A stretch of 64,000 nucleotides of DNA, taken from assembly GCA_024403035.1 (NCBI GenBank), contig JAKSSP010000006.1, forward strand, positions 1 through 64,000, given 5' to 3'. Both the position numbers and the translations under genes were made by a program. This stretch comes from Mogibacterium sp. (lineage in GTDB: Bacteria; Bacillota; Clostridia; Peptostreptococcales; Anaerovoracaceae). The notes below the pieces were generated by a model that was not told where the DNA came from, did not search any database, and was given only the letters and a program-made list of their open reading frames with translations. This document shows positions 1-64,000 of this stretch, one piece after another (positions within the stretch are counted from its first letter, which is position 1; each line of letters begins with the position of its first letter).

Positions 1-60
1 GCTCGAACCTATGACCCCCTGCTTGTAAGGCAGGTGCTCTCCCAGCTGAGCTATGATCCC
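1..60 (-). tRNA. tRNA-Val (anticodon TAC), partial at window edge
   Basis: The minus strand starts with the acceptor GGGATCA, followed by a D-arm (AGCTC...GAGC) and an anticodon stem CCTGC/GCAGG around the loop CTTACAA, giving anticodon TAC (valine). The T-arm begins but the 3' part lies outside the window. It is followed closely upstream by tRNA-Met, so the two probably belong to one tRNA transcript. Confidence 0.93.
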
Positions 61-65
61 ACATC

Positions 66-142
66 TGGTAGCGGCGACTGGACTTGAACCAGTGACCTTC
101 CGGGTATGAACCGGACGCTCTAGCCAGCTAAGCTACGCCGCC
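66..142 (-). tRNA. tRNA-Met (anticodon CAT), elongator type
   Basis: A complete cloverleaf can be drawn: acceptor GGCGGCG pairing with CGCCGCT, discriminator A and encoded CCA, anticodon stem TCCGG/CCGGA around TTCATAC (anticodon CAT), and T-arm ACTGG/CCAGT. The first acceptor pair is intact and the anticodon stem lacks the three G-C pairs of initiator tRNA, so it is read as elongator Met; a tRNA-Ile2 with a modified C34 is less likely. Confidence 0.93.
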
Positions 143-196
143 GCATCGCGTGATTTCCTTAATCGCGCTTGATTATACTAACAAAAGTAAAAAGCC

Positions 197-229
197 TTGT
201 CAACAAATTTCACAAATTTGTGTTATACT
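197..229 (+). promoter_or_regulatory. lgt promoter with embedded inverted repeat
   Basis: An extended -10 (TGTTATACT, hexamer at 224-229) lies about 50 bp upstream of lgt. TTGTCA at 197-202 is 21 bp away, too far for an ideal -35. The spacer is filled by a perfect inverted repeat ACAAATTT-CAC-AAATTTGT (204-222), a plausible operator. A small hairpin GTCTG-TTA-CAGAC follows in the leader. Confidence 0.55.
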
Positions 230-278
230 ATTGCAGTGTCTGTTACAGACTCAAAACAGATCAAACAGGAGGTTCTGA

Positions 279-1019
279 ATGGGTCATCCCGATCCTATAG
301 CGTTCACCATATTCGGCATCGACATAAGATGGTACGGCATCCTCATAGCATGCGGAATGCTGCTCGCCGTTCTTTTGTCATGCAGGAGAGCTCCGCGCCA
401 CGGCTTCACCGGCGATGACGTGCTGGATATAGCCCTCTGGATGCTCCCTATCGGTGTCATAGGAGCCAGAGCCTATTACGTCCTGTTCAACCTTGACTAT
501 TATACAACACTCAGGTCGATGCTCGACATCAGGAGCGGCGGACTGGCGATACACGGCGGACTCATATTCGGCATACTCACCGTTATAGTGATCGCGAGGC
601 GGAAAAATATTGAACCGCTTAACGTTCTGGACTGTTTCATCCCTACAGTAGCTCTGGCCCAGGCCATCGGCAGATGGGGCAATTTCTTCAACGGCGAAGC
701 TCACGGCGGTCCAACCGACCTGCCCTGGGCCATACTGGTCGACGGTGAGATGGTACACCCTACCTTCCTTTATGAATCGATATGGTGCGTGATACTCTTC
801 CTTGCGCTCAGCTGGTTTGATATAAACAAAAGGACTGCGCATGGCCAGACCCTTTCGCTTTATCTCATATTCTATTCTCTTGAGCGTTTCTTTGTGGAGT
901 CGCTCCGTACGGACTCACTGATGATAGGTCCGTTCAGGCAGGCGCAGGTGATCAGCCTTTGCACCATAATCCTGGGCATAGTGCTTTACAGATACTCAAG
1001 CAAAAACAAACGCATCTGA
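279..1019 (+). CDS. lgt: Prolipoprotein diacylglyceryl transferase
   Basis: Lgt transfers diacylglycerol from phosphatidylglycerol to the lipobox cysteine of prolipoproteins in the cytoplasmic membrane. The 246-residue protein is near the lower end of the family range and is hydrophobic throughout, with about seven membrane segments. Signature elements are visible: IHGG at 91-94, the Lgt signature GRWGNFFNGE at 131-140 and ERFFVESLR at 202-210, which hold the conserved His, Arg, Asn and Glu. The ATG follows a good AGGAGG ribosome site. It is a single-gene unit with its own promoter and terminator. The predicted lipoprotein at 16882-17475 would be a substrate. Confidence 0.97.
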   Translation: MGHPDPIAFTIFGIDIRWYGILIACGMLLAVLLSCRRAPRHGFTGDDVLDIALWMLPIGVIGARAYYVLFNLDYYTTLRSMLDIRSGGLAIHGGLIFGILTVIVIARRKNIEPLNVLDCFIPTVALAQAIGRWGNFFNGEAHGGPTDLPWAILVDGEMVHPTFLYESIWCVILFLALSWFDINKRTAHGQTLSLYLIFYSLERFFVESLRTDSLMIGPFRQAQVISLCTIILGIVLYRYSSKNKRI

Positions 1020-1042
1020 TTGCATGACCATAATTAAGACAG

Positions 1043-1067
1043 GAGAAGGCCGCGGCCTTCTCTTTTT
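1043..1067 (+). terminator. Rho-independent terminator of lgt
   Basis: GAGAAGGCC and GGCCTTCTC form a nine-pair stem with almost no loop, followed by TTTTTGTT, 24 bp after the lgt stop codon. Confidence 0.9.
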
Positions 1068-1101
1068 GTTGGCAAATGTGACCACAGCATTCTTTATCTT
1101 C

Positions 1102-1139
1102 AAAAAAAGAAAGAAACCGCAAGGGGTGCGGTTTCTTTC
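1102..1139 (-). terminator. Rho-independent terminator reading leftward (ychF side)
   Basis: On the minus strand a 12-pair stem (GAAAGAAACCGC with GCGGTTTCTTTC) is followed by seven U residues. It lies about 160 bp beyond the ychF stop, so the ychF mRNA would have an unusually long 3' untranslated region, unless a separate small RNA ends here. Confidence 0.85.
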
Positions 1140-1296
1140 GAAAAAGGGTATTGGGACTAGAGATAGGATCGCTTTTGCGATCCCTGATTGCATTATATAG
1201 GCCATGCCGGTCTTTTTCAATGAATATGTACTTCAAAAAAAACAATATCGCTGCTTTAAGTACAATCCGAGATCCAAAGGCCGGATTGTCAACCTC
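1140..1296 (-). other. Structured 3' region between ychF and its terminator
   Basis: No convincing gene lies here. Two further perfect inverted repeats are present: GGATCGC-TTTT-GCGATCC at 1166-1183 and ACAATCCG...CGGATTGT at 1262-1289. Neither has a U-tract. The interval is either a structured ychF 3' UTR or a small RNA; I see no clear promoter for the latter. Confidence 0.4.
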
Positions 1297-2391
1297 TTAT
1301 ACATTGAAGAGGAAGTGCATGACATCGCCGTCCTTCACGACATATTCCTTTCCTTCCGACCTCAGCCAGCCTTTTTCCTTTGCTGCGGATATCTTTCCGC
1401 CCACCTCCATGAGCTTATCATATGATATGGTCTCAGCGCGGATAAAGCCTTTTTCAAAGTCCGTATGGATCTTTCCGGCAGCCTGAGGCGCCAGTGTGCC
1501 CCGCTTTATCGTCCACGCCCTGGTCTCGTCCTCTCCTGTCGTGAGGAAACTTATGAGATCGAGCAGCGCGTATGATGATTTGATCAACTTGTCGAGTCCG
1601 GATTCTTCTATTCCCAGCTCCTCCAGGAACATCTCTCTTTCTTCGTCTTCGAGTTCTGCCAGCTCCGCCTCTACCTTGGCGCTGATCACTACGACTTCAG
1701 AACCCTCTTTGGCCGCGTATTCCCTTACAGCCTTTACGTATTCGTTGTCTTCTCCGGAGGCGTCTTCCTCAGACACGTTTGCGGCATATATGACAGGCTT
1801 ATATGTCAGAAGGTCGAGCGACCTTACAAAAGCAGCTTCCTCATCGCTGAGATCCTCTATCTCACGCGCGCGTCTGCCTTCGGAAAGAATGTCGTAGATG
1901 CGCTGCAGAAGATCCAGCTCCCCTCTTGCCGACTTGTCGGCCTTGGCCTGTTTTTCAGTTTTTGCTATCCTGCGCTCCATGACCTCCATGTCGGCGATTA
2001 TGAGCTCGGTATTTATGACTTCTATGTCGTTTACCGGATCTATCCTGCCGTCTACGTGCACCACGTTGTCATCCGCGAAGCATCTGACTACGTGGACTAT
2101 GGCTTCGACCTCTCTTATATGTCCGAGGAACTTGTTGCCCAGGCCCTCGCCTTTGGACGCGCCCTTTACAAGGCCTGCTATATCGCTGAATTCTATTGTA
2201 GTGTAAATGGTCTTCTTTGAGTTGTAGACCTTTGAGAGCGTCGTTACGCGCTCGTCAGGCACCGTTACCACGCCCACATTAGGCTCTATGGTGCAGAACG
2301 GATAATTTGCCGCCTCAGCGCCCGCCTTTGTGATAGCGTTGAACAGTGTGCTCTTGCCTACATTAGGAAGTCCTACGATTCCGAGTTTCAT
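1297..2391 (-). CDS. ychF: Redox-regulated ATPase/GTPase YchF (OLA1 family)
   Basis: YchF is a universally conserved Obg-family P-loop NTPase that prefers ATP and associates with ribosomes, with links to translation and oxidative stress. The 364 residues match the usual family length. Walker A reads GLPNVGKST at 7-15, followed by the YchF-type switch and the C-terminal TGS domain, including the motif [19 protein letters not shown]. An AGGAGA ribosome site precedes the ATG. It is divergent from the RNase H-like gene, with about 65 bp between the start codons, and is monocistronic. Confidence 0.97.
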
Positions 2392-2420
2392 TTTGTCACA
2401 TCTCCTTTTCTGTATGCCGA

Positions 2421-2449
2421 TTTACTCTATCACGAAGATAAGTTAAAAT
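2421..2449 (+). promoter_or_regulatory. Promoter placed for a leaderless transcript
   Basis: TTTACT (2421-2426), a 17-bp spacer and TAAAAT (2444-2449) form a sigma-A-type promoter. The expected start site, six to eight bases beyond the -10, falls on the ATG at 2457, and no ribosome binding site precedes that ATG. Confidence 0.5.
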
Positions 2450-2456
2450 CAAACAG

Positions 2457-3458
2457 ATGAAAGTTTTTACGAGAGACTACAGGATAACAGGCGAATACCA
2501 CCCTCTCTGGGGAGATTATTTCGATGGCATGGAGCCGTGTGTCTTGGACATAGAGGCCACCGGCCTTGACCGCAGCAGATGCAAGGCCGTGCTTATCGGT
2601 CTTTTGATGCGCTCGGATAAGGGAGTTACCATCACGCAGCTTCTGGCAGAGAACCATTATGAAGAAGATAAGGTGCTGGACGCCGCGATGGACTATCTTG
2701 AGAAAAACAACGCGGGTTATCTGGTGACATACAATGGCTGCGCCTATGACGTCCCATTCCTGAACGCCAGGCTGGATGCCAACTTCATGGGCAGACACAT
2801 AGGAATGTATCATTTTGACCTGTATAGGTTCCTCTGCAAATGTACGGACATGAGAAAGCGCGTGGACAGGATGAGCCAGATGTCCATAGAAGACCATTAC
2901 GGCATATTGTCCGACCGCGGAGATACCATCAACGGGCGCGAAAGTGTTGCCCTCTTTGATCAGTATGCCCTATCCGGCAACAGCACGATAGAAAAGATAA
3001 TACTGACACACAACAGAGAAGACGTACTGCACCTTCACAGACTGATGTATCTTACACTCGCTGATGTGCCTGATATCCATCAGGCACTGGCCGTTTACGG
3101 CCTACCTGCCGCCGGCGGCAGGCTCAGCGTCAGACATACGATAAAAAGAGCTGCTTCAGGCAAAAAAGCGGACCCTGTCCTGAAGATAACAGGCGAACAG
3201 ATAAAGGATCCTGTATCCTGCGCGTATTTCCCTGACGGAAACAGTCCTGTAACAGCTGTATTCAATTCAGAGAGCCGCTCATTCGAGATAGATGTGCCTG
3301 TAAACACTCATCCGGAATCGTTGTTCATGGACACATCTCTCCTTGGCGCTGACGCGTTCAAGGATGATCCGGACTGTGTCAACAACTACCTGATACTCAA
3401 CGCGCGTACAACGAATCTTGTCTCACGCTATCTTGCTGAAAAGTATTACGATATGTAA
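2457..3458 (+). CDS. RNase H-like exonuclease-fold protein (YprB family)
   Basis: The first ~200 residues form a DEDD-type RNase H-like exonuclease fold as in Bacillus YprB. Visible acidic motifs are LDIEATGL (near residue 30), TYNGCAYDVPFL (near 100) and HNREDVLHL (near 190), matching Exo I, II and III of this superfamily. The remaining ~130 residues have no motif I recognise and may form a substrate-binding domain. The biological substrate of the family is not established. There is no Shine-Dalgarno sequence, and the promoter -10 ends only seven bases upstream, suggesting leaderless translation. The stop codon lies inside a TATGTAAAG palindrome. Confidence 0.85.
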   Translation: MKVFTRDYRITGEYHPLWGDYFDGMEPCVLDIEATGLDRSRCKAVLIGLLMRSDKGVTITQLLAENHYEEDKVLDAAMDYLEKNNAGYLVTYNGCAYDVPFLNARLDANFMGRHIGMYHFDLYRFLCKCTDMRKRVDRMSQMSIEDHYGILSDRGDTINGRESVALFDQYALSGNSTIEKIILTHNREDVLHLHRLMYLTLADVPDIHQALAVYGLPAAGGRLSVRHTIKRAASGKKADPVLKITGEQIKDPVSCAYFPDGNSPVTAVFNSESRSFEIDVPVNTHPESLFMDTSLLGADAFKDDPDCVNNYLILNARTTNLVSRYLAEKYYDM

Positions 3459-3473
3459 AGTTTTCTTTACATA
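3452..3473. repeat. Palindromic repeat copy 1 (TATGTAAAG-TTTT-CTTTACATA)
   Basis: Perfect nine-base arms flank a four-base spacer. The TAA inside the left arm is the stop codon of the upstream coding region (ends 3458). It is one of eight related palindromes in this window, and is followed by a separate terminator at 3487. Confidence 0.85.
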
Positions 3474-3486
3474 ATTGCGCATAATA

Positions 3487-3514
3487 AATGCTGCCCTTCT
3501 GAGGCAGCATTTTG
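3487..3514 (+). terminator. Rho-independent terminator between convergent genes
   Basis: AATGCTGCC and GGCAGCATT form a nine-pair stem, followed by TTGATTT on the plus strand. On the minus strand the stem is followed only by TATTATG, so it probably works better rightward, though the yitT-like gene has no other terminator visible. Confidence 0.75.
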
Positions 3515-3528
3515 ATTTGCATTCACTT

Positions 3529-4533
3529 TTATCCGTCTATTTTGTGGATGTCCGAGAATCCTCTTCCCACTCCCCATACGGACTTGACACTGATTACCGA
3601 AACGAAGGACTTCGGATCTTCCTTGGCCAGGTGCCTTTTTATAAGAAAGCTCTCGCGTGGCGAGCAGAGTATCTTGAGCTGCTTTCTCTTGTCTCCTGTA
3701 TACTCTCCGGTGATCTCAATGCTTGAAACGCCGCGGCCGAGTTCATTCATTATGAAATCGGTCAGAGCATCTGCATCACCCGGAATGATATCCAGCTCTA
3801 CTATCTTATTGCTGAGACCGTACATAACAGCCTCGCTGACTCTCATCGACATGTAAATGATGATTACAGCGTAGAGAGCAATGTTTACTCCGAATACGAA
3901 CGCGCTGGCTATTACGATCAGGGAGTTGATCGCGAAAGTTATGTCGTTTATGCCAAGATGAGGCAGCCAGCGGAACTTGATGACCTTAGCGAGAGAATCT
4001 GTCCCACCCGATGAGAAGCCGGCTCTGAACGTGAGTCCTCCGGAAATACCCATTACTACACCGCAGAATACCGAAACAAGGAAGAGGTCATCGTTTTTTA
4101 CGATAACTACATTATTGACTTCAAGCACGAACATCACGATCGGGTAAGTCAAGGACATCAGAAGTATCTTTCTGACCTCCTTCCACCCAAGAAATATCCA
4201 TACTATCGCGGTTATGATAAGAGCCAAAGCATAGTAAACAAGCGAATAGTTCCAGTGTGTGTAGTTTTGTATGATCCTTGCGATACCCGTGATGCCTCCA
4301 AAAGTAAGACCGTTCGGCAGCATGATGGATACCGTCGCAAGCGAGCCCATTACAACTCCTAGAAGCGACATGCCTACCTCACGCGCCCTGACCCTCAGTT
4401 TTGAATGTCCGTGGAATTCAGGGTCATGGAAATATCTCGCGTTTGCCTCCTTGTTTTCCGCGACTTCTTTCTCAAGCTTCCTGTCAAAGCTGCTCATAGC
4501 TGTATTTTCTTTTTTCTTTTCTTTATCACTCAT
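3529..4533 (-). CDS. YitT family membrane protein (with DUF2179 domain), paralog 1
   Basis: About 60 hydrophilic, charged N-terminal residues precede five or so membrane segments (the YitT domain) and a soluble C-terminal DUF2179 domain of ~90 residues. The family is common in Firmicutes and its transported substrate, if any, is unknown. It is the last gene of a very long minus-strand gene run and starts 12 bp after the methyltransferase gene. A second family member lies at 46777-47676; both share the stretch PNGLTFGGITGIAR / PNGMTSGGMPGIAR and the C-terminal SSGGTD...VKF pattern. The long basic-acidic N-terminus is found only in this copy. Confidence 0.88.
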   Translation of the reverse strand: MSDKEKKKENTAMSSFDRKLEKEVAENKEANARYFHDPEFHGHSKLRVRAREVGMSLLGVVMGSLATVSIMLPNGLTFGGITGIARIIQNYTHWNYSLVYYALALIITAIVWIFLGWKEVRKILLMSLTYPIVMFVLEVNNVVIVKNDDLFLVSVFCGVVMGISGGLTFRAGFSSGGTDSLAKVIKFRWLPHLGINDITFAINSLIVIASAFVFGVNIALYAVIIIYMSMRVSEAVMYGLSNKIVELDIIPGDADALTDFIMNELGRGVSSIEITGEYTGDKRKQLKILCSPRESFLIKRHLAKEDPKSFVSVISVKSVWGVGRGFSDIHKIDG

Positions 4534-4545
4534 TTTTTATTTGGA

Positions 4546-5844
4546 TCATCCTTCCATGATGAAGGATGATTCATACTCCTTGCCGAATATGTCAACAACG
4601 ACAGCCTCGAAGCTGCCGCCCGAGATGAAGCTCATGCTTTCATCATCAGCGTCAAATATGTTTTTAGCCTCAAAGGTTCCGTTGTATTCGGGATCTATTA
4701 TCACATGGTCCGCAAACTGCAGTCTGTCAGCCTTCAGAGCGTTTTCTACATGTATGCGGTCCTTCATCTGCACTGATCCGGTATCTATGTCCGGCACCAG
4801 ATCGATGAGCCTGCACTTGTACAGGTCTCTTCCGTCCTCAAGACGGTCAACGCTCAGTATGGCTATGTCAGCCCTGCCCCTCTGAAGTTTGACCGGCTCT
4901 TGTCTCATGAATTCGAACTTCGCGCCGGCCTTTCTGAGCCTGCGCCTTGCCATCGAAGTCGCTATCTCCTCGCTGTCGCAGCCTATCCACCTTCTGCCGA
5001 GCATCCGGGCAGCCTCAAGCAGGCTTCCGCTTCCGCAGAAGAAATCGCCCGCGAGGTCGCCCTCTTCCGTCGACGCCAGAACGATGCGCTTCATGAGTTC
5101 AAGCGGTTTCTGAGTAGCGTAGCCTGTGCGTTCGGACGAGGTTCGTCCTACCATGTCTATGCTCCAGACGTCCTTCATATTAACGAGAGTATACCAGCCG
5201 CCCTCGTCCTTGTACTCCGCGACGCCCCTGAACCTGTAAGGTTTGCGGTCTCTGTTATAGGACTTTTCCTTCGGAACGTCAAGATAATATTTTGAAGTTT
5301 TTGAATATACAAGGATGCTGTCGTGCTTTCTGGCGAAATGGCGCTTGCCTGATCCGCCCGACTTATACTGCCAGATGATCTCGTTGACGAAGTTCTTCTC
5401 TCCCATCAGCTCGTCAAGCACAAGCTTGATGTAGTGCGACGAATGCCAGTCAAGGTGTATCCACATGAGACCGTCATCCGCCAGAAGATCCTTCATCAGC
5501 AGCAGGCGGACGGCCATGTTCTCAATATAGTATTCGAGGCTGCGGTCGAACTTGTCGTCGTATGCCAGATGGTGCACCTTGTGGCTGGCTCCGGCGCTGT
5601 CTTTTACGCTGACAGAGGCGTTGAAGCTTGAGCGCGTAAAGAAAGGCGGATCGATATAGATCAGCCTGAAAGCGCCCGCATAGCCCCTCGAGAGCAGTCC
5701 CTTCATGTATTCGAGGTTGTCGCCCAGGCACAGTTCGTTTGCACCTGTCATGCCGTCTTCTGCAAGTGAAGGAGAGCCATGCACTTCCTCGTACATGGCT
5801 CTGCCCTTTTTAAGTCCTTCAAGAATCTGTTCTGTCGTTGTCAT
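4546..5844 (-). CDS. Orphan DNA methyltransferase (beta-class, amino-methylating)
   Basis: The catalytic motif IV DPPF (residues ~65-68) comes before the S-adenosylmethionine motif I FCGSG (~269-273), with TQKPLEL just upstream of it. This is the order of beta-class N6-adenine/N4-cytosine methyltransferases, such as type III Mod proteins. The last ~115 residues are an extra domain that I do not recognise. No restriction endonuclease or specificity gene is nearby; the gene sits in a housekeeping operon. I place the start at the ATG at 5844, coupled to the preceding stop as TGATATG; an in-frame GTG at 5865 would add seven residues and overlap the upstream gene. Confidence 0.88.
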   Translation of the reverse strand: MTTTEQILEGLKKGRAMYEEVHGSPSLAEDGMTGANELCLGDNLEYMKGLLSRGYAGAFRLIYIDPPFFTRSSFNASVSVKDSAGASHKVHHLAYDDKFDRSLEYYIENMAVRLLLMKDLLADDGLMWIHLDWHSSHYIKLVLDELMGEKNFVNEIIWQYKSGGSGKRHFARKHDSILVYSKTSKYYLDVPKEKSYNRDRKPYRFRGVAEYKDEGGWYTLVNMKDVWSIDMVGRTSSERTGYATQKPLELMKRIVLASTEEGDLAGDFFCGSGSLLEAARMLGRRWIGCDSEEIATSMARRRLRKAGAKFEFMRQEPVKLQRGRADIAILSVDRLEDGRDLYKCRLIDLVPDIDTGSVQMKDRIHVENALKADRLQFADHVIIDPEYNGTFEAKNIFDADDESMSFISGGSFEAVVVDIFGKEYESSFIMEG

Positions 5845-5845
5845 A

Positions 5846-6268
5846 TCAGTTGAGTACTTCGACACCTTCGAATACGACGCCGATCATCTCTTCAAGCTCT
5901 GCGCTCACGCTGAGAACGAAGTCGATCCCGGATTCCTTCGAAATGATCTTGATCTTCTCAATGAAGCTCGGCAAAACGTCCAGAGCGAAATCTCTGTGTC
6001 GCATGATGCCGTCAAGGAAGATCGTTTCGATATCATTGTCAGAACTCATGATACCGAACAGGAATCCGATATACTCGTCCTCATTGGTGATGTGCGGAAA
6101 ATCCTCCATGCATACGACTCTGATTTTATAGTCAAGGTCGTAGATGAGTCTTGAATTCTTGTTGATAAATACGATACTTCCTCTGGCTGTCTGGACAGTC
6201 TCATTCGCCAGCTCAATCATTCTTTTGGTCTTGCCGCTTCCTTTATGTCCAATCAATAGTTTGACCAT
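5846..6268 (-). CDS. Small P-loop ATPase-like protein of unknown function
   Basis: This 140-residue protein starts with a Walker A motif (GHKGSGKTK, residues 7-15) and has a Walker B-like stretch ETIFLDGI near residue 82. It is small for an AAA or RecA protein, so it may be a minimal nucleotide-binding regulator. It follows glyA by 22 bp and its stop codon is coupled to the methyltransferase start. That tight pairing suggests joint expression but does not prove joint function. I cannot assign a substrate or partner. Confidence 0.75.
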   Translation of the reverse strand: MVKLLIGHKGSGKTKRMIELANETVQTARGSIVFINKNSRLIYDLDYKIRVVCMEDFPHITNEDEYIGFLFGIMSSDNDIETIFLDGIMRHRDFALDVLPSFIEKIKIISKESGIDFVLSVSAELEEMIGVVFEGVEVLN

Positions 6269-6290
6269 AGGTCAGTACCTCCCCTTTAGT

Positions 6291-7568
6291 TTATTTTGCT
6301 TCTGCTGCCTCTGCTGCCTTCTTTGCTCTGAGTTCCTTTACTACGTCATCAATTCTGTGAACGACTTTACGGAAGTCATCTTCGAGGAATCCTCTTGTAG
6401 TCATAGGAGCAGTTCCTACACGTACGCCGGATGTCTGGAACGGTGATCTCTTTTCATTAGGAACGCAGTTCTTGTTGAGCGTGATGCCTACCTCGTCGCA
6501 TGCTGCCTGCAGCTCTTTGCCCGAGAACGGCTCATCGCTGAGGTCTACCAGGAATACGTGATTGTCTGTTCCGCCTGTAACGATCTTATAGCCCATCTTT
6601 ATGAACTCGTCAGCCAGTGCTGCGCAGTTGAGTCTTACCTGATGAGCGTATGCCTTGAACTCAGGCTTCAGAGCTTCCTCAGCACATACAGCCTTGCCTG
6701 CGATGATGTGGCAGAGCGGGCCGCCCTGTGCGTATGGGAACACAGCGGAGTCAACAGCCTTTGCGAGCTCCGGTCTTGCGAAGATCAGTCCGCCGCGAGG
6801 TCCTCTGAGTGTCTTGTGTGTAGTTGTAGTAACGATGTCAGCATAACCGAACGGCGATGGATGCTCTCCGGCAGCTACGAGACCGGCGATGTGTGCCATG
6901 TCTACCATGAAGTAAGCTCCTACTTCCTTTGCGATCTCAGCAAATGCAGGGAAATCGATGATCCTTGCGTATGCAGATGCTCCTGTGAGGATCAGTTTAG
7001 GCTTTACTTCATGAGCTTTCTTTCTTACGTCTTCCATGTCGATACGGCCGTTGTCGTCAACATCATAGGAGACTACGTTGTAAAGCTTGCCGCTGAAGTT
7101 TACGCCGGAACCATGCGTGAGGTGTCCGCCGTTGTCAAGGCTGAGACCAAGGATGGTGTCACCCGGCTCAAGTACTGACTTATAAGCAGCGAAGTTAGCC
7201 TGTGAACCCGAGTGAGGCTGTACGTTTACGTGATAGTCTGTGTTGAATACCTTTCTCCACAGATCGCAGCAGTACTCTTCGAGTTCGTCTACGACGATAG
7301 TTCCGCCGTAGTATCTGCCCTTGTTGCCTGATGTCCTTACGATAGGAGCCTGAGGATATCCCTCAGCATACTTCCACGAAAGGCAGCTTCCGCAGGCGGC
7401 CATTACGGCCTCGGAGCAATAGTTCTCGGATGCGATAAGCTCCACGTTGTTCTTCTGTCTCAGATACTCTCTGTTTACGAGGTCTGCAACTTTTTCTGAA
7501 CTCTTGCGGATCTCCTCAACTATCATCTGGTTATAGTTGCTGTTGTCGTTTCCGTTTCTGTCAAACAT
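6291..7568 (-). CDS. glyA: Serine hydroxymethyltransferase
   Basis: The enzyme interconverts serine plus tetrahydrofolate with glycine plus 5,10-methylene-THF, the main source of one-carbon units. It is a PLP enzyme of 425 residues, the typical length. The PLP lysine is in [14 protein letters not shown] (K near 252), and the conserved YYGG, SGSQAN and DMAHIAGL motifs are present. Downstream of folC and folD in the same transcription direction, it forms part of a folate/one-carbon theme in this gene run. An alanine-rich C-terminal tail ([10 protein letters not shown]) is slightly unusual. Confidence 0.97.
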
Positions 7569-7636
7569 GGTACCGGTCCTTTCTCCACATTATTGATTTG
7601 GAAATGATTTAGTGATGACTTTATATATTCGGGATT

Positions 7637-8869
7637 TTAATGATCCTTCATGAACAGGGTCCTCATTTCTCCGGCCAGATATATGGATCCGGTCGTCAGG
7701 ATGCACTGAAAACCCGAGTCCTTAGCGTATTCGTATGCCTCACGGGTCGACTCGAATACCATGCACCCGTGTCCGCATCCTGCGATGAGCTCGCCTATCC
7801 GCTCAGGATCTTCTGCTCTTTCATAATCCACGGCTGCTGCCGCGTAGGAGCATCCCTTGAGACCTCCCGTAAGTAATTGTACCATACGAACCGAATTTTT
7901 GTCTTTCATACAGCCAAAAATTACCAGCGTTCTTTTGATTTTATTTGTATGGGAGAATGCCTCATATGTCTTTACCAGCTCAGATATGGCGTCAGGATTA
8001 TGGGCTCCGTCTATGATGAAGACAGGCTCTTCACCCGGCTCATCATTCAGTATCTCAAATCTGCCCGGCAGCCAGGCATTTGCCAGGCCGTTTTCTATGG
8101 CTTCTTCGGACACTTCTATACCTGCAGCCTTTATGGCTTCTACTGCTGTCGCTGCGTTCCTTGTCTGATGCCCGCCTTTCATGGCCAGCTCATATTTCCT
8201 GTAACTGTCTGCCACTTCCGACACGTCGATGAACTTGCTTCCGTTCTCAGCAGCCACACGCCTGAATATGTTCTTGGTATTCGTGTCGCCTGTCTGTGAA
8301 ACGACCGGAACGCCCGGCTTTATGATGCCTGCCTTCTCTCGCGCTATCTTGAAGATGGTATTGCCGAGCTGGGCAGTGTGATCGAGCCCGACCTGAGTTA
8401 TGACGCTCACGAGAGGCTTTTCAAGGGTATTCGTTGAATCCAGCCTTCCGCCGAGTCCTGTCTCCAGGACTGCATAGTCAGGCTGTTCCTTTGCAAAGTA
8501 CAGATAGGCCGCTGCCGTGTATACCTCAAAGACGGTCAGTTTACCGTACTCGAGCTCGGCATTATGTAAAGTTTTCTTTACATCTTCCTCGACGGAATAC
8601 ACTCTCTCCTTAAGCGAGTCGAGCTCCGACTGTTCTATCATGCGGTGAGTGCCATCCCATATCTGCACTCTCTCGCATTCGTCCTCAAGATGCGGCGAAG
8701 TGAAAAGGCCCACGCTGTATCCCGCCTCCTCAAGTATGGAAGCGGTCATCACCGCGGTAGAGCCCTTTCCGTTGGTGCCTGCAATATGTATAGCCCTGAA
8801 GCCGGCTTCCGGATCGCCCAGAGCCGCCAGCAGAGCCTTCATTCTCTCAAGTCCGTCAAAGCTTGCCAT
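7637..8869 (-). CDS. folC: Folylpolyglutamate synthase / dihydrofolate synthase
   Basis: FolC adds glutamates to folates using ATP. The 410-residue protein has the P-loop signature HIAGTNGKGST (residues ~28-38), the FTSPHL motif and the IDGAHNPD motif of the Mur-ligase fold. Its ATG overlaps the valS stop codon (TAATG), the classic valS-folC pair, so translation is coupled. One copy of the window's palindromic repeat lies inside the coding region at 8564-8583 and encodes DVKKTLH in frame, in a surface-loop-like stretch before the conserved EYGKLTVFEV segment. Confidence 0.95.
   Translation of the reverse strand: MASFDGLERMKALLAALGDPEAGFRAIHIAGTNGKGSTAVMTASILEEAGYSVGLFTSPHLEDECERVQIWDGTHRMIEQSELDSLKERVYSVEEDVKKTLHNAELEYGKLTVFEVYTAAAYLYFAKEQPDYAVLETGLGGRLDSTNTLEKPLVSVITQVGLDHTAQLGNTIFKIAREKAGIIKPGVPVVSQTGDTNTKNIFRRVAAENGSKFIDVSEVADSYRKYELAMKGGHQTRNAATAVEAIKAAGIEVSEEAIENGLANAWLPGRFEILNDEPGEEPVFIIDGAHNPDAISELVKTYEAFSHTNKIKRTLVIFGCMKDKNSVRMVQLLTGGLKGCSYAAAAVDYERAEDPERIGELIAGCGHGCMVFESTREAYEYAKDSGFQCILTTGSIYLAGEMRTLFMKDH
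8564..8583. repeat. Palindromic repeat copy 2, inside folC
   Basis: ATGTAAAG-TTTT-CTTTACAT, identical in core to copy 1. It is read in frame through folC on the minus strand without a stop codon. Confidence 0.85.
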
Positions 8870-11535
8870 TACTTTTTAAGCGACTCCAGTCTCGCAAGCA
8901 CTGTCTCAAGCATGCTGCGGTACTTCTCGCCCTTGGCGCGCTCCTCTTCAACGAGCTTTGCCGGGGCCTTATCCGTGAATCCCTTGTTTGCAAGCTTCTT
9001 CTCTACTCTTTCGACCTCAGACTCAAGCCTCTTCTGCTCTTTCGTCAGTCTCTCTATCTCCGCCTCTCTGTCGACCAGGTCATCCAGCTTTACGGCTATC
9101 TCAGCACCGTTTATGACAGCTGTCATGACGTCATCAGGCATGTCGAAGCTGCTGTCCTTTATGTCGATATCCACGACGTTGGCCAGCTTTCTGATGCGCT
9201 CCGCGACCGCCTCTATATCGTCTTTCAGACTGTCGGTCCTGATGATGAGATTGAGCTTTCTTCCCGGTGCAGCCTCAGCTTCCGCTCTTATGTTACGGAC
9301 AGCCTTTATCACTGCCATCGCGGTCTCTATCCTCCTTACGGAGTCGGCGTAATCCATGTCAGGATCACATACCGGCCACTCGGCTCTGATGAGCATGGCG
9401 TCGCGGCCTTTCTTTTCTTCATCCTGAGGCAGGAATCCCCATATCTCCTCTGTGATGAAAGGCATGAACGGGTGCAGGAACTTCAGAAGATCCTTGAGCA
9501 CCTTGGTCAGCACGAATCTGGCTACTTTCTTGTCTTCTTCATCATCTCCATAGAGCCTGCCCTTGACGAGCTCGATGTACCAGTCGCAGAAGACGTCCCA
9601 GATGAGCTCATAAACTCTCTGGCCCGCCATGCCCAGCTCAAACTTGTCGAGCTGCTCTGTGATGTACTTAGCGCCGTCATTGGCCATCTGCAGTATCCAT
9701 TTATCCTCGTCAGCGAGCCTTGTCTCATCGAATTCCATCGGGAGCCATTTGCCCTCTTCATCCTGCAGGTTCATTATCGTGAATCTGGAAGCGTTCCAGA
9801 GCTTGTTTGCGAAGTTTCTCGCGGCCTCGATCCTCTTAGGGATGTATCTGGTGTCATTACCCGGCGAGATTCCCGTGCACAGCATGAATCTCAGGGCGTC
9901 CGCGCCGTACTGGGCGATCGAATCCAGAGGATCGACGCCGTTGCCGAGGGACTTGCTCATCTTGCGGCCGAGTTCATCTCTGACCAGTCCGTGGACAAAG
10001 ACGTAATCATACGGAGCGTCTCCCATGCACTCATAACCTGAGAATACCATCCTGACTACCCAGAAGAAGATGATATCGTAGCCCGTGACAAGCACAGAGT
10101 TAGGATAAAAGTAATCCAGAGCGTCGGTCTTTTCAGGCCAGCCTAGTGTCGAGAACGGCCAGAGCGCTGAGCTGAACCATGTGTCCAGAACGTCCTCATC
10201 CTGAGTAAAGTGTTTGCATCCGCACTTAGGGCAGACTTCAGGCATATGGTCGGCTACCACTATCTCGCCGCATTCATCGCAGTAATACGCAGGGATCCTG
10301 TGTCCCCACCAGAGCTGACGGCTGATGCACCAGTCTCTTATTTCATAGAGCCAGTTGAGGTAGACCTTGGAGAATCTCTCAGGCACAAACTTCATGCGGC
10401 CTGTTTCTACCGCGGCTATGGCAGGTTTTGCCAGCTCGTCCATCTTTACGAACCACTGGTCGCTCATCATAGGCTCAACGGCGCTGTGACATCTGTAGCA
10501 CTTTCCGACAGGTATGGTAAGTTCTTCCGTCTTTACGAGGAATCCCGCTTCTTCAAGATCCTTGACCCATGCCCTGCGGCATTCATATCTGTCCATGCCC
10601 TCGTATTTGCCGGCGTATCCGTTCATCGTCGCGTCATCGTTCATGCAGCTGATGATCTCGAGATCGTGTCTCTGGCCGACTTCGAAGTCGTTAGGGTCGT
10701 GTGCCGGCGTGATCTTAACGGCTCCGGTACCCTTTTCAGGATCCGGATATTCGTCCGCGATCACCGGGATCTCCCTGCCCACTATAGGCAGGATGACTGT
10801 CTTTCCTACGAGGTCTTTATATCTCTCATCGCTCGGATGCACCGCTATGGCGATATCTCCGAACATTGTCTCAGGTCTGGATGTTGCGACGGTTATGCCC
10901 TCGCCTCCGTCCTTTGCAGGATATCTGAAGTACCAGTACTTACCGTTTTCATCCTCATGCTCTACTTCCGCGTCGGATAGAGAGGTCTTGCAGCACGGAC
11001 ACCAGTTGATCAGACGGTTGCCCTTGTATATCCATCCCTTCTCGTAGAGGTCGATGAAATACTTTACGACCGCCCTGTTGCACTGCTCGTCCATGGTAAA
11101 GCGCTCGCGTCTCCAGTCGCAGGAGTCGCCAAGCTTGCGGCACTGCTTTGTAATGCGTCCGCCGTATTCTTCCTTCCACGCCCATGCGTGCTTCAAAAAC
11201 TCTTCTCTGCCGAAATCCCTCTTGTCGCGGCCGGTCTTTTCCCTGAGCTCATTCGCTACCTTTACCTCGGTGGCGATGCTCGCGTGGTCTGAGCCCGGGA
11301 GCCACAGAGCGGCATAACCCTGCATCCTCTTCCATCTTGTGAGGACGTCCTGCAGAGTATGGTCGAGAGCGTGTCCCATATGAAGCTGTCCCGTTATGTT
11401 CGGAGGCGGCATCACGATGGTGAACGGCTCTTTGTCTCTGTCTATATCCGCGTCGAAAGCGCCCTCGGATTCCCACATCTCATAGATGCGCTCTTCGAAT
11501 TCTTTAGGATCGTATGTCTTTGCGAGATTCTTCAT
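8869..11535 (-). CDS. valS: Valyl-tRNA synthetase
   Basis: ValS charges tRNA-Val and edits misactivated threonine. The 888-residue class I synthetase has the HIGH-type motif HMGH (52-55, in the stretch PPPNITGQLHMGH), the KMSKS motif (in GRKMSKSLGNGVDP), a CP1 editing domain between them and a C-terminal coiled coil of ~70 residues (VEIERLTKEQKRLESEVERVEKK-like heptads). It is translated 15 bp after the alarmone synthetase gene and overlaps folC. No T-box leader is present, which fits its position in the interior of an operon. A tRNA-Val lies at the left edge of this window. Confidence 0.98.
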   Translation of the reverse strand: MKNLAKTYDPKEFEERIYEMWESEGAFDADIDRDKEPFTIVMPPPNITGQLHMGHALDHTLQDVLTRWKRMQGYAALWLPGSDHASIATEVKVANELREKTGRDKRDFGREEFLKHAWAWKEEYGGRITKQCRKLGDSCDWRRERFTMDEQCNRAVVKYFIDLYEKGWIYKGNRLINWCPCCKTSLSDAEVEHEDENGKYWYFRYPAKDGGEGITVATSRPETMFGDIAIAVHPSDERYKDLVGKTVILPIVGREIPVIADEYPDPEKGTGAVKITPAHDPNDFEVGQRHDLEIISCMNDDATMNGYAGKYEGMDRYECRRAWVKDLEEAGFLVKTEELTIPVGKCYRCHSAVEPMMSDQWFVKMDELAKPAIAAVETGRMKFVPERFSKVYLNWLYEIRDWCISRQLWWGHRIPAYYCDECGEIVVADHMPEVCPKCGCKHFTQDEDVLDTWFSSALWPFSTLGWPEKTDALDYFYPNSVLVTGYDIIFFWVVRMVFSGYECMGDAPYDYVFVHGLVRDELGRKMSKSLGNGVDPLDSIAQYGADALRFMLCTGISPGNDTRYIPKRIEAARNFANKLWNASRFTIMNLQDEEGKWLPMEFDETRLADEDKWILQMANDGAKYITEQLDKFELGMAGQRVYELIWDVFCDWYIELVKGRLYGDDEEDKKVARFVLTKVLKDLLKFLHPFMPFITEEIWGFLPQDEEKKGRDAMLIRAEWPVCDPDMDYADSVRRIETAMAVIKAVRNIRAEAEAAPGRKLNLIIRTDSLKDDIEAVAERIRKLANVVDIDIKDSSFDMPDDVMTAVINGAEIAVKLDDLVDREAEIERLTKEQKRLESEVERVEKKLANKGFTDKAPAKLVEEERAKGEKYRSMLETVLARLESLKK

Positions 11536-11550
11536 TTTAACGTGTTCTCC

Positions 11551-12252
11551 TTAGTAATCGCTGTATTTGCTGTCGTTCTTCAAAACTTCGTGGCGTACGC
11601 GGCTCATCTGCTCGTCCACCTTGTGCAGCGTCTCCGCGCATGTCTTCAGGTAATTGGTGATGTCCGGCGTGAGTTCGCCCTTGTTCTTATATCTGAGTTC
11701 GTGCTCCAGGCTGGCCCAGGCGTCCATCATGACGCTGCGGAACTGTATCTCCACCGGGACCATCTTTCTCTTGTTAACGAGGTATACCGGTACGGCTATT
11801 ACCACGTGCACGCTGCGGTAGCCGCTTTCCTTAGGCTTGTCGCAGTAGTCCCTTACCCTTATCATCTCGATGTCTTCCTGTGAAAGAAGCAGCCTTGACA
11901 TCGTGGCTATATCCTCTTCGTAGTTGCATACCACGCGGATGCCCGCGATATCAAGTATCTCGCGCATCACGGTATCGAGGTTGTTCAGAGGATCCTCGAT
12001 GCCGTATCTGCCGGCCTTTTCCATTAAACTTTCAAATGTCTTTAGCCTCGACTGTACGTGGTGTATAGGCATGTATGAATGCTTCTTGTCAAAATCATCG
12101 GAAAGTATGCTCAGCCTGGTCTCCACCTCTCTTATGGCGGATTTGTACAGCAGGCTTACGTCATCTATCGCCGACTGGAGTTCTTCATCCGTGCCTCTGA
12201 ATTCAGGCATCATTTCGCGTATCCTGTCAGCATAGTAGTATCTGAATCCCAT
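11551..12252 (-). CDS. Small alarmone synthetase (RelA/SpoT-type GTP pyrophosphokinase domain)
   Basis: The 233-residue protein carries only the synthetase domain that makes (p)ppGpp, without an HD hydrolase, TGS or ACT domain. The core motifs are visible: LDIAGIRVVCNYEEDI, KESGYRSVHVVI and VEIQFRSVMMDAWASLEHELRYK. This matches the RelQ/YjbM group of Firmicutes. Its start overlaps the stop codon of the FolD-like gene, and valS follows by 15 bp, so a stress alarmone enzyme is cotranscribed with a tRNA synthetase and folate genes. RelQ or RelP assignment needs a tree. Confidence 0.92.
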   Translation of the reverse strand: MGFRYYYADRIREMMPEFRGTDEELQSAIDDVSLLYKSAIREVETRLSILSDDFDKKHSYMPIHHVQSRLKTFESLMEKAGRYGIEDPLNNLDTVMREILDIAGIRVVCNYEEDIATMSRLLLSQEDIEMIRVRDYCDKPKESGYRSVHVVIAVPVYLVNKRKMVPVEIQFRSVMMDAWASLEHELRYKNKGELTPDITNYLKTCAETLHKVDEQMSRVRHEVLKNDSKYSDY

Positions 12253-13169
12253 TACATCATCTCCATCAAACTCATCATTCCGTCCCGTTTTGCCCTTTTC
12301 TCGTCCGCCGCTTTTCCGACAGCCTTTATGATATTGCGGAGCAGTATGGATGTCGTGACCCTTCCGATGCCTCCCGGTACCGGCGTATATGTCAGGTCGT
12401 TGATCTTACCGCCCGCCTTTATCTCTTCAATGTTCAGGTCGCCGTGCATCTTGCCGTCGGCTCCGGTTCCTGTCCCTACGTCGAAAATGATCTGGCCGTC
12501 GCGGAAGAACTCGCTTCCGAAGCTCTCTGTAAGTCCGGTGGCAAGCACCACTATGTCCGCATTCTTGCAGGCCTTAATGGTGTCTTTCCTTGGCGTGCCG
12601 GAGTGGCATATGGTCACTGTCGCGTTCTTTGCGAGCATCATAAGCGCAATAGGCTTTCCTACAGTGATGCTGCGTCCCAGGACCGTGACATTCCTGCCTG
12701 CCAGATCTATTTTGTGGTAACGCGCTATTTCCATGCATGCCTCAGCCGTGCAGGCAAAGAAAGCATCTTCCTTGCCTACGAAGAGGTCGGATATGGACAT
12801 ATCCGTTATGGCATCGACGTCCTTTTCAGGATTCAGCATGGTCCTCAGGCGCTCTCCGTCGATATTTTCAGGGAAAGGCCTCAGCAGTATTACCCCGTGA
12901 ACGCTCTCGTCCTCATTGACAGCCCTCAGCGCCACCTCCAGCAGCGCCTGATTAGCGTTGTGAGGAAAACTGATGGACTGTGTCTCGATGCCGAAGTTCC
13001 TGCTCTGGCGGATTATGGCGTTCTCATAGAAAGACTGACCGTCGTCATCGCCCGCTCTGATCACGGCAAGCTTAGGGACTATGTCAAGCTCCGCAAAGTA
13101 TCTGACAGACTCCCTTATATGCTTGTCTAATTCTCTTTTTACTCCGTCTACGGTCAGTTCTTTGAACAT
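12252..13169 (-). CDS. folD: Divergent FolD (methylene-THF dehydrogenase/cyclohydrolase family)
   Basis: Classical FolD interconverts methylene-, methenyl- and 10-formyl-THF with NADP. Here the NADP-binding motif LGRSITVGKP (164-173) and the C-terminal TPVPGGIGRVTT are intact. However, the catalytic Y-x3-K motif reads Y48-E-N-A-I52, so the lysine is replaced by isoleucine; the usual QLPLP reads LLRPFP, and the PCTP segment reads ACTAEA. Cyclohydrolase chemistry depends on that lysine in E. coli FolD, so this may be dehydrogenase-only or act on another substrate. At 305 residues it is slightly longer than usual. The ribosome site AAGGA precedes the ATG. Confidence 0.85.
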   Translation of the reverse strand: MFKELTVDGVKRELDKHIRESVRYFAELDIVPKLAVIRAGDDDGQSFYENAIIRQSRNFGIETQSISFPHNANQALLEVALRAVNEDESVHGVILLRPFPENIDGERLRTMLNPEKDVDAITDMSISDLFVGKEDAFFACTAEACMEIARYHKIDLAGRNVTVLGRSITVGKPIALMMLAKNATVTICHSGTPRKDTIKACKNADIVVLATGLTESFGSEFFRDGQIIFDVGTGTGADGKMHGDLNIEEIKAGGKINDLTYTPVPGGIGRVTTSILLRNIIKAVGKAADEKRAKRDGMMSLMEMM

Positions 13170-13204
13170 TCTCGAATTCCTTCGGTAACAGTGTTATTGT
13201 TAAT

Positions 13205-13220
13205 GTAAAGTTCTCTTTAC
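13205..13220. repeat. Palindromic repeat copy 3 (GTAAAG-TTCT-CTTTAC)
   Basis: Shorter arms than the other copies (six bases). It lies five bases beyond the potC stop codon, in the 55-bp gap before folD. Confidence 0.7.
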
Positions 13221-13224
13221 TATT

Positions 13225-14016
13225 TTATGCCGCCCTTGCGTCTTTAAGATTGTTTGCCTTGTCCTGCCTGATGTTGGCGATCAGAAGCACAGCGAGCGCG
13301 ACCACGAATATGATGGTCGACAGAGCGAAAAGGCTTGGCCTGATCCCGATCTTGACCTCGCTGTAAATGAGTGTCGAGATGGTATTTATGCCGGCTCCCC
13401 TTGTGAAGTACGTGATGATGAAATCATCTACAGACATCGTGAAGCTCAGAAGGAATCCCGACATTATGCCCGGCTTGAGTTCAGGCAATACTATCTTTCT
13501 GAAAGCGTATTTTTCAGTCGCTCCGAGATCGAGCGCGGCCTCATACAGCCTGTCGGTGTTCTTGTTTACTCGAGGCCTGACTGAAAGTATCACGTACGGT
13601 ATGCAGAAGGTCGCGTGGCTGAAGAGTATGGTCATGTATCCGCGCGGCGCCTTTATCATGAGGAAGAACAGCATCAGCGCTATACCCGTGACTATATCGG
13701 CATTCAGCATAGGGATGTTGTTGAATCCCAGCAGAACGTTCTGCGTGCGCGGCTTCATGGACGCCATTCCAAGAACCGCAAGCGTCCCCACGATGGTCGC
13801 TATCAGGGCTGCCAGAATGGCTATCGAGAACGTATTCACGATAGCGCCCATCATGAGCCTGCTCTGGAACAGCTCCGCGTACCAGTGCAGGCTGAAGCCG
13901 CCCCATACCGACATAGACTTAACATCGTTGAATGAAAGTACTATAAGCGTCAGTATCGGCAGATACAGGAACAGCATGATTATTAAGATGTAAATACGTC
14001 CCAGTGTCTTTTTCAT
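13225..14016 (-). CDS. potC: Spermidine/putrescine ABC transporter permease PotC
   Basis: One of two inner-membrane permeases of a polyamine importer. The 263 residues contain about six membrane segments and the binding-protein-dependent permease EAA-type loop (DLGATEKYAFRKIVLPELKPGIMSG region) that contacts PotA. It begins one base after potB. The usual substrate-binding gene potD does not follow; the next gene downstream is folD. Confidence 0.93.
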   Translation of the reverse strand: MKKTLGRIYILIIMLFLYLPILTLIVLSFNDVKSMSVWGGFSLHWYAELFQSRLMMGAIVNTFSIAILAALIATIVGTLAVLGMASMKPRTQNVLLGFNNIPMLNADIVTGIALMLFFLMIKAPRGYMTILFSHATFCIPYVILSVRPRVNKNTDRLYEAALDLGATEKYAFRKIVLPELKPGIMSGFLLSFTMSVDDFIITYFTRGAGINTISTLIYSEVKIGIRPSLFALSTIIFVVALAVLLIANIRQDKANNLKDARAA

Positions 14017-14017
14017 G

Positions 14018-14836
14018 CTATATCAGGTTTGCCCCTCCTGTCTTATCGAACTTCTGGAGCATAAGCATGCTGAATATGATGAACACCATCATTACCAGCG
14101 ACAGTCCGGAGCCCAGGTACCAGTTTGAATTTACCGTGAACTCCTGCTCTATGATATTTCCTATCAGGTTTATCTTGCCGCCGCCCAGCATGTTGGAAAT
14201 AACGAATGTCGTTAGGGCCGGGATGAATACCATGGTTATGCCCGAAACGATGCCCGGCACCGAAAGCGGCAGTATGACTCTGGTATATACCTTGCCCTTC
14301 GTGGCTCCCAGATCGTAGGCCGCCTCTATGAGGTGGTTATCGATCTTGGAGACCGTGTTGTATATAGGGAGTATCATGAACGGCAAAAAGTCATAGACCA
14401 TGCCCAGCACGATGGCTCCCGGAGTATTCATCATCTCCTGGCGCGGAAGTCCTATCGCTGTGATTATCGCGTTTATTACGCCCTGTCTTTCAAGCAGAAC
14501 CTGCCATGCCATGGTACGGAGCAGAAAGTTCATCCACATCGGCAGTATGATGACAAAGATGAGGAAGCCCTGCTTGCCGTACTTGCTTTCCCTCAGGATC
14601 ATGGCCATAGGAAAAGCCAGCACCAGACATATGGCTGTGCTTATGAGCGCAAGCGAAAGCGAAAGACCAAGCGCCTGCATGTGATCGCCCCTGAACATCG
14701 CCGCTATGTTGGCGAAAGTGAAGCCGCCTTCCCTGCTGGTGAAGCCGTAGTAGGCGATCGAAGCCAGCGGGATGACTGTCCCGGCGATTATCCATAATAT
14801 GAACGGTATTGAGTAGCTTTTCTTGTTTGCTGTCAT
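14018..14836 (-). CDS. potB: Spermidine/putrescine ABC transporter permease PotB
   Basis: The partner permease of PotC: 272 residues, about six membrane segments, and the EAA-type loop YDLGATKGKVYTRVILPLS that docks with the ATPase. The start overlaps the end of potA by four bases (ATGA), typical of translational coupling in this transporter operon. Confidence 0.93.
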   Translation of the reverse strand: MTANKKSYSIPFILWIIAGTVIPLASIAYYGFTSREGGFTFANIAAMFRGDHMQALGLSLSLALISTAICLVLAFPMAMILRESKYGKQGFLIFVIILPMWMNFLLRTMAWQVLLERQGVINAIITAIGLPRQEMMNTPGAIVLGMVYDFLPFMILPIYNTVSKIDNHLIEAAYDLGATKGKVYTRVILPLSVPGIVSGITMVFIPALTTFVISNMLGGGKINLIGNIIEQEFTVNSNWYLGSGLSLVMMVFIIFSMLMLQKFDKTGGANLI

Positions 14837-15918
14837 AGATCGAGTTCTATGGCGGATTCCGCCTCGCTCTTAGGTTTGTGCATAATCTGTATGTTTTCCG
14901 GATCGACTTTCATGCCGATCTTCTCTCCTACGTCATGCTGGTCGTAGTTCTGCAGCAGCCATTCCACCTTTCCGTGCTCGCTCTGCACCAGCATCTCATA
15001 GTGTACGCCAATGAACAGCTTGGAAATGATGGTCCCGTTCCACTGTCCCCTGCCATAAGGCACTATGTCGATGTCCTCCGGCCTTATTACGACGTCCACC
15101 CTGCGGCGCGGCGGGAAGCCTTCCTTCCTTCCGTCGATGCAAGGATAGTCGACTCCGTCTATGCGTACAACTTTCTCATCCACCATCTGGCCTGACAGGA
15201 TGTTGCTGTCTCCGATAAAGTCAGCAACGAAGGCGTTGACCGGCTCATCGTAGATCTCCTGAGGAGTGCCCTCCTGCTGGATGTAGCCCTCGTTCATGAC
15301 GACTACCTTGTCTGACATCGTAAGGGCTTCTTCCTGATCGTGGGTGATGTAGATAAACGTGATGCCCAGCTCTTTTTTGAGGCGCACGAGCTCATACTCC
15401 ATCTCCTGACGGAGCTTCAGATCGAGCGCGCCAAGCGGCTCGTCAAGGAGCAGCACTCTCGGCTCGTTTACGATGGCTCTGGCCATGGCTATCCTCTGCT
15501 GCTGACCGCCCGAGAGCTGGTCTATGCGGCGGTTCTCGAAACCCTTGAGGTTCACGAGCATGAGAGCGTTGGCTACTTTTTTCTTTATTTCGGCCTCCGG
15601 TCTGTTTTTGACCCTGAGGCTGAACGCTATGTTCTCTCCCACGCTCATATGCGGGAAAAGCGCGTAATTCTGGAACACAGTGTTGACCGGTCTCTGGTTT
15701 GCAGGCATGTCCGTGATGTCCTTGCCTTCAAAGTAGACCCTGCCCTGATCAGGCTTCTCAAAACCCGCGATTATACGCAGCGTAGTCGTTTTTCCGCAGC
15801 CCGAAGGACCCAGCAGCGTGACAAATTCATTCTCGTCAACGCTGAGGTCTATGCCGTTCAGCACCATGGTGTCGTCAAAACTTTTGACTATTCCTTCAAG
15901 TCTTATCAGTTCGCCCAA
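14833..15918 (-). CDS. potA: Spermidine/putrescine ABC transporter ATP-binding protein PotA
   Basis: This ATPase of the polyamine importer has 361 residues. Walker A is GPSGCGKTT, the signature is LSGGQQQR and Walker B is RVLLLDEP with DLKLRQEM following, as in the CUT1/Pot subfamily. The C-terminal ~120 residues form the TOBE regulatory domain. It lies 41 bp after the Mrp ATPase gene and leads the potABC set. PotD, the periplasmic-type binding lipoprotein, is absent from the neighbourhood. Confidence 0.95.
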   Translation of the reverse strand: MGELIRLEGIVKSFDDTMVLNGIDLSVDENEFVTLLGPSGCGKTTTLRIIAGFEKPDQGRVYFEGKDITDMPANQRPVNTVFQNYALFPHMSVGENIAFSLRVKNRPEAEIKKKVANALMLVNLKGFENRRIDQLSGGQQQRIAMARAIVNEPRVLLLDEPLGALDLKLRQEMEYELVRLKKELGITFIYITHDQEEALTMSDKVVVMNEGYIQQEGTPQEIYDEPVNAFVADFIGDSNILSGQMVDEKVVRIDGVDYPCIDGRKEGFPPRRRVDVVIRPEDIDIVPYGRGQWNGTIISKLFIGVHYEMLVQSEHGKVEWLLQNYDQHDVGEKIGMKVDPENIQIMHKPKSEAESAIELDL

Positions 15919-15959
15919 TGAAGTTCCCTTTCTTTAAAACACCGGGTTATAACCAATAC

Positions 15960-16856
15960 TTATTCCGCCTTTAGTCCAAGATCTTCGAGCACCTCCAGAA
16001 CGGATTCCATCTGTGTGCCCTCGTTGAACTCGATCTTGCCCATGTCCGCCTCCTGCGAAAGCAATGGATCGATCGGAAGTCTCTCAAGAAGCTTGAGACC
16101 GTATTCAGCCGCGACTTCTTCAGCCTTGCTGGCTCCGAACATCTCTATCTTGCGTCCGCAGTCCGGGCATGTGATATAGCTCATGTTCTCTACGATACCG
16201 AGAACAGGTATGTTCATGAGTTTCGCCATCTTTACGGCCTTGCCGACTATCATACTGACAAGATCCTGAGGCGATGTGACTACGATGATGCCGTCCACAG
16301 GGAGCGACTGGAATACCGTCAGAGGCACGTCGCCTGTCCCAGGAGGCATATCGATGAAGAGGACGTCAAGATCTCCCCAGTATACGTCGGTCCAGAACTG
16401 CTCAACGACTCCGCCGATGACCGGTCCTCTCCAGACTACAGGGTCAGTCTCATTCTCTACAAGCAGGTTGATGGACATCATCTTGATATCCAGCGGTGTC
16501 TCTTCAGGAAGGATGCCGTAATCACTGCCGTAAGCCTTGGTCTTTACGCCAAACATCTTAGGAATGGACGGGCCTGTGATATCCGCGTCCATGATGCCTG
16601 TCTTAAAGCCGTTTCTTGTGGCAGCAATAGCTGAAAGCGCCGTCACCATCGACTTTCCTACTCCGCCCTTGCCCGAAACTACAGCTATGACTTTCTTTAC
16701 AGAGCTGTATGGATTGAGTTCGGCCTTCTGTATCCCGCCGTCTCTCGACGCGCAGTCGGCTCCGCATGTGCTGCAGTCGTGTGTGCAGTCCTCAGGAGCG
16801 GCTCCGCCCTCATGTCCGCCTTCGTGCATGCAGAAATTCCTGTACTTGTTGATCAT
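15960..16856 (-). CDS. Mrp/NBP35-family Fe-S cluster carrier ATPase
   Basis: P-loop ATPases of this family bind and transfer [4Fe-4S] clusters. The deviant Walker A motif SGKGGVGKS is near residues 61-69, preceded by a His- and Cys-rich N-terminus with CTHDCSTCGADC, and the conserved C-terminal CPDCG pair that bridges a cluster between dimer subunits is present. Length is 298 residues, typical for clostridial members with an N-terminal cysteine extension. It sits between a lipoprotein gene and potA. Whether it serves selenium, iron-sulfur or other maturation here cannot be told from sequence. Confidence 0.93.
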   Translation of the reverse strand: MINKYRNFCMHEGGHEGGAAPEDCTHDCSTCGADCASRDGGIQKAELNPYSSVKKVIAVVSGKGGVGKSMVTALSAIAATRNGFKTGIMDADITGPSIPKMFGVKTKAYGSDYGILPEETPLDIKMMSINLLVENETDPVVWRGPVIGGVVEQFWTDVYWGDLDVLFIDMPPGTGDVPLTVFQSLPVDGIIVVTSPQDLVSMIVGKAVKMAKLMNIPVLGIVENMSYITCPDCGRKIEMFGASKAEEVAAEYGLKLLERLPIDPLLSQEADMGKIEFNEGTQMESVLEVLEDLGLKAE

Positions 16857-16881
16857 CTTATTTCCTCCGTTTGTATGTTTT

Positions 16882-17475
16882 TTACTCCCCGGCGAGTGTT
16901 TTCATCTCGCTCATCATGCCGCCGAAAACGGCATCCTGGAGCTGTTCATTGTCCTTTATGTTTGCTATCCACTCTCCGTTGTCGAGCGGTTTTACGCAGA
17001 CTATGTCCACGTCCTTGATGCTCTCCTTTTTGTCGAGAGCGGCGAGCTTCGCGAAGAGTTCTTCGTAGAATCCGGTAAGTTCCTCCTCTCCGTTCAGTGA
17101 ATCGCTGTGTTCTCTGAGATAGTCTGTCCACTCCGCGAGGTAGGCCCTGCCGAAATCGTAGGTCTTTATCCTCACCGTGACAGTCGCGTGATCCCCTTCT
17201 TCCTTCACTCCCGTCAGCTCGTAGTCGAAGTCTCTCAGCTTTTTGAGGAAGCTGTCGAAGTTGTCCTTTCCCTCATCGGAAAGCAGCTTCTCCATGTCAG
17301 ACACCTCGCTTCCCACCGACTCTGATGTCTTGAGAGCATCCAATTCTTTGGCTACTTTCTTTTCAGGCTCGCTTTTGGCAGCGCAGCCGGCAGCGACCAG
17401 AACGCACAGCAAAAGAGCAAGAAGAGAAGCCGCGCGCTTCATCCTATTCAGTTTTGCTGTTTTTCTTTCTGTCAT
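16882..17475 (-). CDS. Predicted lipoprotein of unknown function
   Basis: A positively charged start and hydrophobic stretch end in the lipobox-like VAAGC (Cys near residue 31), so it should be lipidated by Lgt and anchored outside the membrane. The mature ~165 residues are acidic and helical-looking, with the pattern of small clostridial lipoproteins (DUF4878/DUF5105-like), but I cannot fix the family. The ATG overlaps the selB stop codon by one base, so it is translated with selB. Why a lipoprotein is coupled to selenocysteine genes is unclear. Confidence 0.75.
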   Translation of the reverse strand: MTERKTAKLNRMKRAASLLALLLCVLVAAGCAAKSEPEKKVAKELDALKTSESVGSEVSDMEKLLSDEGKDNFDSFLKKLRDFDYELTGVKEEGDHATVTVRIKTYDFGRAYLAEWTDYLREHSDSLNGEEELTGFYEELFAKLAALDKKESIKDVDIVCVKPLDNGEWIANIKDNEQLQDAVFGGMMSEMKTLAGE

Positions 17476-19376
17476 TACTGTCTCTTGACCACCTTGCGTG
17501 TTTCACCGTCAAACACCGTTATACCGGCCTTGTCCATCGCCGGCAGGAACTCCGCCGCGTACTTGCGCGAGGTCCCCAGCCTGTCCCTGTACTCCGCGAG
17601 CGTGAAGCCGCCTTCGAACGACCCTGCCGCTTCCACAGCCTTCTCCCAGGCTTCTTTTGCTATATAGTACGAAGGATTGACCTTATATATCTTTCCTTCA
17701 CCTTCGAGGTCTTCGAGTATGGCACGGACTATCCTGCCATCCTTGTATAGAGCGAACACCTCGTCATTTTTGAACATCTCTATGCCGGCGTCTTTATACA
17801 TTCCGGCGATCCTGTCCTTCAGCGCCTTCTGCTCCTCAGTGTACTCGATGCTGAAGCCGCTTATGGCTATAGATTTTCCTTTGTCCTCTATGACGCCAAG
17901 GCCAAGCATGTGCTTTACGAATGCCTGTACCAGCTTGTCATCTTCCGTGAACCATCTCTCCTTCAGTCTCGAGAGAAGCTCCTGACGTGGTATGCCGTCC
18001 GCAAGCGGATTGTCCGCGTGGTAGTCCTCCGCCATTCTTATCAGGTCATCTTTGAGATGTGCCAGTTTGACATCGTTCACGATGGTGTCGTCCAGAAGAA
18101 CTGTCAGAACGCCTGCTTCGATGCCTTTATCCGAAGCCGCTTTCATCTCTCCGTCCAGAAGCCCCAGTTCGCGCGCCAGTTCTTTCTGCCTTACGAACCG
18201 CCTCTCGCCTGCCTTGGCGTAGATGATCTCATCCACTGTGCCCCCGGACAGCACTTCCATGCCGGCAAGCACTTCAGGTTTGTTTCTCTTGTGCTTGGCA
18301 GGCCGGGCGTCCAGTATGCGGCCGCCCCCGACCGTGATTATAGGCGAGTAGAATCTGATGATGAACCTGTCGCCCCGCCTTACAGCTGCCGGTTCTTCGA
18401 GCCTCAGCTGCGCGTAGCATGTCTCTCCTGCTGAGATGGCGTCCCTGTCAAGGAGTATCACCTTGCAGAGCACTTCATCCGATCCGCAGTAAAGGTGCAC
18501 CCTGCTGTTGTTCAGCACCACCCTGTCAGTCGAGCTGAATATGCCGATCTCAGCGTCTATCATGCTTGTGACGGTGACAGCATCCGGATATGCTGTCACA
18601 TCGCCCCTGTCTATGTCTTCCCTGGCGATGCCGGACAGATTGATAGCCGTCCTCTGCCCCGCCACTGCTGTATCCGTATCTTTCCCGTAGGTCTGTATGC
18701 CTCTGACCTTGGCCTTTGTGCCCTTAGGATAGATGATCACATCGTCTCCGACCTTCACGTTGCCGTCCATCAGGGTACCCGTTACGACAGTGCCGAAGCC
18801 CTGCATGGTAAACACCCTGTCCACCGGCAGCCTGAAGAGCTCTTTTTCCTCGCGGCGCTTGTTCTCCCTGTCGCACTTGGCTATGATCCCGGCTTTTAAT
18901 TCTTCAAGACCTTCTCCTGTCACTCCGCTTACCGGGATGACCGGCTTTCCTTCAAGGAACGAGCCTTTGAAGTAATCATTGACTTCCTCAAGAAGCATCT
19001 CGAGCCAGTCCTCCTCGACCATGTCTTTCTTGGTCACGGCGATTATACCGTCATCTATGCCGAGTGACTGCAGTATCTCGAAGTGTTCCCTTGTCTGAGG
19101 CATGATTCCCTCATCGGCAGCCACAACGAAGAGCACGAAGTCTATGCCGCCTATGCCCGCGAGCATGTGCTTTATGAATTTCTCATGCCCCGGGACGTCG
19201 ATGACTCCGATGTTGTAACCGGCATCGTTAGGGATGTGGGCAAAGCCCAGTTCTATGGTGATGCCGCGCTTTTTCTCTTCTTCCAGCCTGTCAGTGTCGA
19301 TGCCGGAGAGCGCCTTTATGAGCGTCGTCTTTCCGTGGTCGACATGACCGGCGGTGCCGATGATTATGTTCTTCAT
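17475..19376 (-). CDS. selB: Selenocysteine-specific elongation factor SelB
   Basis: SelB delivers Sec-tRNA to UGA codons followed by a SECIS hairpin. The 633 residues hold an EF-Tu-like GTPase domain with Walker [10 protein letters not shown] (10-18), DVPGHE and TKKD motifs, two beta-barrel domains, and a C-terminal series of winged-helix domains from about residue 390 that bind the mRNA hairpin. The start overlaps the selA stop by four bases (ATGA). A SECIS target for this protein is visible in the window, in selD. Confidence 0.97.
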
Positions 19377-20830
19377 TTTCTGAGTGCCTCTGCGACAGTC
19401 TCAAGCTTGTCTTCCGCTATGGTGCGTACGCACAGGAGCAGCCTGTCTTCATTTATGCGTGCCACTACCGGTACTTCCGCCTTGCGCAGCTTCCTCTCGG
19501 TCCTGTCAGCTGACTTCATGCCGTCCTTTACCGAGACAGCCCATCCCGGGAGCCTCACCATAGGAGCCGATCCGCCGCCTATTTGATCTTCTACCGGTAC
19601 AAGCTCAAGCGACAGAGCCGGATTCACCCTTTTGATGGCGTCCGCGAGTCTCTCCGCCTTTGCTCTCATATCTTCGCCTGAAGCGGCGATCATATTGAGC
19701 ACCGGGATGTCTCTCAGGGCCACCTTAGGGTCTCTGTATTTCATGAGCGTCGCTTCGAGCGCGGCAAAGGTCATCTTGTCTACCCTCATCGCCCTCGCCA
19801 GCGGATGCTTCTTCATTGCTTTGATATATTTCTTTTTGCCTACGATGATGCCCGCCTGCGGACCGCCAAGCAGCTTGTCTCCGCTGAAGAGCATAACGTC
19901 GATGCCTGTTGCCAGCGATGCCGGGATGTTAGGCTCATTAAGTCCGTATGCCGACATATCCAGCATAAGACCGTTCCCCATATCGAAGATGACAGGAAGA
20001 TCATGCTTTTTGCCTATCTCCACAAGTTCCTCAAGGCTGGCTTCTTCAGTGAAACCGACTATGTCGTAGTTGGACTTGTGCACCTTCATCAGGGCGCCGG
20101 TCTCAAAGCGCATGCCGCCCCTCGGGTCCATGCCGTACATGGCATCCTCAGCCTGTTCTTTCGTGATTATGGCGTTCTCGTAGTCCGATGCCTTTGTCTT
20201 GTTGCTGGTGCCTACCTCCTGGAGATATGCTCCGGACTGCATCATGATGTCAGGGATCCTGAAGGCGCCGCCTATCTCGACGAGCTCGCCCCTGGATACC
20301 ACTATCTCCTTGCCTGCGCCCATAGAAGCCAGGACTATCATCGTAGCGGCCGCGTTGTTGTTGACCACCATGGCGTCTTCCGCGCCCGTAAGCTCTGCTA
20401 TCAGCTCGCTCACAAGATCGTGGCGCGAGCCGCGTTTGCCTTTCGGCACGTTATATTCAAGGTCGGAATAGCCTCTCGATACTCTCGCTACGTTCTCGAC
20501 GGCGTCCCTGCAAAGAGGCGCTCTACCGAGGTTGGTGTGGAGTATTGTGCCGGTCGCGTTGATCAGAGGATAAAGATTGAGCTCCTCATCGCGCAGCACT
20601 TTCGCTTCCGCTGCCTCCGCAACGGCTTCTATCTCAAGCGCTGACGCGTCGAATTCCTCTGCCTTTTTATCGCTGAGGTCCAGTATGGAAGCTCTCAGTC
20701 CTGCTATCACCGAGCGAACGGCTTCAGTGACCATAAGGTCGCCTTTCTCTTCTGACAATACAACAAGAGACTCCTGCTTAAGCACCTCATCGATCTTAGG
20801 GAGTCCTCTCAGTAATTCTTTCTTTGTCAT
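19373..20830 (-). CDS. selA: L-seryl-tRNA(Sec) selenium transferase
   Basis: SelA is a PLP enzyme that converts Ser-tRNA(Sec) to Sec-tRNA(Sec) with selenophosphate from SelD. The 485 residues are the normal bacterial length. The PLP lysine lies in FSGDKLLGGPQ (K near 319), and the N-terminal ~80-residue tRNA-binding region precedes the INATGTILHTNLGRAPL motif typical of SelA. The tRNA-Sec gene lies immediately upstream on the same strand, giving the order selC-selA-selB. Confidence 0.97.
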   Translation of the reverse strand: MTKKELLRGLPKIDEVLKQESLVVLSEEKGDLMVTEAVRSVIAGLRASILDLSDKKAEEFDASALEIEAVAEAAEAKVLRDEELNLYPLINATGTILHTNLGRAPLCRDAVENVARVSRGYSDLEYNVPKGKRGSRHDLVSELIAELTGAEDAMVVNNNAAATMIVLASMGAGKEIVVSRGELVEIGGAFRIPDIMMQSGAYLQEVGTSNKTKASDYENAIITKEQAEDAMYGMDPRGGMRFETGALMKVHKSNYDIVGFTEEASLEELVEIGKKHDLPVIFDMGNGLMLDMSAYGLNEPNIPASLATGIDVMLFSGDKLLGGPQAGIIVGKKKYIKAMKKHPLARAMRVDKMTFAALEATLMKYRDPKVALRDIPVLNMIAASGEDMRAKAERLADAIKRVNPALSLELVPVEDQIGGGSAPMVRLPGWAVSVKDGMKSADRTERKLRKAEVPVVARINEDRLLLCVRTIAEDKLETVAEALRK

Positions 20831-20853
20831 GGCATCGACCTCCGTAATCTTTT

Positions 20854-20951
20854 TGGCGGGAGTACGTGGGAATCGAACCCACCCGGGAGGCTCCTAACCC
20901 CCTGCAAACGGTTTTGAAGACCGCGAGGCACACCAGCACCTATCTACCCCC
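20854..20951 (-). tRNA. selC: tRNA-Sec (anticodon TCA), selC
   Basis: A 98-nt tRNA can be folded with an eight-position acceptor (GGGGGTAG against GTACTCCC, one mismatch at the inner end), a six-pair D-stem (AGGTGC/GTGCCT) with a four-base loop, anticodon stem GCGGT/ACCGT around CTTCAAA (anticodon TCA), a long variable arm and T-stem GTGGG/CCCAC, ending in encoded GCCA. The long acceptor, six-pair D-stem and long variable arm are diagnostic for tRNA-Sec. It lies 24 bp upstream of selA. Confidence 0.95.
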
Positions 20952-21007
20952 AGGTCGCGGTACAAGCAGCACAAAATCAGTGCTGACCGCACTTAAAAAA
21001 ATTATAC

Positions 21008-21041
21008 TAAAAAAGCGCCGCTCATTCAACAGTGCGGCGCT
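21008..21041 (-). terminator. Rho-independent terminator of the cysE operon
   Basis: On the minus strand GCGCCGC and GCGGCGC pair around a 12-base loop and are followed by a run of U residues, 16 bp after the cysE stop. It separates this operon from selC, which then needs its own promoter. Confidence 0.85.
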
Positions 21042-21056
21042 TGTTTTTACGCAGGT

Positions 21057-21959
21057 TCAGATGAACCACTCTATGCTCTCCTCAAGCAGTTTTCTGTCCT
21101 TGGAACGATGCTGTCCGCAGGCGTTGGTAACGATGGTCTCGCCCGGCTCCAGCGACTGTGTCAGCCAGACGTTGCCGCCTACCGCGCAGTCGTCTCCTAT
21201 CTTTGTGTCGCCGCCGAGTATCGTAGCTCCGGCATAGATGATCACATTGTTGCCTATATCAGGGTGGCGCTTCACTCCCTTTACAGGAGTGCCGGCCTCC
21301 GTGAGAGCAAAGCTCTTGGCTCCCAGAGTAACATGCTGATATATCTTCACATGCTCGCCTATGGTGGTGGTCTCGCCTATTACCACACCCGTGCCGTGAT
21401 CTATGAAGAAGTACCTTCCGATCGTTGCGCCCGGATGGATGTCGATACCCGTTGTCTGATGAGCCAGTTCCGTCATGATCCTCGGGATCATAGGGATCTC
21501 CATCTCATACAGCTTATGGGCTATCCTGTAGATCGCTATCGCGTAGAATGCCGGATAAGTGATGATGACTTCATCCATGCTCTTCGCGGCAGGGTCGCCT
21601 TCATAGCCCGCCTGTATGTCGGTCTTTAGGATCTCGAGTATCCCGGGCAAGGCGTCTATGATCTCATTCACTTTTTCGGCAGCCTCCTCATGATCATCTG
21701 CTACCAGCTCAAGGCACTGATCCAGAGCGTCATAAGCCTGCATCAGCTCATATGTTCTCTTCTCGGTCTCAACGAATCTTGCGCGCGACTTTCCGAAGTG
21801 ATACGGGAACATCGCCCTTAACAGATGATCTATGGCTTCAGCGACCTTCTGCTTCATTCCGAGAAGCGACCCGTCGTTTGGCCTTGTATCTATCTCCGTC
21901 ATCTTATATGCAAGGTCTTCCAGATGTCCCGCAACAGCACCCTTCTTTTTGATTGTCAT
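21057..21959 (-). CDS. cysE: Serine O-acetyltransferase
   Basis: The enzyme makes O-acetylserine from serine and acetyl-CoA, the entry to cysteine synthesis. The 300-residue protein has an N-terminal helical domain of ~170 residues and a C-terminal left-handed beta-helix of hexapeptide repeats. The segments TTGIDIHPGATIG, DHGTGVVIGETT and IYQHVTLGA are characteristic, with the catalytic His/Asp in them. The N-terminal region is longer than in EpsC-type enzymes. It is the last gene of the operon beginning at 25618. No cysteine synthase gene is adjacent. Confidence 0.95.
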   Translation of the reverse strand: MTIKKKGAVAGHLEDLAYKMTEIDTRPNDGSLLGMKQKVAEAIDHLLRAMFPYHFGKSRARFVETEKRTYELMQAYDALDQCLELVADDHEEAAEKVNEIIDALPGILEILKTDIQAGYEGDPAAKSMDEVIITYPAFYAIAIYRIAHKLYEMEIPMIPRIMTELAHQTTGIDIHPGATIGRYFFIDHGTGVVIGETTTIGEHVKIYQHVTLGAKSFALTEAGTPVKGVKRHPDIGNNVIIYAGATILGGDTKIGDDCAVGGNVWLTQSLEPGETIVTNACGQHRSKDRKLLEESIEWFI

Positions 21960-21968
21960 ATTGATCTC

Positions 21969-22544
21969 CTAAAGTCCTATCTCATCCGCGATGCCTCTCA
22001 TCGCCTCGAGAGATACATCCACGAAGGTGTCCCAATCCATTCCCGTTTTTTCGATGAGGCTCATGTACTGCCTGTTGGCTCCCGCCGCAAAGCGTGTCTC
22101 CTTGAACCTCTTATTGACTGATTTATGCTTGACGCTCGCGATCTTCTTGTCCGGATAGATCTGGGCGATAGCCTTCAGGAATCCCGACATAGGATCTGCC
22201 GCTATGATAGCGTATTCCAGAGTCGTCTCAGGGTTTTTGCCGCATATAGGATTGTGCGACATGATGGCATTCTCCATAACAGGATCGCCAAAGCCCTCGT
22301 CTCTGAGGATCTTTGCTGAAGTCGGTCCGTGAGTCGCCATGTCCTCTCTCCACGGGCATGTCTCTTCATCCAGATCATGCAGCAGTCCGACGATGCCCCA
22401 GTATTCGACATCTTCCGGTGCCAGTTTCTCTGCGAGTCCTCTCATAATAGCCTCGACCGCGTAGCAGTGAGTTATGTAGTTTTCGCCTTTGACGTACTTG
22501 TGCAGCAGTTCGTTAGCCTGCTCTCTAGTGAGTTTTGCTTCCAT
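21969..22544 (-). CDS. HD-domain phosphohydrolase-like protein
   Basis: The 191-residue protein has an HD superfamily pattern: H near residue 26 (THCYAVE), the doublet HD in LLHDLDEE near 55, a further His in THGP and SHNP, and a late Asp in AADPMSG. Such proteins bind metal and hydrolyse phosphate esters or nucleotides; the substrate is unknown. It lies between purine nucleoside phosphorylase and cysE in a tightly packed operon, so nucleotide turnover is a reasonable guess only. Confidence 0.8.
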   Translation of the reverse strand: MEAKLTREQANELLHKYVKGENYITHCYAVEAIMRGLAEKLAPEDVEYWGIVGLLHDLDEETCPWREDMATHGPTSAKILRDEGFGDPVMENAIMSHNPICGKNPETTLEYAIIAADPMSGFLKAIAQIYPDKKIASVKHKSVNKRFKETRFAAGANRQYMSLIEKTGMDWDTFVDVSLEAMRGIADEIGL

Positions 22545-22578
22545 TTGGGGTTATTATCTCCTTTACCGTATAGTGCTT

Positions 22579-23394
22579 TTATATTTCTATCGCCAGGTCG
22601 ACGACCTTGGTGAATACTTCTCTTGCCTTGCCGGCGGCTTCATTGACCTCGGCGCCTGAGAGCGGCTGATCCAGAACTCCGGCAGCCATGTTGGTCATTA
22701 GAGAGATGCCGATTATCTCGCGTTTGGCGTGATTGGCGATTATGGCCTCAGGTACAGTCGACATGCCCGCCGCGTCGCCTCCTATGGTCCTTGCGTACCT
22801 GATCTCTGCAGGAGTCTCAAAGCTCGGGCCGCTGAACATCGTGTAAACGCCCTCGCGCAGCCTTATTCCTTCTGCCGCGGCAGCTTTCTTCAGCTTTTCC
22901 CTCAGATCTCTGTCGTATGTGTATGTCATATCAGGGAACCTGGCGCCGAAATCGTCCAGATTATCGCCTATAAGAGGGTTGTTTCCGGATAAGTTGATGT
23001 GGTCGCTGATGAGCATCAGATCTCCGACATTCCACTCTTTATTGACGCAGCCCGCGGCGTTGGTGATAATGAAGCGCTTAACGCCCAGGCCAACCAGCAC
23101 TCTCGCGGGATACGCGGCTTTCTGCATGTCTCCGCTCTCATAGTAATGGAAACGTCCAGCCAGCATAACTATCCTTTTGCCCTTATATGTACCGAAGACC
23201 AGCTGGCCTCTGTGGTCGGAAACCTTGCCGGACTGCATGTTAGGGATGTCGTTGTATGAAAAGACCAAAGGGTCCGACATCCTGTCAGCGAAGTCGTTCA
23301 GACCGGACCCGAGTATTATTCCGATCTCCGGGTCTTTAACGCCGTTCTCATTCAGAAACGCGACGCTTTCCTTTATCTTTTCCCTGAGTTCCAT
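22579..23394 (-). CDS. punA: Purine nucleoside phosphorylase (trimeric type)
   Basis: The enzyme splits inosine and guanosine with phosphate to the base and ribose-1-phosphate for purine salvage. The 271 residues match the trimeric PNP/MTAP family: ILGSGLNDFAD, the phosphate-binding GRFHYYE, ITNAAG, the purine-site stretch FSGPSFETPAE and MSTVPEAIIANH. It sits in an operon with uridine kinase, suggesting joint purine and pyrimidine nucleoside salvage. Confidence 0.95.
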   Translation of the reverse strand: MELREKIKESVAFLNENGVKDPEIGIILGSGLNDFADRMSDPLVFSYNDIPNMQSGKVSDHRGQLVFGTYKGKRIVMLAGRFHYYESGDMQKAAYPARVLVGLGVKRFIITNAAGCVNKEWNVGDLMLISDHINLSGNNPLIGDNLDDFGARFPDMTYTYDRDLREKLKKAAAAEGIRLREGVYTMFSGPSFETPAEIRYARTIGGDAAGMSTVPEAIIANHAKREIIGISLMTNMAAGVLDQPLSGAEVNEAAGKAREVFTKVVDLAIEI

Positions 23395-23406
23395 TTCATA
23401 CCCCCG

Positions 23407-23841
23407 TCAGATAAGCTCCAAAACCAGCTTTCTTGCCTCCGCGATGCTTATGTCCTGCGCCTTTGCTATGCGCGCAAGGTCTTCATATTCGATCTTGCTT
23501 CTTTTCACTCCGTATCCGCTGACCACCTTTACCCTTACAGGTCCGTATGGTGTGTCAAGGGTCTTTTCGACCCTCTCAAGGATGTTCCTTTCGGATATGA
23601 GTTCGCGTATGCCTATCGTTGTCGTGTATTTGAAGATGAGTCCGATGAAACGCTCTTTCTCAGCCTCTTCATTGGCGCACATCACAGTCAGCAGAGTGGC
23701 CGGGCGCCCCTTTTTCATCTCCATAGGGGCAAGCGTCACGTCCCTGGCGCCCTCTTCCATCAGCCTTTCAGCTGCGAAAGCGAGCTCCTCTGCTGTCATG
23801 TCATCAATATTGCATTCGAATTCGCAGATCCTGTCCTTCAT
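23407..23841 (-). CDS. larC: Free-standing LarC2-type nickel-insertion domain protein
   Basis: The 144 residues match only the C-terminal half of LarC (DUF111), the CTP-dependent cyclometallase that inserts nickel into the pincer cofactor of lactate racemase-type enzymes. The characteristic ECNIDDMTAEEL, MKKGRPATLLTV and TTTIGIRE segments are present. No larC1 half precedes it: the upstream gene is udk, which ends one base earlier. In Lactobacillus the two halves are joined by a programmed frameshift; here there is no sequence for the first half. LarE lies two genes upstream. Confidence 0.88.
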   Translation of the reverse strand: MKDRICEFECNIDDMTAEELAFAAERLMEEGARDVTLAPMEMKKGRPATLLTVMCANEEAEKERFIGLIFKYTTTIGIRELISERNILERVEKTLDTPYGPVRVKVVSGYGVKRSKIEYEDLARIAKAQDISIAEARKLVLELI

Positions 23842-24468
23842 TTATCCCTGCTGTTCTACTCTGGCCAGATGCGAGAGGATCTTGACCTTGATCACGTCGA
23901 ACACTACGTCGTTCATACCGCTGTTGAGCACGATGTCGGCCAGATACTTGGTCGGCTCCACATAGATGTAGTGCATAGGCTTTACCGTAGTCAGATACTG
24001 CTGGGCGATGCCCTCCACATCTCTTCCGCGGTACTTTACGTCACGGATCACACGGCGGAGTATCCTCTCGTCAGCGTCCGCTTCAACATAGATCTTGATG
24101 TCAAGCAGATCCCTGAGATCCGGATTCTGCAGCACCATGATGCCCTCTACGATGATGACCGGAGACGGCTTTATAGTAACTGTCTCCTTGCATCTGTTGT
24201 GTATGGTGTAGTCATACACCGGACACTCAACAGATTCTCCGTTCCTCAGCTTTTTGAGATGTTCGATGAAGAGGTCCGTCTCGAAAGCATCAGGATGATC
24301 GTAATTGATCAGCTTGCGCTCTTCGAGCGGGATATCATAGTGAGCCTTGTAGTAGTTGTCATAATAAATGACGGTTACTCTGTCGCCAAACTCATCCTTG
24401 ATACGGTTTGTAAAAGTCGATTTGCCGGAACCGGTACCGCCGGCTACACCAATTATCAGGCAATCCAT
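23842..24468 (-). CDS. udk: Uridine kinase
   Basis: Uridine/cytidine kinase phosphorylates nucleosides in pyrimidine salvage. The protein has 208 residues, the family norm, with Walker A GVAGGTGSGKST (7-18), the YYDNYYKAH substrate region, HPDAFETDL and the lid motif RRVIRDVKYRGRD. Its stop codon abuts the larC2 start. The placement between larE and larC2 is curious, since it is unrelated to the nickel cofactor, although LarC uses CTP. Confidence 0.94.
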   Translation of the reverse strand: MDCLIIGVAGGTGSGKSTFTNRIKDEFGDRVTVIYYDNYYKAHYDIPLEERKLINYDHPDAFETDLFIEHLKKLRNGESVECPVYDYTIHNRCKETVTIKPSPVIIVEGIMVLQNPDLRDLLDIKIYVEADADERILRRVIRDVKYRGRDVEGIAQQYLTTVKPMHYIYVEPTKYLADIVLNSGMNDVVFDVIKVKILSHLARVEQQG

Positions 24469-24507
24469 GTTACAGTCTCCTCCGCTTAGTGCTCTAACTT
24501 ATTTATT

Positions 24508-25284
24508 TTATAGTCCAAGTTCCTTAAGGTCAATATTGCGAAGCCTCGGGACTTCATCTATTTCAACCTTTTCGTACAGATCAGCCAGAGCTCCCCTTAT
24601 CTCACTTTCACGCGCCAGCGCGTCAGCGTGCTGATCCTCAACGATCTGGACAAGCGCATTATCCCCTCTCATCCTGACCCTGAAGTCCCTGAATCCCATA
24701 TCATACATGATGGCTTCGGCTTTTTCTGTAGTCCTCAGTTTATCCGCTGTTATCTTTTCTCCCGTCCTGATCCGTGTAGCAAGACACGCATAGGCAGGCT
24801 TGCTCCAGGTAGGGAGCCCGGCTTCTTTTGACAGTCTTCTGATCTCCGTCTTGCTGAGCCCGCACTCCTTTAGAGGTGACCTTATTCCCAATTCTTTCAG
24901 AGCCTTCGTTCCCGGTCTGTCGGAGACATCATCGGACGCGTTGGTCCCGTCGCACACTGTGTCATAGCCGTCCGCCCCGGCAGCGGCTTTTATCGCGGTC
25001 ATGATACGGGTCTTGCAGTAATAGCATCGGTCAGCAGGATTCGCTGTGACCTTCTCATCCGACAAAACGTCGACTTCTATCACTTCAAATTCCGCGCCTA
25101 TCTGCCCGGCCAGTCTTCCGGCGTCTTCAAATTCAAATCCCGGCTGGAATGCCGATCTCACGCAATAAGCCTTCACATCAGCTCCCGCCTTTACGGCGGC
25201 ATAGAGCAGATATGCCGAATCAACGCCTCCGGAAAAAGCGACTGCTATTCTGTTATTAGCTTCAAAAAAATCTCCAGGCTTCAT
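24508..25284 (-). CDS. larE: LarE-type ATP-dependent sulfur transferase
   Basis: LarE donates sulfur to the dinicotinic acid mononucleotide precursor of the nickel-pincer nucleotide cofactor. This 258-residue PP-loop protein has the AMP-forming motif FSGGVDSA (17-24), RCYYCK (86-91) and CLATRI with Cys near 167, the likely counterpart of the sacrificial cysteine. Together with the LarC2 protein it indicates synthesis of this cofactor, but larB and a LarA-type racemase are not in the window. Ten base pairs separate it from the small gene upstream. Confidence 0.9.
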   Translation of the reverse strand: MKPGDFFEANNRIAVAFSGGVDSAYLLYAAVKAGADVKAYCVRSAFQPGFEFEDAGRLAGQIGAEFEVIEVDVLSDEKVTANPADRCYYCKTRIMTAIKAAAGADGYDTVCDGTNASDDVSDRPGTKALKELGIRSPLKECGLSKTEIRRLSKEAGLPTWSKPAYACLATRIRTGEKITADKLRTTEKAEAIMYDMGFRDFRVRMRGDNALVQIVEDQHADALARESEIRGALADLYEKVEIDEVPRLRNIDLKELGL

Positions 25285-25294
25285 GCCGATGATC

Positions 25295-25618
25295 TCACTC
25301 CAGCGATTCGCTTATGTAATACGAGTTAACGCGGCCTTCGGTTATGAGGACTGACTCCTGGTGGAAGAACGCGCAGAGATCCTTTGCGATCTCCTCCGCA
25401 ACAGATTTCTCAACATCTATCAGTGTAAGAACCAGAGTAGTTTCCCGGGTATACGTACCGTCTTCATGGATATATCCGCCCTCTTCCACATCGAAAGAGA
25501 ACGCCGTTTTATAGGCAAAGCAGACGGTCTTCAATATGCCGATAAACGTTTCCGTCTCAAAAAGCTGTTTTCTCTCGACCGAATCATTCAGTCCAACGTA
25601 TACCTTCGTTTCGACCAT
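25295..25618 (-). CDS. Hypothetical protein, 107 residues
   Basis: I choose the start MVETKVYVGLND because GGGAG lies nine bases upstream of that ATG; upstream in-frame ATGs (to 25657) lack a ribosome site. The protein is an alpha/beta-looking small soluble protein with the segments TRETTLVLTLIDVE and FFHQESVLITEGRV, suggesting a ferredoxin-like fold that senses or binds a partner, but I do not recognise the family. It is the first gene of the larE-udk-larC2-punA-HD-cysE operon. Confidence 0.7.
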   Translation of the reverse strand: MVETKVYVGLNDSVERKQLFETETFIGILKTVCFAYKTAFSFDVEEGGYIHEDGTYTRETTLVLTLIDVEKSVAEEIAKDLCAFFHQESVLITEGRVNSYYISESLE

Positions 25619-25662
25619 TTCCGCTGTCTCCCGTCTCATCTTTGCTATTATCATCAAATATT

Positions 25663-25671
25663 ATGATACCA
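25663..25671 (-). promoter_or_regulatory. Extended -10 promoter of the larE-cysE operon
   Basis: On the minus strand TGGTATCAT (-10 hexamer 25668-25663) is an extended -10 element about 45 bp upstream of the chosen start of the 107-residue gene. No good -35 is seen at the right distance. Confidence 0.4.
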
Positions 25672-25792
25672 TACATAAGTTGTTTTGTGATGCTGTCACA
25701 GATTATCGTTCTTTGCCATATATTGTAAACCTAAACAAAAAATCAGGTTTCATTTTGTATTTTTTAAATACATTTTTATTGCCGGAAAAGCA

Positions 25793-25821
25793 TTGCGGTC
25801 GTGTTTTTAAATCAGTACAAT
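25793..25821 (+). promoter_or_regulatory. Sigma-A promoter of the structured RNA
   Basis: TTGCGG (25793-25798), exactly 17 bp, then TACAAT (25816-25821). The predicted start near 25828 is just ahead of the first strong stem of the RNA. Confidence 0.6.
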
Positions 25822-25952
25822 CAAGACAAGAAGAAGGGACGTAATAGCCGGACGGAAAAGAAATCAGGGAAAGACTTTAAAAATCGGAAGTCAGCGAAGT
25901 GATCCGGCATACTACAAAAGCGCGGGACGCGCAGAAACGGAGGAGCAGACCA

Positions 25953-25988
25953 ATGGGTGCAATTTACATGGAGGCTGTTCCGGAATAA
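25953..25988 (+). CDS. Possible 11-codon ORF inside the structured RNA
   Basis: ATG at 25953 is preceded by GGAGGA with an ideal eight-base gap and encodes MGAIYMEAVPE before TAA. The ribosome site lies in the 5' arm of the stem at 25938-25982, so folding would hide it. It may be chance in a purine-rich RNA, or a leader peptide or dual-function RNA. Confidence 0.25.
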   Translation: MGAIYMEAVPE

Positions 25989-26164
25989 ATCCTCTGCAAG
26001 GCATGCCTACTTAGTGGCAACCGGGAGTGAAAGAATCCGGACACAGAAGATCTAATCAGCAGATGCGATCACGGGGCAGCCTCAGAAAACAAAAAACACG
26101 ACTTAAAAAGAATAGCCGTATTGCAGACATGCACGGCAAACAACTGAATATCAGGAAGTAACGA

Positions 26165-26193
26165 GGGACGGGCAAGCCCGTCCCCTTATTGTT
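26165..26193 (+). terminator. Rho-independent terminator of the structured RNA
   Basis: GGGACGGG-CAAG-CCCGTCCC is followed by CTTATTGTTGTT. The U-tract is on the plus strand, which fixes the direction of the RNA; on the minus strand, after asd, the stem is followed by TCGTTACTT, a poor tract. Confidence 0.85.
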
Positions 26194-26213
26194 GTTATGG
26201 TTTTTTCTCCGCC

Positions 26214-27251
26214 CTACTCTTTTATCAGCAGCTCGGCGATCTGAACAGCGTTTGTGGCTGCTCCCTTTCTTACCTGATCGCCGCAGCACCAGAGATTGAT
26301 GCCGTTCTCGTTCACGAGGTCACGGCGTATCCTGCCTACATATACGATGTCCTGATTCGATGTCAGGATAGGCATTGGATAGATCTTATCGTTCGGTTCA
26401 TCGTAAAGCCTGCATCCCTGAGCCTGTTCAACAGCAGCTCTTACTTCAGAGAGTTCGAGTCTCTTTTCGGTGATCACATCGATGGATACGGCGTGCGATC
26501 TTTCTACAGGAACTCTTACGCATGTGCAGCTGACCTTGAGTTCAGGCAGGTGCATTATCTTGCGGCCCTCGTTCTGCAGCTTCATCTCCTCGGATGAGTA
26601 CAGGTTCTCGCCGAATCCGCCGATCTGCGGGATAACGTTGTATGCGATCTGGTACTGGAATACCTTCGGATCGATGTCCGCTCCGTATGAATTGCCCTCG
26701 CCGCCTGCGGCTCTTGCCTTCAGGACGGCTTCAGACTGATCGTACATCTCTACAGGACCTGCAGCGCCTGCGCCGCTCGTTGCCTGATACGACGATGCGT
26801 ACATGGCCTCTATTTTAGACAGCTGGTTGATAGCATTTACCGCAACCAGTGAGATAATAGTGGTGCAGTTAGGATTGCTGATGATACCGTTGTTCCACTC
26901 CACGTCCTCAGGGTTTATCTCAGGCACTACCAGCGGGACGTCATCGCAAAGCCTGAATGCCGAGGAATTGTCAACGAAGACCGCTCCGGCCGTCTTGATG
27001 TGAGGGGCCATTGCCTCAGCGATGTCATTCTCGGATGCTCCGAGTACTATGTCGAGTCCCTCGAAAGCCGTCTCGCATGTCCTCTGTATGACTACATCAC
27101 CAAAAGGCGTGTTCAGAGTCTTGCCCTCCGACCTCTCACTTGCCAGGCATCTGAGTTCTCCCACAGGGAAGTTCCTCTCGCCCAGCACCTTTATCATCTG
27201 CTGTCCGACTGCTCCGGTCGCACCCATTACTCCTACATTGTACTTTTTCAT
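26214..27251 (-). CDS. asd: Aspartate-semialdehyde dehydrogenase
   Basis: The NADPH-dependent enzyme reduces aspartyl phosphate to aspartate semialdehyde, the branch point to lysine, threonine and methionine. The 345 residues carry GATGAVGQQM at the N-terminus, the catalytic cysteine in SNPNCTTI (near residue 130) and the conserved PQIGGFGENLYSSEE and CVRVPVERSHA segments. It is the last gene of hom-lysC-asd; 14 bp separate it from lysC. Confidence 0.97.
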   Translation of the reverse strand: MKKYNVGVMGATGAVGQQMIKVLGERNFPVGELRCLASERSEGKTLNTPFGDVVIQRTCETAFEGLDIVLGASENDIAEAMAPHIKTAGAVFVDNSSAFRLCDDVPLVVPEINPEDVEWNNGIISNPNCTTIISLVAVNAINQLSKIEAMYASSYQATSGAGAAGPVEMYDQSEAVLKARAAGGEGNSYGADIDPKVFQYQIAYNVIPQIGGFGENLYSSEEMKLQNEGRKIMHLPELKVSCTCVRVPVERSHAVSIDVITEKRLELSEVRAAVEQAQGCRLYDEPNDKIYPMPILTSNQDIVYVGRIRRDLVNENGINLWCCGDQVRKGAATNAVQIAELLIKE

Positions 27252-27265
27252 TTTGTCCCTTCTTT

Positions 27266-28594
27266 CTACTTCTTCGCAAAGCTTTCATAGAGCACGCGTA
27301 TCGCCTTCTCGAAGTCTTCATCGAAGACTCCTATCATGATATTGATCTCGTCCGCGCCCTGTTCTATCGTTCTGATGTTGATATGTTCTTCTCCAAGCGT
27401 CCTGAATATCTTACCGGAGATGCCTGTCCTGTAGGCCATCTGGCGTCCTACTATGGCTATCAGGCTGATGCCCTCTGTCAGGGCAACGTTATCGATGCTC
27501 TCAAACTCCGACAGTTCGTGCATGAGTTCGTGTTTTCTGCTCCTTATACTCTCGCTTGGGAACACCACAGAGAAACTGTCCACACCGCTCGGGATCTGCT
27601 CTACCGGAATGTCGTATCGGGCAAACACCTCCAGCACCTGCCTCAGGAGTCCGAGCTTTTCCTCGCCTATCCTGCTCTTGTATATGTTGATGATCGAGAA
27701 ATTGCGCTTTCCGGCGATTCCGGTGATGAATCTTTCGGTCTCCTCTTCAAGTTCGTCGTCAAAGTGTTCTCCGATGATGGTGCCCGGGTCTTCCGGCGCG
27801 TTGGTATTGCGGATATTGACAGGAATGTCCCTTACCCTTACCGGGAACACGGTGTCCTCATGAAGCACGGACGCTCCCATGTAGCTGAGTTCTCTGAGCT
27901 CGTCATACGTTACTCTGGCTATGGTCTTAGGGTCTTTCACTATCCTAGGGTCTACCATGAGTATGCCCGACACATCAGTCCAGTTTTCATACACATCCGC
28001 GCCCAGATAGCCGGCGGCGAGGGCTCCTGTTATATCCGATCCGCCGCGCGGGAACACCTTGATCTCACCGTTCGGCAGCGCTCCGTAGAATCCCGGAGTC
28101 ACTATCCTTCCGTATATGCTCTTGAGTTCTCTGAGTTTCTCTTCGGATTTTGCGGCATTTACCTTTCCGCTGTACTCGAAGCAAAGCCAGTCTGTCGCGT
28201 CAACGAACTGATATCCGAGATACTCCGCCATCAGCTTAGCGCTGAAGTATTCGCCTCTTGAAGCCAGGAAGTCTACGGATGTTTTTTTATCGACAGCGGC
28301 AAAGGTATCATCCATGAGCCCCGCGATGTCGATGTCCAGGCCGCAGCCTTCCTTGATCTCTACATATCTTTCCTTGATCATCGAGAGGACGCCGTCATAC
28401 GCGACACCGTATTTGATGTGCGCGTGTATCAGGTAAAGCAGGTCGGTGATTTTGTTGTCACTGCTGCATCTCTTTCCCGGAGCCGATACTATGACCACTT
28501 CGCGGGAGCTGTCGATCTCAACTATCTTTTTTACTTTTGCGAACTGCGAGCTGTCTGCCAGACTCGAGCCGCCAAATTTCAGTACCTTTAGCAT
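27266..28594 (-). CDS. lysC: Aspartate kinase
   Basis: The kinase phosphorylates aspartate, the first step of the aspartate family. The 442 residues include the N-terminal KVLKFGGSSLAD motif, the catalytic FPRGGSDITGA region and two C-terminal ACT domains (from ~300), the usual site of feedback control by lysine or threonine. The length fits the monofunctional ACT-containing type (class III-like). No lysine riboswitch is visible upstream of the operon; its first gene is hom. Confidence 0.96.
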   Translation of the reverse strand: MLKVLKFGGSSLADSSQFAKVKKIVEIDSSREVVIVSAPGKRCSSDNKITDLLYLIHAHIKYGVAYDGVLSMIKERYVEIKEGCGLDIDIAGLMDDTFAAVDKKTSVDFLASRGEYFSAKLMAEYLGYQFVDATDWLCFEYSGKVNAAKSEEKLRELKSIYGRIVTPGFYGALPNGEIKVFPRGGSDITGALAAGYLGADVYENWTDVSGILMVDPRIVKDPKTIARVTYDELRELSYMGASVLHEDTVFPVRVRDIPVNIRNTNAPEDPGTIIGEHFDDELEEETERFITGIAGKRNFSIINIYKSRIGEEKLGLLRQVLEVFARYDIPVEQIPSGVDSFSVVFPSESIRSRKHELMHELSEFESIDNVALTEGISLIAIVGRQMAYRTGISGKIFRTLGEEHINIRTIEQGADEINIMIGVFDEDFEKAIRVLYESFAKK

Positions 28595-28615
28595 ATTGTT
28601 CCTTCCTTGATCCTC

Positions 28616-29779
28616 TTATTCCGCGAGAGCCGCGAAGAACATCTCCTTGCCCTTCTCCTTGCGGTGATGTCCCATCTTATGCATCTCCTCTACCGCAACA
28701 GGCTTTGAGATGCAGTAGTAGATGCCATCCTTCTCTTCATATATATCAATGAATGGTTCTATGTGTTCGCACATGCGGTCATGTCTGATGTAATACCTGT
28801 GGACCGCCTTGCTGTTGTCCGCTTTCAGAGCGGAAGATCCGGCTTCAATGGCCTGCTCCTTTCCGTCACGGATATCGAGCACATCCTGTATGACCGACTG
28901 GCCTGTAGGCATCATGCCTGCTCCCTGTCCGTAGAAGCTCTGCGTGCCGATGTCCCTTGCCGTGAGCGTGATCAGGTTGTTGTTGACCTTTACGTTTGCC
29001 TCGAGCGAACCCGCCGGGAACGCCGTCGGCTCCACATAGACCTCGAATGAATCGCCTGATCTCTTCGCCTTCATCATCAGCTTGCAGACGAGGCCCTTCT
29101 CCTTCAGGTACGCAACGTCGCAGGACTGGATGGTGTCGATGCCGCAGCAAGGCACTTCATCCTCAGATACGACCGTATCGAAGGCCAGGTTCGTGGTCAC
29201 TACGGTCTTGCGGAGCGTGTCAGTGCCCTCGATGTCCGAGCTTGGGTCCGCCTCCGCATATCCGAGCTCCTGCGCGATCTTCAGCATCTCGCCGAAATCC
29301 GCTCCCTTGTCGTACATGGCGTCGAGTATGTAGTTGCACGTGCCGTTGACTATGCCCCTAACCTCTTCTATCTCATCGCAGCGCTTTGTGCGGAGAAGAT
29401 TGAAGAGCCACGGGATACCGCCGCCTACAGCCGATGTGAATCTGAGCTTCACTCCGTTAGCCGCTGCCTCATCCATAAGTTCCTTGTAGCATGCGCTGAT
29501 GAGGTTCTTGTTAGGAGTCACGACGTGCTTTCCTGCCCTGAGACAAGCCAGCACGTATTCCCTTGCCGGGTGTACTCCTCCTATGGACTCGATGACCAGT
29601 TCTATTTCCGGGTCATTCGCGATGTCATCTATGTTAGGTGTGATGATATCGTCCAGATGCTCATAGCCCGGCCTTCCGTGCCTGGCGAGTATCCTGACGA
29701 TATCTATCCCTCCTGCGTTCTTTGCTGTTTCATATGCGCCGCTTCCCACGGTGCCGAATCCCATAATGGCGATCTTCAT
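28616..29779 (-). CDS. hom: Homoserine dehydrogenase
   Basis: Hom reduces aspartate semialdehyde to homoserine. The 387 residues begin with the Rossmann motif GFGTVGSG (7-14), followed by VVTPNKN, the SAVGGGIPW segment, RGIVNGTCNYIL and the catalytic-lysine region DIEGTDTLRKTVVTTNLAF. A C-terminal ACT-like region of ~75 residues follows. GGAGGAAG precedes the ATG. It is transcribed divergently from thrC, 281 bp away, so the intervening region likely controls both. Confidence 0.96.
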   Translation of the reverse strand: MKIAIMGFGTVGSGAYETAKNAGGIDIVRILARHGRPGYEHLDDIITPNIDDIANDPEIELVIESIGGVHPAREYVLACLRAGKHVVTPNKNLISACYKELMDEAAANGVKLRFTSAVGGGIPWLFNLLRTKRCDEIEEVRGIVNGTCNYILDAMYDKGADFGEMLKIAQELGYAEADPSSDIEGTDTLRKTVVTTNLAFDTVVSEDEVPCCGIDTIQSCDVAYLKEKGLVCKLMMKAKRSGDSFEVYVEPTAFPAGSLEANVKVNNNLITLTARDIGTQSFYGQGAGMMPTGQSVIQDVLDIRDGKEQAIEAGSSALKADNSKAVHRYYIRHDRMCEHIEPFIDIYEEKDGIYYCISKPVAVEEMHKMGHHRKEKGKEMFFAALAE

Positions 29780-29959
29780 TTTGCTTCCTCCAAACTGTTG
29801 TTTTGAGTTTTGTATTAAAAACTATCCAATATTTTCAGTGCTTTTTCCGAAAATCTTCCGGTCATTTTTTGTTGATATTCACAATAGACCGGTTCGTATT
29901 TCTGAAAAATCCGTGTGTCATGGACAAGTAATTGCTCTGTGTCCGTGCACTGAAAACAC

Positions 29960-29988
29960 TTGTCTTTAAGTTAAAAGTAATGTAACAT
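29960..29988 (+). promoter_or_regulatory. Possible thrC promoter
   Basis: TTGTCT (29960-29965), 17 bp, TAACAT (29983-29988). The rest of the 281-bp hom-thrC gap is AT-rich; a leader hairpin CTGCAGC-TCTTTG-GCTGCAG (30021-30040) lies just before the thrC ribosome site. I see no T-box or riboswitch. Confidence 0.4.
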
Positions 29989-30060
29989 AATCAATGTATT
30001 ATTTCAATATTTTGTTAAGCCTGCAGCTCTTTGGCTGCAGTACACGGAAAGGCAATACTA

Positions 30061-31554
30061 ATGATCGAATACGTAAGCACCAGAGATCAATCGGTAAGAG
30101 TCAGTTCAAGCAAAGCTATCCTTGACGGTCAGGCTGCCGGCGGCGGACTGTATGTTCCTGCAGATATCGAAGCAGTCAAATCGGACTGGCGCAGCATCAT
30201 CAAGGGCGATTTCAGGAGCATGGCAAAAGCTGTCTGGAACGTCTTCTTCGATGATTACGGTAAAGAAGAAACAGACAGGCTGGTAGAAGTCAGTTATAAA
30301 GACAAATTCTCAGCGCCTGACATAACCCCGCTGGTAAAGGTAGGTGACGCGTATGTGCTGGAACTCTGGCACGGACCGACATCGGCGTTCAAGGACGTCG
30401 CCCTCTCCGCCCTGCCCAATCTCATGAGCGCGGCGCGCGGAATGAACGGCTTTACCGATGACATAATGATACTCACAGCTACATCCGGCGATACGGGAAG
30501 CGCGGCAATACAGGGATTCAGAGATGTGCCGGGCACGGGCATCATAGTGTTCTACCCTCACGGAGGCGTCTCTGACACACAGAGACTTCAGATGGTAACA
30601 CCGGACAGTTCCAACGTTACAGCCTGCGCAATACGCGGCAACTTCGATGACGCTCAGACAGGAGTAAAGAAACTCTTCAGAGAGATCCCTAAGCCTGTAA
30701 AGGGCGTATCGCTTTCGAGCGCTAACTCTATCAATATAGGAAGACTCGTTCCGCAGATAGTCTATTATTTCTCGGCATATGCCCAACTGATGGAAAAAGG
30801 CGTGATCAAAGAAGGCGACAAGGTGGATTATGTTGTGCCAACGGGAAACTTCGGCGACATAATGGCCGGCTGGTACGCTCTTAAGATGGGGCTCCCTGTC
30901 GGCAGGCTCGTATGCGCGTCAAACAAGAACAATGTGCTCACCGAGTTCCTCAATACAGGACATTACGACAGAAAGCGCGAGTTCTACAAGACGACCTCGC
31001 CTTCCATGGACATACTGGTGTCCAGCAATCTGGAACGCCTTCTCTGGTACGTATGCGGGCCTGAGCACACGCTTGAGTACATGAAACAGCTTGAGCAGAC
31101 CGGCGAGTATCAGATAACAGATGATGAGCTCTTTGAGATGCAGAAAGTGTTTACCGGAGTTTTCGCTTCGGACGATAAAGGCGCTGCCGCCATCAAGGGT
31201 GTGTTTGAGTCGGATAAGTATCTGATGGATACCCACACCTCCATCGCATGGGCGTGCATGGAGAAATACAGATCAGGAGAAGCGCCTGCCGATACTGTTC
31301 CTTTCGGAAGCGATGCTGCGGCGACTGTTGTTCTCTCGACCGCGTCGCCTTATAAGTTCTCAGCCGCCGTGCTTGAGGCTCTTGGCGAAGAACTGACAGG
31401 CAGCGATGAAGGCAATATGCAGAAGGTCCGTGAGATCACAGACGCGGAGGTCCCTTCCGGTCTTGCCGGGATCTTCTCAAAACCTGTCGTCCACAAGGAC
31501 GTCATAGAGATAAGCGATATGAAACCATATGTTATTGAAAAATGCACTAGATAG
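30061..31554 (+). CDS. thrC: Threonine synthase
   Basis: The PLP enzyme converts O-phosphohomoserine to threonine. The 497 residues match the long bacterial type: the PLP lysine sits in GPTSAFKDVAL, with LTATSGDTGSAA and PTGNFGDIMAG for phosphate binding. The ATG at 30061 follows GGAAAGG; an in-frame TTG at 30031 would add ten residues but lies within a leader hairpin. Homoserine kinase (thrB) is not adjacent. An ACT regulator gene follows. Confidence 0.96.
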   Translation: MIEYVSTRDQSVRVSSSKAILDGQAAGGGLYVPADIEAVKSDWRSIIKGDFRSMAKAVWNVFFDDYGKEETDRLVEVSYKDKFSAPDITPLVKVGDAYVLELWHGPTSAFKDVALSALPNLMSAARGMNGFTDDIMILTATSGDTGSAAIQGFRDVPGTGIIVFYPHGGVSDTQRLQMVTPDSSNVTACAIRGNFDDAQTGVKKLFREIPKPVKGVSLSSANSINIGRLVPQIVYYFSAYAQLMEKGVIKEGDKVDYVVPTGNFGDIMAGWYALKMGLPVGRLVCASNKNNVLTEFLNTGHYDRKREFYKTTSPSMDILVSSNLERLLWYVCGPEHTLEYMKQLEQTGEYQITDDELFEMQKVFTGVFASDDKGAAAIKGVFESDKYLMDTHTSIAWACMEKYRSGEAPADTVPFGSDAAATVVLSTASPYKFSAAVLEALGEELTGSDEGNMQKVREITDAEVPSGLAGIFSKPVVHKDVIEISDMKPYVIEKCTR

Positions 31555-31566
31555 GACTAAAATTAT

Positions 31567-32004
31567 ATGGAAGGTAAATACTTGATCGTAGACAAGGCGC
31601 TTCTGCCGTCATATTGTGAGAAGGTCGCTCTCGCCAAAGAACTGCTGGATGAGGGCAAGGCCGCTGATGTTAGTGAAGCCGTGAAGATGGTCGGCATATC
31701 CCGCAGCACTTTCTATAAGTACCGGGATATGGTAAGAGACATAAGCACAGTCTCGATGGGCCGCCACGCCATCATTTCCATGATGATGAGTCACAGAGTC
31801 GGTACCCTTTCTTCTGTACTGAGCATCATCTCACGCTACGGATACAGCGTATGGACCATAACACAGAATCCTCCCGTAGACTCCAGGGCAAACGTGGTCA
31901 TCACGCTTGAGCTTGGAGAGGATCCAAGACGGCTCGACAGTATGTTGAGCGATATTACAGACGTGCCGGGACTTTCCAAGGTACAGCTGCTCGGTATGGA
32001 TTAG
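31567..32004 (+). CDS. pheB: ACT domain protein PheB (UPF0735 family)
   Basis: A 145-residue protein with an N-terminal helix-turn-helix-like region (VSEAVKMVGISRSTFYKYRDMV) and a C-terminal ACT domain (residues ~70-140, HRVGTLSSVLSIISRYGYSVWTITQNPP). ACT domains bind amino acids. The family is found beside hom-thrC or phe genes in Firmicutes and is thought to be regulatory; the mechanism is not established. It lies 12 bp after thrC and 19 bp before the LysR gene. Confidence 0.9.
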   Translation: MEGKYLIVDKALLPSYCEKVALAKELLDEGKAADVSEAVKMVGISRSTFYKYRDMVRDISTVSMGRHAIISMMMSHRVGTLSSVLSIISRYGYSVWTITQNPPVDSRANVVITLELGEDPRRLDSMLSDITDVPGLSKVQLLGMD

Positions 32005-32023
32005 AGATGGATTAGGAGGATAA

Positions 32024-32908
32024 ATGGATTTCAAACAGATCGAGGCTTTTGTCAATGTAGTGCGGTACAAGAGCTTCAGCAAAGCCGCGGACGCGACTTT
32101 CTTTACACAGCCTACCATCAGTACACACATACGCAATCTGGAGAAGGAACTCGGAGTGAAACTGCTCGACAGAAAGAGCAGGACTGTTGAAATGACTCCG
32201 CAAGGCAGCAAGTTCTACAAGTACGCCGTTGAGATGATCAACGCCAGAGCTTTGGCGTTCGAGGCGATCAACGATGACAGCGAAAGCCTCGGCGGCATAC
32301 TCGAGATACAGGCTTCATCAATTCCGGGCGTCACCTTCCTGCCGGATCTTCTTGCGGGTTTCCGCAGTGAGCACAAAGGTATTCAGTACTATGTGTCAGT
32401 GTCCGACACTCAGTCTGTCATAGACAACATCAGCGACCGCAGAGGAGAGGTCGGTTTCATCGGTGAAAAAGTGACATCTTCTTCAATAGAATGCACCAAG
32501 GTTGCCGCTGACAAATCCGTTCTCATCGCTCCTGTGTCCTATGACATCCCATCTGAGATCAGGCTTACTAATGTCGTTTCATACCCTTTCATCTGGCGTG
32601 AGACAGGATCGGCAACCAGAAGGACCTTTGAGCAGGCAGCTCTCGACTCAGGATTTGGCAAGGAAGACTTCGAAGTCGCCGCGCTGGTCGACGACATGGA
32701 CGCGATATTACGTTCGGTCGAGGCCGGACTGGGATGCGCCATCATATCCGAAAAGATAGCTTCCTCCCTCGGAGGCAGGGTCAAAGTCGCAAACATCAAG
32801 GATTTCAACGAAGACCGCAGCTTCTATATGATCAGGCTCAGGAGCATATCGCTCTCGCCTGCCGCTGAAGCTTTCGCGTCTTATGTAAAAAGCAAACTAG
32901 GCGAATAG
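32024..32908 (+). CDS. LysR-family transcriptional regulator
   Basis: The 294 residues comprise an N-terminal winged helix-turn-helix (QIEAFVNVVRYKSFSKAADATFFTQPTIS) and a C-terminal periplasmic-binding-like effector domain. GGAGGA precedes the ATG. The gene is third in thrC-pheB-lysR, so amino-acid or sulfur metabolism targets are plausible; similar clostridial regulators (selenium-associated YbbH/CysB-like) exist, but no ligand can be read from sequence. A terminator follows, facing selD. Confidence 0.92.
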   Translation: MDFKQIEAFVNVVRYKSFSKAADATFFTQPTISTHIRNLEKELGVKLLDRKSRTVEMTPQGSKFYKYAVEMINARALAFEAINDDSESLGGILEIQASSIPGVTFLPDLLAGFRSEHKGIQYYVSVSDTQSVIDNISDRRGEVGFIGEKVTSSSIECTKVAADKSVLIAPVSYDIPSEIRLTNVVSYPFIWRETGSATRRTFEQAALDSGFGKEDFEVAALVDDMDAILRSVEAGLGCAIISEKIASSLGGRVKVANIKDFNEDRSFYMIRLRSISLSPAAEAFASYVKSKLGE

Positions 32909-32954
32909 ACGAGTATAAACTTATCGTTAAGCAGATATTAATAAGACTAAAAAA

Positions 32955-32993
32955 CTGCAGAGCCTTGTGATCACATGACTCTGCAGCTTTTTT
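32955..32993. terminator. Bidirectional terminator between lysR and selD
   Basis: CTGCAGAG and CTCTGCAG pair around a 16-base loop; the stem is followed by CTTTTTT rightward and TTTTTT leftward, so it can serve both convergent genes. Confidence 0.9.
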
Positions 32994-33010
32994 ATTGTTA
33001 TTTGCGATCC

Positions 33011-34216
33011 TTAATCGTGGATCTCTATCGAGTTTTTTCCTGTCTTTGGCTTGAAACAGCCTATTACAGCGGTCTCGCAGCCCTTCTCTCCCAGCTGTTC
33101 CGTGAGCCTTGGCAGTTCACTCTCGTTCACGGCTATCAGCAGACCTCCCGATGACTGCGGATCGTACAGGCAGTCGATCCTTGCTCTCAATTCCGCGTCT
33201 TTATCCGGATCCTTCGAGAGGAATTCTATGACTTCCTTGCCCGCGTAGTCTCTGTTGCGGTAAGCCCCTGCCGGTATTATTCCCATGGACGCCATCTCTA
33301 TGGCTCTTGGGAATACAGGCACCTTGTGACTGTAAAGCTCGAGTGTCACATTCCCTGCCCTTGCCATCTCCGCGGCATGGCCAATAAGACCAAATCCGGT
33401 GATGTCCGTGCATCCGTCGACCCTGACACCCTGCATGGCCTCCCATGCGTATCTGTTCAGGAATGCCATGGTCGCCTCTATCTCGGCGTTCTCCTCTTCA
33501 GTCAGAAGATCCGCTTTGGCGGCAGTAGTAAGGATGCCTGTTCCGATCTTCTTTGTTATGACCAGAAGATTTCCGGCATTAGCGCTGTTGCTGAGTATAT
33601 CGTCCGGGTGCGCGAAGCCCGTGACGGACAGGCCGTACTTAGGCTCTTTGTCATCGATGCTGTGCCCGCCTACTATGGTAGCTCCGGCTTCGCTCACCTT
33701 GTCATTGCCTCCTTCAAGAATGCCCTTGACTGCTTCAAGCGGGAGCTTCCCGTTAGGGAAAGTCAGGAGATTCATGGCGAGCTTAGGCTGCCCTCCCATC
33801 GCGTAGACATCGCTCAGGGCGTTGGCGGCGGCGATCTGCCCGAACATGTACGGATCGTCCACTATAGGAGGGAAGAAATCCACTGTATTTATGACCGCTA
33901 TGTCGCCGGTCAGTTTATAGACACATGCGTCATCGCTGCTCTCAAAACCGACGAGTATGCGCGGGTCGCTTATCTTAGGCAGACCCGCCAAAAGGTTCGA
34001 TAGGACTCCCGGCCCTATTTTGGCGCCTCATCCGCCGGCACTCGTCATCTGCGTAAGCAGCACCTTTCCGGTAGGATCGATGAAATCCGCCTGCCCTCCG
34101 GAGGCATGCGAAGAACCACCTGAAGAACTGCCGTCACCGTACGTGGCCGGCTCTATCTTGCAGGCGAGCTTTTCTTTTGCCTCTTTCAGTGTTTTTTCAT
34201 CTATCTCTTTTCCCAT
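33011..34216 (-). CDS. selD: Selenophosphate synthetase SelD, itself a selenoprotein
   Basis: SelD makes selenophosphate from selenide and ATP for SelA. The gene is read through an in-frame UGA at 34030-34028: 62 codons, Sec63, then 338 more codons, 401 residues in total. Sec63 and Lys66 (AGG-U-GAKIGPG) have the same spacing as catalytic Cys17 and Lys20 of E. coli SelD. Downstream come the ATP-binding DDACVY and the AIR-synthase-like fold (ALSDVYAMGG, GHSIDD, GFGLIGHAAEMA). A gene caller that stops at UGA would report two fragments. The Gly/Ser-rich N-terminal extension is ~45 residues. There is no Shine-Dalgarno sequence; an extended -10 lies ten bases upstream of ATG. Confidence 0.96.
33986..34030 (-). 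promoter_or_regulatory. Bacterial SECIS element in selD
   Basis: Directly after the UGA, CGCCAAAA (34025-34018) pairs perfectly with TTTTGGCG (33993-33986), and an upper stem TAGG/CCTA closes a nine-base loop GCCGGGAGT that carries the GU typical of SelB-bound loops. The distance from UGA to the stem is two bases, within the coding region, as in bacterial SECIS elements. Confidence 0.93.
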
Positions 34217-34226
34217 AGATGTATAT

Positions 34227-34235
34227 ATGATAACA
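34227..34235 (-). promoter_or_regulatory. Extended -10 promoter next to the selD start
   Basis: TGTTATCAT on the minus strand (hexamer 34232-34227) ends ten bases before the selD ATG, so the mRNA would have a leader of at most about four bases. Confidence 0.4.
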
Positions 34236-34277
34236 CCTTTTCACTTTTTTTAATACAAGATATTGTGTTTTTCTCTA

Positions 34278-34307
34278 TTGTCTTCTCAATATATGTTTAT
34301 ATATAAT
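34278..34307 (+). promoter_or_regulatory. Promoter of the uracil permease gene
   Basis: TTGTCT (34278-34283), 18 bp, perfect TATAAT (34302-34307), about 40 bp upstream of the ATG. Confidence 0.6.
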
Positions 34308-34346
34308 TACCGCAATATTAATCCCGCTAACGAAAGAGAGACAATC

Positions 34347-35681
34347 ATGGCTAAGCAAAGACAGATCATCCAGATCCAGGAGAAAGTGCCTTTGAGTAAA
34401 GGTATACCTCTCTCCATCCAGCACACATTCGCGATGTTCAGCGCATCAGTGCTGGTACCTTACATCTTCGGGATAAGCCCTTCCATAGCCCTTCTAATGA
34501 ACGGTATAGGAACGCTTATCTTTATTTTTGTCACCAAGGGCAAAGCTCCGGCCTACCTCGGTTCTTCATTCGCTTTCATCTCGCCTGCGCTCATTGTAAT
34601 GTCAAATCCTGACCTGGGCTTCAGATACGCGCTCGGCGGCTTCGTCGTCACGGGACTTCTGATGTGCCTTGTGGCGCTGATCATCAAGTTTGTCGGCACC
34701 GCCTGGATAGACGCGATCCTGCCTCCTGCGGCCATGGGCCCGGTGGTAGCGCTCATTGGACTTGAACTCGCAGGCAGCGCAGCGCAGACAGCAGGCATCC
34801 TGGGTGATGACGGAAGCATGGTCGCGGACCTCGATCCTAAGGTCCTGATCGTATTCCTCGTAACACTGCTGCTGGCAATATTCGGCGGAGTCCTTTACAG
34901 AGGATTCGCAAGCGCCATAGCGATCCTGATCGCAATCATCGCCGGCTATGTCCTGGCTCTCATATTCGGGCTCGTGGACTTCTCAGCAGTCGGGACCGCG
35001 GGATTGTTCGAACTTCCTGCGTTCCAGACACCGCAGTGGAGCGGACAGGCAATAGCCATCATAATCCCTGCGACGCTGGTAGTCGTATCAGAGCACATCG
35101 GACACCAGGTAGTCACTTCCGAGGTCGTAGGCAAAGACCTCCTGAAGGACCCTGGTCTCCACAGATCGATGTTCGCTGACGGATTCTCGACAGCGCTCTC
35201 CGGATTCTGTGGCTCCTGCCCTACAACTACTTATGGCGAGAACATCGGTGTCATGGCTATCACAAAGGTCTACAGCGTATACGTCATCGGCGGAGCGGCA
35301 TGCTTCTCCATCCTGCTCTCATTCATCGGCAAGGCATCGGCTCTCATCCAGACCATCCCGGGACCTGTAATGGGCGGCGTTAGCTTCCTGCTCTACGGAA
35401 TGATCGGAGCATCCGGAATCAGGCTGATGGTGGATTCAAAGATCGATTACTCCAAGGCCCGCAACCTGGCTCTAACATCGGTGGTATTCGTAGTCGGACT
35501 CTCCGGCATCGCCATCAACCTCGGACAGGTCCAGCTCAAGGGAATGAGCCTGGCAGCGGTAGTCGGAATGCTTCTCGGACTCGTTATGTACCTGCTCGAC
35601 AAGTTCAAGCTCACGAACGAGTACGAAGAAAGAGTCGATGAAGATCAGGAAAAACTCAAGACCTTCGCTTCGACAAGATAA
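34347..35681 (+). CDS. uraA: Uracil/xanthine permease (NCS2 family)
   Basis: A 444-residue membrane protein with about 14 segments that takes up uracil or a related base by proton symport. The QHTFAMFSASVLVP motif near the N-terminus and the substrate-site stretch SEHIGHQVV with NCS2-type FCGSCPTTTYGENIG are characteristic of UraA. The ATG at 34347 follows AGAGAG; an upstream in-frame ATG at 34263 lies before the promoter and is rejected. Monocistronic, with a terminator 18 bp after the stop. No PyrR site is visible. Confidence 0.94.
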   Translation: MAKQRQIIQIQEKVPLSKGIPLSIQHTFAMFSASVLVPYIFGISPSIALLMNGIGTLIFIFVTKGKAPAYLGSSFAFISPALIVMSNPDLGFRYALGGFVVTGLLMCLVALIIKFVGTAWIDAILPPAAMGPVVALIGLELAGSAAQTAGILGDDGSMVADLDPKVLIVFLVTLLLAIFGGVLYRGFASAIAILIAIIAGYVLALIFGLVDFSAVGTAGLFELPAFQTPQWSGQAIAIIIPATLVVVSEHIGHQVVTSEVVGKDLLKDPGLHRSMFADGFSTALSGFCGSCPTTTYGENIGVMAITKVYSVYVIGGAACFSILLSFIGKASALIQTIPGPVMGGVSFLLYGMIGASGIRLMVDSKIDYSKARNLALTSVVFVVGLSGIAINLGQVQLKGMSLAAVVGMLLGLVMYLLDKFKLTNEYEERVDEDQEKLKTFASTR

Positions 35682-35699
35682 AAACAGAAAATAATAAGT

Positions 35700-35730
35700 G
35701 AGCCGTTTTCACAAACGGCTCATTTTTTTT
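35700..35730 (+). terminator. Rho-independent terminator of uraA
   Basis: GAGCCGTTT-TCAC-AAACGGCTC followed by a run of eight T residues. Confidence 0.92.
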
Positions 35731-35793
35731 GCCGGTTTCTGTGATACAATCCTCTTGTACTTAGATATAGCAAACTATTGCGGAGGAATAAAA

Positions 35794-36939
35794 ATGAAAA
35801 AAGAAAGGATCCTCGTCATGAACCTCGGCTCCACTTCGAGCAAGATCGCGGTTTACGACGATGACAAGGAAGTGTTCAACGACACCATACGCCACTCGAC
35901 AGAAGAGCTCGCTCCTTTCGGAGACGTTGTAGAGCAGTTCGAATTCAGAAGGGACAAGATATTCGAATCCATGGAAAAAAACGGCGTTCCGGTCGACTCG
36001 CTCACAGCCGCGGTATCCAGAGGCGGCAACATCATAGCCTGCCCTCACGGCGCCATCGGCATCGATCAGGCTATGATAGACTACCTGACCAGACCTGAGG
36101 ATATGGCCAAGCACCCTTCGCTCATCGGAAGCATGATAGCCTTTGACCTCAACAAGGAGAAAGGCATCCCTGTATGCATCTATGACGCGATAGGCACGGA
36201 TGAGAAGATCCCTGTCTGCAGAGTCAGCGGAGTGCCTGAACTTCCTCACTTCACCGTAGGCCACACTCTCAACACGCGCGCAATGGCCATCAAGTGCGCA
36301 GAGGAAAAGCTCGGCAAAAGATTCGACGAGTGCACGTTCATCGTGGCTCATCTGGGCGGAGGTAGTTCTATCAGACTGTACAAGAACGGAGTCAACATCG
36401 ACAGCGCCAACGATGACGAAGGCAACTTCACACCGGAGCGCGGAGGCGGAGTCGGAGCCAAAGGGCTCGTAGATCTTTGCTACAGCGGCAAGTATACATA
36501 TAAAGAAGCCATGAAGCTCTTCCACGGCAAGGGCGGACTCATCGCCCACCTCGGTACTGCAGACGCGCGTGACGTAGAAAAGATGATCGATGACGGCGAC
36601 GGCTACGCGGCAATAGTTTATGAAGCCATGTGCCTCAATGTCGCAAAGGATATCGCCAAACTGGCGGCTACTGTCTCCGGCAAGGTCGACAGGATAATCC
36701 TTACCGGCGGCATCTCCTATTCGAAGTATGTTGCCGATTACATCACTGAGCATGTCAGTTTCATCTGCCCTGTCGAGGTCATGGCCGGCGAGTACGAGAT
36801 GGAAGCTCTCGCAGCCGGCTGCCTCAGAGTTCTGCGCGGCGAAGAAAAGCTGCAGGACTTCGGTGAGATCGCAGCGACCGCAAAGGACCGCATCCGCATC
36901 TACCCGGGCGTTGAGCCGTACACAGCTCCAAAGCGTTAA
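35794..36939 (+). CDS. buk: Butyrate kinase
   Basis: Buk makes ATP from butyryl phosphate, or the reverse, in butyrate fermentation; it belongs to the acetokinase fold. The 381 residues include the N-terminal MNLGSTSSKIAV phosphate motif, VAHLGGGSSI and GNFTPERGGGVG, and the C-terminal LTGGISYSKYVADYI. GGAGGA precedes the ATG. The usual partner, phosphate butyryltransferase, is not adjacent, so it may be encoded elsewhere or the enzyme acts on another short acyl phosphate (branched-chain or isobutyrate). Confidence 0.92.
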   Translation: MKKERILVMNLGSTSSKIAVYDDDKEVFNDTIRHSTEELAPFGDVVEQFEFRRDKIFESMEKNGVPVDSLTAAVSRGGNIIACPHGAIGIDQAMIDYLTRPEDMAKHPSLIGSMIAFDLNKEKGIPVCIYDAIGTDEKIPVCRVSGVPELPHFTVGHTLNTRAMAIKCAEEKLGKRFDECTFIVAHLGGGSSIRLYKNGVNIDSANDDEGNFTPERGGGVGAKGLVDLCYSGKYTYKEAMKLFHGKGGLIAHLGTADARDVEKMIDDGDGYAAIVYEAMCLNVAKDIAKLAATVSGKVDRIILTGGISYSKYVADYITEHVSFICPVEVMAGEYEMEALAAGCLRVLRGEEKLQDFGEIAATAKDRIRIYPGVEPYTAPKR

Positions 36940-36941
36940 GT

Positions 36942-36965
36942 TTATGTAAAGTCTTCTTTACATAA
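36942..36965. repeat. Palindromic repeat copy 4 (TTATGTAAAG-TCTT-CTTTACATAA)
   Basis: Ten-base perfect arms, starting two bases after the buk stop codon and preceding its terminator. Confidence 0.85.
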
Positions 36966-36977
36966 CCGGGCAATATA

Positions 36978-37006
36978 AAACACGCTTCTTCAGGAAGCGT
37001 GTTTTT
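36978..37006 (+). terminator. Rho-independent terminator of buk, between convergent genes
   Basis: ACACGCTTC-TTCAG-GAAGCGTGT followed by TTTTG rightward. Leftward the stem is followed by TTATATT, so it may act weakly in that direction for the aminotransferase gene. Confidence 0.85.
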
Positions 37007-37017
37007 GTTGATATTAT

Positions 37018-37037
37018 ATGTAAAGTTGTCTTTACAT
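37018..37037. repeat. Palindromic repeat copy 5 (ATGTAAAG-TTGT-CTTTACAT)
   Basis: Perfect eight-base arms. It begins at the last base of the aminotransferase stop codon (minus strand), so it sits at the 3' end of that gene. Confidence 0.85.
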
Positions 37038-38233
37038 TATATCAGATTGAATCTTTTTCCGAGATTCATCCAGGATTCCTTTGAGTTCTGTATGGTCTCG
37101 TTCTTTCCACAGAAAGAAGCCCTTACCCAGCCCGGTCCGTTGAACGCGCTTCCCGGTGTGATCAGTATCCTCTCCTTCTTGGCTGCCGATACGAAGTCAT
37201 ATTCGTTCTCTACCGGCGACTTGATCCACATGTAGAACGCGCCCTGAGGATAAAGCGCTTCAAGCCCCGCGCCGGTCACTATCTCATAAAGATCCTTTGC
37301 GTTTTTCTTGTAGTAATCAAGATCTGATCTCGCTTTAAGACATCTTTCGACTATCAGTTCCTGTATGGTCGGAGCATTCGTGCCTCCGAGCACCCTGCCC
37401 GCGACTATGAGAGCTTCACTAAGTTCAGCATGGCCTTCAGCGCATTTCGGAACAGCCACGTAGCCTATACGGTCACCCGGCATCGAAAGTGACTTCGACC
37501 AGGAATATGCGATCAGCGAGTCAGGGTAGTAATCTCCCGGGAACGGAACATCACTGCCGTCATATACCAGTTCTCTGTACGGTTCATCACAGATCAGATA
37601 AATGGTATGTCCGAACCTTTCCTCTGCCTCTCTCAGCACGTCCGCTACAGCGTCCAGGGCCTTTCTGGAATATATCTTGCCCGTCGGGTTGTTAGGATTG
37701 TTGAGCATGACGCCCTTGACCTCCGGAACGAGGAGCTTTCTTAGAGCTTCCGCGTCAGGGTCGAAGTCCAGTTCTTCATTTGCCGGGACCACGATGGTTT
37801 CAGCGCCCCAGTTACGAGCCCAGTTGGCATATTCGACAAAGTACGGCGCAAACACTACCAGCTTGTCGCCCGGATCAAAGATGCACTTGTTGATCATGTT
37901 TATGGAATATGCCGCTCCACAGGACATGATTATGTGATCCGCATCGAAATAGTCGCCGCCTGCCCTCTCGTTTAGGTCATCAGCTATCGTCTTTCTTGTG
38001 GATTCGTAGCCGGCGTTAGACGGATACCCGTGAACATAGAGCGGATCGAGTTCGTGATTGATCTCATCTATTGCGTCAAAAACTTCCTGTGGCGGCTTAA
38101 GTCCCGGGTTTCCTATGCTGAAATCATAAACGTTTTCAGCACCATAGACCTTAGCCATTCTCTTGCCTTCCTCGAACATTGCTCTTATCTGTGAGCTGCC
38201 CGCGAGGAAAGGCTCCATTGATTTTGAAATCAT
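37037..38233 (-). CDS. PLP-dependent aminotransferase (class I/II), paralog 1
   Basis: The 398-residue protein has the class I/II fold: NNPNNPTG, DEPYRELVY and the PLP lysine in YSWSKSLSMPGDRIGY. It resembles aspartate/aromatic aminotransferases of clostridia; the amino donor cannot be fixed. The ATG at 38233 follows GGAGGG; an upstream ATG at 38278 lacks a ribosome site. A similar protein at 58335-59528 has the same organisation, including GNPSIPAPKKV versus GNPGLKPPQEV and DEPYRELVY in both. Confidence 0.93.
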   Translation of the reverse strand: MISKSMEPFLAGSSQIRAMFEEGKRMAKVYGAENVYDFSIGNPGLKPPQEVFDAIDEINHELDPLYVHGYPSNAGYESTRKTIADDLNERAGGDYFDADHIIMSCGAAYSINMINKCIFDPGDKLVVFAPYFVEYANWARNWGAETIVVPANEELDFDPDAEALRKLLVPEVKGVMLNNPNNPTGKIYSRKALDAVADVLREAEERFGHTIYLICDEPYRELVYDGSDVPFPGDYYPDSLIAYSWSKSLSMPGDRIGYVAVPKCAEGHAELSEALIVAGRVLGGTNAPTIQELIVERCLKARSDLDYYKKNAKDLYEIVTGAGLEALYPQGAFYMWIKSPVENEYDFVSAAKKERILITPGSAFNGPGWVRASFCGKNETIQNSKESWMNLGKRFNLI

Positions 38234-38325
38234 TGAAATCCCTCCTAAGCGAATGCATATATAACACTTATTTATCAAGGCCGCGCGGGTCCTTTTTTCT
38301 TATCATAATTGTACCACATATGACC

Positions 38326-38354
38326 TTGCAAATAATCCCTTTTTGGTCGATAAT
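38326..38354 (+). promoter_or_regulatory. Promoter of the DUF1015 gene
   Basis: TTGCAA (38326-38331), 17 bp, GATAAT (38349-38354). The leader then holds a GC-rich hairpin GCCGCA/TGCGGC before TTTGGAGGAATACAAATG. Confidence 0.6.
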
Positions 38355-38435
38355 AAGTACAGTAAACAAGCGCTGCCGCAGCATGTGCGGCGGACGTTTC
38401 CTGATGCTGTTTATTCAAAATTTGGAGGAATACAA

Positions 38436-39746
38436 ATGGCAAAATATGATTGGAGCAAGTTCGGTCTGCATGTACCTCAGATCATGCTGCCGAAAGAAGG
38501 AACGGACTATTTCAAATGGGCTGTCGTAGCATGCGACCAGTTCACATCCGAGCCTGAGTACTGGGACAAAGTCGAGGAGATCGTAGGTGACGCGCCGTCG
38601 ACACTCAGACTGATGCTTCCTGAGCTTTACCTCGACAAGCCGGGTGAAGCTGAGAGGATCAAAGATATCCGCGCAGCCATGGACAAGTATCTTGCAGACG
38701 GCACTCTCAGAAAGATGGATCCCGGCTGCATGCTCGTAAAGAGGACTGCTGAAGGCCGTACACGTCTCGGCCTGGTCATCGCTACAGACCTCGAGGCATA
38801 TGACTTCAACAAGGGCTCGACTTCTCTCACAAGAGCGACTGAGGGCACAGTAGTAGAACGTATACCGCCTCGCCTGAGGATCAGAGGAGACGCTCCTATC
38901 GAGATGCCTCACATCCTCATCCTTATCGACGACCCTGACAAGACAGTCATCGAGCCGCTCGTTGACCAGCCTAGGGAAGTCATCTATGACACAGACCTCA
39001 TGATGGATGGCGGACACATCACAGGTTCTTTCATCGAAGAGAAGAACCTTGAGGGCGCTAAGGAAGCTCTTTCCGCTCTCTATGACAAGGCTGAAGAGAA
39101 ATACGGCGCAGGCCACGTCATCTTCCAGGCCATGGGAGACGGCAATCACTCGCTGGCTACAGCCAAGACTGCATGGGAAAACATCAAGAAGACTCTCTCT
39201 CCTGAAGAGATCGAGGGACACCCTGCAAGATACGCTCTTTGCGAGATCGAGAACATCCATGATGACGGCATCGTATTCGAGCCTATTCACAGAGTTATCT
39301 TCGCTAAGGAAGGCCAGTCCGGAATGGATCTCGTAGACAAGCTTCTTGGCCACCTCAATAAGCTGAACGGCAAGGCATATCTGGCTGACGCCGATGCCGC
39401 CGTACCTGAAGGCGCATTCGAGATCCCTTACATCACCGGTGAAAAGAGAGGCAAGATCATTATCGAGAAGCCTGAGAGCAAGCTGGAAGTCGGCGCGCTT
39501 CAGGCAGCCCTTGACATCATGGTCAAGGAAGAGAAAGTCTGCGATATCGACTACATCCACGGCGCTGCTGTCGTTGAGAGACTGTCCGCAAAGGACGGCA
39601 ACGCAGGATTCCTGCTGCCGCCAATGGACAAGTTCATGCTCTTCCCTGCTGTTGCCGCTGACGGAGCTCTTCCTCGCAAGACATTCTCGATGGGTGAAGC
39701 TAACGAGAAGAGATACTATATCGAATCCCGTTACATCGCCAAGTAA
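38436..39746 (+). CDS. DUF1015 family protein
   Basis: A soluble protein of 436 residues of the DUF1015 family, which is widespread in anaerobes. The conserved segments PYDV-like VVACDQFTSEPEYW near residue 30, RRTGLGLVIATDLEAYDF and FQAMGDGNHSLATAKT can be seen. The last, a DGNHR-like motif, resembles the ParB/sulfiredoxin-like catalytic region, but the reaction is unknown. The ATG at 38436 has a GGAGGA site; the longer reading frame upstream is not used. Codon usage is strongly biased, suggesting high expression. Confidence 0.85.
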   Translation: MAKYDWSKFGLHVPQIMLPKEGTDYFKWAVVACDQFTSEPEYWDKVEEIVGDAPSTLRLMLPELYLDKPGEAERIKDIRAAMDKYLADGTLRKMDPGCMLVKRTAEGRTRLGLVIATDLEAYDFNKGSTSLTRATEGTVVERIPPRLRIRGDAPIEMPHILILIDDPDKTVIEPLVDQPREVIYDTDLMMDGGHITGSFIEEKNLEGAKEALSALYDKAEEKYGAGHVIFQAMGDGNHSLATAKTAWENIKKTLSPEEIEGHPARYALCEIENIHDDGIVFEPIHRVIFAKEGQSGMDLVDKLLGHLNKLNGKAYLADADAAVPEGAFEIPYITGEKRGKIIIEKPESKLEVGALQAALDIMVKEEKVCDIDYIHGAAVVERLSAKDGNAGFLLPPMDKFMLFPAVAADGALPRKTFSMGEANEKRYYIESRYIAK

Positions 39747-39772
39747 ATCGGCTTAAAATCGTTTGTAACAGA

Positions 39773-39806
39773 AAAACTGACGCAGACTGATATCTGCGTC
39801 AGTTTT
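39773..39806. terminator. Bidirectional terminator after the DUF1015 gene
   Basis: AAAACTGACGCAGA and TCTGCGTCAGTTTT form a 14-pair stem with a six-base loop, with T-rich tails in both directions, between convergent genes. Confidence 0.9.
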
Positions 39807-39827
39807 GTTATTTGCTCGCTTTATAAG

Positions 39828-40772
39828 TCAATATACGTTGAACGGCTTGTTGACCAGTGTGAGGGTCTGTACAGAATCCGTGGCTATCACCTGATAAGTA
39901 TATGAACCTCTTTTGAGCTTCTTGAACTTTATCTTACTATCCAGCTTTTTTACACTGTAAGATTTTGCGTTAGGCTTTTTAGATGCCTTCAGCACCGCTG
40001 CACCCGCGCTGTCGAGCACCTGTACGGTCACCTTTTTGATCTTTTTGTTGGACTTGACCGTTCCCTTTATAGTGAATGCTTTGCCCTTCTTCACCCTGGA
40101 AGGAGCTTTGACCGATTTGATCTTGAGCGTACTTGTAGGGACTGCCGCCGCAGAAGACGTGCTGCTTGGTTTTGTCCTGGTAGAAGCATTGATCTCGCTT
40201 ATGTACCAGTATTTTGTCACTCTGCTCACATTGAGCATGGTAGTGTCTTCCCATTTCTGGATGCCTTTGTTGTTGAGACCGGTGTTGCGTGACGAGTCCG
40301 CGGCGTAAAGCACTCCGTTCTTTACGCTTACTACCAGCACTCCGTGCGTTCCTGAAACCGCAGCGTTATCTCCATGCACGACAATGCCTTCCGGATGCAC
40401 CCTGAGAAGATCCTCTATCTCCTTTACCCTTGCCGCGTCTCCATTCCCATTGAAGTATCCACAGTTTACCTTGTAGACAAGGCCTTCTACATCTACCTTG
40501 AATGAATTGAGCAGCAATCCGAAAATTGTGGCGATGCTGCGCAGCGACTCATTGCTTATCTTTGTCCAGTCGCCCCTGCCTTTAATGATGCACGCTCTTC
40601 TGATCATGATTTTTGATGCCGTGAGTATGCAGTCCCCGCTCTTGTAATCCGAGGCAGGCGTATAGTATACCGCCTTGTCATCAAGCGATGATTGCGCGGC
40701 AAAAGCAGGCGCCGGCATGACCGTTACCAGAAGCGCCAGGGCTATCAATAATGTCGTAAACCTTTTTTTCAT
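39828..40772 (-). CDS. Secreted papain-like (C39-like) protein with Ig-like C-terminal domain
   Basis: A signal peptide (residues 1-26, ending AFAA) precedes a domain whose conserved residues, relative to its neighbour at 40839-41495, include Cys48 (SGDCILTASK), His143 (GTHGVLVV) and Asp159 (YAADSS), the order of a papain/C39-type Cys-His-Asp triad. Residues ~210-314 form a Lys-rich Ig-like beta domain (VKKGKAFTIKGTVKSN...YTYQVIATDS), a surface-attachment-type module in clostridial cell-surface proteins. There is no transporter or precursor peptide gene nearby, so it is not an obvious bacteriocin processor. Function is inferred; an inactive variant is possible. GGAGGA precedes the ATG. Confidence 0.7.
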   Translation of the reverse strand: MKKRFTTLLIALALLVTVMPAPAFAAQSSLDDKAVYYTPASDYKSGDCILTASKIMIRRACIIKGRGDWTKISNESLRSIATIFGLLLNSFKVDVEGLVYKVNCGYFNGNGDAARVKEIEDLLRVHPEGIVVHGDNAAVSGTHGVLVVSVKNGVLYAADSSRNTGLNNKGIQKWEDTTMLNVSRVTKYWYISEINASTRTKPSSTSSAAAVPTSTLKIKSVKAPSRVKKGKAFTIKGTVKSNKKIKKVTVQVLDSAGAAVLKASKKPNAKSYSVKKLDSKIKFKKLKRGSYTYQVIATDSVQTLTLVNKPFNVY

Positions 40773-40838
40773 ACAGATTCCTCCGCATTATAAAGGATAA
40801 ACTCTTGCCCTTTTCCGGTAAACCAATCTAAACACTTG

Positions 40839-41495
40839 TTATGCCCGCCTTAATATATTGAAATACAATTCCTTTATCGGCTTTATCTTTGTTTCAGGTT
40901 CAGTGCGTACTATTTCGTCTATGTACCAGTACTGTGTGACCATCAATGGATCCAGCATCGTGGTATCCTGCCACTTCTGTATGCCTTTGTTGAAGTCTCC
41001 CTTATTGTACGTAGCGTCGACCGCGTAAACCTGATAACCGTCGACCCCTACGACCAGAACTCCATGAGTCCCTGTTTCTGCGGCGCCTTCTCCGTGCACG
41101 ACAATTCCTTCAGGATGCTCCTTAAGAAGCTGCCTGAACTCCTCTATCCTTTCGCCATCGGAACTGCCGCTGAACTCCGCGTATCTGACTCTGTATGAGA
41201 GTCCTTCATCTACGAAGCGGAAATCACTTATAAGGCATCCGTCTTCATATGTGGCCGTTGGCCGGAGCAGCTCATTCGTGATATCGCCCCACTCCGACTG
41301 ACCGTTCATGATGGCAGCTCTCTTTATCATCATCTTGGTCGCTGTCAGCACGCAGTCACCCGGTATGTAATCGGATTCCTCAGTGTGATATGTCGCGTTG
41401 CTCAGGAGCGGATCATCATCGGCTAACGCCTGCCCCGGTGCGCCCAGCACCAGCAATGCAAACATCAGAAATGCAGTGATCATTCTCTTTTTCAT
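40839..41495 (-). CDS. Secreted papain-like (C39-like) protein, paralog without Ig-like domain
   Basis: The 218-residue protein shares its whole mature domain with the gene at 39828-40772: Cys48 (PGDCVLTATK), His144 (GTHGVLVV), Asp160 (YAVDATYNKG), then NKGIQKWQDTTML and VTQYWYIDEI. It lacks the C-terminal Ig-like domain. Signal peptide residues 1-25 end in AL A. The start MKKRM at 41495 has AGGAGG upstream; the longer frame to 41531 does not. The tandem paralogs, 66 bp apart, suggest duplication followed by domain gain or loss. Confidence 0.72.
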   Translation of the reverse strand: MKKRMITAFLMFALLVLGAPGQALADDDPLLSNATYHTEESDYIPGDCVLTATKMMIKRAAIMNGQSEWGDITNELLRPTATYEDGCLISDFRFVDEGLSYRVRYAEFSGSSDGERIEEFRQLLKEHPEGIVVHGEGAAETGTHGVLVVGVDGYQVYAVDATYNKGDFNKGIQKWQDTTMLDPLMVTQYWYIDEIVRTEPETKIKPIKELYFNILRRA

Positions 41496-41617
41496 GGTGA
41501 TAACCTCCTTTTTTGAGTAATAGTCCCCCACGATTACACAGAATAATTATGCTGTCCCTATACGTAAACGAATCTAAATGCTTGTTATGCTCTTTCTTAA
41601 CAGAATGAAATATAAGC

Positions 41618-41641
41618 AAAAACAGGCCCTCAGGCCCGTTT
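41618..41641 (-). terminator. Second terminator-like hairpin after putP
   Basis: On the minus strand AAACGGGCC-TGAG-GGCCTGTTT followed by TTGCTTA, lying beyond the main putP terminator. Confidence 0.55.
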
Positions 41642-41689
41642 CTATGTTTACCGCCCTCTCCGGGACGGCCCATATGTGATTTGTACAAC

Positions 41690-41720
41690 AAAAAAGATGC
41701 AGGCTTGTAAGCCTGCATCT
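41690..41720 (-). terminator. Rho-independent terminator of putP
   Basis: AGATGCAGGCTT and AAGCCTGCATCT pair around two bases and are followed by TTTTTTG on the minus strand, 39 bp after the putP stop. Confidence 0.92.
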
Positions 41721-41758
41721 TTTAATTCTGTTTATTTGTCTGTAACTGTCTTGAGTAA

Positions 41759-43273
41759 TTATTCAGCTACAGCATCTCTTTCTCTTGCCTTGTCGAATAC
41801 CGCTCTCTCCTTGTCGAGTGTAGGTGTAACCTTGGCAACGATGAACGCTACGAGTCCGCCACAGATGAATCCAGGCAGGAGCTCATATATACCTGTCGAA
41901 GCGGAAAGTCCGCCAAAGAGCCAGCCGAGGTCTACGATGAAGCCAGCGAGAATACCCGCGATAGCTCCCTTGTAGTTGAACTCTCTCCAGAAGAGCGACA
42001 GGATGATGACCGGTCCGAACGAAGCGCCGAATGCGCCCCATGCGTTCTCTACCAGGTTCATGATAGCCTGTGCGCCGGCTCCCTTTGAGGAAGCGATCAG
42101 GTAAGCGATAAGAGCGATAACTACTACTACGATACGTCCAACCAGTACAGCTTCCTTCTCACTTACGTTTTTCTTGAACTGTGTGTAAAGGTCAGCTGTG
42201 AATGAGCTGGAAGCTACCAGCAGCTGAGAGTCCGCGGTCGATACCGACGCAGCGATGATAGCAGCGAGCAGCAATCCGGAGAGCGCAGCCGGGAAGAACT
42301 TCCTTGCCATTGTAATGAATACGATCTTCTGCATTCCGTAAGGAAGCAGTTCGTCCGCTACGAGCATTCTTCCCATGTAGGCGATGAGGCAGGCACTTCC
42401 GAGCGAGATGACTACCCAGATGATTGCGATCGTCGAGGACTTCTTGATTTCCGAAGGCTTCTCGATCGACATGAATCTTACGATGATGTGCGGCATACCG
42501 AAGTATCCGAGACCCCACGCAAGACCTGTCAGAATGTCAGGCATGCTCGCGCTGAAGATTCCGCTTCCGAAGTCGCATGTTACGACCTGGCCGCTTGCAT
42601 CTGTGTACTCATATACCTGCGAAAGAAGCGAGGTGTCGAGATTTGTGTGTGTAGCCCAAACGGCAATAGGAACCGCCATCAGAGCGATCATCATCAGCAG
42701 GCCCTGGAAGAAGTCTGTCCAGCATACAGCAGTGAATCCGCCGAAGATCGTGTAGAATACGATCAGAAGAGCGAATATGACCATCGCAGTCGTTGTCGAG
42801 ATATTAGGGAACAGTGTTCCGAATACCGTTGTGCCCGCTACGAATGCGGAAGCAACATAGATGGTATATGCGAAGAGGAAGATCAGAGCGCAGATGACCT
42901 GCAGTGTCTTGCTGTCAGCATCGAATCTGTTTGCGAGGAACTGCGGGATGGTGATCGAGTCATTAGCTTCCTCCGAGAATACTCTCAGCCTTCTCGCGCA
43001 GAGGATCCAGTTTGCGGCAGTACCGAGAGCAAGTCCGATACCGATCCAGATCTGGCCGAATCCGAATGCGAGGATCGATCCAGGAAGTCCCATCAGCAGC
43101 CAGGCCGACATATCGGAAGCCTGTGCTGAGAGAGCAGCTACCCAAGGGCCCATCGCACGTCCGCCGAGGAAGTAGTCCTCCTGGCTTCTCTGCTTATCCT
43201 TGATATAGAAGTAGATTACTACTCCCATAAGGGCCACAAAGTACAGAATAAAAGTTAACATTTCAGAATTCAT
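41759..43273 (-). CDS. putP: Sodium/proline symporter (SSS family)
   Basis: A 504-residue membrane protein with about 13 segments of the sodium:solute symporter family. The PutP-type sodium-binding stretch SAQASDMSAWLLMGLPG near residue 55 and GGFTAVCWTDFFQGLLMM near 180 fit proline or a close amino acid as substrate. ATG at 43273 follows GGAG; an upstream ATG adding eight residues has no ribosome site. It is divergent from the SDR gene across a 390-bp region rich in palindromes. Confidence 0.93.
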   Translation of the reverse strand: MNSEMLTFILYFVALMGVVIYFYIKDKQRSQEDYFLGGRAMGPWVAALSAQASDMSAWLLMGLPGSILAFGFGQIWIGIGLALGTAANWILCARRLRVFSEEANDSITIPQFLANRFDADSKTLQVICALIFLFAYTIYVASAFVAGTTVFGTLFPNISTTTAMVIFALLIVFYTIFGGFTAVCWTDFFQGLLMMIALMAVPIAVWATHTNLDTSLLSQVYEYTDASGQVVTCDFGSGIFSASMPDILTGLAWGLGYFGMPHIIVRFMSIEKPSEIKKSSTIAIIWVVISLGSACLIAYMGRMLVADELLPYGMQKIVFITMARKFFPAALSGLLLAAIIAASVSTADSQLLVASSSFTADLYTQFKKNVSEKEAVLVGRIVVVVIALIAYLIASSKGAGAQAIMNLVENAWGAFGASFGPVIILSLFWREFNYKGAIAGILAGFIVDLGWLFGGLSASTGIYELLPGFICGGLVAFIVAKVTPTLDKERAVFDKARERDAVAE

Positions 43274-43663
43274 ATAATACTCCTTTTCTATTGTCACCTC
43301 TTAGCTTTTTTCGACTTTTATTTTTTACGGTATGGTCAGATCCGGTTTATCTTTATTGATTCGAATCGTCGCAAGAATGGGTTTGGTGACAATATACAAT
43401 TATGTAACTATTATCGGTCCTTTTGCGCATTAAGTCAATCTTAAATTGACATTTAGTTATCATTTTCACAAGGCTGTATTGAGAATTTTCACTTTAGCGT
43501 GATGAATTGACCGTTGAAATTTCAATGGTTCAACTCCCCTGTTGCCATATGTTAACCCATATTTTTCGTTAATTAATTAACGAGTTTACATAGCTATCGC
43601 CTGGTGCAATAATAGTCTTGTAAAAACTCTTCTATTTATATATAAAGCAAGGAGTTAATACCC
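43274..43663. promoter_or_regulatory. Palindrome-rich control region between putP and the SDR gene
   Basis: This gene-free 390-bp interval is AT-rich. It contains a perfect 16-bp palindrome CGTTAATTAATTAACG (43567-43582), a 12-bp palindrome TTGAAATTTCAA (43514-43525) that extends imperfectly to TTGAcC...GGtTCAA, and GTCAAT...ATTGAC around 43437-43453. These look like operators for one or more dimeric regulators serving putP (left) and the SDR gene (right). No structured RNA is apparent. Confidence 0.6.
43618..43646 (+). promoter_or_regulatory. Promoter of the SDR gene
   Basis: TTGTAA (43618-43623), 17 bp, TATAAA (43641-43646), with an AAGGAG ribosome site and ATG at 43664. The 16-bp palindrome lies 36 bp upstream of the -35. 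Confidence 0.65.
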
Positions 43664-44437
43664 ATGAGTGATCTTTTCGATCTTAAAGGTAATGTCGCCA
43701 TTGTAACAGGCTGCTCCACAGGACTCGGAGTACAGATGGCAAAGGCTCTTGCGCGTCAGGGCTGCAACATCGTTGCTGTTGCCCGCCGTCAGAACCTCAT
43801 TGAAGAAGTAGCGGCTGATCTCGCTAAGGAATATGGTGTGGAAACTCTTGCCGTCAGATGCGACATCACTGATACAGAGATGGTAGAAAACGCTGTAGAA
43901 ACTGTCATGGACAGATTCGGCCGCATCGACATCCTCATCAACAACGCAGGCACGGGAGCTGTCGCCCCTGCGAAAGACATCACAGATGATCAGTTCATGA
44001 ATGAGCTCAATATAGATCTCTTTGGAACATTCAAGATGGCACGCGCAGTTGCGAAACAGGCTATGATCCCTGCCAAGTATGGCCGCATCATCAACATCGC
44101 TTCAATGTACGGACTCGTGGGAAACAAGGTGGCCCCTGCATCGCCTTATCATGCCGCAAAGGGCGGTGTAGTCAATCTGACACGGGCTCTTGCTGCTGAA
44201 TGGGGCAAGTACGGCATCGCTGTCAACGCCATCTGCCCGGGATACTTCTATTCACCTCTCACAAGGGAGACTCTCGACAGCGAATTCTTCCAGGCAAACG
44301 CCAGGACCATGATCCCTATGGAAAGATACGGCGACGAGGGCGAACTCGACACGGCAGCCATCTTCCTGGCATCCCCTGCCACAACTTATGTGACAGGCGT
44401 CATGCTTCCGGTCGACGGCGGTTACACATCCATGTAA
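43664..44437 (+). CDS. Short-chain dehydrogenase/reductase (SDR family)
   Basis: This 257-residue NAD(P)-dependent classical SDR has the Rossmann motif TGCSTGLG (residues 16-23), NNAGTG, the catalytic Ser in INIASMYG, YHAAK and the C-terminal ATTYVTGVMLPVDGGY typical of gluconate 5-dehydrogenase and 3-oxoacyl-ACP reductase relatives. The substrate is undetermined. It is monocistronic with its own strong promoter and terminator, which suggests inducible expression rather than fatty-acid synthesis. Confidence 0.93.
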   Translation: MSDLFDLKGNVAIVTGCSTGLGVQMAKALARQGCNIVAVARRQNLIEEVAADLAKEYGVETLAVRCDITDTEMVENAVETVMDRFGRIDILINNAGTGAVAPAKDITDDQFMNELNIDLFGTFKMARAVAKQAMIPAKYGRIINIASMYGLVGNKVAPASPYHAAKGGVVNLTRALAAEWGKYGIAVNAICPGYFYSPLTRETLDSEFFQANARTMIPMERYGDEGELDTAAIFLASPATTYVTGVMLPVDGGYTSM

Positions 44438-44453
44438 TAAAAACGCAAAGAAA

Positions 44454-44487
44454 GACGCGAGGGATATGAGGTCCCTCGCATCTTTTT
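44454..44487 (+). terminator. Rho-independent terminator of the SDR gene
   Basis: GACGCGAGGGA and TCCCTCGCATC (one G-U pair) enclose seven bases and precede TTTTTG. Leftward the stem is followed by TTTCTTTG, so it can also end the ABC operon. Confidence 0.9.
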
Positions 44488-44529
44488 GTGCCCTTTTCAG
44501 AGCTTTATCATTATGACATGTCCCTGCTT

Positions 44530-45306
44530 CTAGTTGAGATTGAGGTGCTTTTCCATCAGATACTTGCAGATGAAGAAGTATACCGCGGAGAGCGCTATTG
44601 AAACTATGACTCCCGGAATGAATATCATCGTGAAGTTCAGGCATCCATCATCACAGTATCCGGTATGTGCGAACAGCGGGAGAAGCATTCTTCCAACCAT
44701 TGATTCAAAGATCAGGATCACTATATATGCTCCTATCGATGCCAGAGTCGTGTGGTTCTGAGCCTGATGTCCTATCGTGACAGCAGCATATATCTGCATG
44801 ATCGTTTTTACTACAGAAGCGATCACCATGATCAGGACTTCAATGATATATAATCCCAGATGCTCAGGCCATTCGACGCTGAGCAGGTCATGTATCATCT
44901 CGCGTAAGCTGAATCCCTGTCCTGCTACTATGACCGCGCCTATTCCGATCAGTATCGCTGTCAGTATCGCGACAAGCACCGTCACGAAGACCCACAGCGT
45001 TGCGGATATCGCCTTGTTTCCGATGTGCGCGGATACACTTACCGGTAGCACGTGGTTGAAATAAGCCTCATCACCCAGAAGGCTGTTGCTGTATCTCTGT
45101 ACTATCAGGATTATGGTCATCACGAAGATGGCTGTCGCCACTGCCGTGTACAGAAGCGCGGAAATGACTACCATGAATTCGGTTTTTGAGTCTGCCGACT
45201 GTGTCGTCAGTCCCAGAAACAGCGCTGTTGCAGCCCATGCCGCGTACAGCGGCAGCAGCTTGCGTCCCATCGCGGGGATTTCATATTTGAGCAGTTTACC
45301 TAACAT
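44530..45306 (-). CDS. ABC transporter permease of a GntR-controlled exporter
   Basis: A 258-residue hydrophobic protein with about six membrane segments, placed directly after an ABC ATPase gene with a seven-base overlap. The pattern matches YtrC/YtrD-like permeases of YtrA-controlled operons in Firmicutes, usually linked to antimicrobial peptide or cell-wall stress response. It has a long hydrophilic loop rich in acid residues only at the start; the substrate is unknown. Confidence 0.82.
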   Translation of the reverse strand: MLGKLLKYEIPAMGRKLLPLYAAWAATALFLGLTTQSADSKTEFMVVISALLYTAVATAIFVMTIILIVQRYSNSLLGDEAYFNHVLPVSVSAHIGNKAISATLWVFVTVLVAILTAILIGIGAVIVAGQGFSLREMIHDLLSVEWPEHLGLYIIEVLIMVIASVVKTIMQIYAAVTIGHQAQNHTTLASIGAYIVILIFESMVGRMLLPLFAHTGYCDDGCLNFTMIFIPGVIVSIALSAVYFFICKYLMEKHLNLN

Positions 45307-45995
45307 TTGAATACCTCCCTGAAGAGTTTGTCTACGCTTTCGCCCTTCTCCTCGCGGATCTCGTCCGCGGCCTGATGAAGGACTACCTTGCCTTCCTTGA
45401 GGAACACCACGTCATCAAGTACCGACTCGACATCTGAGATCAGATGCGTTGAGATGATGACTACAGCGTCCTCATTGTAGTTAGAGATGATAGTCTTTAG
45501 GATATAGTCTCTGGTTGCCGGGTCGACTCCGCCGATCGGTTCATCCAGAAGGTATACCTCAGCCTGTCTTGCCATCACCAGGCAAAGCTGCAGTTTTTCC
45601 TTTGTTCCCTTCGACATCTTCTTCATCGCCTGCCTGCGGTCGATCCCAAGATCGTCTACCATCGCTTCTGCCTTCTGTCTGTCGAAGTCCTCAAAGAAAT
45701 CCTGGTATATATCCATCAGCTGCGAAGCTGTCATGTAATCAGGAAGCGCGTTCCTGTCCGGCAGGTAGGCTACGACTCTCTTTGTCCCTACGCCCGGCTC
45801 CATGCCGTTTATGGTCACATTGCCTGCTGTCGGCTGGAGCAGTCCGTTCAATATCTTTATAAGCGTTGTCTTACCGCTTCCGTTAGGTCCCAGCAGACCG
45901 ACTATCTGCCCCTTCTCGAGCTTGAGCGCTACGCTGTCCAGCGCAGTCAGGCTTCCGAATTGTTTTGTTACGTGATTGATCTCTATTCTTGCCAT
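45300..45995 (-). CDS. ABC transporter ATP-binding protein
   Basis: The 231-residue ATPase has Walker A GPNGSGKTT (residues ~36-44), a signature MSKGTKEKLQLCLVMA, Walker B VYLLDEPIGGVDPATRD and the H-loop STHLI. It is of the type found in bacitracin/antimicrobial exporters with a shortened, SKG-type signature. The start MARIEINHV is chosen for its GAGGAGG site. It lies between the GntR regulator and the permease in one operon. Confidence 0.9.
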   Translation of the reverse strand: MARIEINHVTKQFGSLTALDSVALKLEKGQIVGLLGPNGSGKTTLIKILNGLLQPTAGNVTINGMEPGVGTKRVVAYLPDRNALPDYMTASQLMDIYQDFFEDFDRQKAEAMVDDLGIDRRQAMKKMSKGTKEKLQLCLVMARQAEVYLLDEPIGGVDPATRDYILKTIISNYNEDAVVIISTHLISDVESVLDDVVFLKEGKVVLHQAADEIREEKGESVDKLFREVFKC

Positions 45996-46009
45996 TATTC
46001 TCGCCTCCT

Positions 46010-46378
46010 CTACCTGATGTCCTCGAGCCATTTCTTCACGGCTCCGGCGATATCTTCGCCTGACATCCCTATCTTGCGGAGCTTGTCAGCAAACTCCTCG
46101 AAATACTTTCTGGCAAGTTCCTCATGCAAAGCCTTCAAAACTTTTTCCTCCTTAGTGACGAATCTTCCGCTGGTGCGCTCCGAGAAAACCAGTCCTTTGC
46201 GTTCGAGCTCTGCCAGCGCTTTCTGCATCGTGTTGGGATTGACTCCCGCGTCCATTGCCAGATCCCTGACCGATGGCAGTTTCTCGCCGGGCTCGTATGC
46301 CACGCTGGCGATCCGCATCGTCATCTCATCAATGATCTGGGAGTATATCGGCACTCCGCCTTTGAAATCCCATTCCAT
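46010..46378 (-). CDS. GntR-family (YtrA subfamily) transcriptional regulator
   Basis: The protein has 122 residues: an N-terminal winged helix (PIYSQIIDEMTMRIASVAYEPGEKLPSVRDLAMDAGVNPNTMQKALAELERKGLV) and a short C-terminal helix, without a large effector domain, as in YtrA. It leads the operon with an ABC ATPase and permease. A long palindrome at 46450-46483 overlaps the promoter region and is the probable autoregulatory site. Confidence 0.92.
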   Translation of the reverse strand: MEWDFKGGVPIYSQIIDEMTMRIASVAYEPGEKLPSVRDLAMDAGVNPNTMQKALAELERKGLVFSERTSGRFVTKEEKVLKALHEELARKYFEEFADKLRKIGMSGEDIAGAVKKWLEDIR

Positions 46379-46449
46379 TCTTTACTTCCTTTCTGCTGTC
46401 CGGCAGCTTTTATCGGCCGTGGATTGTGTTACGTATATACGTTTATATT

Positions 46450-46483
46450 GTATTATTGTATTAACTACTTAGTACAATAATAC
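46450..46483. promoter_or_regulatory. GntR operator-like palindrome
   Basis: Perfect 11-base arms GTATTATTGTA and TACAATAATAC with a 12-base spacer, ~70 bp upstream of the gntR start. Minus-strand -10-like TACAAT elements overlap it. Confidence 0.6.
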
Positions 46484-46524
46484 ACACTTGCTTCCCTGTC
46501 AAGCCCCTTCTGATAATTTTTTGT

Positions 46525-46552
46525 ATAAAAAGAATAGCCTTTTAGGCTATTC
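46525..46552 (-). terminator. Rho-independent terminator after the small membrane protein gene
   Basis: On the minus strand GAATAGCC-TAAAA-GGCTATTC followed by TTTTTATA, ending the operon that starts at 48684. Confidence 0.9.
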
Positions 46553-46585
46553 CCTGAGACTCTTTCTCTTTGCAGCGCGCCGGCG

Positions 46586-46759
46586 CTATTTATCCAGGTC
46601 GTTGCCGTTTCTGTTGTACCTGATAAAGGAATAGATGCCAAGCATCAGCCAGATGACCGATGCTGCGAGCCAGCCCCACTGATTCTTTCCGAAGAACACC
46701 ACAAGGCATGCGATGAACGCTATAAGGTATAATGGCGCTAAGTATTTGTTGTCTACCAT
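46586..46759 (-). CDS. Small two-helix membrane protein, 57 residues
   Basis: This short frame reads MVDNKYLAPLYLIAFIACL... with two hydrophobic segments (about 8-24 and 29-46) and a polar C-terminus RYNRNGNDLDK. A GAGAAG ribosome site is near the ATG, it starts 17 bp after the YitT stop, and the terminator follows 33 bp after its own stop. Codon use matches the neighbours. Function is unknown; a subunit or regulator of the YitT protein is possible. Confidence 0.7.
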   Translation of the reverse strand: MVDNKYLAPLYLIAFIACLVVFFGKNQWGWLAASVIWLMLGIYSFIRYNRNGNDLDK

Positions 46760-46776
46760 GTTCTTCTCACTTTCTT

Positions 46777-47676
46777 TTATGTATTATCCGCTTCATTGAT
46801 GTCCTGGAAGCGCTTTCCCCATACATTTGTCAGGGACATTACCGTCGCGAACGAATCAGGATCGACATCCGCGACATATTTTTTGATCTTGATGCTCTCC
46901 GCCGGTGTGCAGATCACGGAAAGCGTCCTGCGCTCCTCATGAGTATACTCGCCTCGTGAGACATGTGACGTGACTGCCCTGTTCACGTCATTCAGCACAT
47001 ATTCCGTTATCTGATCGGACTTTTCTTTTGAGCTTGCAATTATGTCAAACTGCACGAACCTTCCGCTGTATCCAACCGTGATCAGCGAGATCACTCTGGC
47101 TGCCACTACAGCTGTGATGATGGCGTACATCGCGATATTTGTATCGAATACGAATGCCGATATGGCGATGATTGCCACATCCATGGCCATCTGTATGTCC
47201 CCTGTACGCAGATGATTGAACAGTTTGAATTTGACCACTCTGGCAAGCGTATCGGTGCCGCCTGAAGAATAGCCCCCTATATATCCGACACCGGTAGCGA
47301 TCCCGTAAAACAGACCTATAAGTATGGCTGCGAGAAACGGATCCGGCGAATCCAGAAATTCATAATCTATATGCTCGAAAATGAAGAGCATTATCGGATA
47401 CGCAAAACCAAGCGCCACTATACGCTTTACCTCGCCTTTTCCCATCGTGATCCAGGCAATGATGAGTACCACCATGGACAGTGTGTAGTACACAAGCGAA
47501 TAGCTGACCGGCAGAAAGTGAGTGATCAGTCTGGCGATTCCCGGCATGCCGCCCGATGTCATGCCGTTTGGGATCATGACGAATATCTGCACTGATGATC
47601 CGAAAAACGCTGATGTAAGAACTATCAGCGTCTCTCTTATGAATCTGCCTGCTTTTGTCTTAGGAGTCTTCAACAT
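46777..47676 (-). CDS. YitT family membrane protein, paralog 2
   Basis: A 299-residue protein with five to six membrane segments and a C-terminal DUF2179 domain of ~90 residues. Compared with the copy at 3529-4533 it lacks the 60-residue charged N-terminus, but shares GGYSSGGTDTLARVVKFK and the C-terminal SIKIKKYVADVDPDSFATVMS-like end. It lies three bases after the gene at 47680 and is followed by the 57-residue protein. Transport function is unproven for this family. Confidence 0.88.
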   Translation of the reverse strand: MLKTPKTKAGRFIRETLIVLTSAFFGSSVQIFVMIPNGMTSGGMPGIARLITHFLPVSYSLVYYTLSMVVLIIAWITMGKGEVKRIVALGFAYPIMLFIFEHIDYEFLDSPDPFLAAILIGLFYGIATGVGYIGGYSSGGTDTLARVVKFKLFNHLRTGDIQMAMDVAIIAISAFVFDTNIAMYAIITAVVAARVISLITVGYSGRFVQFDIIASSKEKSDQITEYVLNDVNRAVTSHVSRGEYTHEERRTLSVICTPAESIKIKKYVADVDPDSFATVMSLTNVWGKRFQDINEADNT

Positions 47677-47679
47677 CTG

Positions 47680-48684
47680 TTATTTCCAATCCACCTGATC
47701 GCGGTAGCTTCCGAACGGTGTTACAGGAATGTATACCTGAACATCGAATCCGAACTCTCCATAAGTATCATATACCGGCTTCATTGTGAGGCATAATGCC
47801 CAGCCGCCGTCAAAGTTAAGCTGGATCGTGTCTCTGGATACCTCGCCGTATTTGCCTGTGGCGAATCTGACTTCAAGAAGTTCCGAAGGGAATCCTGTTT
47901 TAGGTGTCATCAGATTTGTGTTGTTTGGCATGCGTCCGAGACCGCCGTGGGCATTCACGCAGCCTATGCGCGTCACCTCGAATTCTTCTATAGGCTTGAT
48001 GAAATAATAGTCTGTCGTGCCGTAGAAGTAATCGTACAGTTTCTGAGCAGCTTCAGGATGGAACTTGAATATGCGCGGGAATTCGCGGCTGAATGCCTGA
48101 AGCATAGGTGTGATGAGCGATCCGTATATGAACTTTTCGTCCTTGATCAGCTCTGCCCAGTTTTCACTGTCGTGCGGAGCAATGTTCAAGAGGATATCAT
48201 TCACATCATCGAAATACTCGTTTGAACACGGTACGCCAAAGATGCGGTCGCCGAAATCATCGATACCGTTGAACGAATTCTTGATCACATCCTTATCCAT
48301 GTCAAGCTCGCGGTCCGCGACCGGCAAAGCGGAAAGGATCCTGGCATCGTTCTTTACGGATATGGAGAAACGCCAGTCTAGGTCAGGGCGCTCAAGCAGG
48401 ATCTCCCCGAATGAGTCCCTTTCGAGTTTTCTGTCCAGATAATTTAAACGTATGCAAAGCGGTTCGCCGCCGGTCTCGAAAACATACGGTTCGTGCGATA
48501 CTATGCGTTCGATCGCAGGAGCGGCCTGTCTGTATGCCAGCTCTTTTTCTTCATCAGTCTCTTCCCATAGATTGTAGAAGTACTGAGCCTCTTCATCATC
48601 TCTTATGAAATACGGTACATTCTCTCTTTCAAGGATGGTTTTGAATGCTTTCACACATGCTTCAACAAGGATCTTGTTTATCAT
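47680..48684 (-). CDS. Unrecognised protein, 334 residues
   Basis: A soluble, acidic protein without signal peptide or membrane segments. It has no motif I recognise; recurring aromatic and acidic stretches (EEAQYFYNLWEETDEEKEL; YDYFYGTTDYYFIKPIEEFEV) and a GGWALCLTMKPVYDTYGEFGFDVQVYIPVTPFG C-terminal beta-rich end can be noted. It is the first gene of the operon with YitT paralog 2, with a weakly purine-rich ribosome site GGAGGAG. It may be an enzyme or a toxin/effector-like protein, with no evidence for either. Confidence 0.75.
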   Translation of the reverse strand: MINKILVEACVKAFKTILERENVPYFIRDDEEAQYFYNLWEETDEEKELAYRQAAPAIERIVSHEPYVFETGGEPLCIRLNYLDRKLERDSFGEILLERPDLDWRFSISVKNDARILSALPVADRELDMDKDVIKNSFNGIDDFGDRIFGVPCSNEYFDDVNDILLNIAPHDSENWAELIKDEKFIYGSLITPMLQAFSREFPRIFKFHPEAAQKLYDYFYGTTDYYFIKPIEEFEVTRIGCVNAHGGLGRMPNNTNLMTPKTGFPSELLEVRFATGKYGEVSRDTIQLNFDGGWALCLTMKPVYDTYGEFGFDVQVYIPVTPFGSYRDQVDWK

Positions 48685-48773
48685 ATTGAACTCCTCCTTT
48701 GGGAATTAGAACTCTTTATGTGATACCATAAGGGCCAAAATAATCCGTATATATTATATCCTATTCAAAACAT

Positions 48774-48799
48774 AAAAAAAACGGCCTGAGCCGTTTTTC
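48774..48799 (-). terminator. Rho-independent terminator after tRNA-Glu
   Basis: AAACGGC-TCAG-GCCGTTT followed by a run of T on the minus strand, two bases after the tRNA 3' end. Confidence 0.88.
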
Positions 48800-48800
48800 G

Positions 48801-48876
48801 TGGTAGCGCATCAGGGAATCGAACCCTGGATTCCGCCGTGAGAGGGCGACGTCTTGACCTCTTGACCAATGCGCCA
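48801..48876 (-). tRNA. tRNA-Glu (anticodon CTC)
   Basis: Seventy-six nucleotides fold into a cloverleaf: acceptor TGGCGCA with TGCGCTA and encoded CCA, D-arm, anticodon stem TCGCC/GGCGG around CTCTCAC (anticodon CTC), and T-stem CAGGG/CCCTG. It stands alone, with a terminator directly downstream, in the 301-bp gap between two protein genes. Confidence 0.93.
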
Positions 48877-48970
48877 CATTTTTTACATGCGCAAGTAGTA
48901 TTATAAACAAAAGGCCCCTTCTTGTCTACAAAATTATGAAAAAAGTTGTCAAGTTTCATTAAGTCATATA

Positions 48971-48979
48971 TGGTATCAT
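48971..48979 (+). promoter_or_regulatory. Extended -10 promoter directly at the ansA start
   Basis: TGGTATCAT (hexamer 48974-48979) ends six bases before the ATG at 48986, so the predicted transcription start coincides with the start codon. No ribosome binding site is present. Confidence 0.5.
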
Positions 48980-48985
48980 TCTAAT

Positions 48986-50014
48986 ATGGAAAAGAAAAAA
49001 ATACTCATTATTCATACCGGCGGCACCATAGGCATGGTTCCCACGGAAAACGGTTTTGCTCCTAAGCAGGGAGTGCTTCTGGAGGAACTTAAGAACATCC
49101 GTGACCTCAGCTCTCCTGATATGCCCGTATGGGATCTCATAGAATTCGAGCCCCTTCTTGATTCGACCAATATCAGATATGAGCAATGGAATTCCATAGC
49201 TGACGCGATAGCCCTGTATTATGATAAATACGACGGATTTGTAGTGCTTCACGGGACCGACACTCTGGCCTACAGCGCTTCTGCCCTTTCATTCATGCTT
49301 GAGGGGCTGGACAAGCCTGTCGTTTTTACGGGAGCACAGATCCCGCTCTGCCAACTCAGGAGTGACGGGCGCGACAATCTGATCACTTCGATGATGATCG
49401 CGGCAGGCGGAGTCATTCGTGAAGTAAGCCTGTGCTTTGGAGACTCGATACTGCGCGGCAACCGCGCCATCAAGTACTCGGCTGACGGCATGATGGCCTT
49501 CACATCACCTAACTTCAACAGGCTCGGTGATGCCGGGATCACGATCGAATATAACCATGCTTCGATAAACGAATATGAAAAGACCGGTCTGCATTCAGGC
49601 CCCCTTAATATCGTCAAGCTGAAAGAAAGCCGTATCGCCGTCATCAAGATCGTTCCTGGCATACAGTTTGACATATTTGAGCCTATAATGCTTGAATCGC
49701 TTGATGGACTCGTGCTTGAGACTTTCGGCAAAGGCAATATACCTGATTATGACACTGCTCTTTCGCATCTCATTTCGGAGGCCAGTAGATGCGGTACTAT
49801 CGTCATGGTCTGCACACAGTGTCCAGCGGGTACGGTGAGTCTCGGCACTTACAAGGCAGGTTCGGCTCTTGTGGAAGCAGGCGCAGTCAGTGGAGGCAAC
49901 ATGACCACCGAAGCTGTGATCACAAAGCTCACATACCTGCTAAGCAAAGGCCTGCCAAAGGAAGATATCCGGAGGCTCATGCAGACCGACCTGAGAGGCG
50001 AGCTTACAAAATAA
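48986..50014 (+). CDS. ansA: Type I (cytoplasmic) L-asparaginase
   Basis: The enzyme deamidates asparagine to aspartate. The 342 residues have both catalytic motifs: HTGGTIGM (Thr14) and HGTDTLAYSA (Thr near 90), and no signal peptide, as expected for type I. The mRNA appears leaderless: the ATG lies within seven bases of an extended -10 and has no Shine-Dalgarno sequence. It ends before a bidirectional terminator shared with glpK. Its aspartate could feed the lysC pathway. Confidence 0.93.
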   Translation: MEKKKILIIHTGGTIGMVPTENGFAPKQGVLLEELKNIRDLSSPDMPVWDLIEFEPLLDSTNIRYEQWNSIADAIALYYDKYDGFVVLHGTDTLAYSASALSFMLEGLDKPVVFTGAQIPLCQLRSDGRDNLITSMMIAAGGVIREVSLCFGDSILRGNRAIKYSADGMMAFTSPNFNRLGDAGITIEYNHASINEYEKTGLHSGPLNIVKLKESRIAVIKIVPGIQFDIFEPIMLESLDGLVLETFGKGNIPDYDTALSHLISEASRCGTIVMVCTQCPAGTVSLGTYKAGSALVEAGAVSGGNMTTEAVITKLTYLLSKGLPKEDIRRLMQTDLRGELTK

Positions 50015-50030
50015 GGATATTTGCGCAACA

Positions 50031-50062
50031 AAAAGATTCCCGTCAAACGGGAATCTTTTTGT
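50031..50062. terminator. Bidirectional terminator between ansA and glpK
   Basis: AAAAGATTCCCGT and ACGGGAATCTTTT form a 13-pair stem with a three-base loop, with T-rich flanks on both strands. Confidence 0.9.
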
Positions 50063-50065
50063 TTT

Positions 50066-51553
50066 CTATTCTTCACGGAACGCGATCGTTGCTTTGACCG
50101 CCCTGTGCCATCCGTTCAGTTTTTCGTTTCTCTCCTTTTCACCGAGAGAAGGCTTGAACGTCATTGCGATCTCCTTGCTTGCAACGATATCCGCAAGGCT
50201 GTCGTAATACCCTACCGCAAGGCCTGCCAGATATGCCGCTCCGAGCGACGTGGATTCGATGGAAGCGTATCTCACGATATCCACATCCGAGATATCAGCC
50301 TGGAACTGCATCAGCAGGTTGTTCATTGCGGCGCCGCCGTCGACCTTGAGCGAGGTGATCTCCTTGCCGGTATCTGCTTTCATGGCTGCAAGGAGGTCTT
50401 CATTCTGGTAAACCAGAGACTGGAGGGTCGCCCTTACGATATGCTCACGCGTGGTCCCCCTTGTGATACCGAACATGGATCCTCTTGCTTCAGGATCCCA
50501 GTAAGGAGCGCCCAGTCCCACAAAGGCCGGAACTACGAATACTCCGCCTGCATCAGGGACCTGATTGGCGAGTTCCTCAGACTCCGACGCATCACGGAAG
50601 AACCGCAGCTGGTCTCTCAGCCACTGAACAGCTGCTCCGCATACGAATACCGAACCCTCGAGAGCGTATGTGACCTTTCCGTCGAGGCCCCACGCGATGG
50701 TGGTGAGCAGTCCGTTCTTGGACATTACAGGCTTGTCTCCCGTATTAAGCAGCAGGAAGTTGCCCGTTCCGTATGTGCTCTTTACGTCTCCCTCATTGAA
50801 GCACGCTTCGCCAAAGAGAGCGGCCTGCTGGTCTCCGGCAGCTCCCGTGATAGGTATCGGTCCTCCGAATATCTCGTCGATGGTGTCGCCGTAGTATGAT
50901 GAGCACTCCACCGGTTCAGGCAGCATGCACATCGGGATATTCAGGAGTCCGCAGAGCTCCTCGTCCCACTTCAGCGTATTGATGTCAAAAAGCATGGTCC
51001 TGCAGGCATTCGAGTAATCGGATACGTGTACCTTGCCGCCCGTCAGCTTCCAGATGAGCCAGCTTTCTATCGTTCCGAACAGCAGCTCGCCCTTCTCTGC
51101 CCTGGTTCTTATGCCCGGAACGTTCTCCAGTATCCAGGCCAGCTTTGTGCCGCTGAAGTAAGGGTCTGCGAGAAGTCCCGTCTTCTGCCTGATCATTTCT
51201 TCATGCGGTTTCAGCTTCGCGGCATAATCGGCCGTCCTGCGGCACTGCCATACTATGGCGTTGTATACAGGGATGCCCGTCTTCCTGTCCCATACTACGG
51301 TCGTCTCTCTCTGATTTGTTATGCCAATGGCGGCGATATTCTTGTATGTCAGTCCCGCCTTGAGCAGCGCCTCCTGAGCGGTACCCATCTGGGAAGCCCA
51401 TATCTCCATCGCGTCGTGTTCTACCCATCCTTCATGCGGAAATATCTGGGTGAACTCTCTCTGGACCACGGATATCATGTTGCCCGCTCTGTCGTAGATG
51501 ATAGTTCTTGAGCTTGTAGTACCCTGATCGAGCGCCATTATGTATTTTTCCAT
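50066..51553 (-). CDS. glpK: Glycerol kinase
   Basis: GlpK phosphorylates glycerol. The 495 residues match the FGGY family length: the N-terminal [15 protein letters not shown] phosphate motif, the substrate stretch WQCRRTAD, and C-terminal GLVL-like [38 protein letters not shown] and [18 protein letters not shown]. No glycerol facilitator or GlpD is beside it; it follows hemW by 14 bp on the minus strand. Confidence 0.97.
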
Positions 51554-51567
51554 GCTTCTGTCCTTTC

Positions 51568-52788
51568 CTATACAAACAGTGACATTATTTGGTTGCTTAT
51601 ATCTATGCCCTGCTCAGTGAGCTTAAGGCCTTTGTCATCTATTATGAGAAGACCCCGCCTTACATAGTCTTCCGCCTCCTCCTTCGCTTCCGCGAATATG
51701 CGCCAGAACGCGGCCTTAGGATCCTCATGCATCGATCCTTCGGCGCATCTCATATAGGCGTCTAACGCTTCCTCGTAGCTGATGCCTTCTGAGCGCCTTA
51801 GTCCCGTGAACACCGCTTCGCTTATGTTGTCGAAGCTGCTGTTCAGATGGTCTTCTTCAAGAGGTATTTCGATGCGGCCGCCTTCTTCAGGCAGCTTCGC
51901 GAATGCCTCTATGTATGCCTCTATATCCGATGTGTTCTTATACCTGCGTCCATCTGTGAAACCGCTCGCCCCAAGGCCGGCGCCTATGTAGTCGGACATG
52001 TCCCAGTAAAGGCTGTTATGGCGCGATCTGAATCCCGGCTTAGCGAAATTGCTTATCTCATAATGCTCATAGCCGGCTTCCCTCAGTACCCTGCAGATCT
52101 CATGGTATGTCCGTCTGTCTTCTTCATCCGGCACCTCAGTCAGCTCACCTGCCCCCGCCATGTCACCGAAAGGCGTTCCCTCTTCTATCTGCAGGCTGTA
52201 GCAGGATATATGTTCAGGATCCAGCCCGAGTATCCTTTCAAGATCGCTCAGGGCATCCTCAGTAGTCTCTCCCGGTATAGAAAACATGATATCGAGATTG
52301 ACATTGTCAAAGCCTTTTCGCCTTATGAGCTCCATGTCTCTGACAACATTCTCTGCGGTGTGTATGCGGCCCATGTAATGCAGCCTGTCGTTGTCCATCG
52401 CCTGGACGCCCATGGACAGCCTGTTGAAACCCATGAACCTGTATGCCTGCAGCTTGGCAAGCATGACGCCGTCCTTGCGCCCCAGAGTCGCCGGATTGGC
52501 CTCGATGGTTATCTCGGCGCCCTCCTTTACCCTGAACGACTTGCAGACGGCGTGCATTATGTCGCGCATCTGCGAAATGTCCAGCACTGACGGCGTTCCG
52601 CCTCCGACATATACGGTGCCGATCTCAGGGTGTCCAAGCTGCTCTCCTCTGTATGTGATCTCGTTCACAAGAGCATCAGTGTATTCCTTCCGCGGCGAAG
52701 TCTCGGCGTCGAAAGACAGGAAAGCGCAGTAATTGCACTTCCTGACACAGAAAGGTATGTGAATATAAAGTCCTGTCTTTTTTGTCAC
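51568..52788 (-). CDS. hemW: Radical SAM heme chaperone HemW
   Basis: HemW is a radical SAM protein related to coproporphyrinogen dehydrogenase, now viewed as a heme-trafficking chaperone. The 406 residues show the [4Fe-4S] motif C14-x3-C18-x2-C21 and lack the additional N-terminal residues of true HemN. GGGTPSVL and the C-terminal HemN domain ([21 protein letters not shown]) are seen. It follows lepA, the classical lepA-hemW pair; three palindromic repeats lie between. Confidence 0.95.
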
Positions 52789-52799
52789 TATCAGTCGAT

Positions 52800-52883
52800 A
52801 TGTAAAATATCCTTTACATTATTGTGTTGTTAGTATGTAAAGTAATCTTTACATATCTGCATCAAAACGTAAAGTGTTCTTTA
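52800..52883. repeat. Palindromic repeat copies 6-8 (tandem cluster)
   Basis: Three copies within 84 bp between lepA (stop at 52896) and hemW (start at 52788): ATGTAAA-N6-TTTACAT (52800-52819), perfect TATGTAAAG-TAAT-CTTTACATA (52834-52855), and a degenerate GTAAAG-TGTT-CTTTAT (52869-52883). Confidence 0.85.
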
Positions 52884-52895
52884 TATATTTAGTCT

Positions 52896-54704
52896 CTACT
52901 TTCCGTCATCAAGCTTGAGGACTTCTGTAAACGCCTCCTGCGGCACCGTTACCTGGCCGAACTGGCGCATCCTCTTCTTGCCTGCTTTCTGCTTTTCCAG
53001 AAGTTTCTTCTTTCTCGAGACGTCGCCTCCATAGCACTTGGCCAGAACGTCCTTGCGGTACGCCCTTACCGTCTCGCGGGCGATTATCTTCTGCCCTATT
53101 GCAGCCTGGATCGGCACCTCGAACTGATGCCTTGGGATTATATCCTTAAGCTTCTCGCAGATGCCTCTGCCCTTGGCCATGGCTTCCTCTTCAGGCACGA
53201 TGGTAGACAGCGCGTCTATCTGCTCACGGTTAAGCAGTATGTCGAGCTTGACCAGCTTGGCCGGCTGATATCTCAAAAACTCGTAGTCGAGCGAGGCGTA
53301 GCCTCTGGTACGTGACTTGAGAGCGTCAAAGAAGTCGTAGATGACCTCGTTGAGCGGCATCTCGTAGTGCAGCTGTACCCTGGTCTTGGTCAGATATTCC
53401 ATGTGGATCATCTTTCCGCGGCGGTTCTGGCACAGCGTCATGATGCTTCCGACGTAATCGTTCGGAGTCATGATATCCGCCTTTACTATAGGCTCCTCTA
53501 TGCGGGATATGAGTATAGGGTCAGGCAGGTTCGACGGGTTCTGTATGTCGAGAACACTTCCGTCCTTCATCACTACCTTGTAGACTACCGAAGGCAGCGT
53601 CGTGATTATATCCAGGTCAAACTCTCTTGCGAGCCTTTCCGTGATGACATCCATGTGCAGGAGTCCAAGGAAACCGCATCTGAAGCCGTATCCCAGGGCT
53701 GCTGAGTTCTCAGGCTCGAAATTGAATGCCGCGTCGTTCACCTGCAGCTTCTCAAGAGCGTCTTTGACATTCTCATACTTCTCGCCCTCAGCCGGGAATA
53801 TCCCGCAGTACACCATGGACTGGGCTTTTTTATAGCCCTTGAGCGGCTCTTCTGCCGGATCCGATGCCAGAGTTATGGTATCACCTACGCGGGCATCAGC
53901 CACCTGCTTGATGCTTCCGCAGATATAGCCTACCTCACCTGCCTTCAGCTCATCCGAAGGCACGGTGCCCGGTATGCAGTAGCCTACCTCTGTGACTTCG
54001 TAGTTCTTGCCGGTGTTCATCATGCGTATAACGTCGCCCTTCCTGACCCTTCCGTCAAAGATGCGGGTATAGATGATGACGCCCTTGTAGCTGTCATAGT
54101 ACGAATCGAATATGAGAGCTTTCAGCTTGCCGTCCGGGTCGCCCTTAGGAGGAGGTATCACCTCGACAAGCTTCTCCAGCATCTCATCGATGCCCATGCC
54201 GGTCTTGGCGGAGATCTCCGGCGCCTCAGAAGCGTCAAGGCCTATGATGTCCTCTATCTCTGCCCTCGCGTCTGCCGGACGGGCGGAATCAAGGTCCATC
54301 TTGTTAAGCACAGGCATTATCTCGAGGTCTTCATCGAGAGCCAGATATACGTTGCCAAGCGTCTGCGCCTCTACGCCCTGCGTTGCGTCAACGACAAGCA
54401 CAGCCCCGTCGCACGCGGCAAGCGATCGCGAGACCTCATAGTTGAAGTCCACATGTCCCGGTGTATCTATGAGGTTCAGGATGTACTCCTGCCCGTCCTT
54501 CGCCTGATACTTAAGACGTGTTGTCTGCAGCTTGATGGTGATGCCGCGCTCACGCTCTATGTCCATGTTGTCGAGGTACTGCTCCTTCATGTCGCGGGCC
54601 TCGACAAGGCCGGTCTTCTCTATCAGACGATCGGCAAGCGTCGACTTGCCGTGGTCTATGTGGGCTATTATGCTGAAATTTCTTATGTTATCCAGATAAC
54701 TCAT
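52896..54704 (-). CDS. lepA: Elongation factor 4 (LepA)
   Basis: A translational GTPase that binds the ribosome and affects back-translocation and initiation. The 602 residues are the family length: G1 AHIDHGKST (14-22), the G2 switch RGITIKL, DTPGH, NKMD, then the EF-G-like domains and the LepA-specific C-terminal domain with [17 protein letters not shown]. It lies downstream of rpsT on the same strand, and the gap of ~165 bp includes a terminator for rpsT. Confidence 0.98.
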
Positions 54705-54800
54705 TTGCGTCTCTTTTCTTTAAGCTTTAACCAATTAATTATAAAGTAAAAGCGCCTTGCTTGTCAGTAATCGTTTTTGTTTATGACCTTTTTCTTCGCA

Positions 54801-54830
54801 AAGAAAAACAGCCGGGAGACACTCCGGCTG
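54801..54830 (-). terminator. Rho-independent terminator of rpsT
   Basis: On the minus strand CAGCCGG and CCGGCTG enclose eight bases and are followed by TTTTTCTTT, ahead of lepA. Confidence 0.85.
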
Positions 54831-54871
54831 AATGCGCATTTAACTTATACGCTGTGTGGGGACGGGTGAGA

Positions 54872-55141
54872 CTACTTTGCGCTAAGCGCGTTCAGTTTGC
54901 TCGCGAATCTGGAAATCTTTCTTGCGACAGTGTTCTTGTGGAATGTGCCCTTTGCAGCTGCCTGCATGAGCTTCTTCTCAACATGCTCGAAAGCCTTCTT
55001 GGCTTCATCCGCATTACCGGATTCGATCGCAGCGAGGAATGCCTTTTCAGCTTCCTTGATGTGATTCTTTACTCTGATATTGCGTGCTGTCTTCTTGTCG
55101 ATAACCTTGATTCTTTTCTTTGCGGATTTAATGTTTGCCAT
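54872..55141 (-). CDS. rpsT: Ribosomal protein S20
   Basis: The 89-residue basic protein begins MANIKSAKKRI and has the three-helix pattern of S20 (KAFEHVEKKLMQAAAKGTFHKNTVARKISRFASKLNAL). It binds the 5' and 3' minor domains of 16S rRNA. It is a single-gene unit, with a terminator ~40 bp after its stop and lepA after that. Confidence 0.97.
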   Translation of the reverse strand: MANIKSAKKRIKVIDKKTARNIRVKNHIKEAEKAFLAAIESGNADEAKKAFEHVEKKLMQAAAKGTFHKNTVARKISRFASKLNALSAK

Positions 55142-55224
55142 TATTTTACCCCACTTTCAATTATTAATGCATTAATTCGCAACGGGTATTATATGAAATG
55201 CCGGCAATAAAAGCAAGAGAAAAA

Positions 55225-55980
55225 TCAGAATATTTCAATGGATACCGGGCAGTGGTCACTTCCGTAAATATCCGTGAGTATTTCCGCCTCTTTGAGGCAA
55301 TCTCTGAGACGGTCGGAGATGATGAAATAGTCTATGCGCCACCCTGCATTTCTCTCTCTGGCCTTCATTCGGTATGACCACCAGGAGTATGTGACAGTTT
55401 CAGGATACATGTAGCGGAAGCTGTCCGTGAAGCCCGCGCCAAGAAGGTCCGTCATCTTGCCGCGCTCTTCATCGGAGAAACCCGCGTTTCCTCTGTTTGG
55501 ACCCGGGTTCTTCAGGTCGATCTCGTTGTGAGCCACATTCAGATCACCGCAGTAGATCACCGGTTTTGTTTTGTCTAGCTCACGCATGTACTCTCTCATC
55601 GCGTCCTCGAATTCGCATCTGTAGCCTATGCGGGCAAGGCCGTCCTGAGCGTTAGGTGCATAGCAGCAGACCAGATAGAACTCAGGGTACTCAAGAGTGA
55701 TCACCCTGCCCTCATCGTCATGCTCGCCGTTGATGCCGTACGCGACAGAGAGCGGCTCGCCTGCAGACTTCTTCGCGAATATTGCGGTGCCTGAGTAGCC
55801 TTTTTTCTCCGCGTAGTTGTAGAACTCATAGTAGCCTTCCGGGTGGAAGTCCGCCTGACCCTCCTGCATCTTGGTCTCCTGCAGGCAGAAAAAGTCCGCG
55901 TCAAGACCGGCGAATATATCTTCGAATCCTTTTTTGAGCACGGCCCTGAAGCCGTTGACGTTCCAGCTTACAAATCTCAT
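55225..55980 (-). CDS. xth: Exodeoxyribonuclease III (AP endonuclease)
   Basis: The enzyme cuts at abasic sites and degrades 3' ends in base-excision repair. The 251 residues have the full family pattern: RFVSWNVNGFRA with N-binding residue, LQETKM (Glu near 35), YSGTAIF, VYCGDLNVAHNEIDL, and the catalytic GSDHCPV with Asp-His near the C-terminus. It lies nine bases downstream of the GH25 gene. Confidence 0.96.
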   Translation of the reverse strand: MRFVSWNVNGFRAVLKKGFEDIFAGLDADFFCLQETKMQEGQADFHPEGYYEFYNYAEKKGYSGTAIFAKKSAGEPLSVAYGINGEHDDEGRVITLEYPEFYLVCCYAPNAQDGLARIGYRCEFEDAMREYMRELDKTKPVIYCGDLNVAHNEIDLKNPGPNRGNAGFSDEERGKMTDLLGAGFTDSFRYMYPETVTYSWWSYRMKARERNAGWRIDYFIISDRLRDCLKEAEILTDIYGSDHCPVSIEIF

Positions 55981-55989
55981 GTTTACCTC

Positions 55990-57111
55990 TTATTCTATGG
56001 TGAATGCCTTGGTCGTCCAGTCTTTATACTTTCCGATGCCGTGCACTATCACGTATCCGGTGCCGCTCACGGTATTGCGGACATAAGATAATATGTAATC
56101 CTTTCCCGGATGCAGCTTTTTATCTCCGTTCATCACAACGGCTTTAGGCTTTGCCCTGTTGTTTCTCAGCTTGCAGCTTCCGGAGTCCATCAGTATCTCG
56201 CATTCGCCTATCGATGTCTGATTCCTTTTGCCCGTGGCTCTGGTCTCATAGACCTTGCCCGGCTCTATGTACCAGACATCATGGTCTACAGGATCCTTGA
56301 TGCCGTCTATGGCCGTTTCCTCAGAGCACTGCCAGAACAGATAGTCGCCCTTTACAGTGCATTCTCCGCCGTACTGCGCAGCCCAGATGGTAACATCGTC
56401 ATCCAGTATGGATGCATCCATGTAATTCGTGAGCATGTCATAGTTGGCATAGACCGCGGATTCGTAGCCGGCCTCCTCGACTCTCCTGCAGAATGCGATC
56501 ACTATGTCATGATAGAGCGATGCAGCAGGGAGGTCCCCGGCCTCGATGGCTTTCTCAAGCCTGCCTCCGTGATAGATCTCGTAGTCTATGACCAGCGGCA
56601 TGTCTATATCGTATTTCTTCACAAGATCGAGCAGGTAGTCGGCTTCCTCGATAGCTTCGTTCTCGTTCACAGCCTGCGAGAAGAAGTACGCGCCGGTCAT
56701 GATGCCAGCGCGGTTCGCCTTCCTGATGTTTTCTCTGAACTCTTCATCCTCTTTGAGTTCGCCTGTCTCAGCCTTGCGGTATCCCGCGCGTATGAACACG
56801 AAATCCGCCTCGCTCGACTTGACTCTTTTCCAATTGATATCGTCCTGGAACTGCGACACGTCTATGCCATGTACCGCGACGCTGTTCTGGAATCGTATGG
56901 CATGCGTCAGTCCCTCATCAGAAAGATGGGTATGCGAAAAGCTGCCAAGATAGACAGCCAGTCTGATCACGCCTGCGATCACGATGCAGGCCGCGATGAT
57001 GATGACTGCCAGTTTCAGCTTGCTGATACGCTTTGCCGGTTTCTTCTTTTCCTCAGTTGCCCGTGTCTGTTTGTCTTCAGTTAGGACCTTTTTTTCTTCT
57101 GTGTCAGCCAA
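55990..57111 (-). CDS. Membrane-anchored GH25 lysozyme
   Basis: A 30-residue charged cytoplasmic tail and a single membrane segment (about 31-53) anchor a GH25 muramidase domain (residues ~80-285; GIDVSQFQDDINW, GAYFFSQAVNENEAIEEADYLLD and the catalytic Asp/Glu in VIDYEIYHGG). The last ~80 residues form a beta-rich tail (VVMNGDKKLHPGKDYILSYVRN...TTKAFTIE) of a type I associate with clostridial surface proteins. It likely remodels peptidoglycan at the membrane. Two genes (xth, dcyD) flank it in the same direction. Confidence 0.9.
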   Translation of the reverse strand: MADTEEKKVLTEDKQTRATEEKKKPAKRISKLKLAVIIIAACIVIAGVIRLAVYLGSFSHTHLSDEGLTHAIRFQNSVAVHGIDVSQFQDDINWKRVKSSEADFVFIRAGYRKAETGELKEDEEFRENIRKANRAGIMTGAYFFSQAVNENEAIEEADYLLDLVKKYDIDMPLVIDYEIYHGGRLEKAIEAGDLPAASLYHDIVIAFCRRVEEAGYESAVYANYDMLTNYMDASILDDDVTIWAAQYGGECTVKGDYLFWQCSEETAIDGIKDPVDHDVWYIEPGKVYETRATGKRNQTSIGECEILMDSGSCKLRNNRAKPKAVVMNGDKKLHPGKDYILSYVRNTVSGTGYVIVHGIGKYKDWTTKAFTIE

Positions 57112-57123
57112 AGCCGTGTTCTC

Positions 57124-58158
57124 CTACTCTTCTATATGCATGTAAGGCATGAGTTCGCGTTCGAACTCCACTCTGTGGTGCAGTGTGTAGATGCCCGGAA
57201 GTCCGCCCGTGTGCATGAATATCACGTTTGTGCCCTGCTTTATATCTCCCCTCTTGGCTCCGTCAACTACCGCCTCGAAAGTCTTTCCCGTGTAGCACGG
57301 ATCGATTATGATGGCTTCCTTACGGGCCAGATAGTACATGACCTCTCTGACCTCTTCGACGGCGTTGTTGTACGCCCCATGGATGTACGATGTGCTTATG
57401 TCAAAGTCATCAGGGGAGACATTGAAGTCTCTGCCGTAGAACTCGCATATCCTTTTATAGTAATCACTCAGCGCCTCACGCAGAGCTGCTTCGTTGCCCT
57501 TCACATCAGCAGCATTCTCAGAGTAAGGAAGCACGTTCACTCCCTTTACGCGCAGAGACGATCCGCATTCCTTCAGGCCTATCAGAAGGCCCATGTACGT
57601 TGACATGCTTCCGACCGTTACGTAGATCTCAGCGTCGTCTATGCTCATCTCTCTTGCCTGGGCATCAAGCTCAGAAGCGCATTCAGCGTAGCCGAGGATA
57701 CCCAGCTCGTTTGAACCGCCCATTGGCACATAGTACACTTTCTCTCCCTTGGCGGTGTATTCGTCTATGACCGCCTGTCTGCCGGTCTCCATGTCTTTTA
57801 CAAAGTGCACGTTGCAGCCGAGCATGCCGTCCAGCAGCAGATTGGCGCTTATCTCGCCCGGATATGGATCTGCAGTCACTATGGCGCTCTTCATTCCGTA
57901 TTTGGCTGCCACAGCGGCTGTCAGCCTGCCGTGGTTGGTCTGAGCACCGCCCTCGGTGATGAGCATCGTAGCACCCTTGTCCTGAGCGTCTTTCAGGAAG
58001 TATTCAAGCTTGCGCAGCTTGTTGCCTCCTGTCGCCAGATTCGTCAGGTCATCTCTTTTGCAGTAAATGTTTACGCCCAGATCTTCCGACACGTTTTTAA
58101 GATGCTCAAGCGGTGTCGGCAGATGCAGTATCTCTGTCTTTTCATGTCCGAACAGCAT
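57124..58158 (-). CDS. dcyD: D-cysteine desulfhydrase / ACC deaminase family PLP enzyme
   Basis: The 344-residue enzyme of the tryptophan-synthase-beta fold has the PLP lysine in GGNKLRKLEY (K near 47) preceded by CKRDDLTNLATGG, and the MGGSNELGILGY phosphate loop. The family splits D-cysteine to pyruvate, sulfide and ammonia. A serine/ACC-type activity cannot be excluded by motif alone. It is divergent from the aminotransferase at 58335; both could handle sulfur or D-amino acids. Confidence 0.88.
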   Translation of the reverse strand: MLFGHEKTEILHLPTPLEHLKNVSEDLGVNIYCKRDDLTNLATGGNKLRKLEYFLKDAQDKGATMLITEGGAQTNHGRLTAAVAAKYGMKSAIVTADPYPGEISANLLLDGMLGCNVHFVKDMETGRQAVIDEYTAKGEKVYYVPMGGSNELGILGYAECASELDAQAREMSIDDAEIYVTVGSMSTYMGLLIGLKECGSSLRVKGVNVLPYSENAADVKGNEAALREALSDYYKRICEFYGRDFNVSPDDFDISTSYIHGAYNNAVEEVREVMYYLARKEAIIIDPCYTGKTFEAVVDGAKRGDIKQGTNVIFMHTGGLPGIYTLHHRVEFERELMPYMHIEE

Positions 58159-58241
58159 GGTTCCCCCTTTTTTTGGTCAGTCAGGAATATTAGATACCTC
58201 ATTGTAGCATAACGGACTGCGGCGGTCGAAATAAAAACACT

Positions 58242-58266
58242 CACATACAAAGGTATGTGCTAAAAT
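58242..58266. promoter_or_regulatory. Operator-like inverted repeat and -10 of the aminotransferase gene
   Basis: CACATAC-AAAG-GTATGTG (58242-58259) is directly followed by TAAAAT (58261-58266). The repeat would overlap the -35 to spacer region. A hairpin GAAGG-AATA-CCTTC lies in the leader. Confidence 0.5.
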
Positions 58267-58334
58267 AGAGACAAAAGAAGGAATACCTTCGGCACTGAAA
58301 GTGTAAAAGATAAATCAGATAAAGGAGAATCGCT

Positions 58335-59528
58335 ATGGTAAATGAGAAGTATTACGGCTACGGCACAGCGCCTAGCATCATCCGAGAGCTCTTCGCCTAC
58401 GGACTGGAGCAGGCCAAAAAACTCGGTAGGGACAAAGTCTATGATTATTCACTGGGCAATCCGAGCATACCTGCTCCTAAAAAAGTAAACGAGTCTATCA
58501 AGAAGCTCGTTGATGAAGAAAGTTCCATCCTGCTGCACGGCTACTCGATGGCTCCGGGATTTGAGAGCACAAGAGAGGCTATCGCGGCAAATCTCAGAAA
58601 AAGATTCAATACCAGCGCGCAGGCAAACGAACTCTTTATGACCTGCGGATGCGCTCCGGCTCTTGTATCCGTTGCGTGCGCTCTCACCACCAAACCTGAT
58701 GACAATTTTGTCGTCATCGCTCCATACTTCCCTGAATATAACGTTTTCTTCAAAGCCGGCGGCGGCAAAGTCAGAAGAGTCGATCCTGACATCCCTGATT
58801 TCCAGATCAACCTGGAAGCTCTCGAGGAGACCATCAATCATGACACCGTAGCTCTGGTCATCAACTCCCCTAACAATCCATCCGGAGTAGTCTACACCAG
58901 AGAGACACTCGAGAAGATAGCTGCTGTACTCAGGAAGAAAGCTCTGAAATACGATCATCCTATTTATATCATCGCTGACGAGCCGTACAGAGAACTTGTT
59001 TACGGCGACGCCGTTGTGACATTCATCCCTGAAGTTTATGAAGACACCATCGTCTGCTATTCATGGTCAAAGAGCCTGTCTCTTCCGGGCGAGCGAATCG
59101 GATATGTATACGTTCCGGCAACATGCCACGATCAGCACGGAGTACTCAGCGCTGTCGCAGGCGCTGCCAGGGAGATCGGTTCCGTCTGCCCTCCTACCCT
59201 CATCCAGAGAGTCGTAGAAGAGTGCGTTGACTGCGAGCCTGATCTTGTGGCATATGACGAGAACAGAAACGACCTTTACAACGGCCTGACTGAAATGGGA
59301 TATGAATGCGCAAAGCCAGACGGAGCCTTCTATCTCTTCATGAAAGCTCCTAACGGAGATGACATGGCATTCTGCGAAGCAGCAAAGCTTGAGGAGAACA
59401 TACTCATAGTACCTGGAACAGGATTCGGATGTCCGGGATACTTAAGACTTGCGTATTGCGTATCCAACGAGACCATCAAGAACTCGATGCCTGGATTCAA
59501 GAGGCTCATCGAGAAATACGGCAAGTAG
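58335..59528 (+). CDS. PLP-dependent aminotransferase (class I/II), paralog 2
   Basis: The 397-residue enzyme shows NSPNNPSG, ADEPYRELVY and the PLP lysine in CYSWSKSLSLPGERIGY. It is about as long as the paralog at 37037-38233 and shares the same motif order. A strong AAAGGAGAA ribosome site precedes the ATG. The upstream operator suggests regulation separate from dcyD. Substrate is uncertain; aspartate or aromatic amino acids are common for the family. Confidence 0.93.
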   Translation: MVNEKYYGYGTAPSIIRELFAYGLEQAKKLGRDKVYDYSLGNPSIPAPKKVNESIKKLVDEESSILLHGYSMAPGFESTREAIAANLRKRFNTSAQANELFMTCGCAPALVSVACALTTKPDDNFVVIAPYFPEYNVFFKAGGGKVRRVDPDIPDFQINLEALEETINHDTVALVINSPNNPSGVVYTRETLEKIAAVLRKKALKYDHPIYIIADEPYRELVYGDAVVTFIPEVYEDTIVCYSWSKSLSLPGERIGYVYVPATCHDQHGVLSAVAGAAREIGSVCPPTLIQRVVEECVDCEPDLVAYDENRNDLYNGLTEMGYECAKPDGAFYLFMKAPNGDDMAFCEAAKLEENILIVPGTGFGCPGYLRLAYCVSNETIKNSMPGFKRLIEKYGK

Positions 59529-59550
59529 ACGATACTCCATTATCAGCAAT

Positions 59551-59586
59551 AAAAAAGCCGGCGCGTCAGACGCGCCGGTTTTATGA
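59551..59586. terminator. Bidirectional terminator between the aminotransferase and dnaJ
   Basis: CCGGCGCG-TCAGA-CGCGCCGG with TTTT rightward and TTTTTT leftward. Confidence 0.92.
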
Positions 59587-59589
59587 TGT

Positions 59590-60744
59590 TTAGAATTTGA
59601 GTTTTTCGAATCTCTGCTTTTTCGGATAAGCATCGCTTCCCAGCTGCTTTGCCATTTCCTCGATAGCTTTCTTTTCCTTGCGGCTGAGCTTGCTTGGAAC
59701 TTCCACTACGACCTTCACGTACAGGTCGCCCTTGCGGCCCGTCCTGACGTTAGGAGCGCCCTTGCCTCTCAGTCTGAACGATGATCCGGTCTGAGTTCCC
59801 GGAGTGATCGTGTAGCTGTAGGTCTCGCCGAGCCCCGGCACCTGCACCTTTCCGCCAAGCGCCGCCACATCGAATGTGATAGGCAGGTCTAGGTAGAGGT
59901 CGTCTCCTCTCCTCTTGTAGTTGCTGTGCGGTCTCACATTGATGACGATATAGAGATCGCCGTCAGGTCCGCCGTTGATACCCGGTTCGCCCTGTCCCCT
60001 TACCGTTACGATGCTGTCGGTATCGACTCCCGCAGGGATGTCTACCTTTATCTTTACGGTCTTGCGGTTCACTCCCGATCCTCCGCAGTCACTGCAAGGT
60101 GTCTCGATCATCTGTCCCGTGCCTCCGCACTTAGGACATGTCGTGACATTCTGGAACCTTCCGAAAGGCGTGTTGCTTACCTGGGATATCTGACCGCTGC
60201 CTCCGCACTGGTCGCAGGTCTTCTTGCCCGTGCCGGGCTTGCATCCGCTTCCGCCGCAGGTCTTGCACTTGACGTTCTTTGAGATCTCGATCTGTTTGCT
60301 GCATCCGAAGAGAGCGTCAGTAAAATCGATGGTGACCGTCTTCTGCAGGTCTCTGCCCTTCTGCGGACCGCCTCTGCGCCTGCTGCTTCTGGCGCCGCCC
60401 ATGCCTCCGAACATATCGAATATGTCGTCGAAACCCATGCCGCCAAAGCCGCCGCCTCCGAAGTTTCCGAAGCCGCCAAAACCGCCGAAGCCGCCCTGGC
60501 CCGCTCCGAAGCTCGGGTCTACGCCCGCGAATCCGAATCTGTCATATTTATCCTTTTTGTCGGGATCTGAGAGGACCTCGTAAGCCTCGTTGACTTCCTT
60601 GAACTTCTCTTCGGCCTCCTTGTCACCGGGATTCCTGTCCGGGTGATACTTCATGGCCAGCTTGTGATAGGCCTTCTTTATCTCCGACTCCGATGATCCC
60701 TTATTGACCCCAAGGACCTCATAATAATCTCGCTTGTCTGCCAT
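59590..60744 (-). CDS. dnaJ: Chaperone DnaJ (Hsp40)
   Basis: Co-chaperone that stimulates DnaK ATPase. The 384 residues show the J domain with HPD (34-36 region), a Gly/Phe-rich linker, four CxxCxGxG zinc motifs ([32 protein letters not shown]) and a C-terminal substrate domain. It is last in hrcA-grpE-dnaK-dnaJ. A strong hairpin lies in the 64-bp gap after dnaK. Confidence 0.98.
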
Positions 60745-60773
60745 AGCAGTTAATTATCCTTCCGGTTATCGGT

Positions 60774-60797
60774 GATGAGCCGCAAAGGCGGCTCATC
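60774..60797 (-). other. Perfect hairpin between dnaK and dnaJ
   Basis: GATGAGCCGC and GCGGCTCATC, ten pairs around a four-base loop, start 11 bases after the dnaK stop. On the minus strand no U-tract follows, so it is not a terminator for the operon; it may protect or process the dnaK mRNA 3' end. On the plus strand it is followed by CCTGTTTTTT. Confidence 0.6.
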
Positions 60798-60808
60798 CCT
60801 GTTTTTTA

Positions 60809-62707
60809 TTATTCGTCTACGACCTCGTAATCTGCATCGACTGTTCCGTCATCATGAGGAGCGCTGCCGCCGGCGTTGAAGCCGCCCATGTTGTTAGGGT
60901 CGAATCCCGCGCCGCCAAAACCGTCCATGTTAGGATCGAATCCCTGTCCGCCGGCTGCTCCCTGAGCTGCCTGAGCCTCCTGGTAGATCCTTGTCGAGAT
61001 CGGATAGAACGCGTTTGTGAGAGCTTCCATCTTTGTCTTCATGCCGTCGACGTCGTTTGCGTCGATCGCAGCCTGCAGATCGTTCTTAGCTGTCTCAACA
61101 GCCTGCTTCTCGGACTCCGTGACCTTGTCTCCAAGATCCTTGAGCTGCTTGTCGATCTCAAAGATCATGCCCTCGGACTGGTTCTTTGTCTCAACAGCTT
61201 CCTTCTGCTTCTTGTCCTGCTCTGCGAACTGCTCAGCCTCTTTGATCTTGGCGTTGATCTCTTCGTCAGAGAGCTTTGTCGAAGAAGTGATGGTGATCTT
61301 CTGCTCTTTGCCTGTAGCCATGTCCTTTGCGCTTACGTTTACGATACCGTTTGCGTCAATATCGAATGTTACCTCGATCTGAGGGATACCGCGAGGAGCC
61401 GGTGCGATGCCGCTGAGCTGGAATCTTCCGAGCGTGATGTTGCCGGCTGCCATTTCTCTCTCACCCTGCATTACATGGATGTCTACAGCAGTCTGGTTGT
61501 CGGCCGCTGTGGAGAAGATCTGGCTCTTCTTTGTAGGGATAGTCGTATTTCTTTCGATCAGCTTTGTAGCTACTCCGCCGAGTGTCTCGATGGACAGCGA
61601 CAGCGGTGTAACATCGAGGAGCAGGATGTCGTTGACTTCGCCTGTCAGAACGCCTGCCTGGATGGCAGCGCCGATGGCTACGCATTCATCAGGGTTGATG
61701 CCCTTGAACGGCTCCTTACCTGTTACGTTCTTTACTGCTTCCTGAACAGCCGGGATCCTTGTGGAACCGCCTACCAGGATGACCTTCTCAAGATCAGCCG
61801 ATGTAACGCCGGCATCCTTCATGGCCTTATGCATAGGCTCGATAGTCCTGTCTACGAGATTCTTTGTCAGCTGCTCGAATCTTGCTCTTGTAACGTCCAT
61901 GTCCATGTGGAGAGGACCTGAAGCGTTTGCAGCGATGAACGGCAGGTTGACCTTTGTGGTCTGAGCTGTGGAAAGCTCCTTCTTTGCCTTCTCAGCAGCC
62001 TCTTTCAGTCTCTGGAGAGCCATCTTGTCCTGTCTGAGGTCGATGCCGTTCTCCTTCTGGAAGCTGTCAGCAAGGAAGTTCATCAGAGCGTTGTCGAAAT
62101 CATCGCCGCCCAGATGTGTATCGCCGTTTGTAGCAAGTACTTCGAATACTCCGTCGCCGAGTTCGAGTACGGATACGTCGAATGTGCCGCCGCCCAGATC
62201 ATAGACCAGGATCTTGTGGCTTCCTGTATCCTTATCGAGTCCGTATGCCAGCGAAGCTGCTGTAGGCTCGTTGATGATCCTCTTTACTTCGAGACCGGCG
62301 ATCTTGCCTGCGTCCTTTGTAGCCTGCTTCTGAGCGTCGCTGAAGTAAGCCGGTACTGTGATGACAGCCTCTGTGACCTTCTCGCCCAGATAAGCCTCAG
62401 CGTCTGCTTTCAGCTTCTGAAGGATCATGGCAGAGATCTCCTGCGGTGTGTAATCCTTGCCGCGGAGGTTTACCTTGTAGTTCTCGCCCATGTGTCTCTT
62501 GATCGAAGCAACAGTGCCCTCAGGCTCTGTGATCGCGATTCTCTTGGCGGTTTCGCCGACAAGTCTCTCGCCGCTCTTTGTGAATGATACTACCGAAGGT
62601 GTGGTTCTCATGCCCTCGGAGTTTGTGATAACTGTAGGCTCTCCGCCTTCGAGTACTGCTACGCAGCTGTTGGTGGTGCCCAGATCGATTCCTATTACTT
62701 TGCTCAT
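60809..62707 (-). CDS. dnaK: Chaperone DnaK (Hsp70)
   Basis: ATP-driven chaperone of 632 residues: [13 protein letters not shown] at the N-terminus, the LGGGTFDVS motif, [10 protein letters not shown], the substrate domain with [17 protein letters not shown] and the [14 protein letters not shown] tail. It is preceded by grpE by 36 bp. Highly biased codon use fits strong expression. Confidence 0.99.
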
Positions 62708-62743
62708 AATTGTATCCTCCTGTATGTGAATGAGATTTATTAA

Positions 62744-63343
62744 CTATTTTTTGTTGACGGCTACCATCGAAGGTCTTACGACTTTGTCTCTGAGTTTGTA
62801 GCCCTTCTGAAGGACCTTCGTTATCTTTCCGTCGTCCTTGTCCTCTATATTGTCTGTCATGACCGCGTTGTGAACGTTAGGGTCGAATTCTTCGTCCATC
62901 GCCTTGATTTCCTCGACGCCCGCGTTCTCAAGCGCTTTCATGAACTGTTCGAATATGAGCTGCATTCCCTTCGCGTATCCCTCGAGATCGTCAGTCTCTG
63001 TCGCGAGCGCTCTTTCGAAATTGTCTATCACCGGCAGAAGGTCTCCGACTATCTTTTCGTTTGCGTATTGCAGCGTGTCGGTCTTCTCCTTCGCGGCTCT
63101 TCTCTTATAGTTCTGGAATTCGGCCATCAGCCTCATGTATCTTTCGGATTCGGCCTCCGCTGCAGCCTTTTCGTCTGCGGCAGCCTTTTCCGCGGCTTCG
63201 GCTTCGCCGGCTTTCTCTTCACCGGCAGTTTCTTCAGGGGCCTCTTCTTCAGGAGCCTTTGACTCTTCAGCCTTTACTTCCTCGGCCTCATTTTTTTCGT
63301 CTTCTATCTTGATGTGCTTTTTCTTTTCTTCTGACATCAGCAT
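62744..63343 (-). CDS. grpE: Nucleotide exchange factor GrpE
   Basis: GrpE releases ADP from DnaK. The 199 residues have an acidic, Glu/Ala-rich N-terminal coiled coil of ~65 residues and the conserved C-terminal part (EFQNYKRRAAKEKTD, PVIDNFERAL, DPNVHNAVM, VLQKGYKLRDKVVRPSMVAVNKK). It follows hrcA by 36 bp. Confidence 0.96.
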   Translation of the reverse strand: MLMSEEKKKHIKIEDEKNEAEEVKAEESKAPEEEAPEETAGEEKAGEAEAAEKAAADEKAAAEAESERYMRLMAEFQNYKRRAAKEKTDTLQYANEKIVGDLLPVIDNFERALATETDDLEGYAKGMQLIFEQFMKALENAGVEEIKAMDEEFDPNVHNAVMTDNIEDKDDGKITKVLQKGYKLRDKVVRPSMVAVNKK

Positions 63344-63379
63344 GTTTCCTTTCGCGTAGTTAGTCTGTTTTATTCCGGG

Positions 63380-64000
63380 CTATTCATCCTTACCGGCATT
63401 CCCGTCGCCGGTGTCTCCCGGCAGCCTGAAACTCTCGCTCAGGTTATTGGTCAGGTATTCCATGATCGACGTTATCTCATCATATTTCATCCTTGTCGGT
63501 CCTATGACTCCGATCTTTCCGACCAGCTTGCCGTCTACATGGTATGTCGCCGTGATCAGCGTGCAGTCCTTCATCTTGTCGTTCTCTTCGCCTATGGTGA
63601 CCACGACTCCGTCGTCTCTGGCCAGCATCTTCTGGGTGAACCAGTCTTTTCTCGCGAAGAGCTCCATGAAGTCTCTCGCCCTGTCGATGCTTGTATACTC
63701 AGGCAGATTGAAGATGTTGGTCATGCCCTCCATGTACAGATTGACGTTCAGCATGTCCTCAAGAGTCCTTATGAAGCTAGGCATTACGTTGCCTTTCAGC
63801 TGAGCAAGGGCTTCGATGTCCGAACCGACATCCTCGGCGATCTCATTCTTGAGTACATCGTCGAGAGTACGGCCTTTATAACTCACAGTCATGTTCTTGC
63901 TCAGAAGCTCAAGCGATTCTTGTGTGTACGGCACATTCAGCCTCAGCGTCGTGTTTGTCACGTTGCCGCTGTCTCCGACTATCATGAGGATGAGCGTACG
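63380..64000 (-). CDS. hrcA: Heat-inducible transcription repressor HrcA, C-terminal part
   Basis: The frame runs from 63380 past the right edge; about 206 residues are present. They cover the GAF-like and C-terminal domains of HrcA (LILMIVGDSGNVTNTTLRLNVPY; VVVTIGEENDKMKDCTLITATYHVDGKLVGKIGVIGPTRMKYDEI). The N-terminal DNA-binding domain and any CIRCE operator lie outside. The C-terminal tail PGDTGDGNAGKDE is longer than usual. HrcA represses this operon at normal temperature with GroEL help. Confidence 0.95.
   Translation of the reverse strand, partial: RTLILMIVGDSGNVTNTTLRLNVPYTQESLELLSKNMTVSYKGRTLDDVLKNEIAEDVGSDIEALAQLKGNVMPSFIRTLEDMLNVNLYMEGMTNIFNLPEYTSIDRARDFMELFARKDWFTQKMLARDDGVVVTIGEENDKMKDCTLITATYHVDGKLVGKIGVIGPTRMKYDEITSIMEYLTNNLSESFRLPGDTGDGNAGKDE

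What the first reader, a model, noticed from the sequence alone, without database searches (positions are those of the whole stretch)
25793..26193. Unassigned structured RNA gene of about 365 nt with its own promoter and terminator
The sequence shows a promoter (TTGCGG-17-TACAAT), at least six independent stems, several of them GC-rich, and a strong terminator, in a gap with no protein-length frame. It matches none of tmRNA, RNase P, SRP or 6S by inspection. Large structured RNAs of unknown role exist in Clostridia (for example the raiA motif), so it may be a known class or a new one. This is the best candidate in the window for something undescribed.
Basis: partly seen in the sequence, partly recalled or inferred. 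Interest (0 to 1): 0.72.

Follow-up and report, generated by a model that had tools for sequence, protein, structure and literature searches.

The report
Structured RNA gene with tiny ORF
A roughly 365-nucleotide RNA gene of uncultured gut bacteria matches no family in Rfam, has a central helix kept by compensating mutations, and carries a 10-11-codon reading frame whose end sits inside that helix.

Summary
The finding holds. Window 25827-26195 (+) looks like a free-standing RNA gene with its own promoter and terminator. Nothing in Rfam reaches its cut-off, and permissive searches gave only chance-level rows. Homologues occur in 35 of 47 genomes of the window's genus; one remote relative was found in another genus of the family. 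No match in the viral, phage and plasmid collections searched.

A 10-bp helix enclosing a branched core covaries: 41 double-sided changes against 11.3 +/- 2.6 in shuffles.

All 37 homologues carry an SD-like site and an AUG opening a 10-11-codon ORF ending in UAA or UAG; 400 neutral simulations kept it in at most 19 of 36. Its last codons form the 5' arm of the covarying helix. The peptide itself shows no coding signature.

Best reading: a trans-acting regulatory RNA whose central helix is opened by translation of its built-in mini-ORF. tmRNA and CsrA sponge are excluded as far as tested; an orphan attenuator is disfavoured. Transcription, translation and targets are untested.

The parts
25755..25772 (.). 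Palindrome TTGTATTTTTTAAATACA, possible operator or activator site, centred about 64 bp upstream of the presumed start
   Evidence: only match with up to 2 mismatches in the window (0.09 expected); of 20 exact pattern matches in 47 genus genomes 17 lie at this RNA's promoter, in 16 of the 35 genomes with the RNA; not seen in L074, L076-L078
25793..25821 (+). Sigma-A-type promoter TTGCGG-17-TACAAT
   Evidence: similar elements at the same place in relatives; no promoter picked by the script for L094-L097 and L099
25827..26195 (+). RNA gene, presumed transcript of about 365 nt (start inferred from the -10 box)
25847..25908 (+). 5' hairpin GCCGGAC...GTGATCCGGC; absent from short homologues such as L018, L020, L043
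25920..25932 (+). GC hairpin GCGCGGGACGCGC
   Evidence: one pair is G-C in 13 and C-G in 1 of 14
25939..25952 (+). Shine-Dalgarno-like GGAGG and the conserved GACC before the AUG
   Evidence: GACC in 36 of 36; GGAGG in 34 of 37, GAGG in the other 3
25953..25988 (+). Mini-ORF ATG...TAA, 11 codons (MGAIYMEAVPE)
   Evidence: ATG and TAA/TAG in 37 of 37, 31 with 11 and 6 with 10 codons; null simulation; no amino-acid-level signature
25973..25982 (+). 5' arm of central helix PA (GGCTGTTCCG), inside the mini-ORF
25994..26062 (+). Inner helices: PB 25994-25997 with 26059-26062; PC 26005-26007 with 26016-26018; pseudoknot 26021-26024 with 26037-26040 crossing 26027-26029 with 26042-26044
   Evidence: the pseudoknot is seen in the main clade only and pairs in 70.5% of cells
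26072..26081 (+). 3' arm of central helix PA (CGGGGCAGCC)
26115..26137 (+). 3' hairpin GCCGT...ACGGC
   Evidence: one pair is U-A in 9 and C-G in 5 of 14
26140..26151 (+). Motif ACAACTGAATAT
   Evidence: a loose form (ACAA..AATA) recurs downstream of the core in 33 of 37
26165..26195 (+). Intrinsic terminator hairpin and U-rich tail

Best explanation
A free-standing, trans-acting structured RNA, about 365 nt here, shorter in some relatives and up to roughly 670 nt in others, expressed from its own, possibly regulated promoter. A ribosome loads at GGAGG-GACC-AUGGG, translates 10-11 codons and stops just past the 5' arm of helix PA. While it does so PA cannot form, so the RNA would switch between a translated, open state and an untranslated, folded state, and act in trans in one of them. 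The translation event, more than the peptide, seems to be what is kept. Shown from sequence: conserved gene, promoter, terminator, covarying PA, conserved start and stop of the mini-ORF, differing neighbours. Inferred: transcription, translation, switching, trans action, targets.
For: Present in 35 of 47 genus genomes. PA covaries: own arms pair at a mean of -21.3 kcal/mol over 35 sequences; arms of different classes at -6.7 to -12.9 in five of six mixed combinations; over the whole structure 41 cells with double changes against 11.3 by shuffle, 90.4% of cells paired against 27-45% when slid. ATG, GACC and the TA of the stop are invariant in 36 of 36 while the codon before and the bases after the stop vary by 1.0-1.7 bits. 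A neutral simulation kept start and stop in 3.1 +/- 4.1 of 36, at most 19, in 400 runs. In the six 10-codon homologues the helix starts one base earlier relative to the AUG and the stop is moved so that it still falls in frame. Substitutions in codons 2-6 are even over codon positions (0.34/0.30/0.36) and the three frames score alike, so the peptide is not visibly selected. Downstream neighbours differ: convergent Asd in 19 and a convergent homoserine-dehydrogenase-like gene in 5 of 37, co-directional PNP in 5, not identified in 8. Two genomes, G008 and G070, have two copies, one of the latter cut by a contig end.
Against: No expression or ribosome data. The all-pairs covariation test reached significance for no single pair (best E about 1.25, though that pair is in PA). 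Among the 14 closest sequences the covariation term is nearly nil (-0.07 kcal/mol). One PA class (L094-L097) pairs no better with its own 3' arms (-15.7) than with those of the main class (-17.0), and L083 pairs poorly (-7.3). The alignment was fitted to the model. The AUG is predicted to be no more accessible than average (unpaired 0.41 against 0.49). In the remote relative G106 three of five module copies lack the AUG, so the module may have a role apart from translation. The null ignores constraints from RNA structure. Whether the 10-codon frame arose once or more often was not tested. Nothing identifies a target.
Confidence: 0.4

Rival explanations
1. Ordinary dual-function small RNA: the short peptide is a real product and the structured part base-pairs with mRNAs, as in SgrS/SgrT, SR1/SR1P or RNAIII/delta-haemolysin (names partly recalled).
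For: AUG and stop kept in 37 of 37; N-terminal M-G-x-F with charged residues 5-6 is common; peptide-coding sRNAs are known (listings).
Against: No coding signature: codon-position divergence flat in codons 2-6, frame 0 no better than the others by BLOSUM (2.11, 2.08, 1.92); the C-terminal types go with the PA classes; 10-11 residues is very short.
Confidence: 0.25
2. Purely structural or protein-binding RNA: GGAGG-GACC-AUGGG is a binding motif for a protein or for the 30S subunit (decoy), and the ORF is incidental.
For: GACC is invariant though an SD does not need it; the motif is repeated five times in G106, three copies without AUG.
Against: Does not explain the invariant TAA/TAG in a variable context nor the re-framed stops.
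Confidence: 0.2
3. Orphan ribosome-mediated attenuator: leader peptide plus terminator that once preceded a gene.
For: Leader-like ORF and terminator; a leader hairpin with the same arms and a mini-ORF MRLFR precedes an ATPase-like gene in three relatives; PNP follows on the same strand in 5 of 37 loci.
Against: In 24 of 37 loci the next identified gene is convergent, in 8 it was not identified.
Confidence: 0.07
4. Sponge for the regulator CsrA.
For: Slight excess of GGA (440 against 398, z 3.0).
Against: CsrA (PF02599) found in 0 of 47 genus genomes, while 3 of 14 control genomes ring; ANGGA not enriched (z -1.6).
Confidence: 0.01
5. Chance conservation or artefact, for example remnants of coding sequence.
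For: The model also hits a protein gene in two genomes that I read as phosphoglycerate kinase.
Against: Double compensatory changes, conserved promoter and terminator.
Confidence: 0.02

Closest known systems
Dual-function small RNAs (RNAIII/hld, SgrS/SgrT, SR1/SR1P, VcdRP); from recall and the listings
   Same: Free-standing structured RNA with a short ORF and SD
   Different: Those peptides are longer (29 residues for VcdRP in the listed abstract, the others recalled) and made as proteins; here 10-11 codons without amino-acid signature and the ORF end lies in the main helix; no Rfam match
Large structured RNAs such as raiA, OLE, ROOL, GOLLD, HEARO
   Same: Long structured RNA of unclear role; ROOL was named for the rumen (abstract listed)
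   Different: No Rfam family reaches its cut-off here; that these families are among the 4227 models is recalled, not checked by name
tmRNA (RF00023)
   Same: About 365 nt, short internal ORF ending in a stop, pseudoknot
   Different: No tmRNA call here; has SD and AUG; a tmRNA over the cut-off lies elsewhere in the same genome (G000:C56:693-1046)
Ribosome-mediated attenuator leaders
   Same: Mini-ORF overlapping one arm of a helix, terminator downstream
   Different: A co-directional gene was identified directly downstream in only 5 of 37 loci

Membership tests
Any of the 4227 Rfam 15 families | covariance-model score at or above gathering | tested here: not met
   20 homologous loci searched, rows found there were far below gathering
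tmRNA | tmRNA model or ARAGORN call; tag ORF without SD and AUG (recalled) | tested here: not met
   no call in the window; a tmRNA over the cut-off elsewhere in the own genome and in 33 of 47 genus genomes
Csr/Rsm sponge RNA | CsrA present; repeated ANGGA | tested here: not met
   position of the motifs in loops not tested
Dual-function sRNA | free-standing transcript with terminator | tested here: inconclusive
   promoter and terminator by sequence and conservation; transcript not observed
Dual-function sRNA | conserved SD, start and stop | tested here: met
Dual-function sRNA | peptide under purifying selection | tested here: not met
   the ORF is very short, so power is low
Dual-function sRNA | translation and base-pairing with mRNA targets | not testable with these tools
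   no RNA-seq, Ribo-seq or interaction data
Ribosome-mediated attenuator | co-directional gene directly downstream | tested here: not met
   next identified gene convergent in 24, co-directional PNP in 5, not identified in 8 of 37; convergent in the window itself

The most novel reading that the evidence does not exclude
A new kind of ribosome-gated regulatory RNA: what selection keeps is a translation event of fixed length ending inside the core helix, not the peptide, so the RNA reads out translation capacity and acts in trans; the SD-GACC-AUGGG module can be multiplied (five copies in one relative).
Probability: 0.3. Interest if true: 0.8.

Novelty: new variant of a known kind. Interest (0 to 1): 0.6.

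Why it matters
It is a well-supported RNA family without an Rfam match. It joins two usually separate things: a covarying RNA architecture, and a mini-ORF whose start and stop are strictly kept while its amino acids drift. If translation gates the fold, it is a trans-acting RNA that senses ribosome activity, which can be tested by changing start, stop and frame separately. It also warns that RNAs filed as non-coding can hide ORFs below common length cut-offs.

Tried and rejected
Known Rfam families, tmRNA and CsrA sponge: rejected. Hits of the covariance model outside the genus at E about 1e-4 were inspected: four lie in protein genes by my reading (L089, L090, L092, L093) and were dropped; only G106 (L091/L115) was kept, for its five repeated modules. 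Short extra hits in G006, G014 and G027 (L085-L087) were read as a leader hairpin, not as copies. Pattern hits L032, L040, L052 and L100, L101, L106, L114 lie in or before protein genes by my reading and were dropped, as was the viral pattern hit L121, a repetitive, apparently coding stretch. The first alignment A1 mixed strands and was discarded; A4 was replaced by A5. All-pairs covariation with a tree-based null gave no significant pair. The palindrome did not reveal a regulon: three of 20 matches lie elsewhere, without a common theme that I could see. Seven genomes without the RNA were asked for Asd, six had it; their loci show no module, and one loose motif match in L146 lies in an ABC-transporter-like coding frame. 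Pairing of the 5' end with the terminator tail looked possible; its covariation was not tested. A degenerate second module in the 5' part of L095-L097 was seen by eye only; the motif matrix did not score it. Row handling: 37 sequences from 35 genomes; L099 (a close copy of L094) left out; L088 (cut by a contig end) also left out; three stray rows and one duplicate left out; one search took 20 of the 28 loci then held; the 20 distinct 11-codon ORFs come from 35 sequences.

Full report
What is there. Window 25827-26195 lies between two minus-strand neighbours: a 120-aa ORF followed by a LarE-like gene, divergent from it (my name; Pfam gives only QueC and tRNA_Me_trans type matches), and a convergent aspartate-semialdehyde dehydrogenase gene, asd. 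It has a promoter TTGCGG-17-TACAAT and ends in a strong terminator hairpin. The strand folds better than 100 of 100 shuffles.

Not a known RNA. Rfam 15 gives only tRNAs (including tRNA-Sec) in the window at gathering thresholds. On the region alone, at E up to 10, five unrelated rows far below gathering appear. In 20 homologous loci, at E up to 1, five rows far below gathering appear; one (STnc560, E 0.21, 26.2 bits against 55) overlaps the 3' end of the RNA in L005, and I take it as chance. The genome has a tmRNA over the cut-off elsewhere.

Distribution. BLAST finds it in 24 of 60 genomes: 23 of the own genus, own included, and one weak 39-base hit in another family, probably chance. A covariance model of the core (alignment A5, model R1) finds 35 of 47 genomes of the genus and 26 of 393 in the order, 21 of them in the genus. 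Of the other five only G106, in another genus of the family, survived inspection. A pattern scan of named genomes gave 25 stretches; 22 remain after dropping three in protein genes. Their titles read Mogibacterium sp. or (uncultured) Clostridiales bacterium, several from sheep or goat gut sections. Of seven genomes of the genus without a hit, six have Asd, and no RNA module was found within about 1.5 kb of it. No match to an exact core pattern in viral contigs, nor to the window's RNA by blastn in phages or plasmids; distant forms could be missed.

Anatomy. From 5' to 3': in part of the homologues a palindrome TTGTATTnnTTnAATACA upstream of the promoter (exact in 16 of the 35 genomes; 17 of 20 matches in the genus lie here); promoter; GACAACAAGA-type start; optional hairpins; GGAGG or GAGG, then GACC-A-AUGGG; a mini-ORF; helix PA enclosing PB, PC and, in the main clade, a pseudoknot; a 3' hairpin; a motif like ACAACUGAAUAU (loose form in 33 of 37); terminator. 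In the shortest forms the AUG lies 47-48 nt from the start of the -10 box, in the longest about 430 nt.

Structure evidence. On 36 sequences and 25 pairs, 90.4% of cells pair (27-45% when slid) and 41 cells have changes on both sides (shuffles 11.3 +/- 2.6); PA has six pairs with double changes; the pseudoknot pairs in only 70.5% of cells. The alignment was fitted to the model, except that the pseudoknot was not in the model. Without an alignment, own PA arms of 35 sequences pair at -21.3 kcal/mol on average. Class means, own against mixed: main class -21.5 against -8.8 and -10.8; VIL class -15.7 against -12.9 and -6.7; VDP class -15.7 against -12.0 and -17.0, so this last class gives no support; L083 pairs poorly at -7.3. 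An all-pairs test with a tree-based null was not significant for any single pair (best E 1.25, in PA), and the RNAalifold covariation term on the 14 closest sequences is nearly nil.

Mini-ORF. All 27 loci and all 37 sequences have it (L075 reads MVAF, the other 36 begin MG): 31 with 11 codons, 6 with 10; stops TAA 21 and TAG 16, never TGA. The codon before the stop and the bases after it vary, the TA does not (36 sequences). In the 10-codon class PA starts one base earlier relative to the AUG, yet a stop still falls in frame; whether this arose once or more often was not tested. A simulation that redistributes the observed substitutions over the tree kept start and stop in at most 19 of 36 in 400 runs, mean 3.1; it ignores structural constraint. 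Against a functional peptide: flat codon-position divergence in codons 2-6 (0.34/0.30/0.36; 0.33/0.45/0.21 in codons 7-11, which overlap PA) and hardly better BLOSUM score in frame 0 (2.11) than in frames 1 and 2 (2.08, 1.92), on 20 distinct 11-codon ORFs. Predicted accessibility: SD 0.54, AUG 0.41, whole region 0.49 unpaired, so the fold does not specially expose the start.

The relative in G106. A separate locus with promoter-like and terminator-like ends, by my reading, holds five copies of a (G/A)GAGGnnRGACCAA module within about 310 nt; copies 1 and 5 have AUG and ORFs of 6 and 10 codons, copies 2-4 lack the AUG. Motif scores are 24.6 and 17.2 for copies 1 and 5, against a best value of 16.3 in 720 mononucleotide shuffles of the genus's own sequences; copies 2-4 score 10.4, 7.1 and 3.2. 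One of two genomes of that genus has it, and a paired-module pattern finds it in 1 of 391 genomes of the class. So the module may have a role that does not need translation.

Mechanism. The gene downstream differs: convergent Asd in 19 and a convergent homoserine-dehydrogenase-like gene in 5 of 37, co-directional PNP in 5, not identified in 8 (only nine window proteins were compared). Two genomes have two copies, one of them cut by a contig end. It therefore most likely acts in trans. Because the ORF's last codons are the 5' arm of PA, a translating ribosome must open PA. I favour a translation-gated regulatory RNA (0.4), ahead of a dual-function sRNA with a working peptide (0.25) and a structural or ribosome-decoy RNA (0.2). 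Expression, translation, switching and targets are inferred.

Literature. Five searches were made and no paper was opened: I saw the listings and abstract starts. A search for Anaerovoracaceae with noncoding RNA listed two papers, neither about such an RNA by title; that family name is my guess and comes from no call. Statements on RNAIII, SgrS and SR1 peptides are recalled.

Coordinates, counts of SD, start and stop, and terminators were recounted. Mended: the Rfam rows, the neighbour counts, the SD count, the palindrome count and the class energies of PA.

Noticed in passing
L075, L079-L082, L094-L097, mostly the long 5' part: Motif RAAGTAC is repeated in long homologues: 26 copies over 35 RNAs against 3.2 expected, 23 of them in these nine; role unknown.
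   Followed up: partly
L085:471-531, L086:569-629, L087:538-598: In three relatives a leader hairpin with the same arms as helix PA (GGCTGTTCCG / GGGACAGCC) followed by a T run, with a mini-ORF MRLFR, precedes an ATPase-like gene (my reading): a possible attenuator or target.
   Followed up: partly
L115:2129-2434 (G106): Five tandem copies of the SD-GACC module in one RNA of another genus; short hairpins near them were seen by eye only.
   Followed up: partly
window 20858-20951 (-): Selenocysteine tRNA gene; the mini-ORFs never use TGA as stop.
   Followed up: no
window 25295-25657 (-): 120-aa ORF without Pfam match next to the LarE-like gene; apart from the window's own locus, found beside the RNA in only two of the 37 loci, L068 and L070.
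   Followed up: no
L039/L098 (G008) and L083 (G029): A divergent class of the RNA (the second copy in G008) lies, by my reading of the DNA in G008, beside a desulfoferrodoxin-like gene.
   Followed up: no
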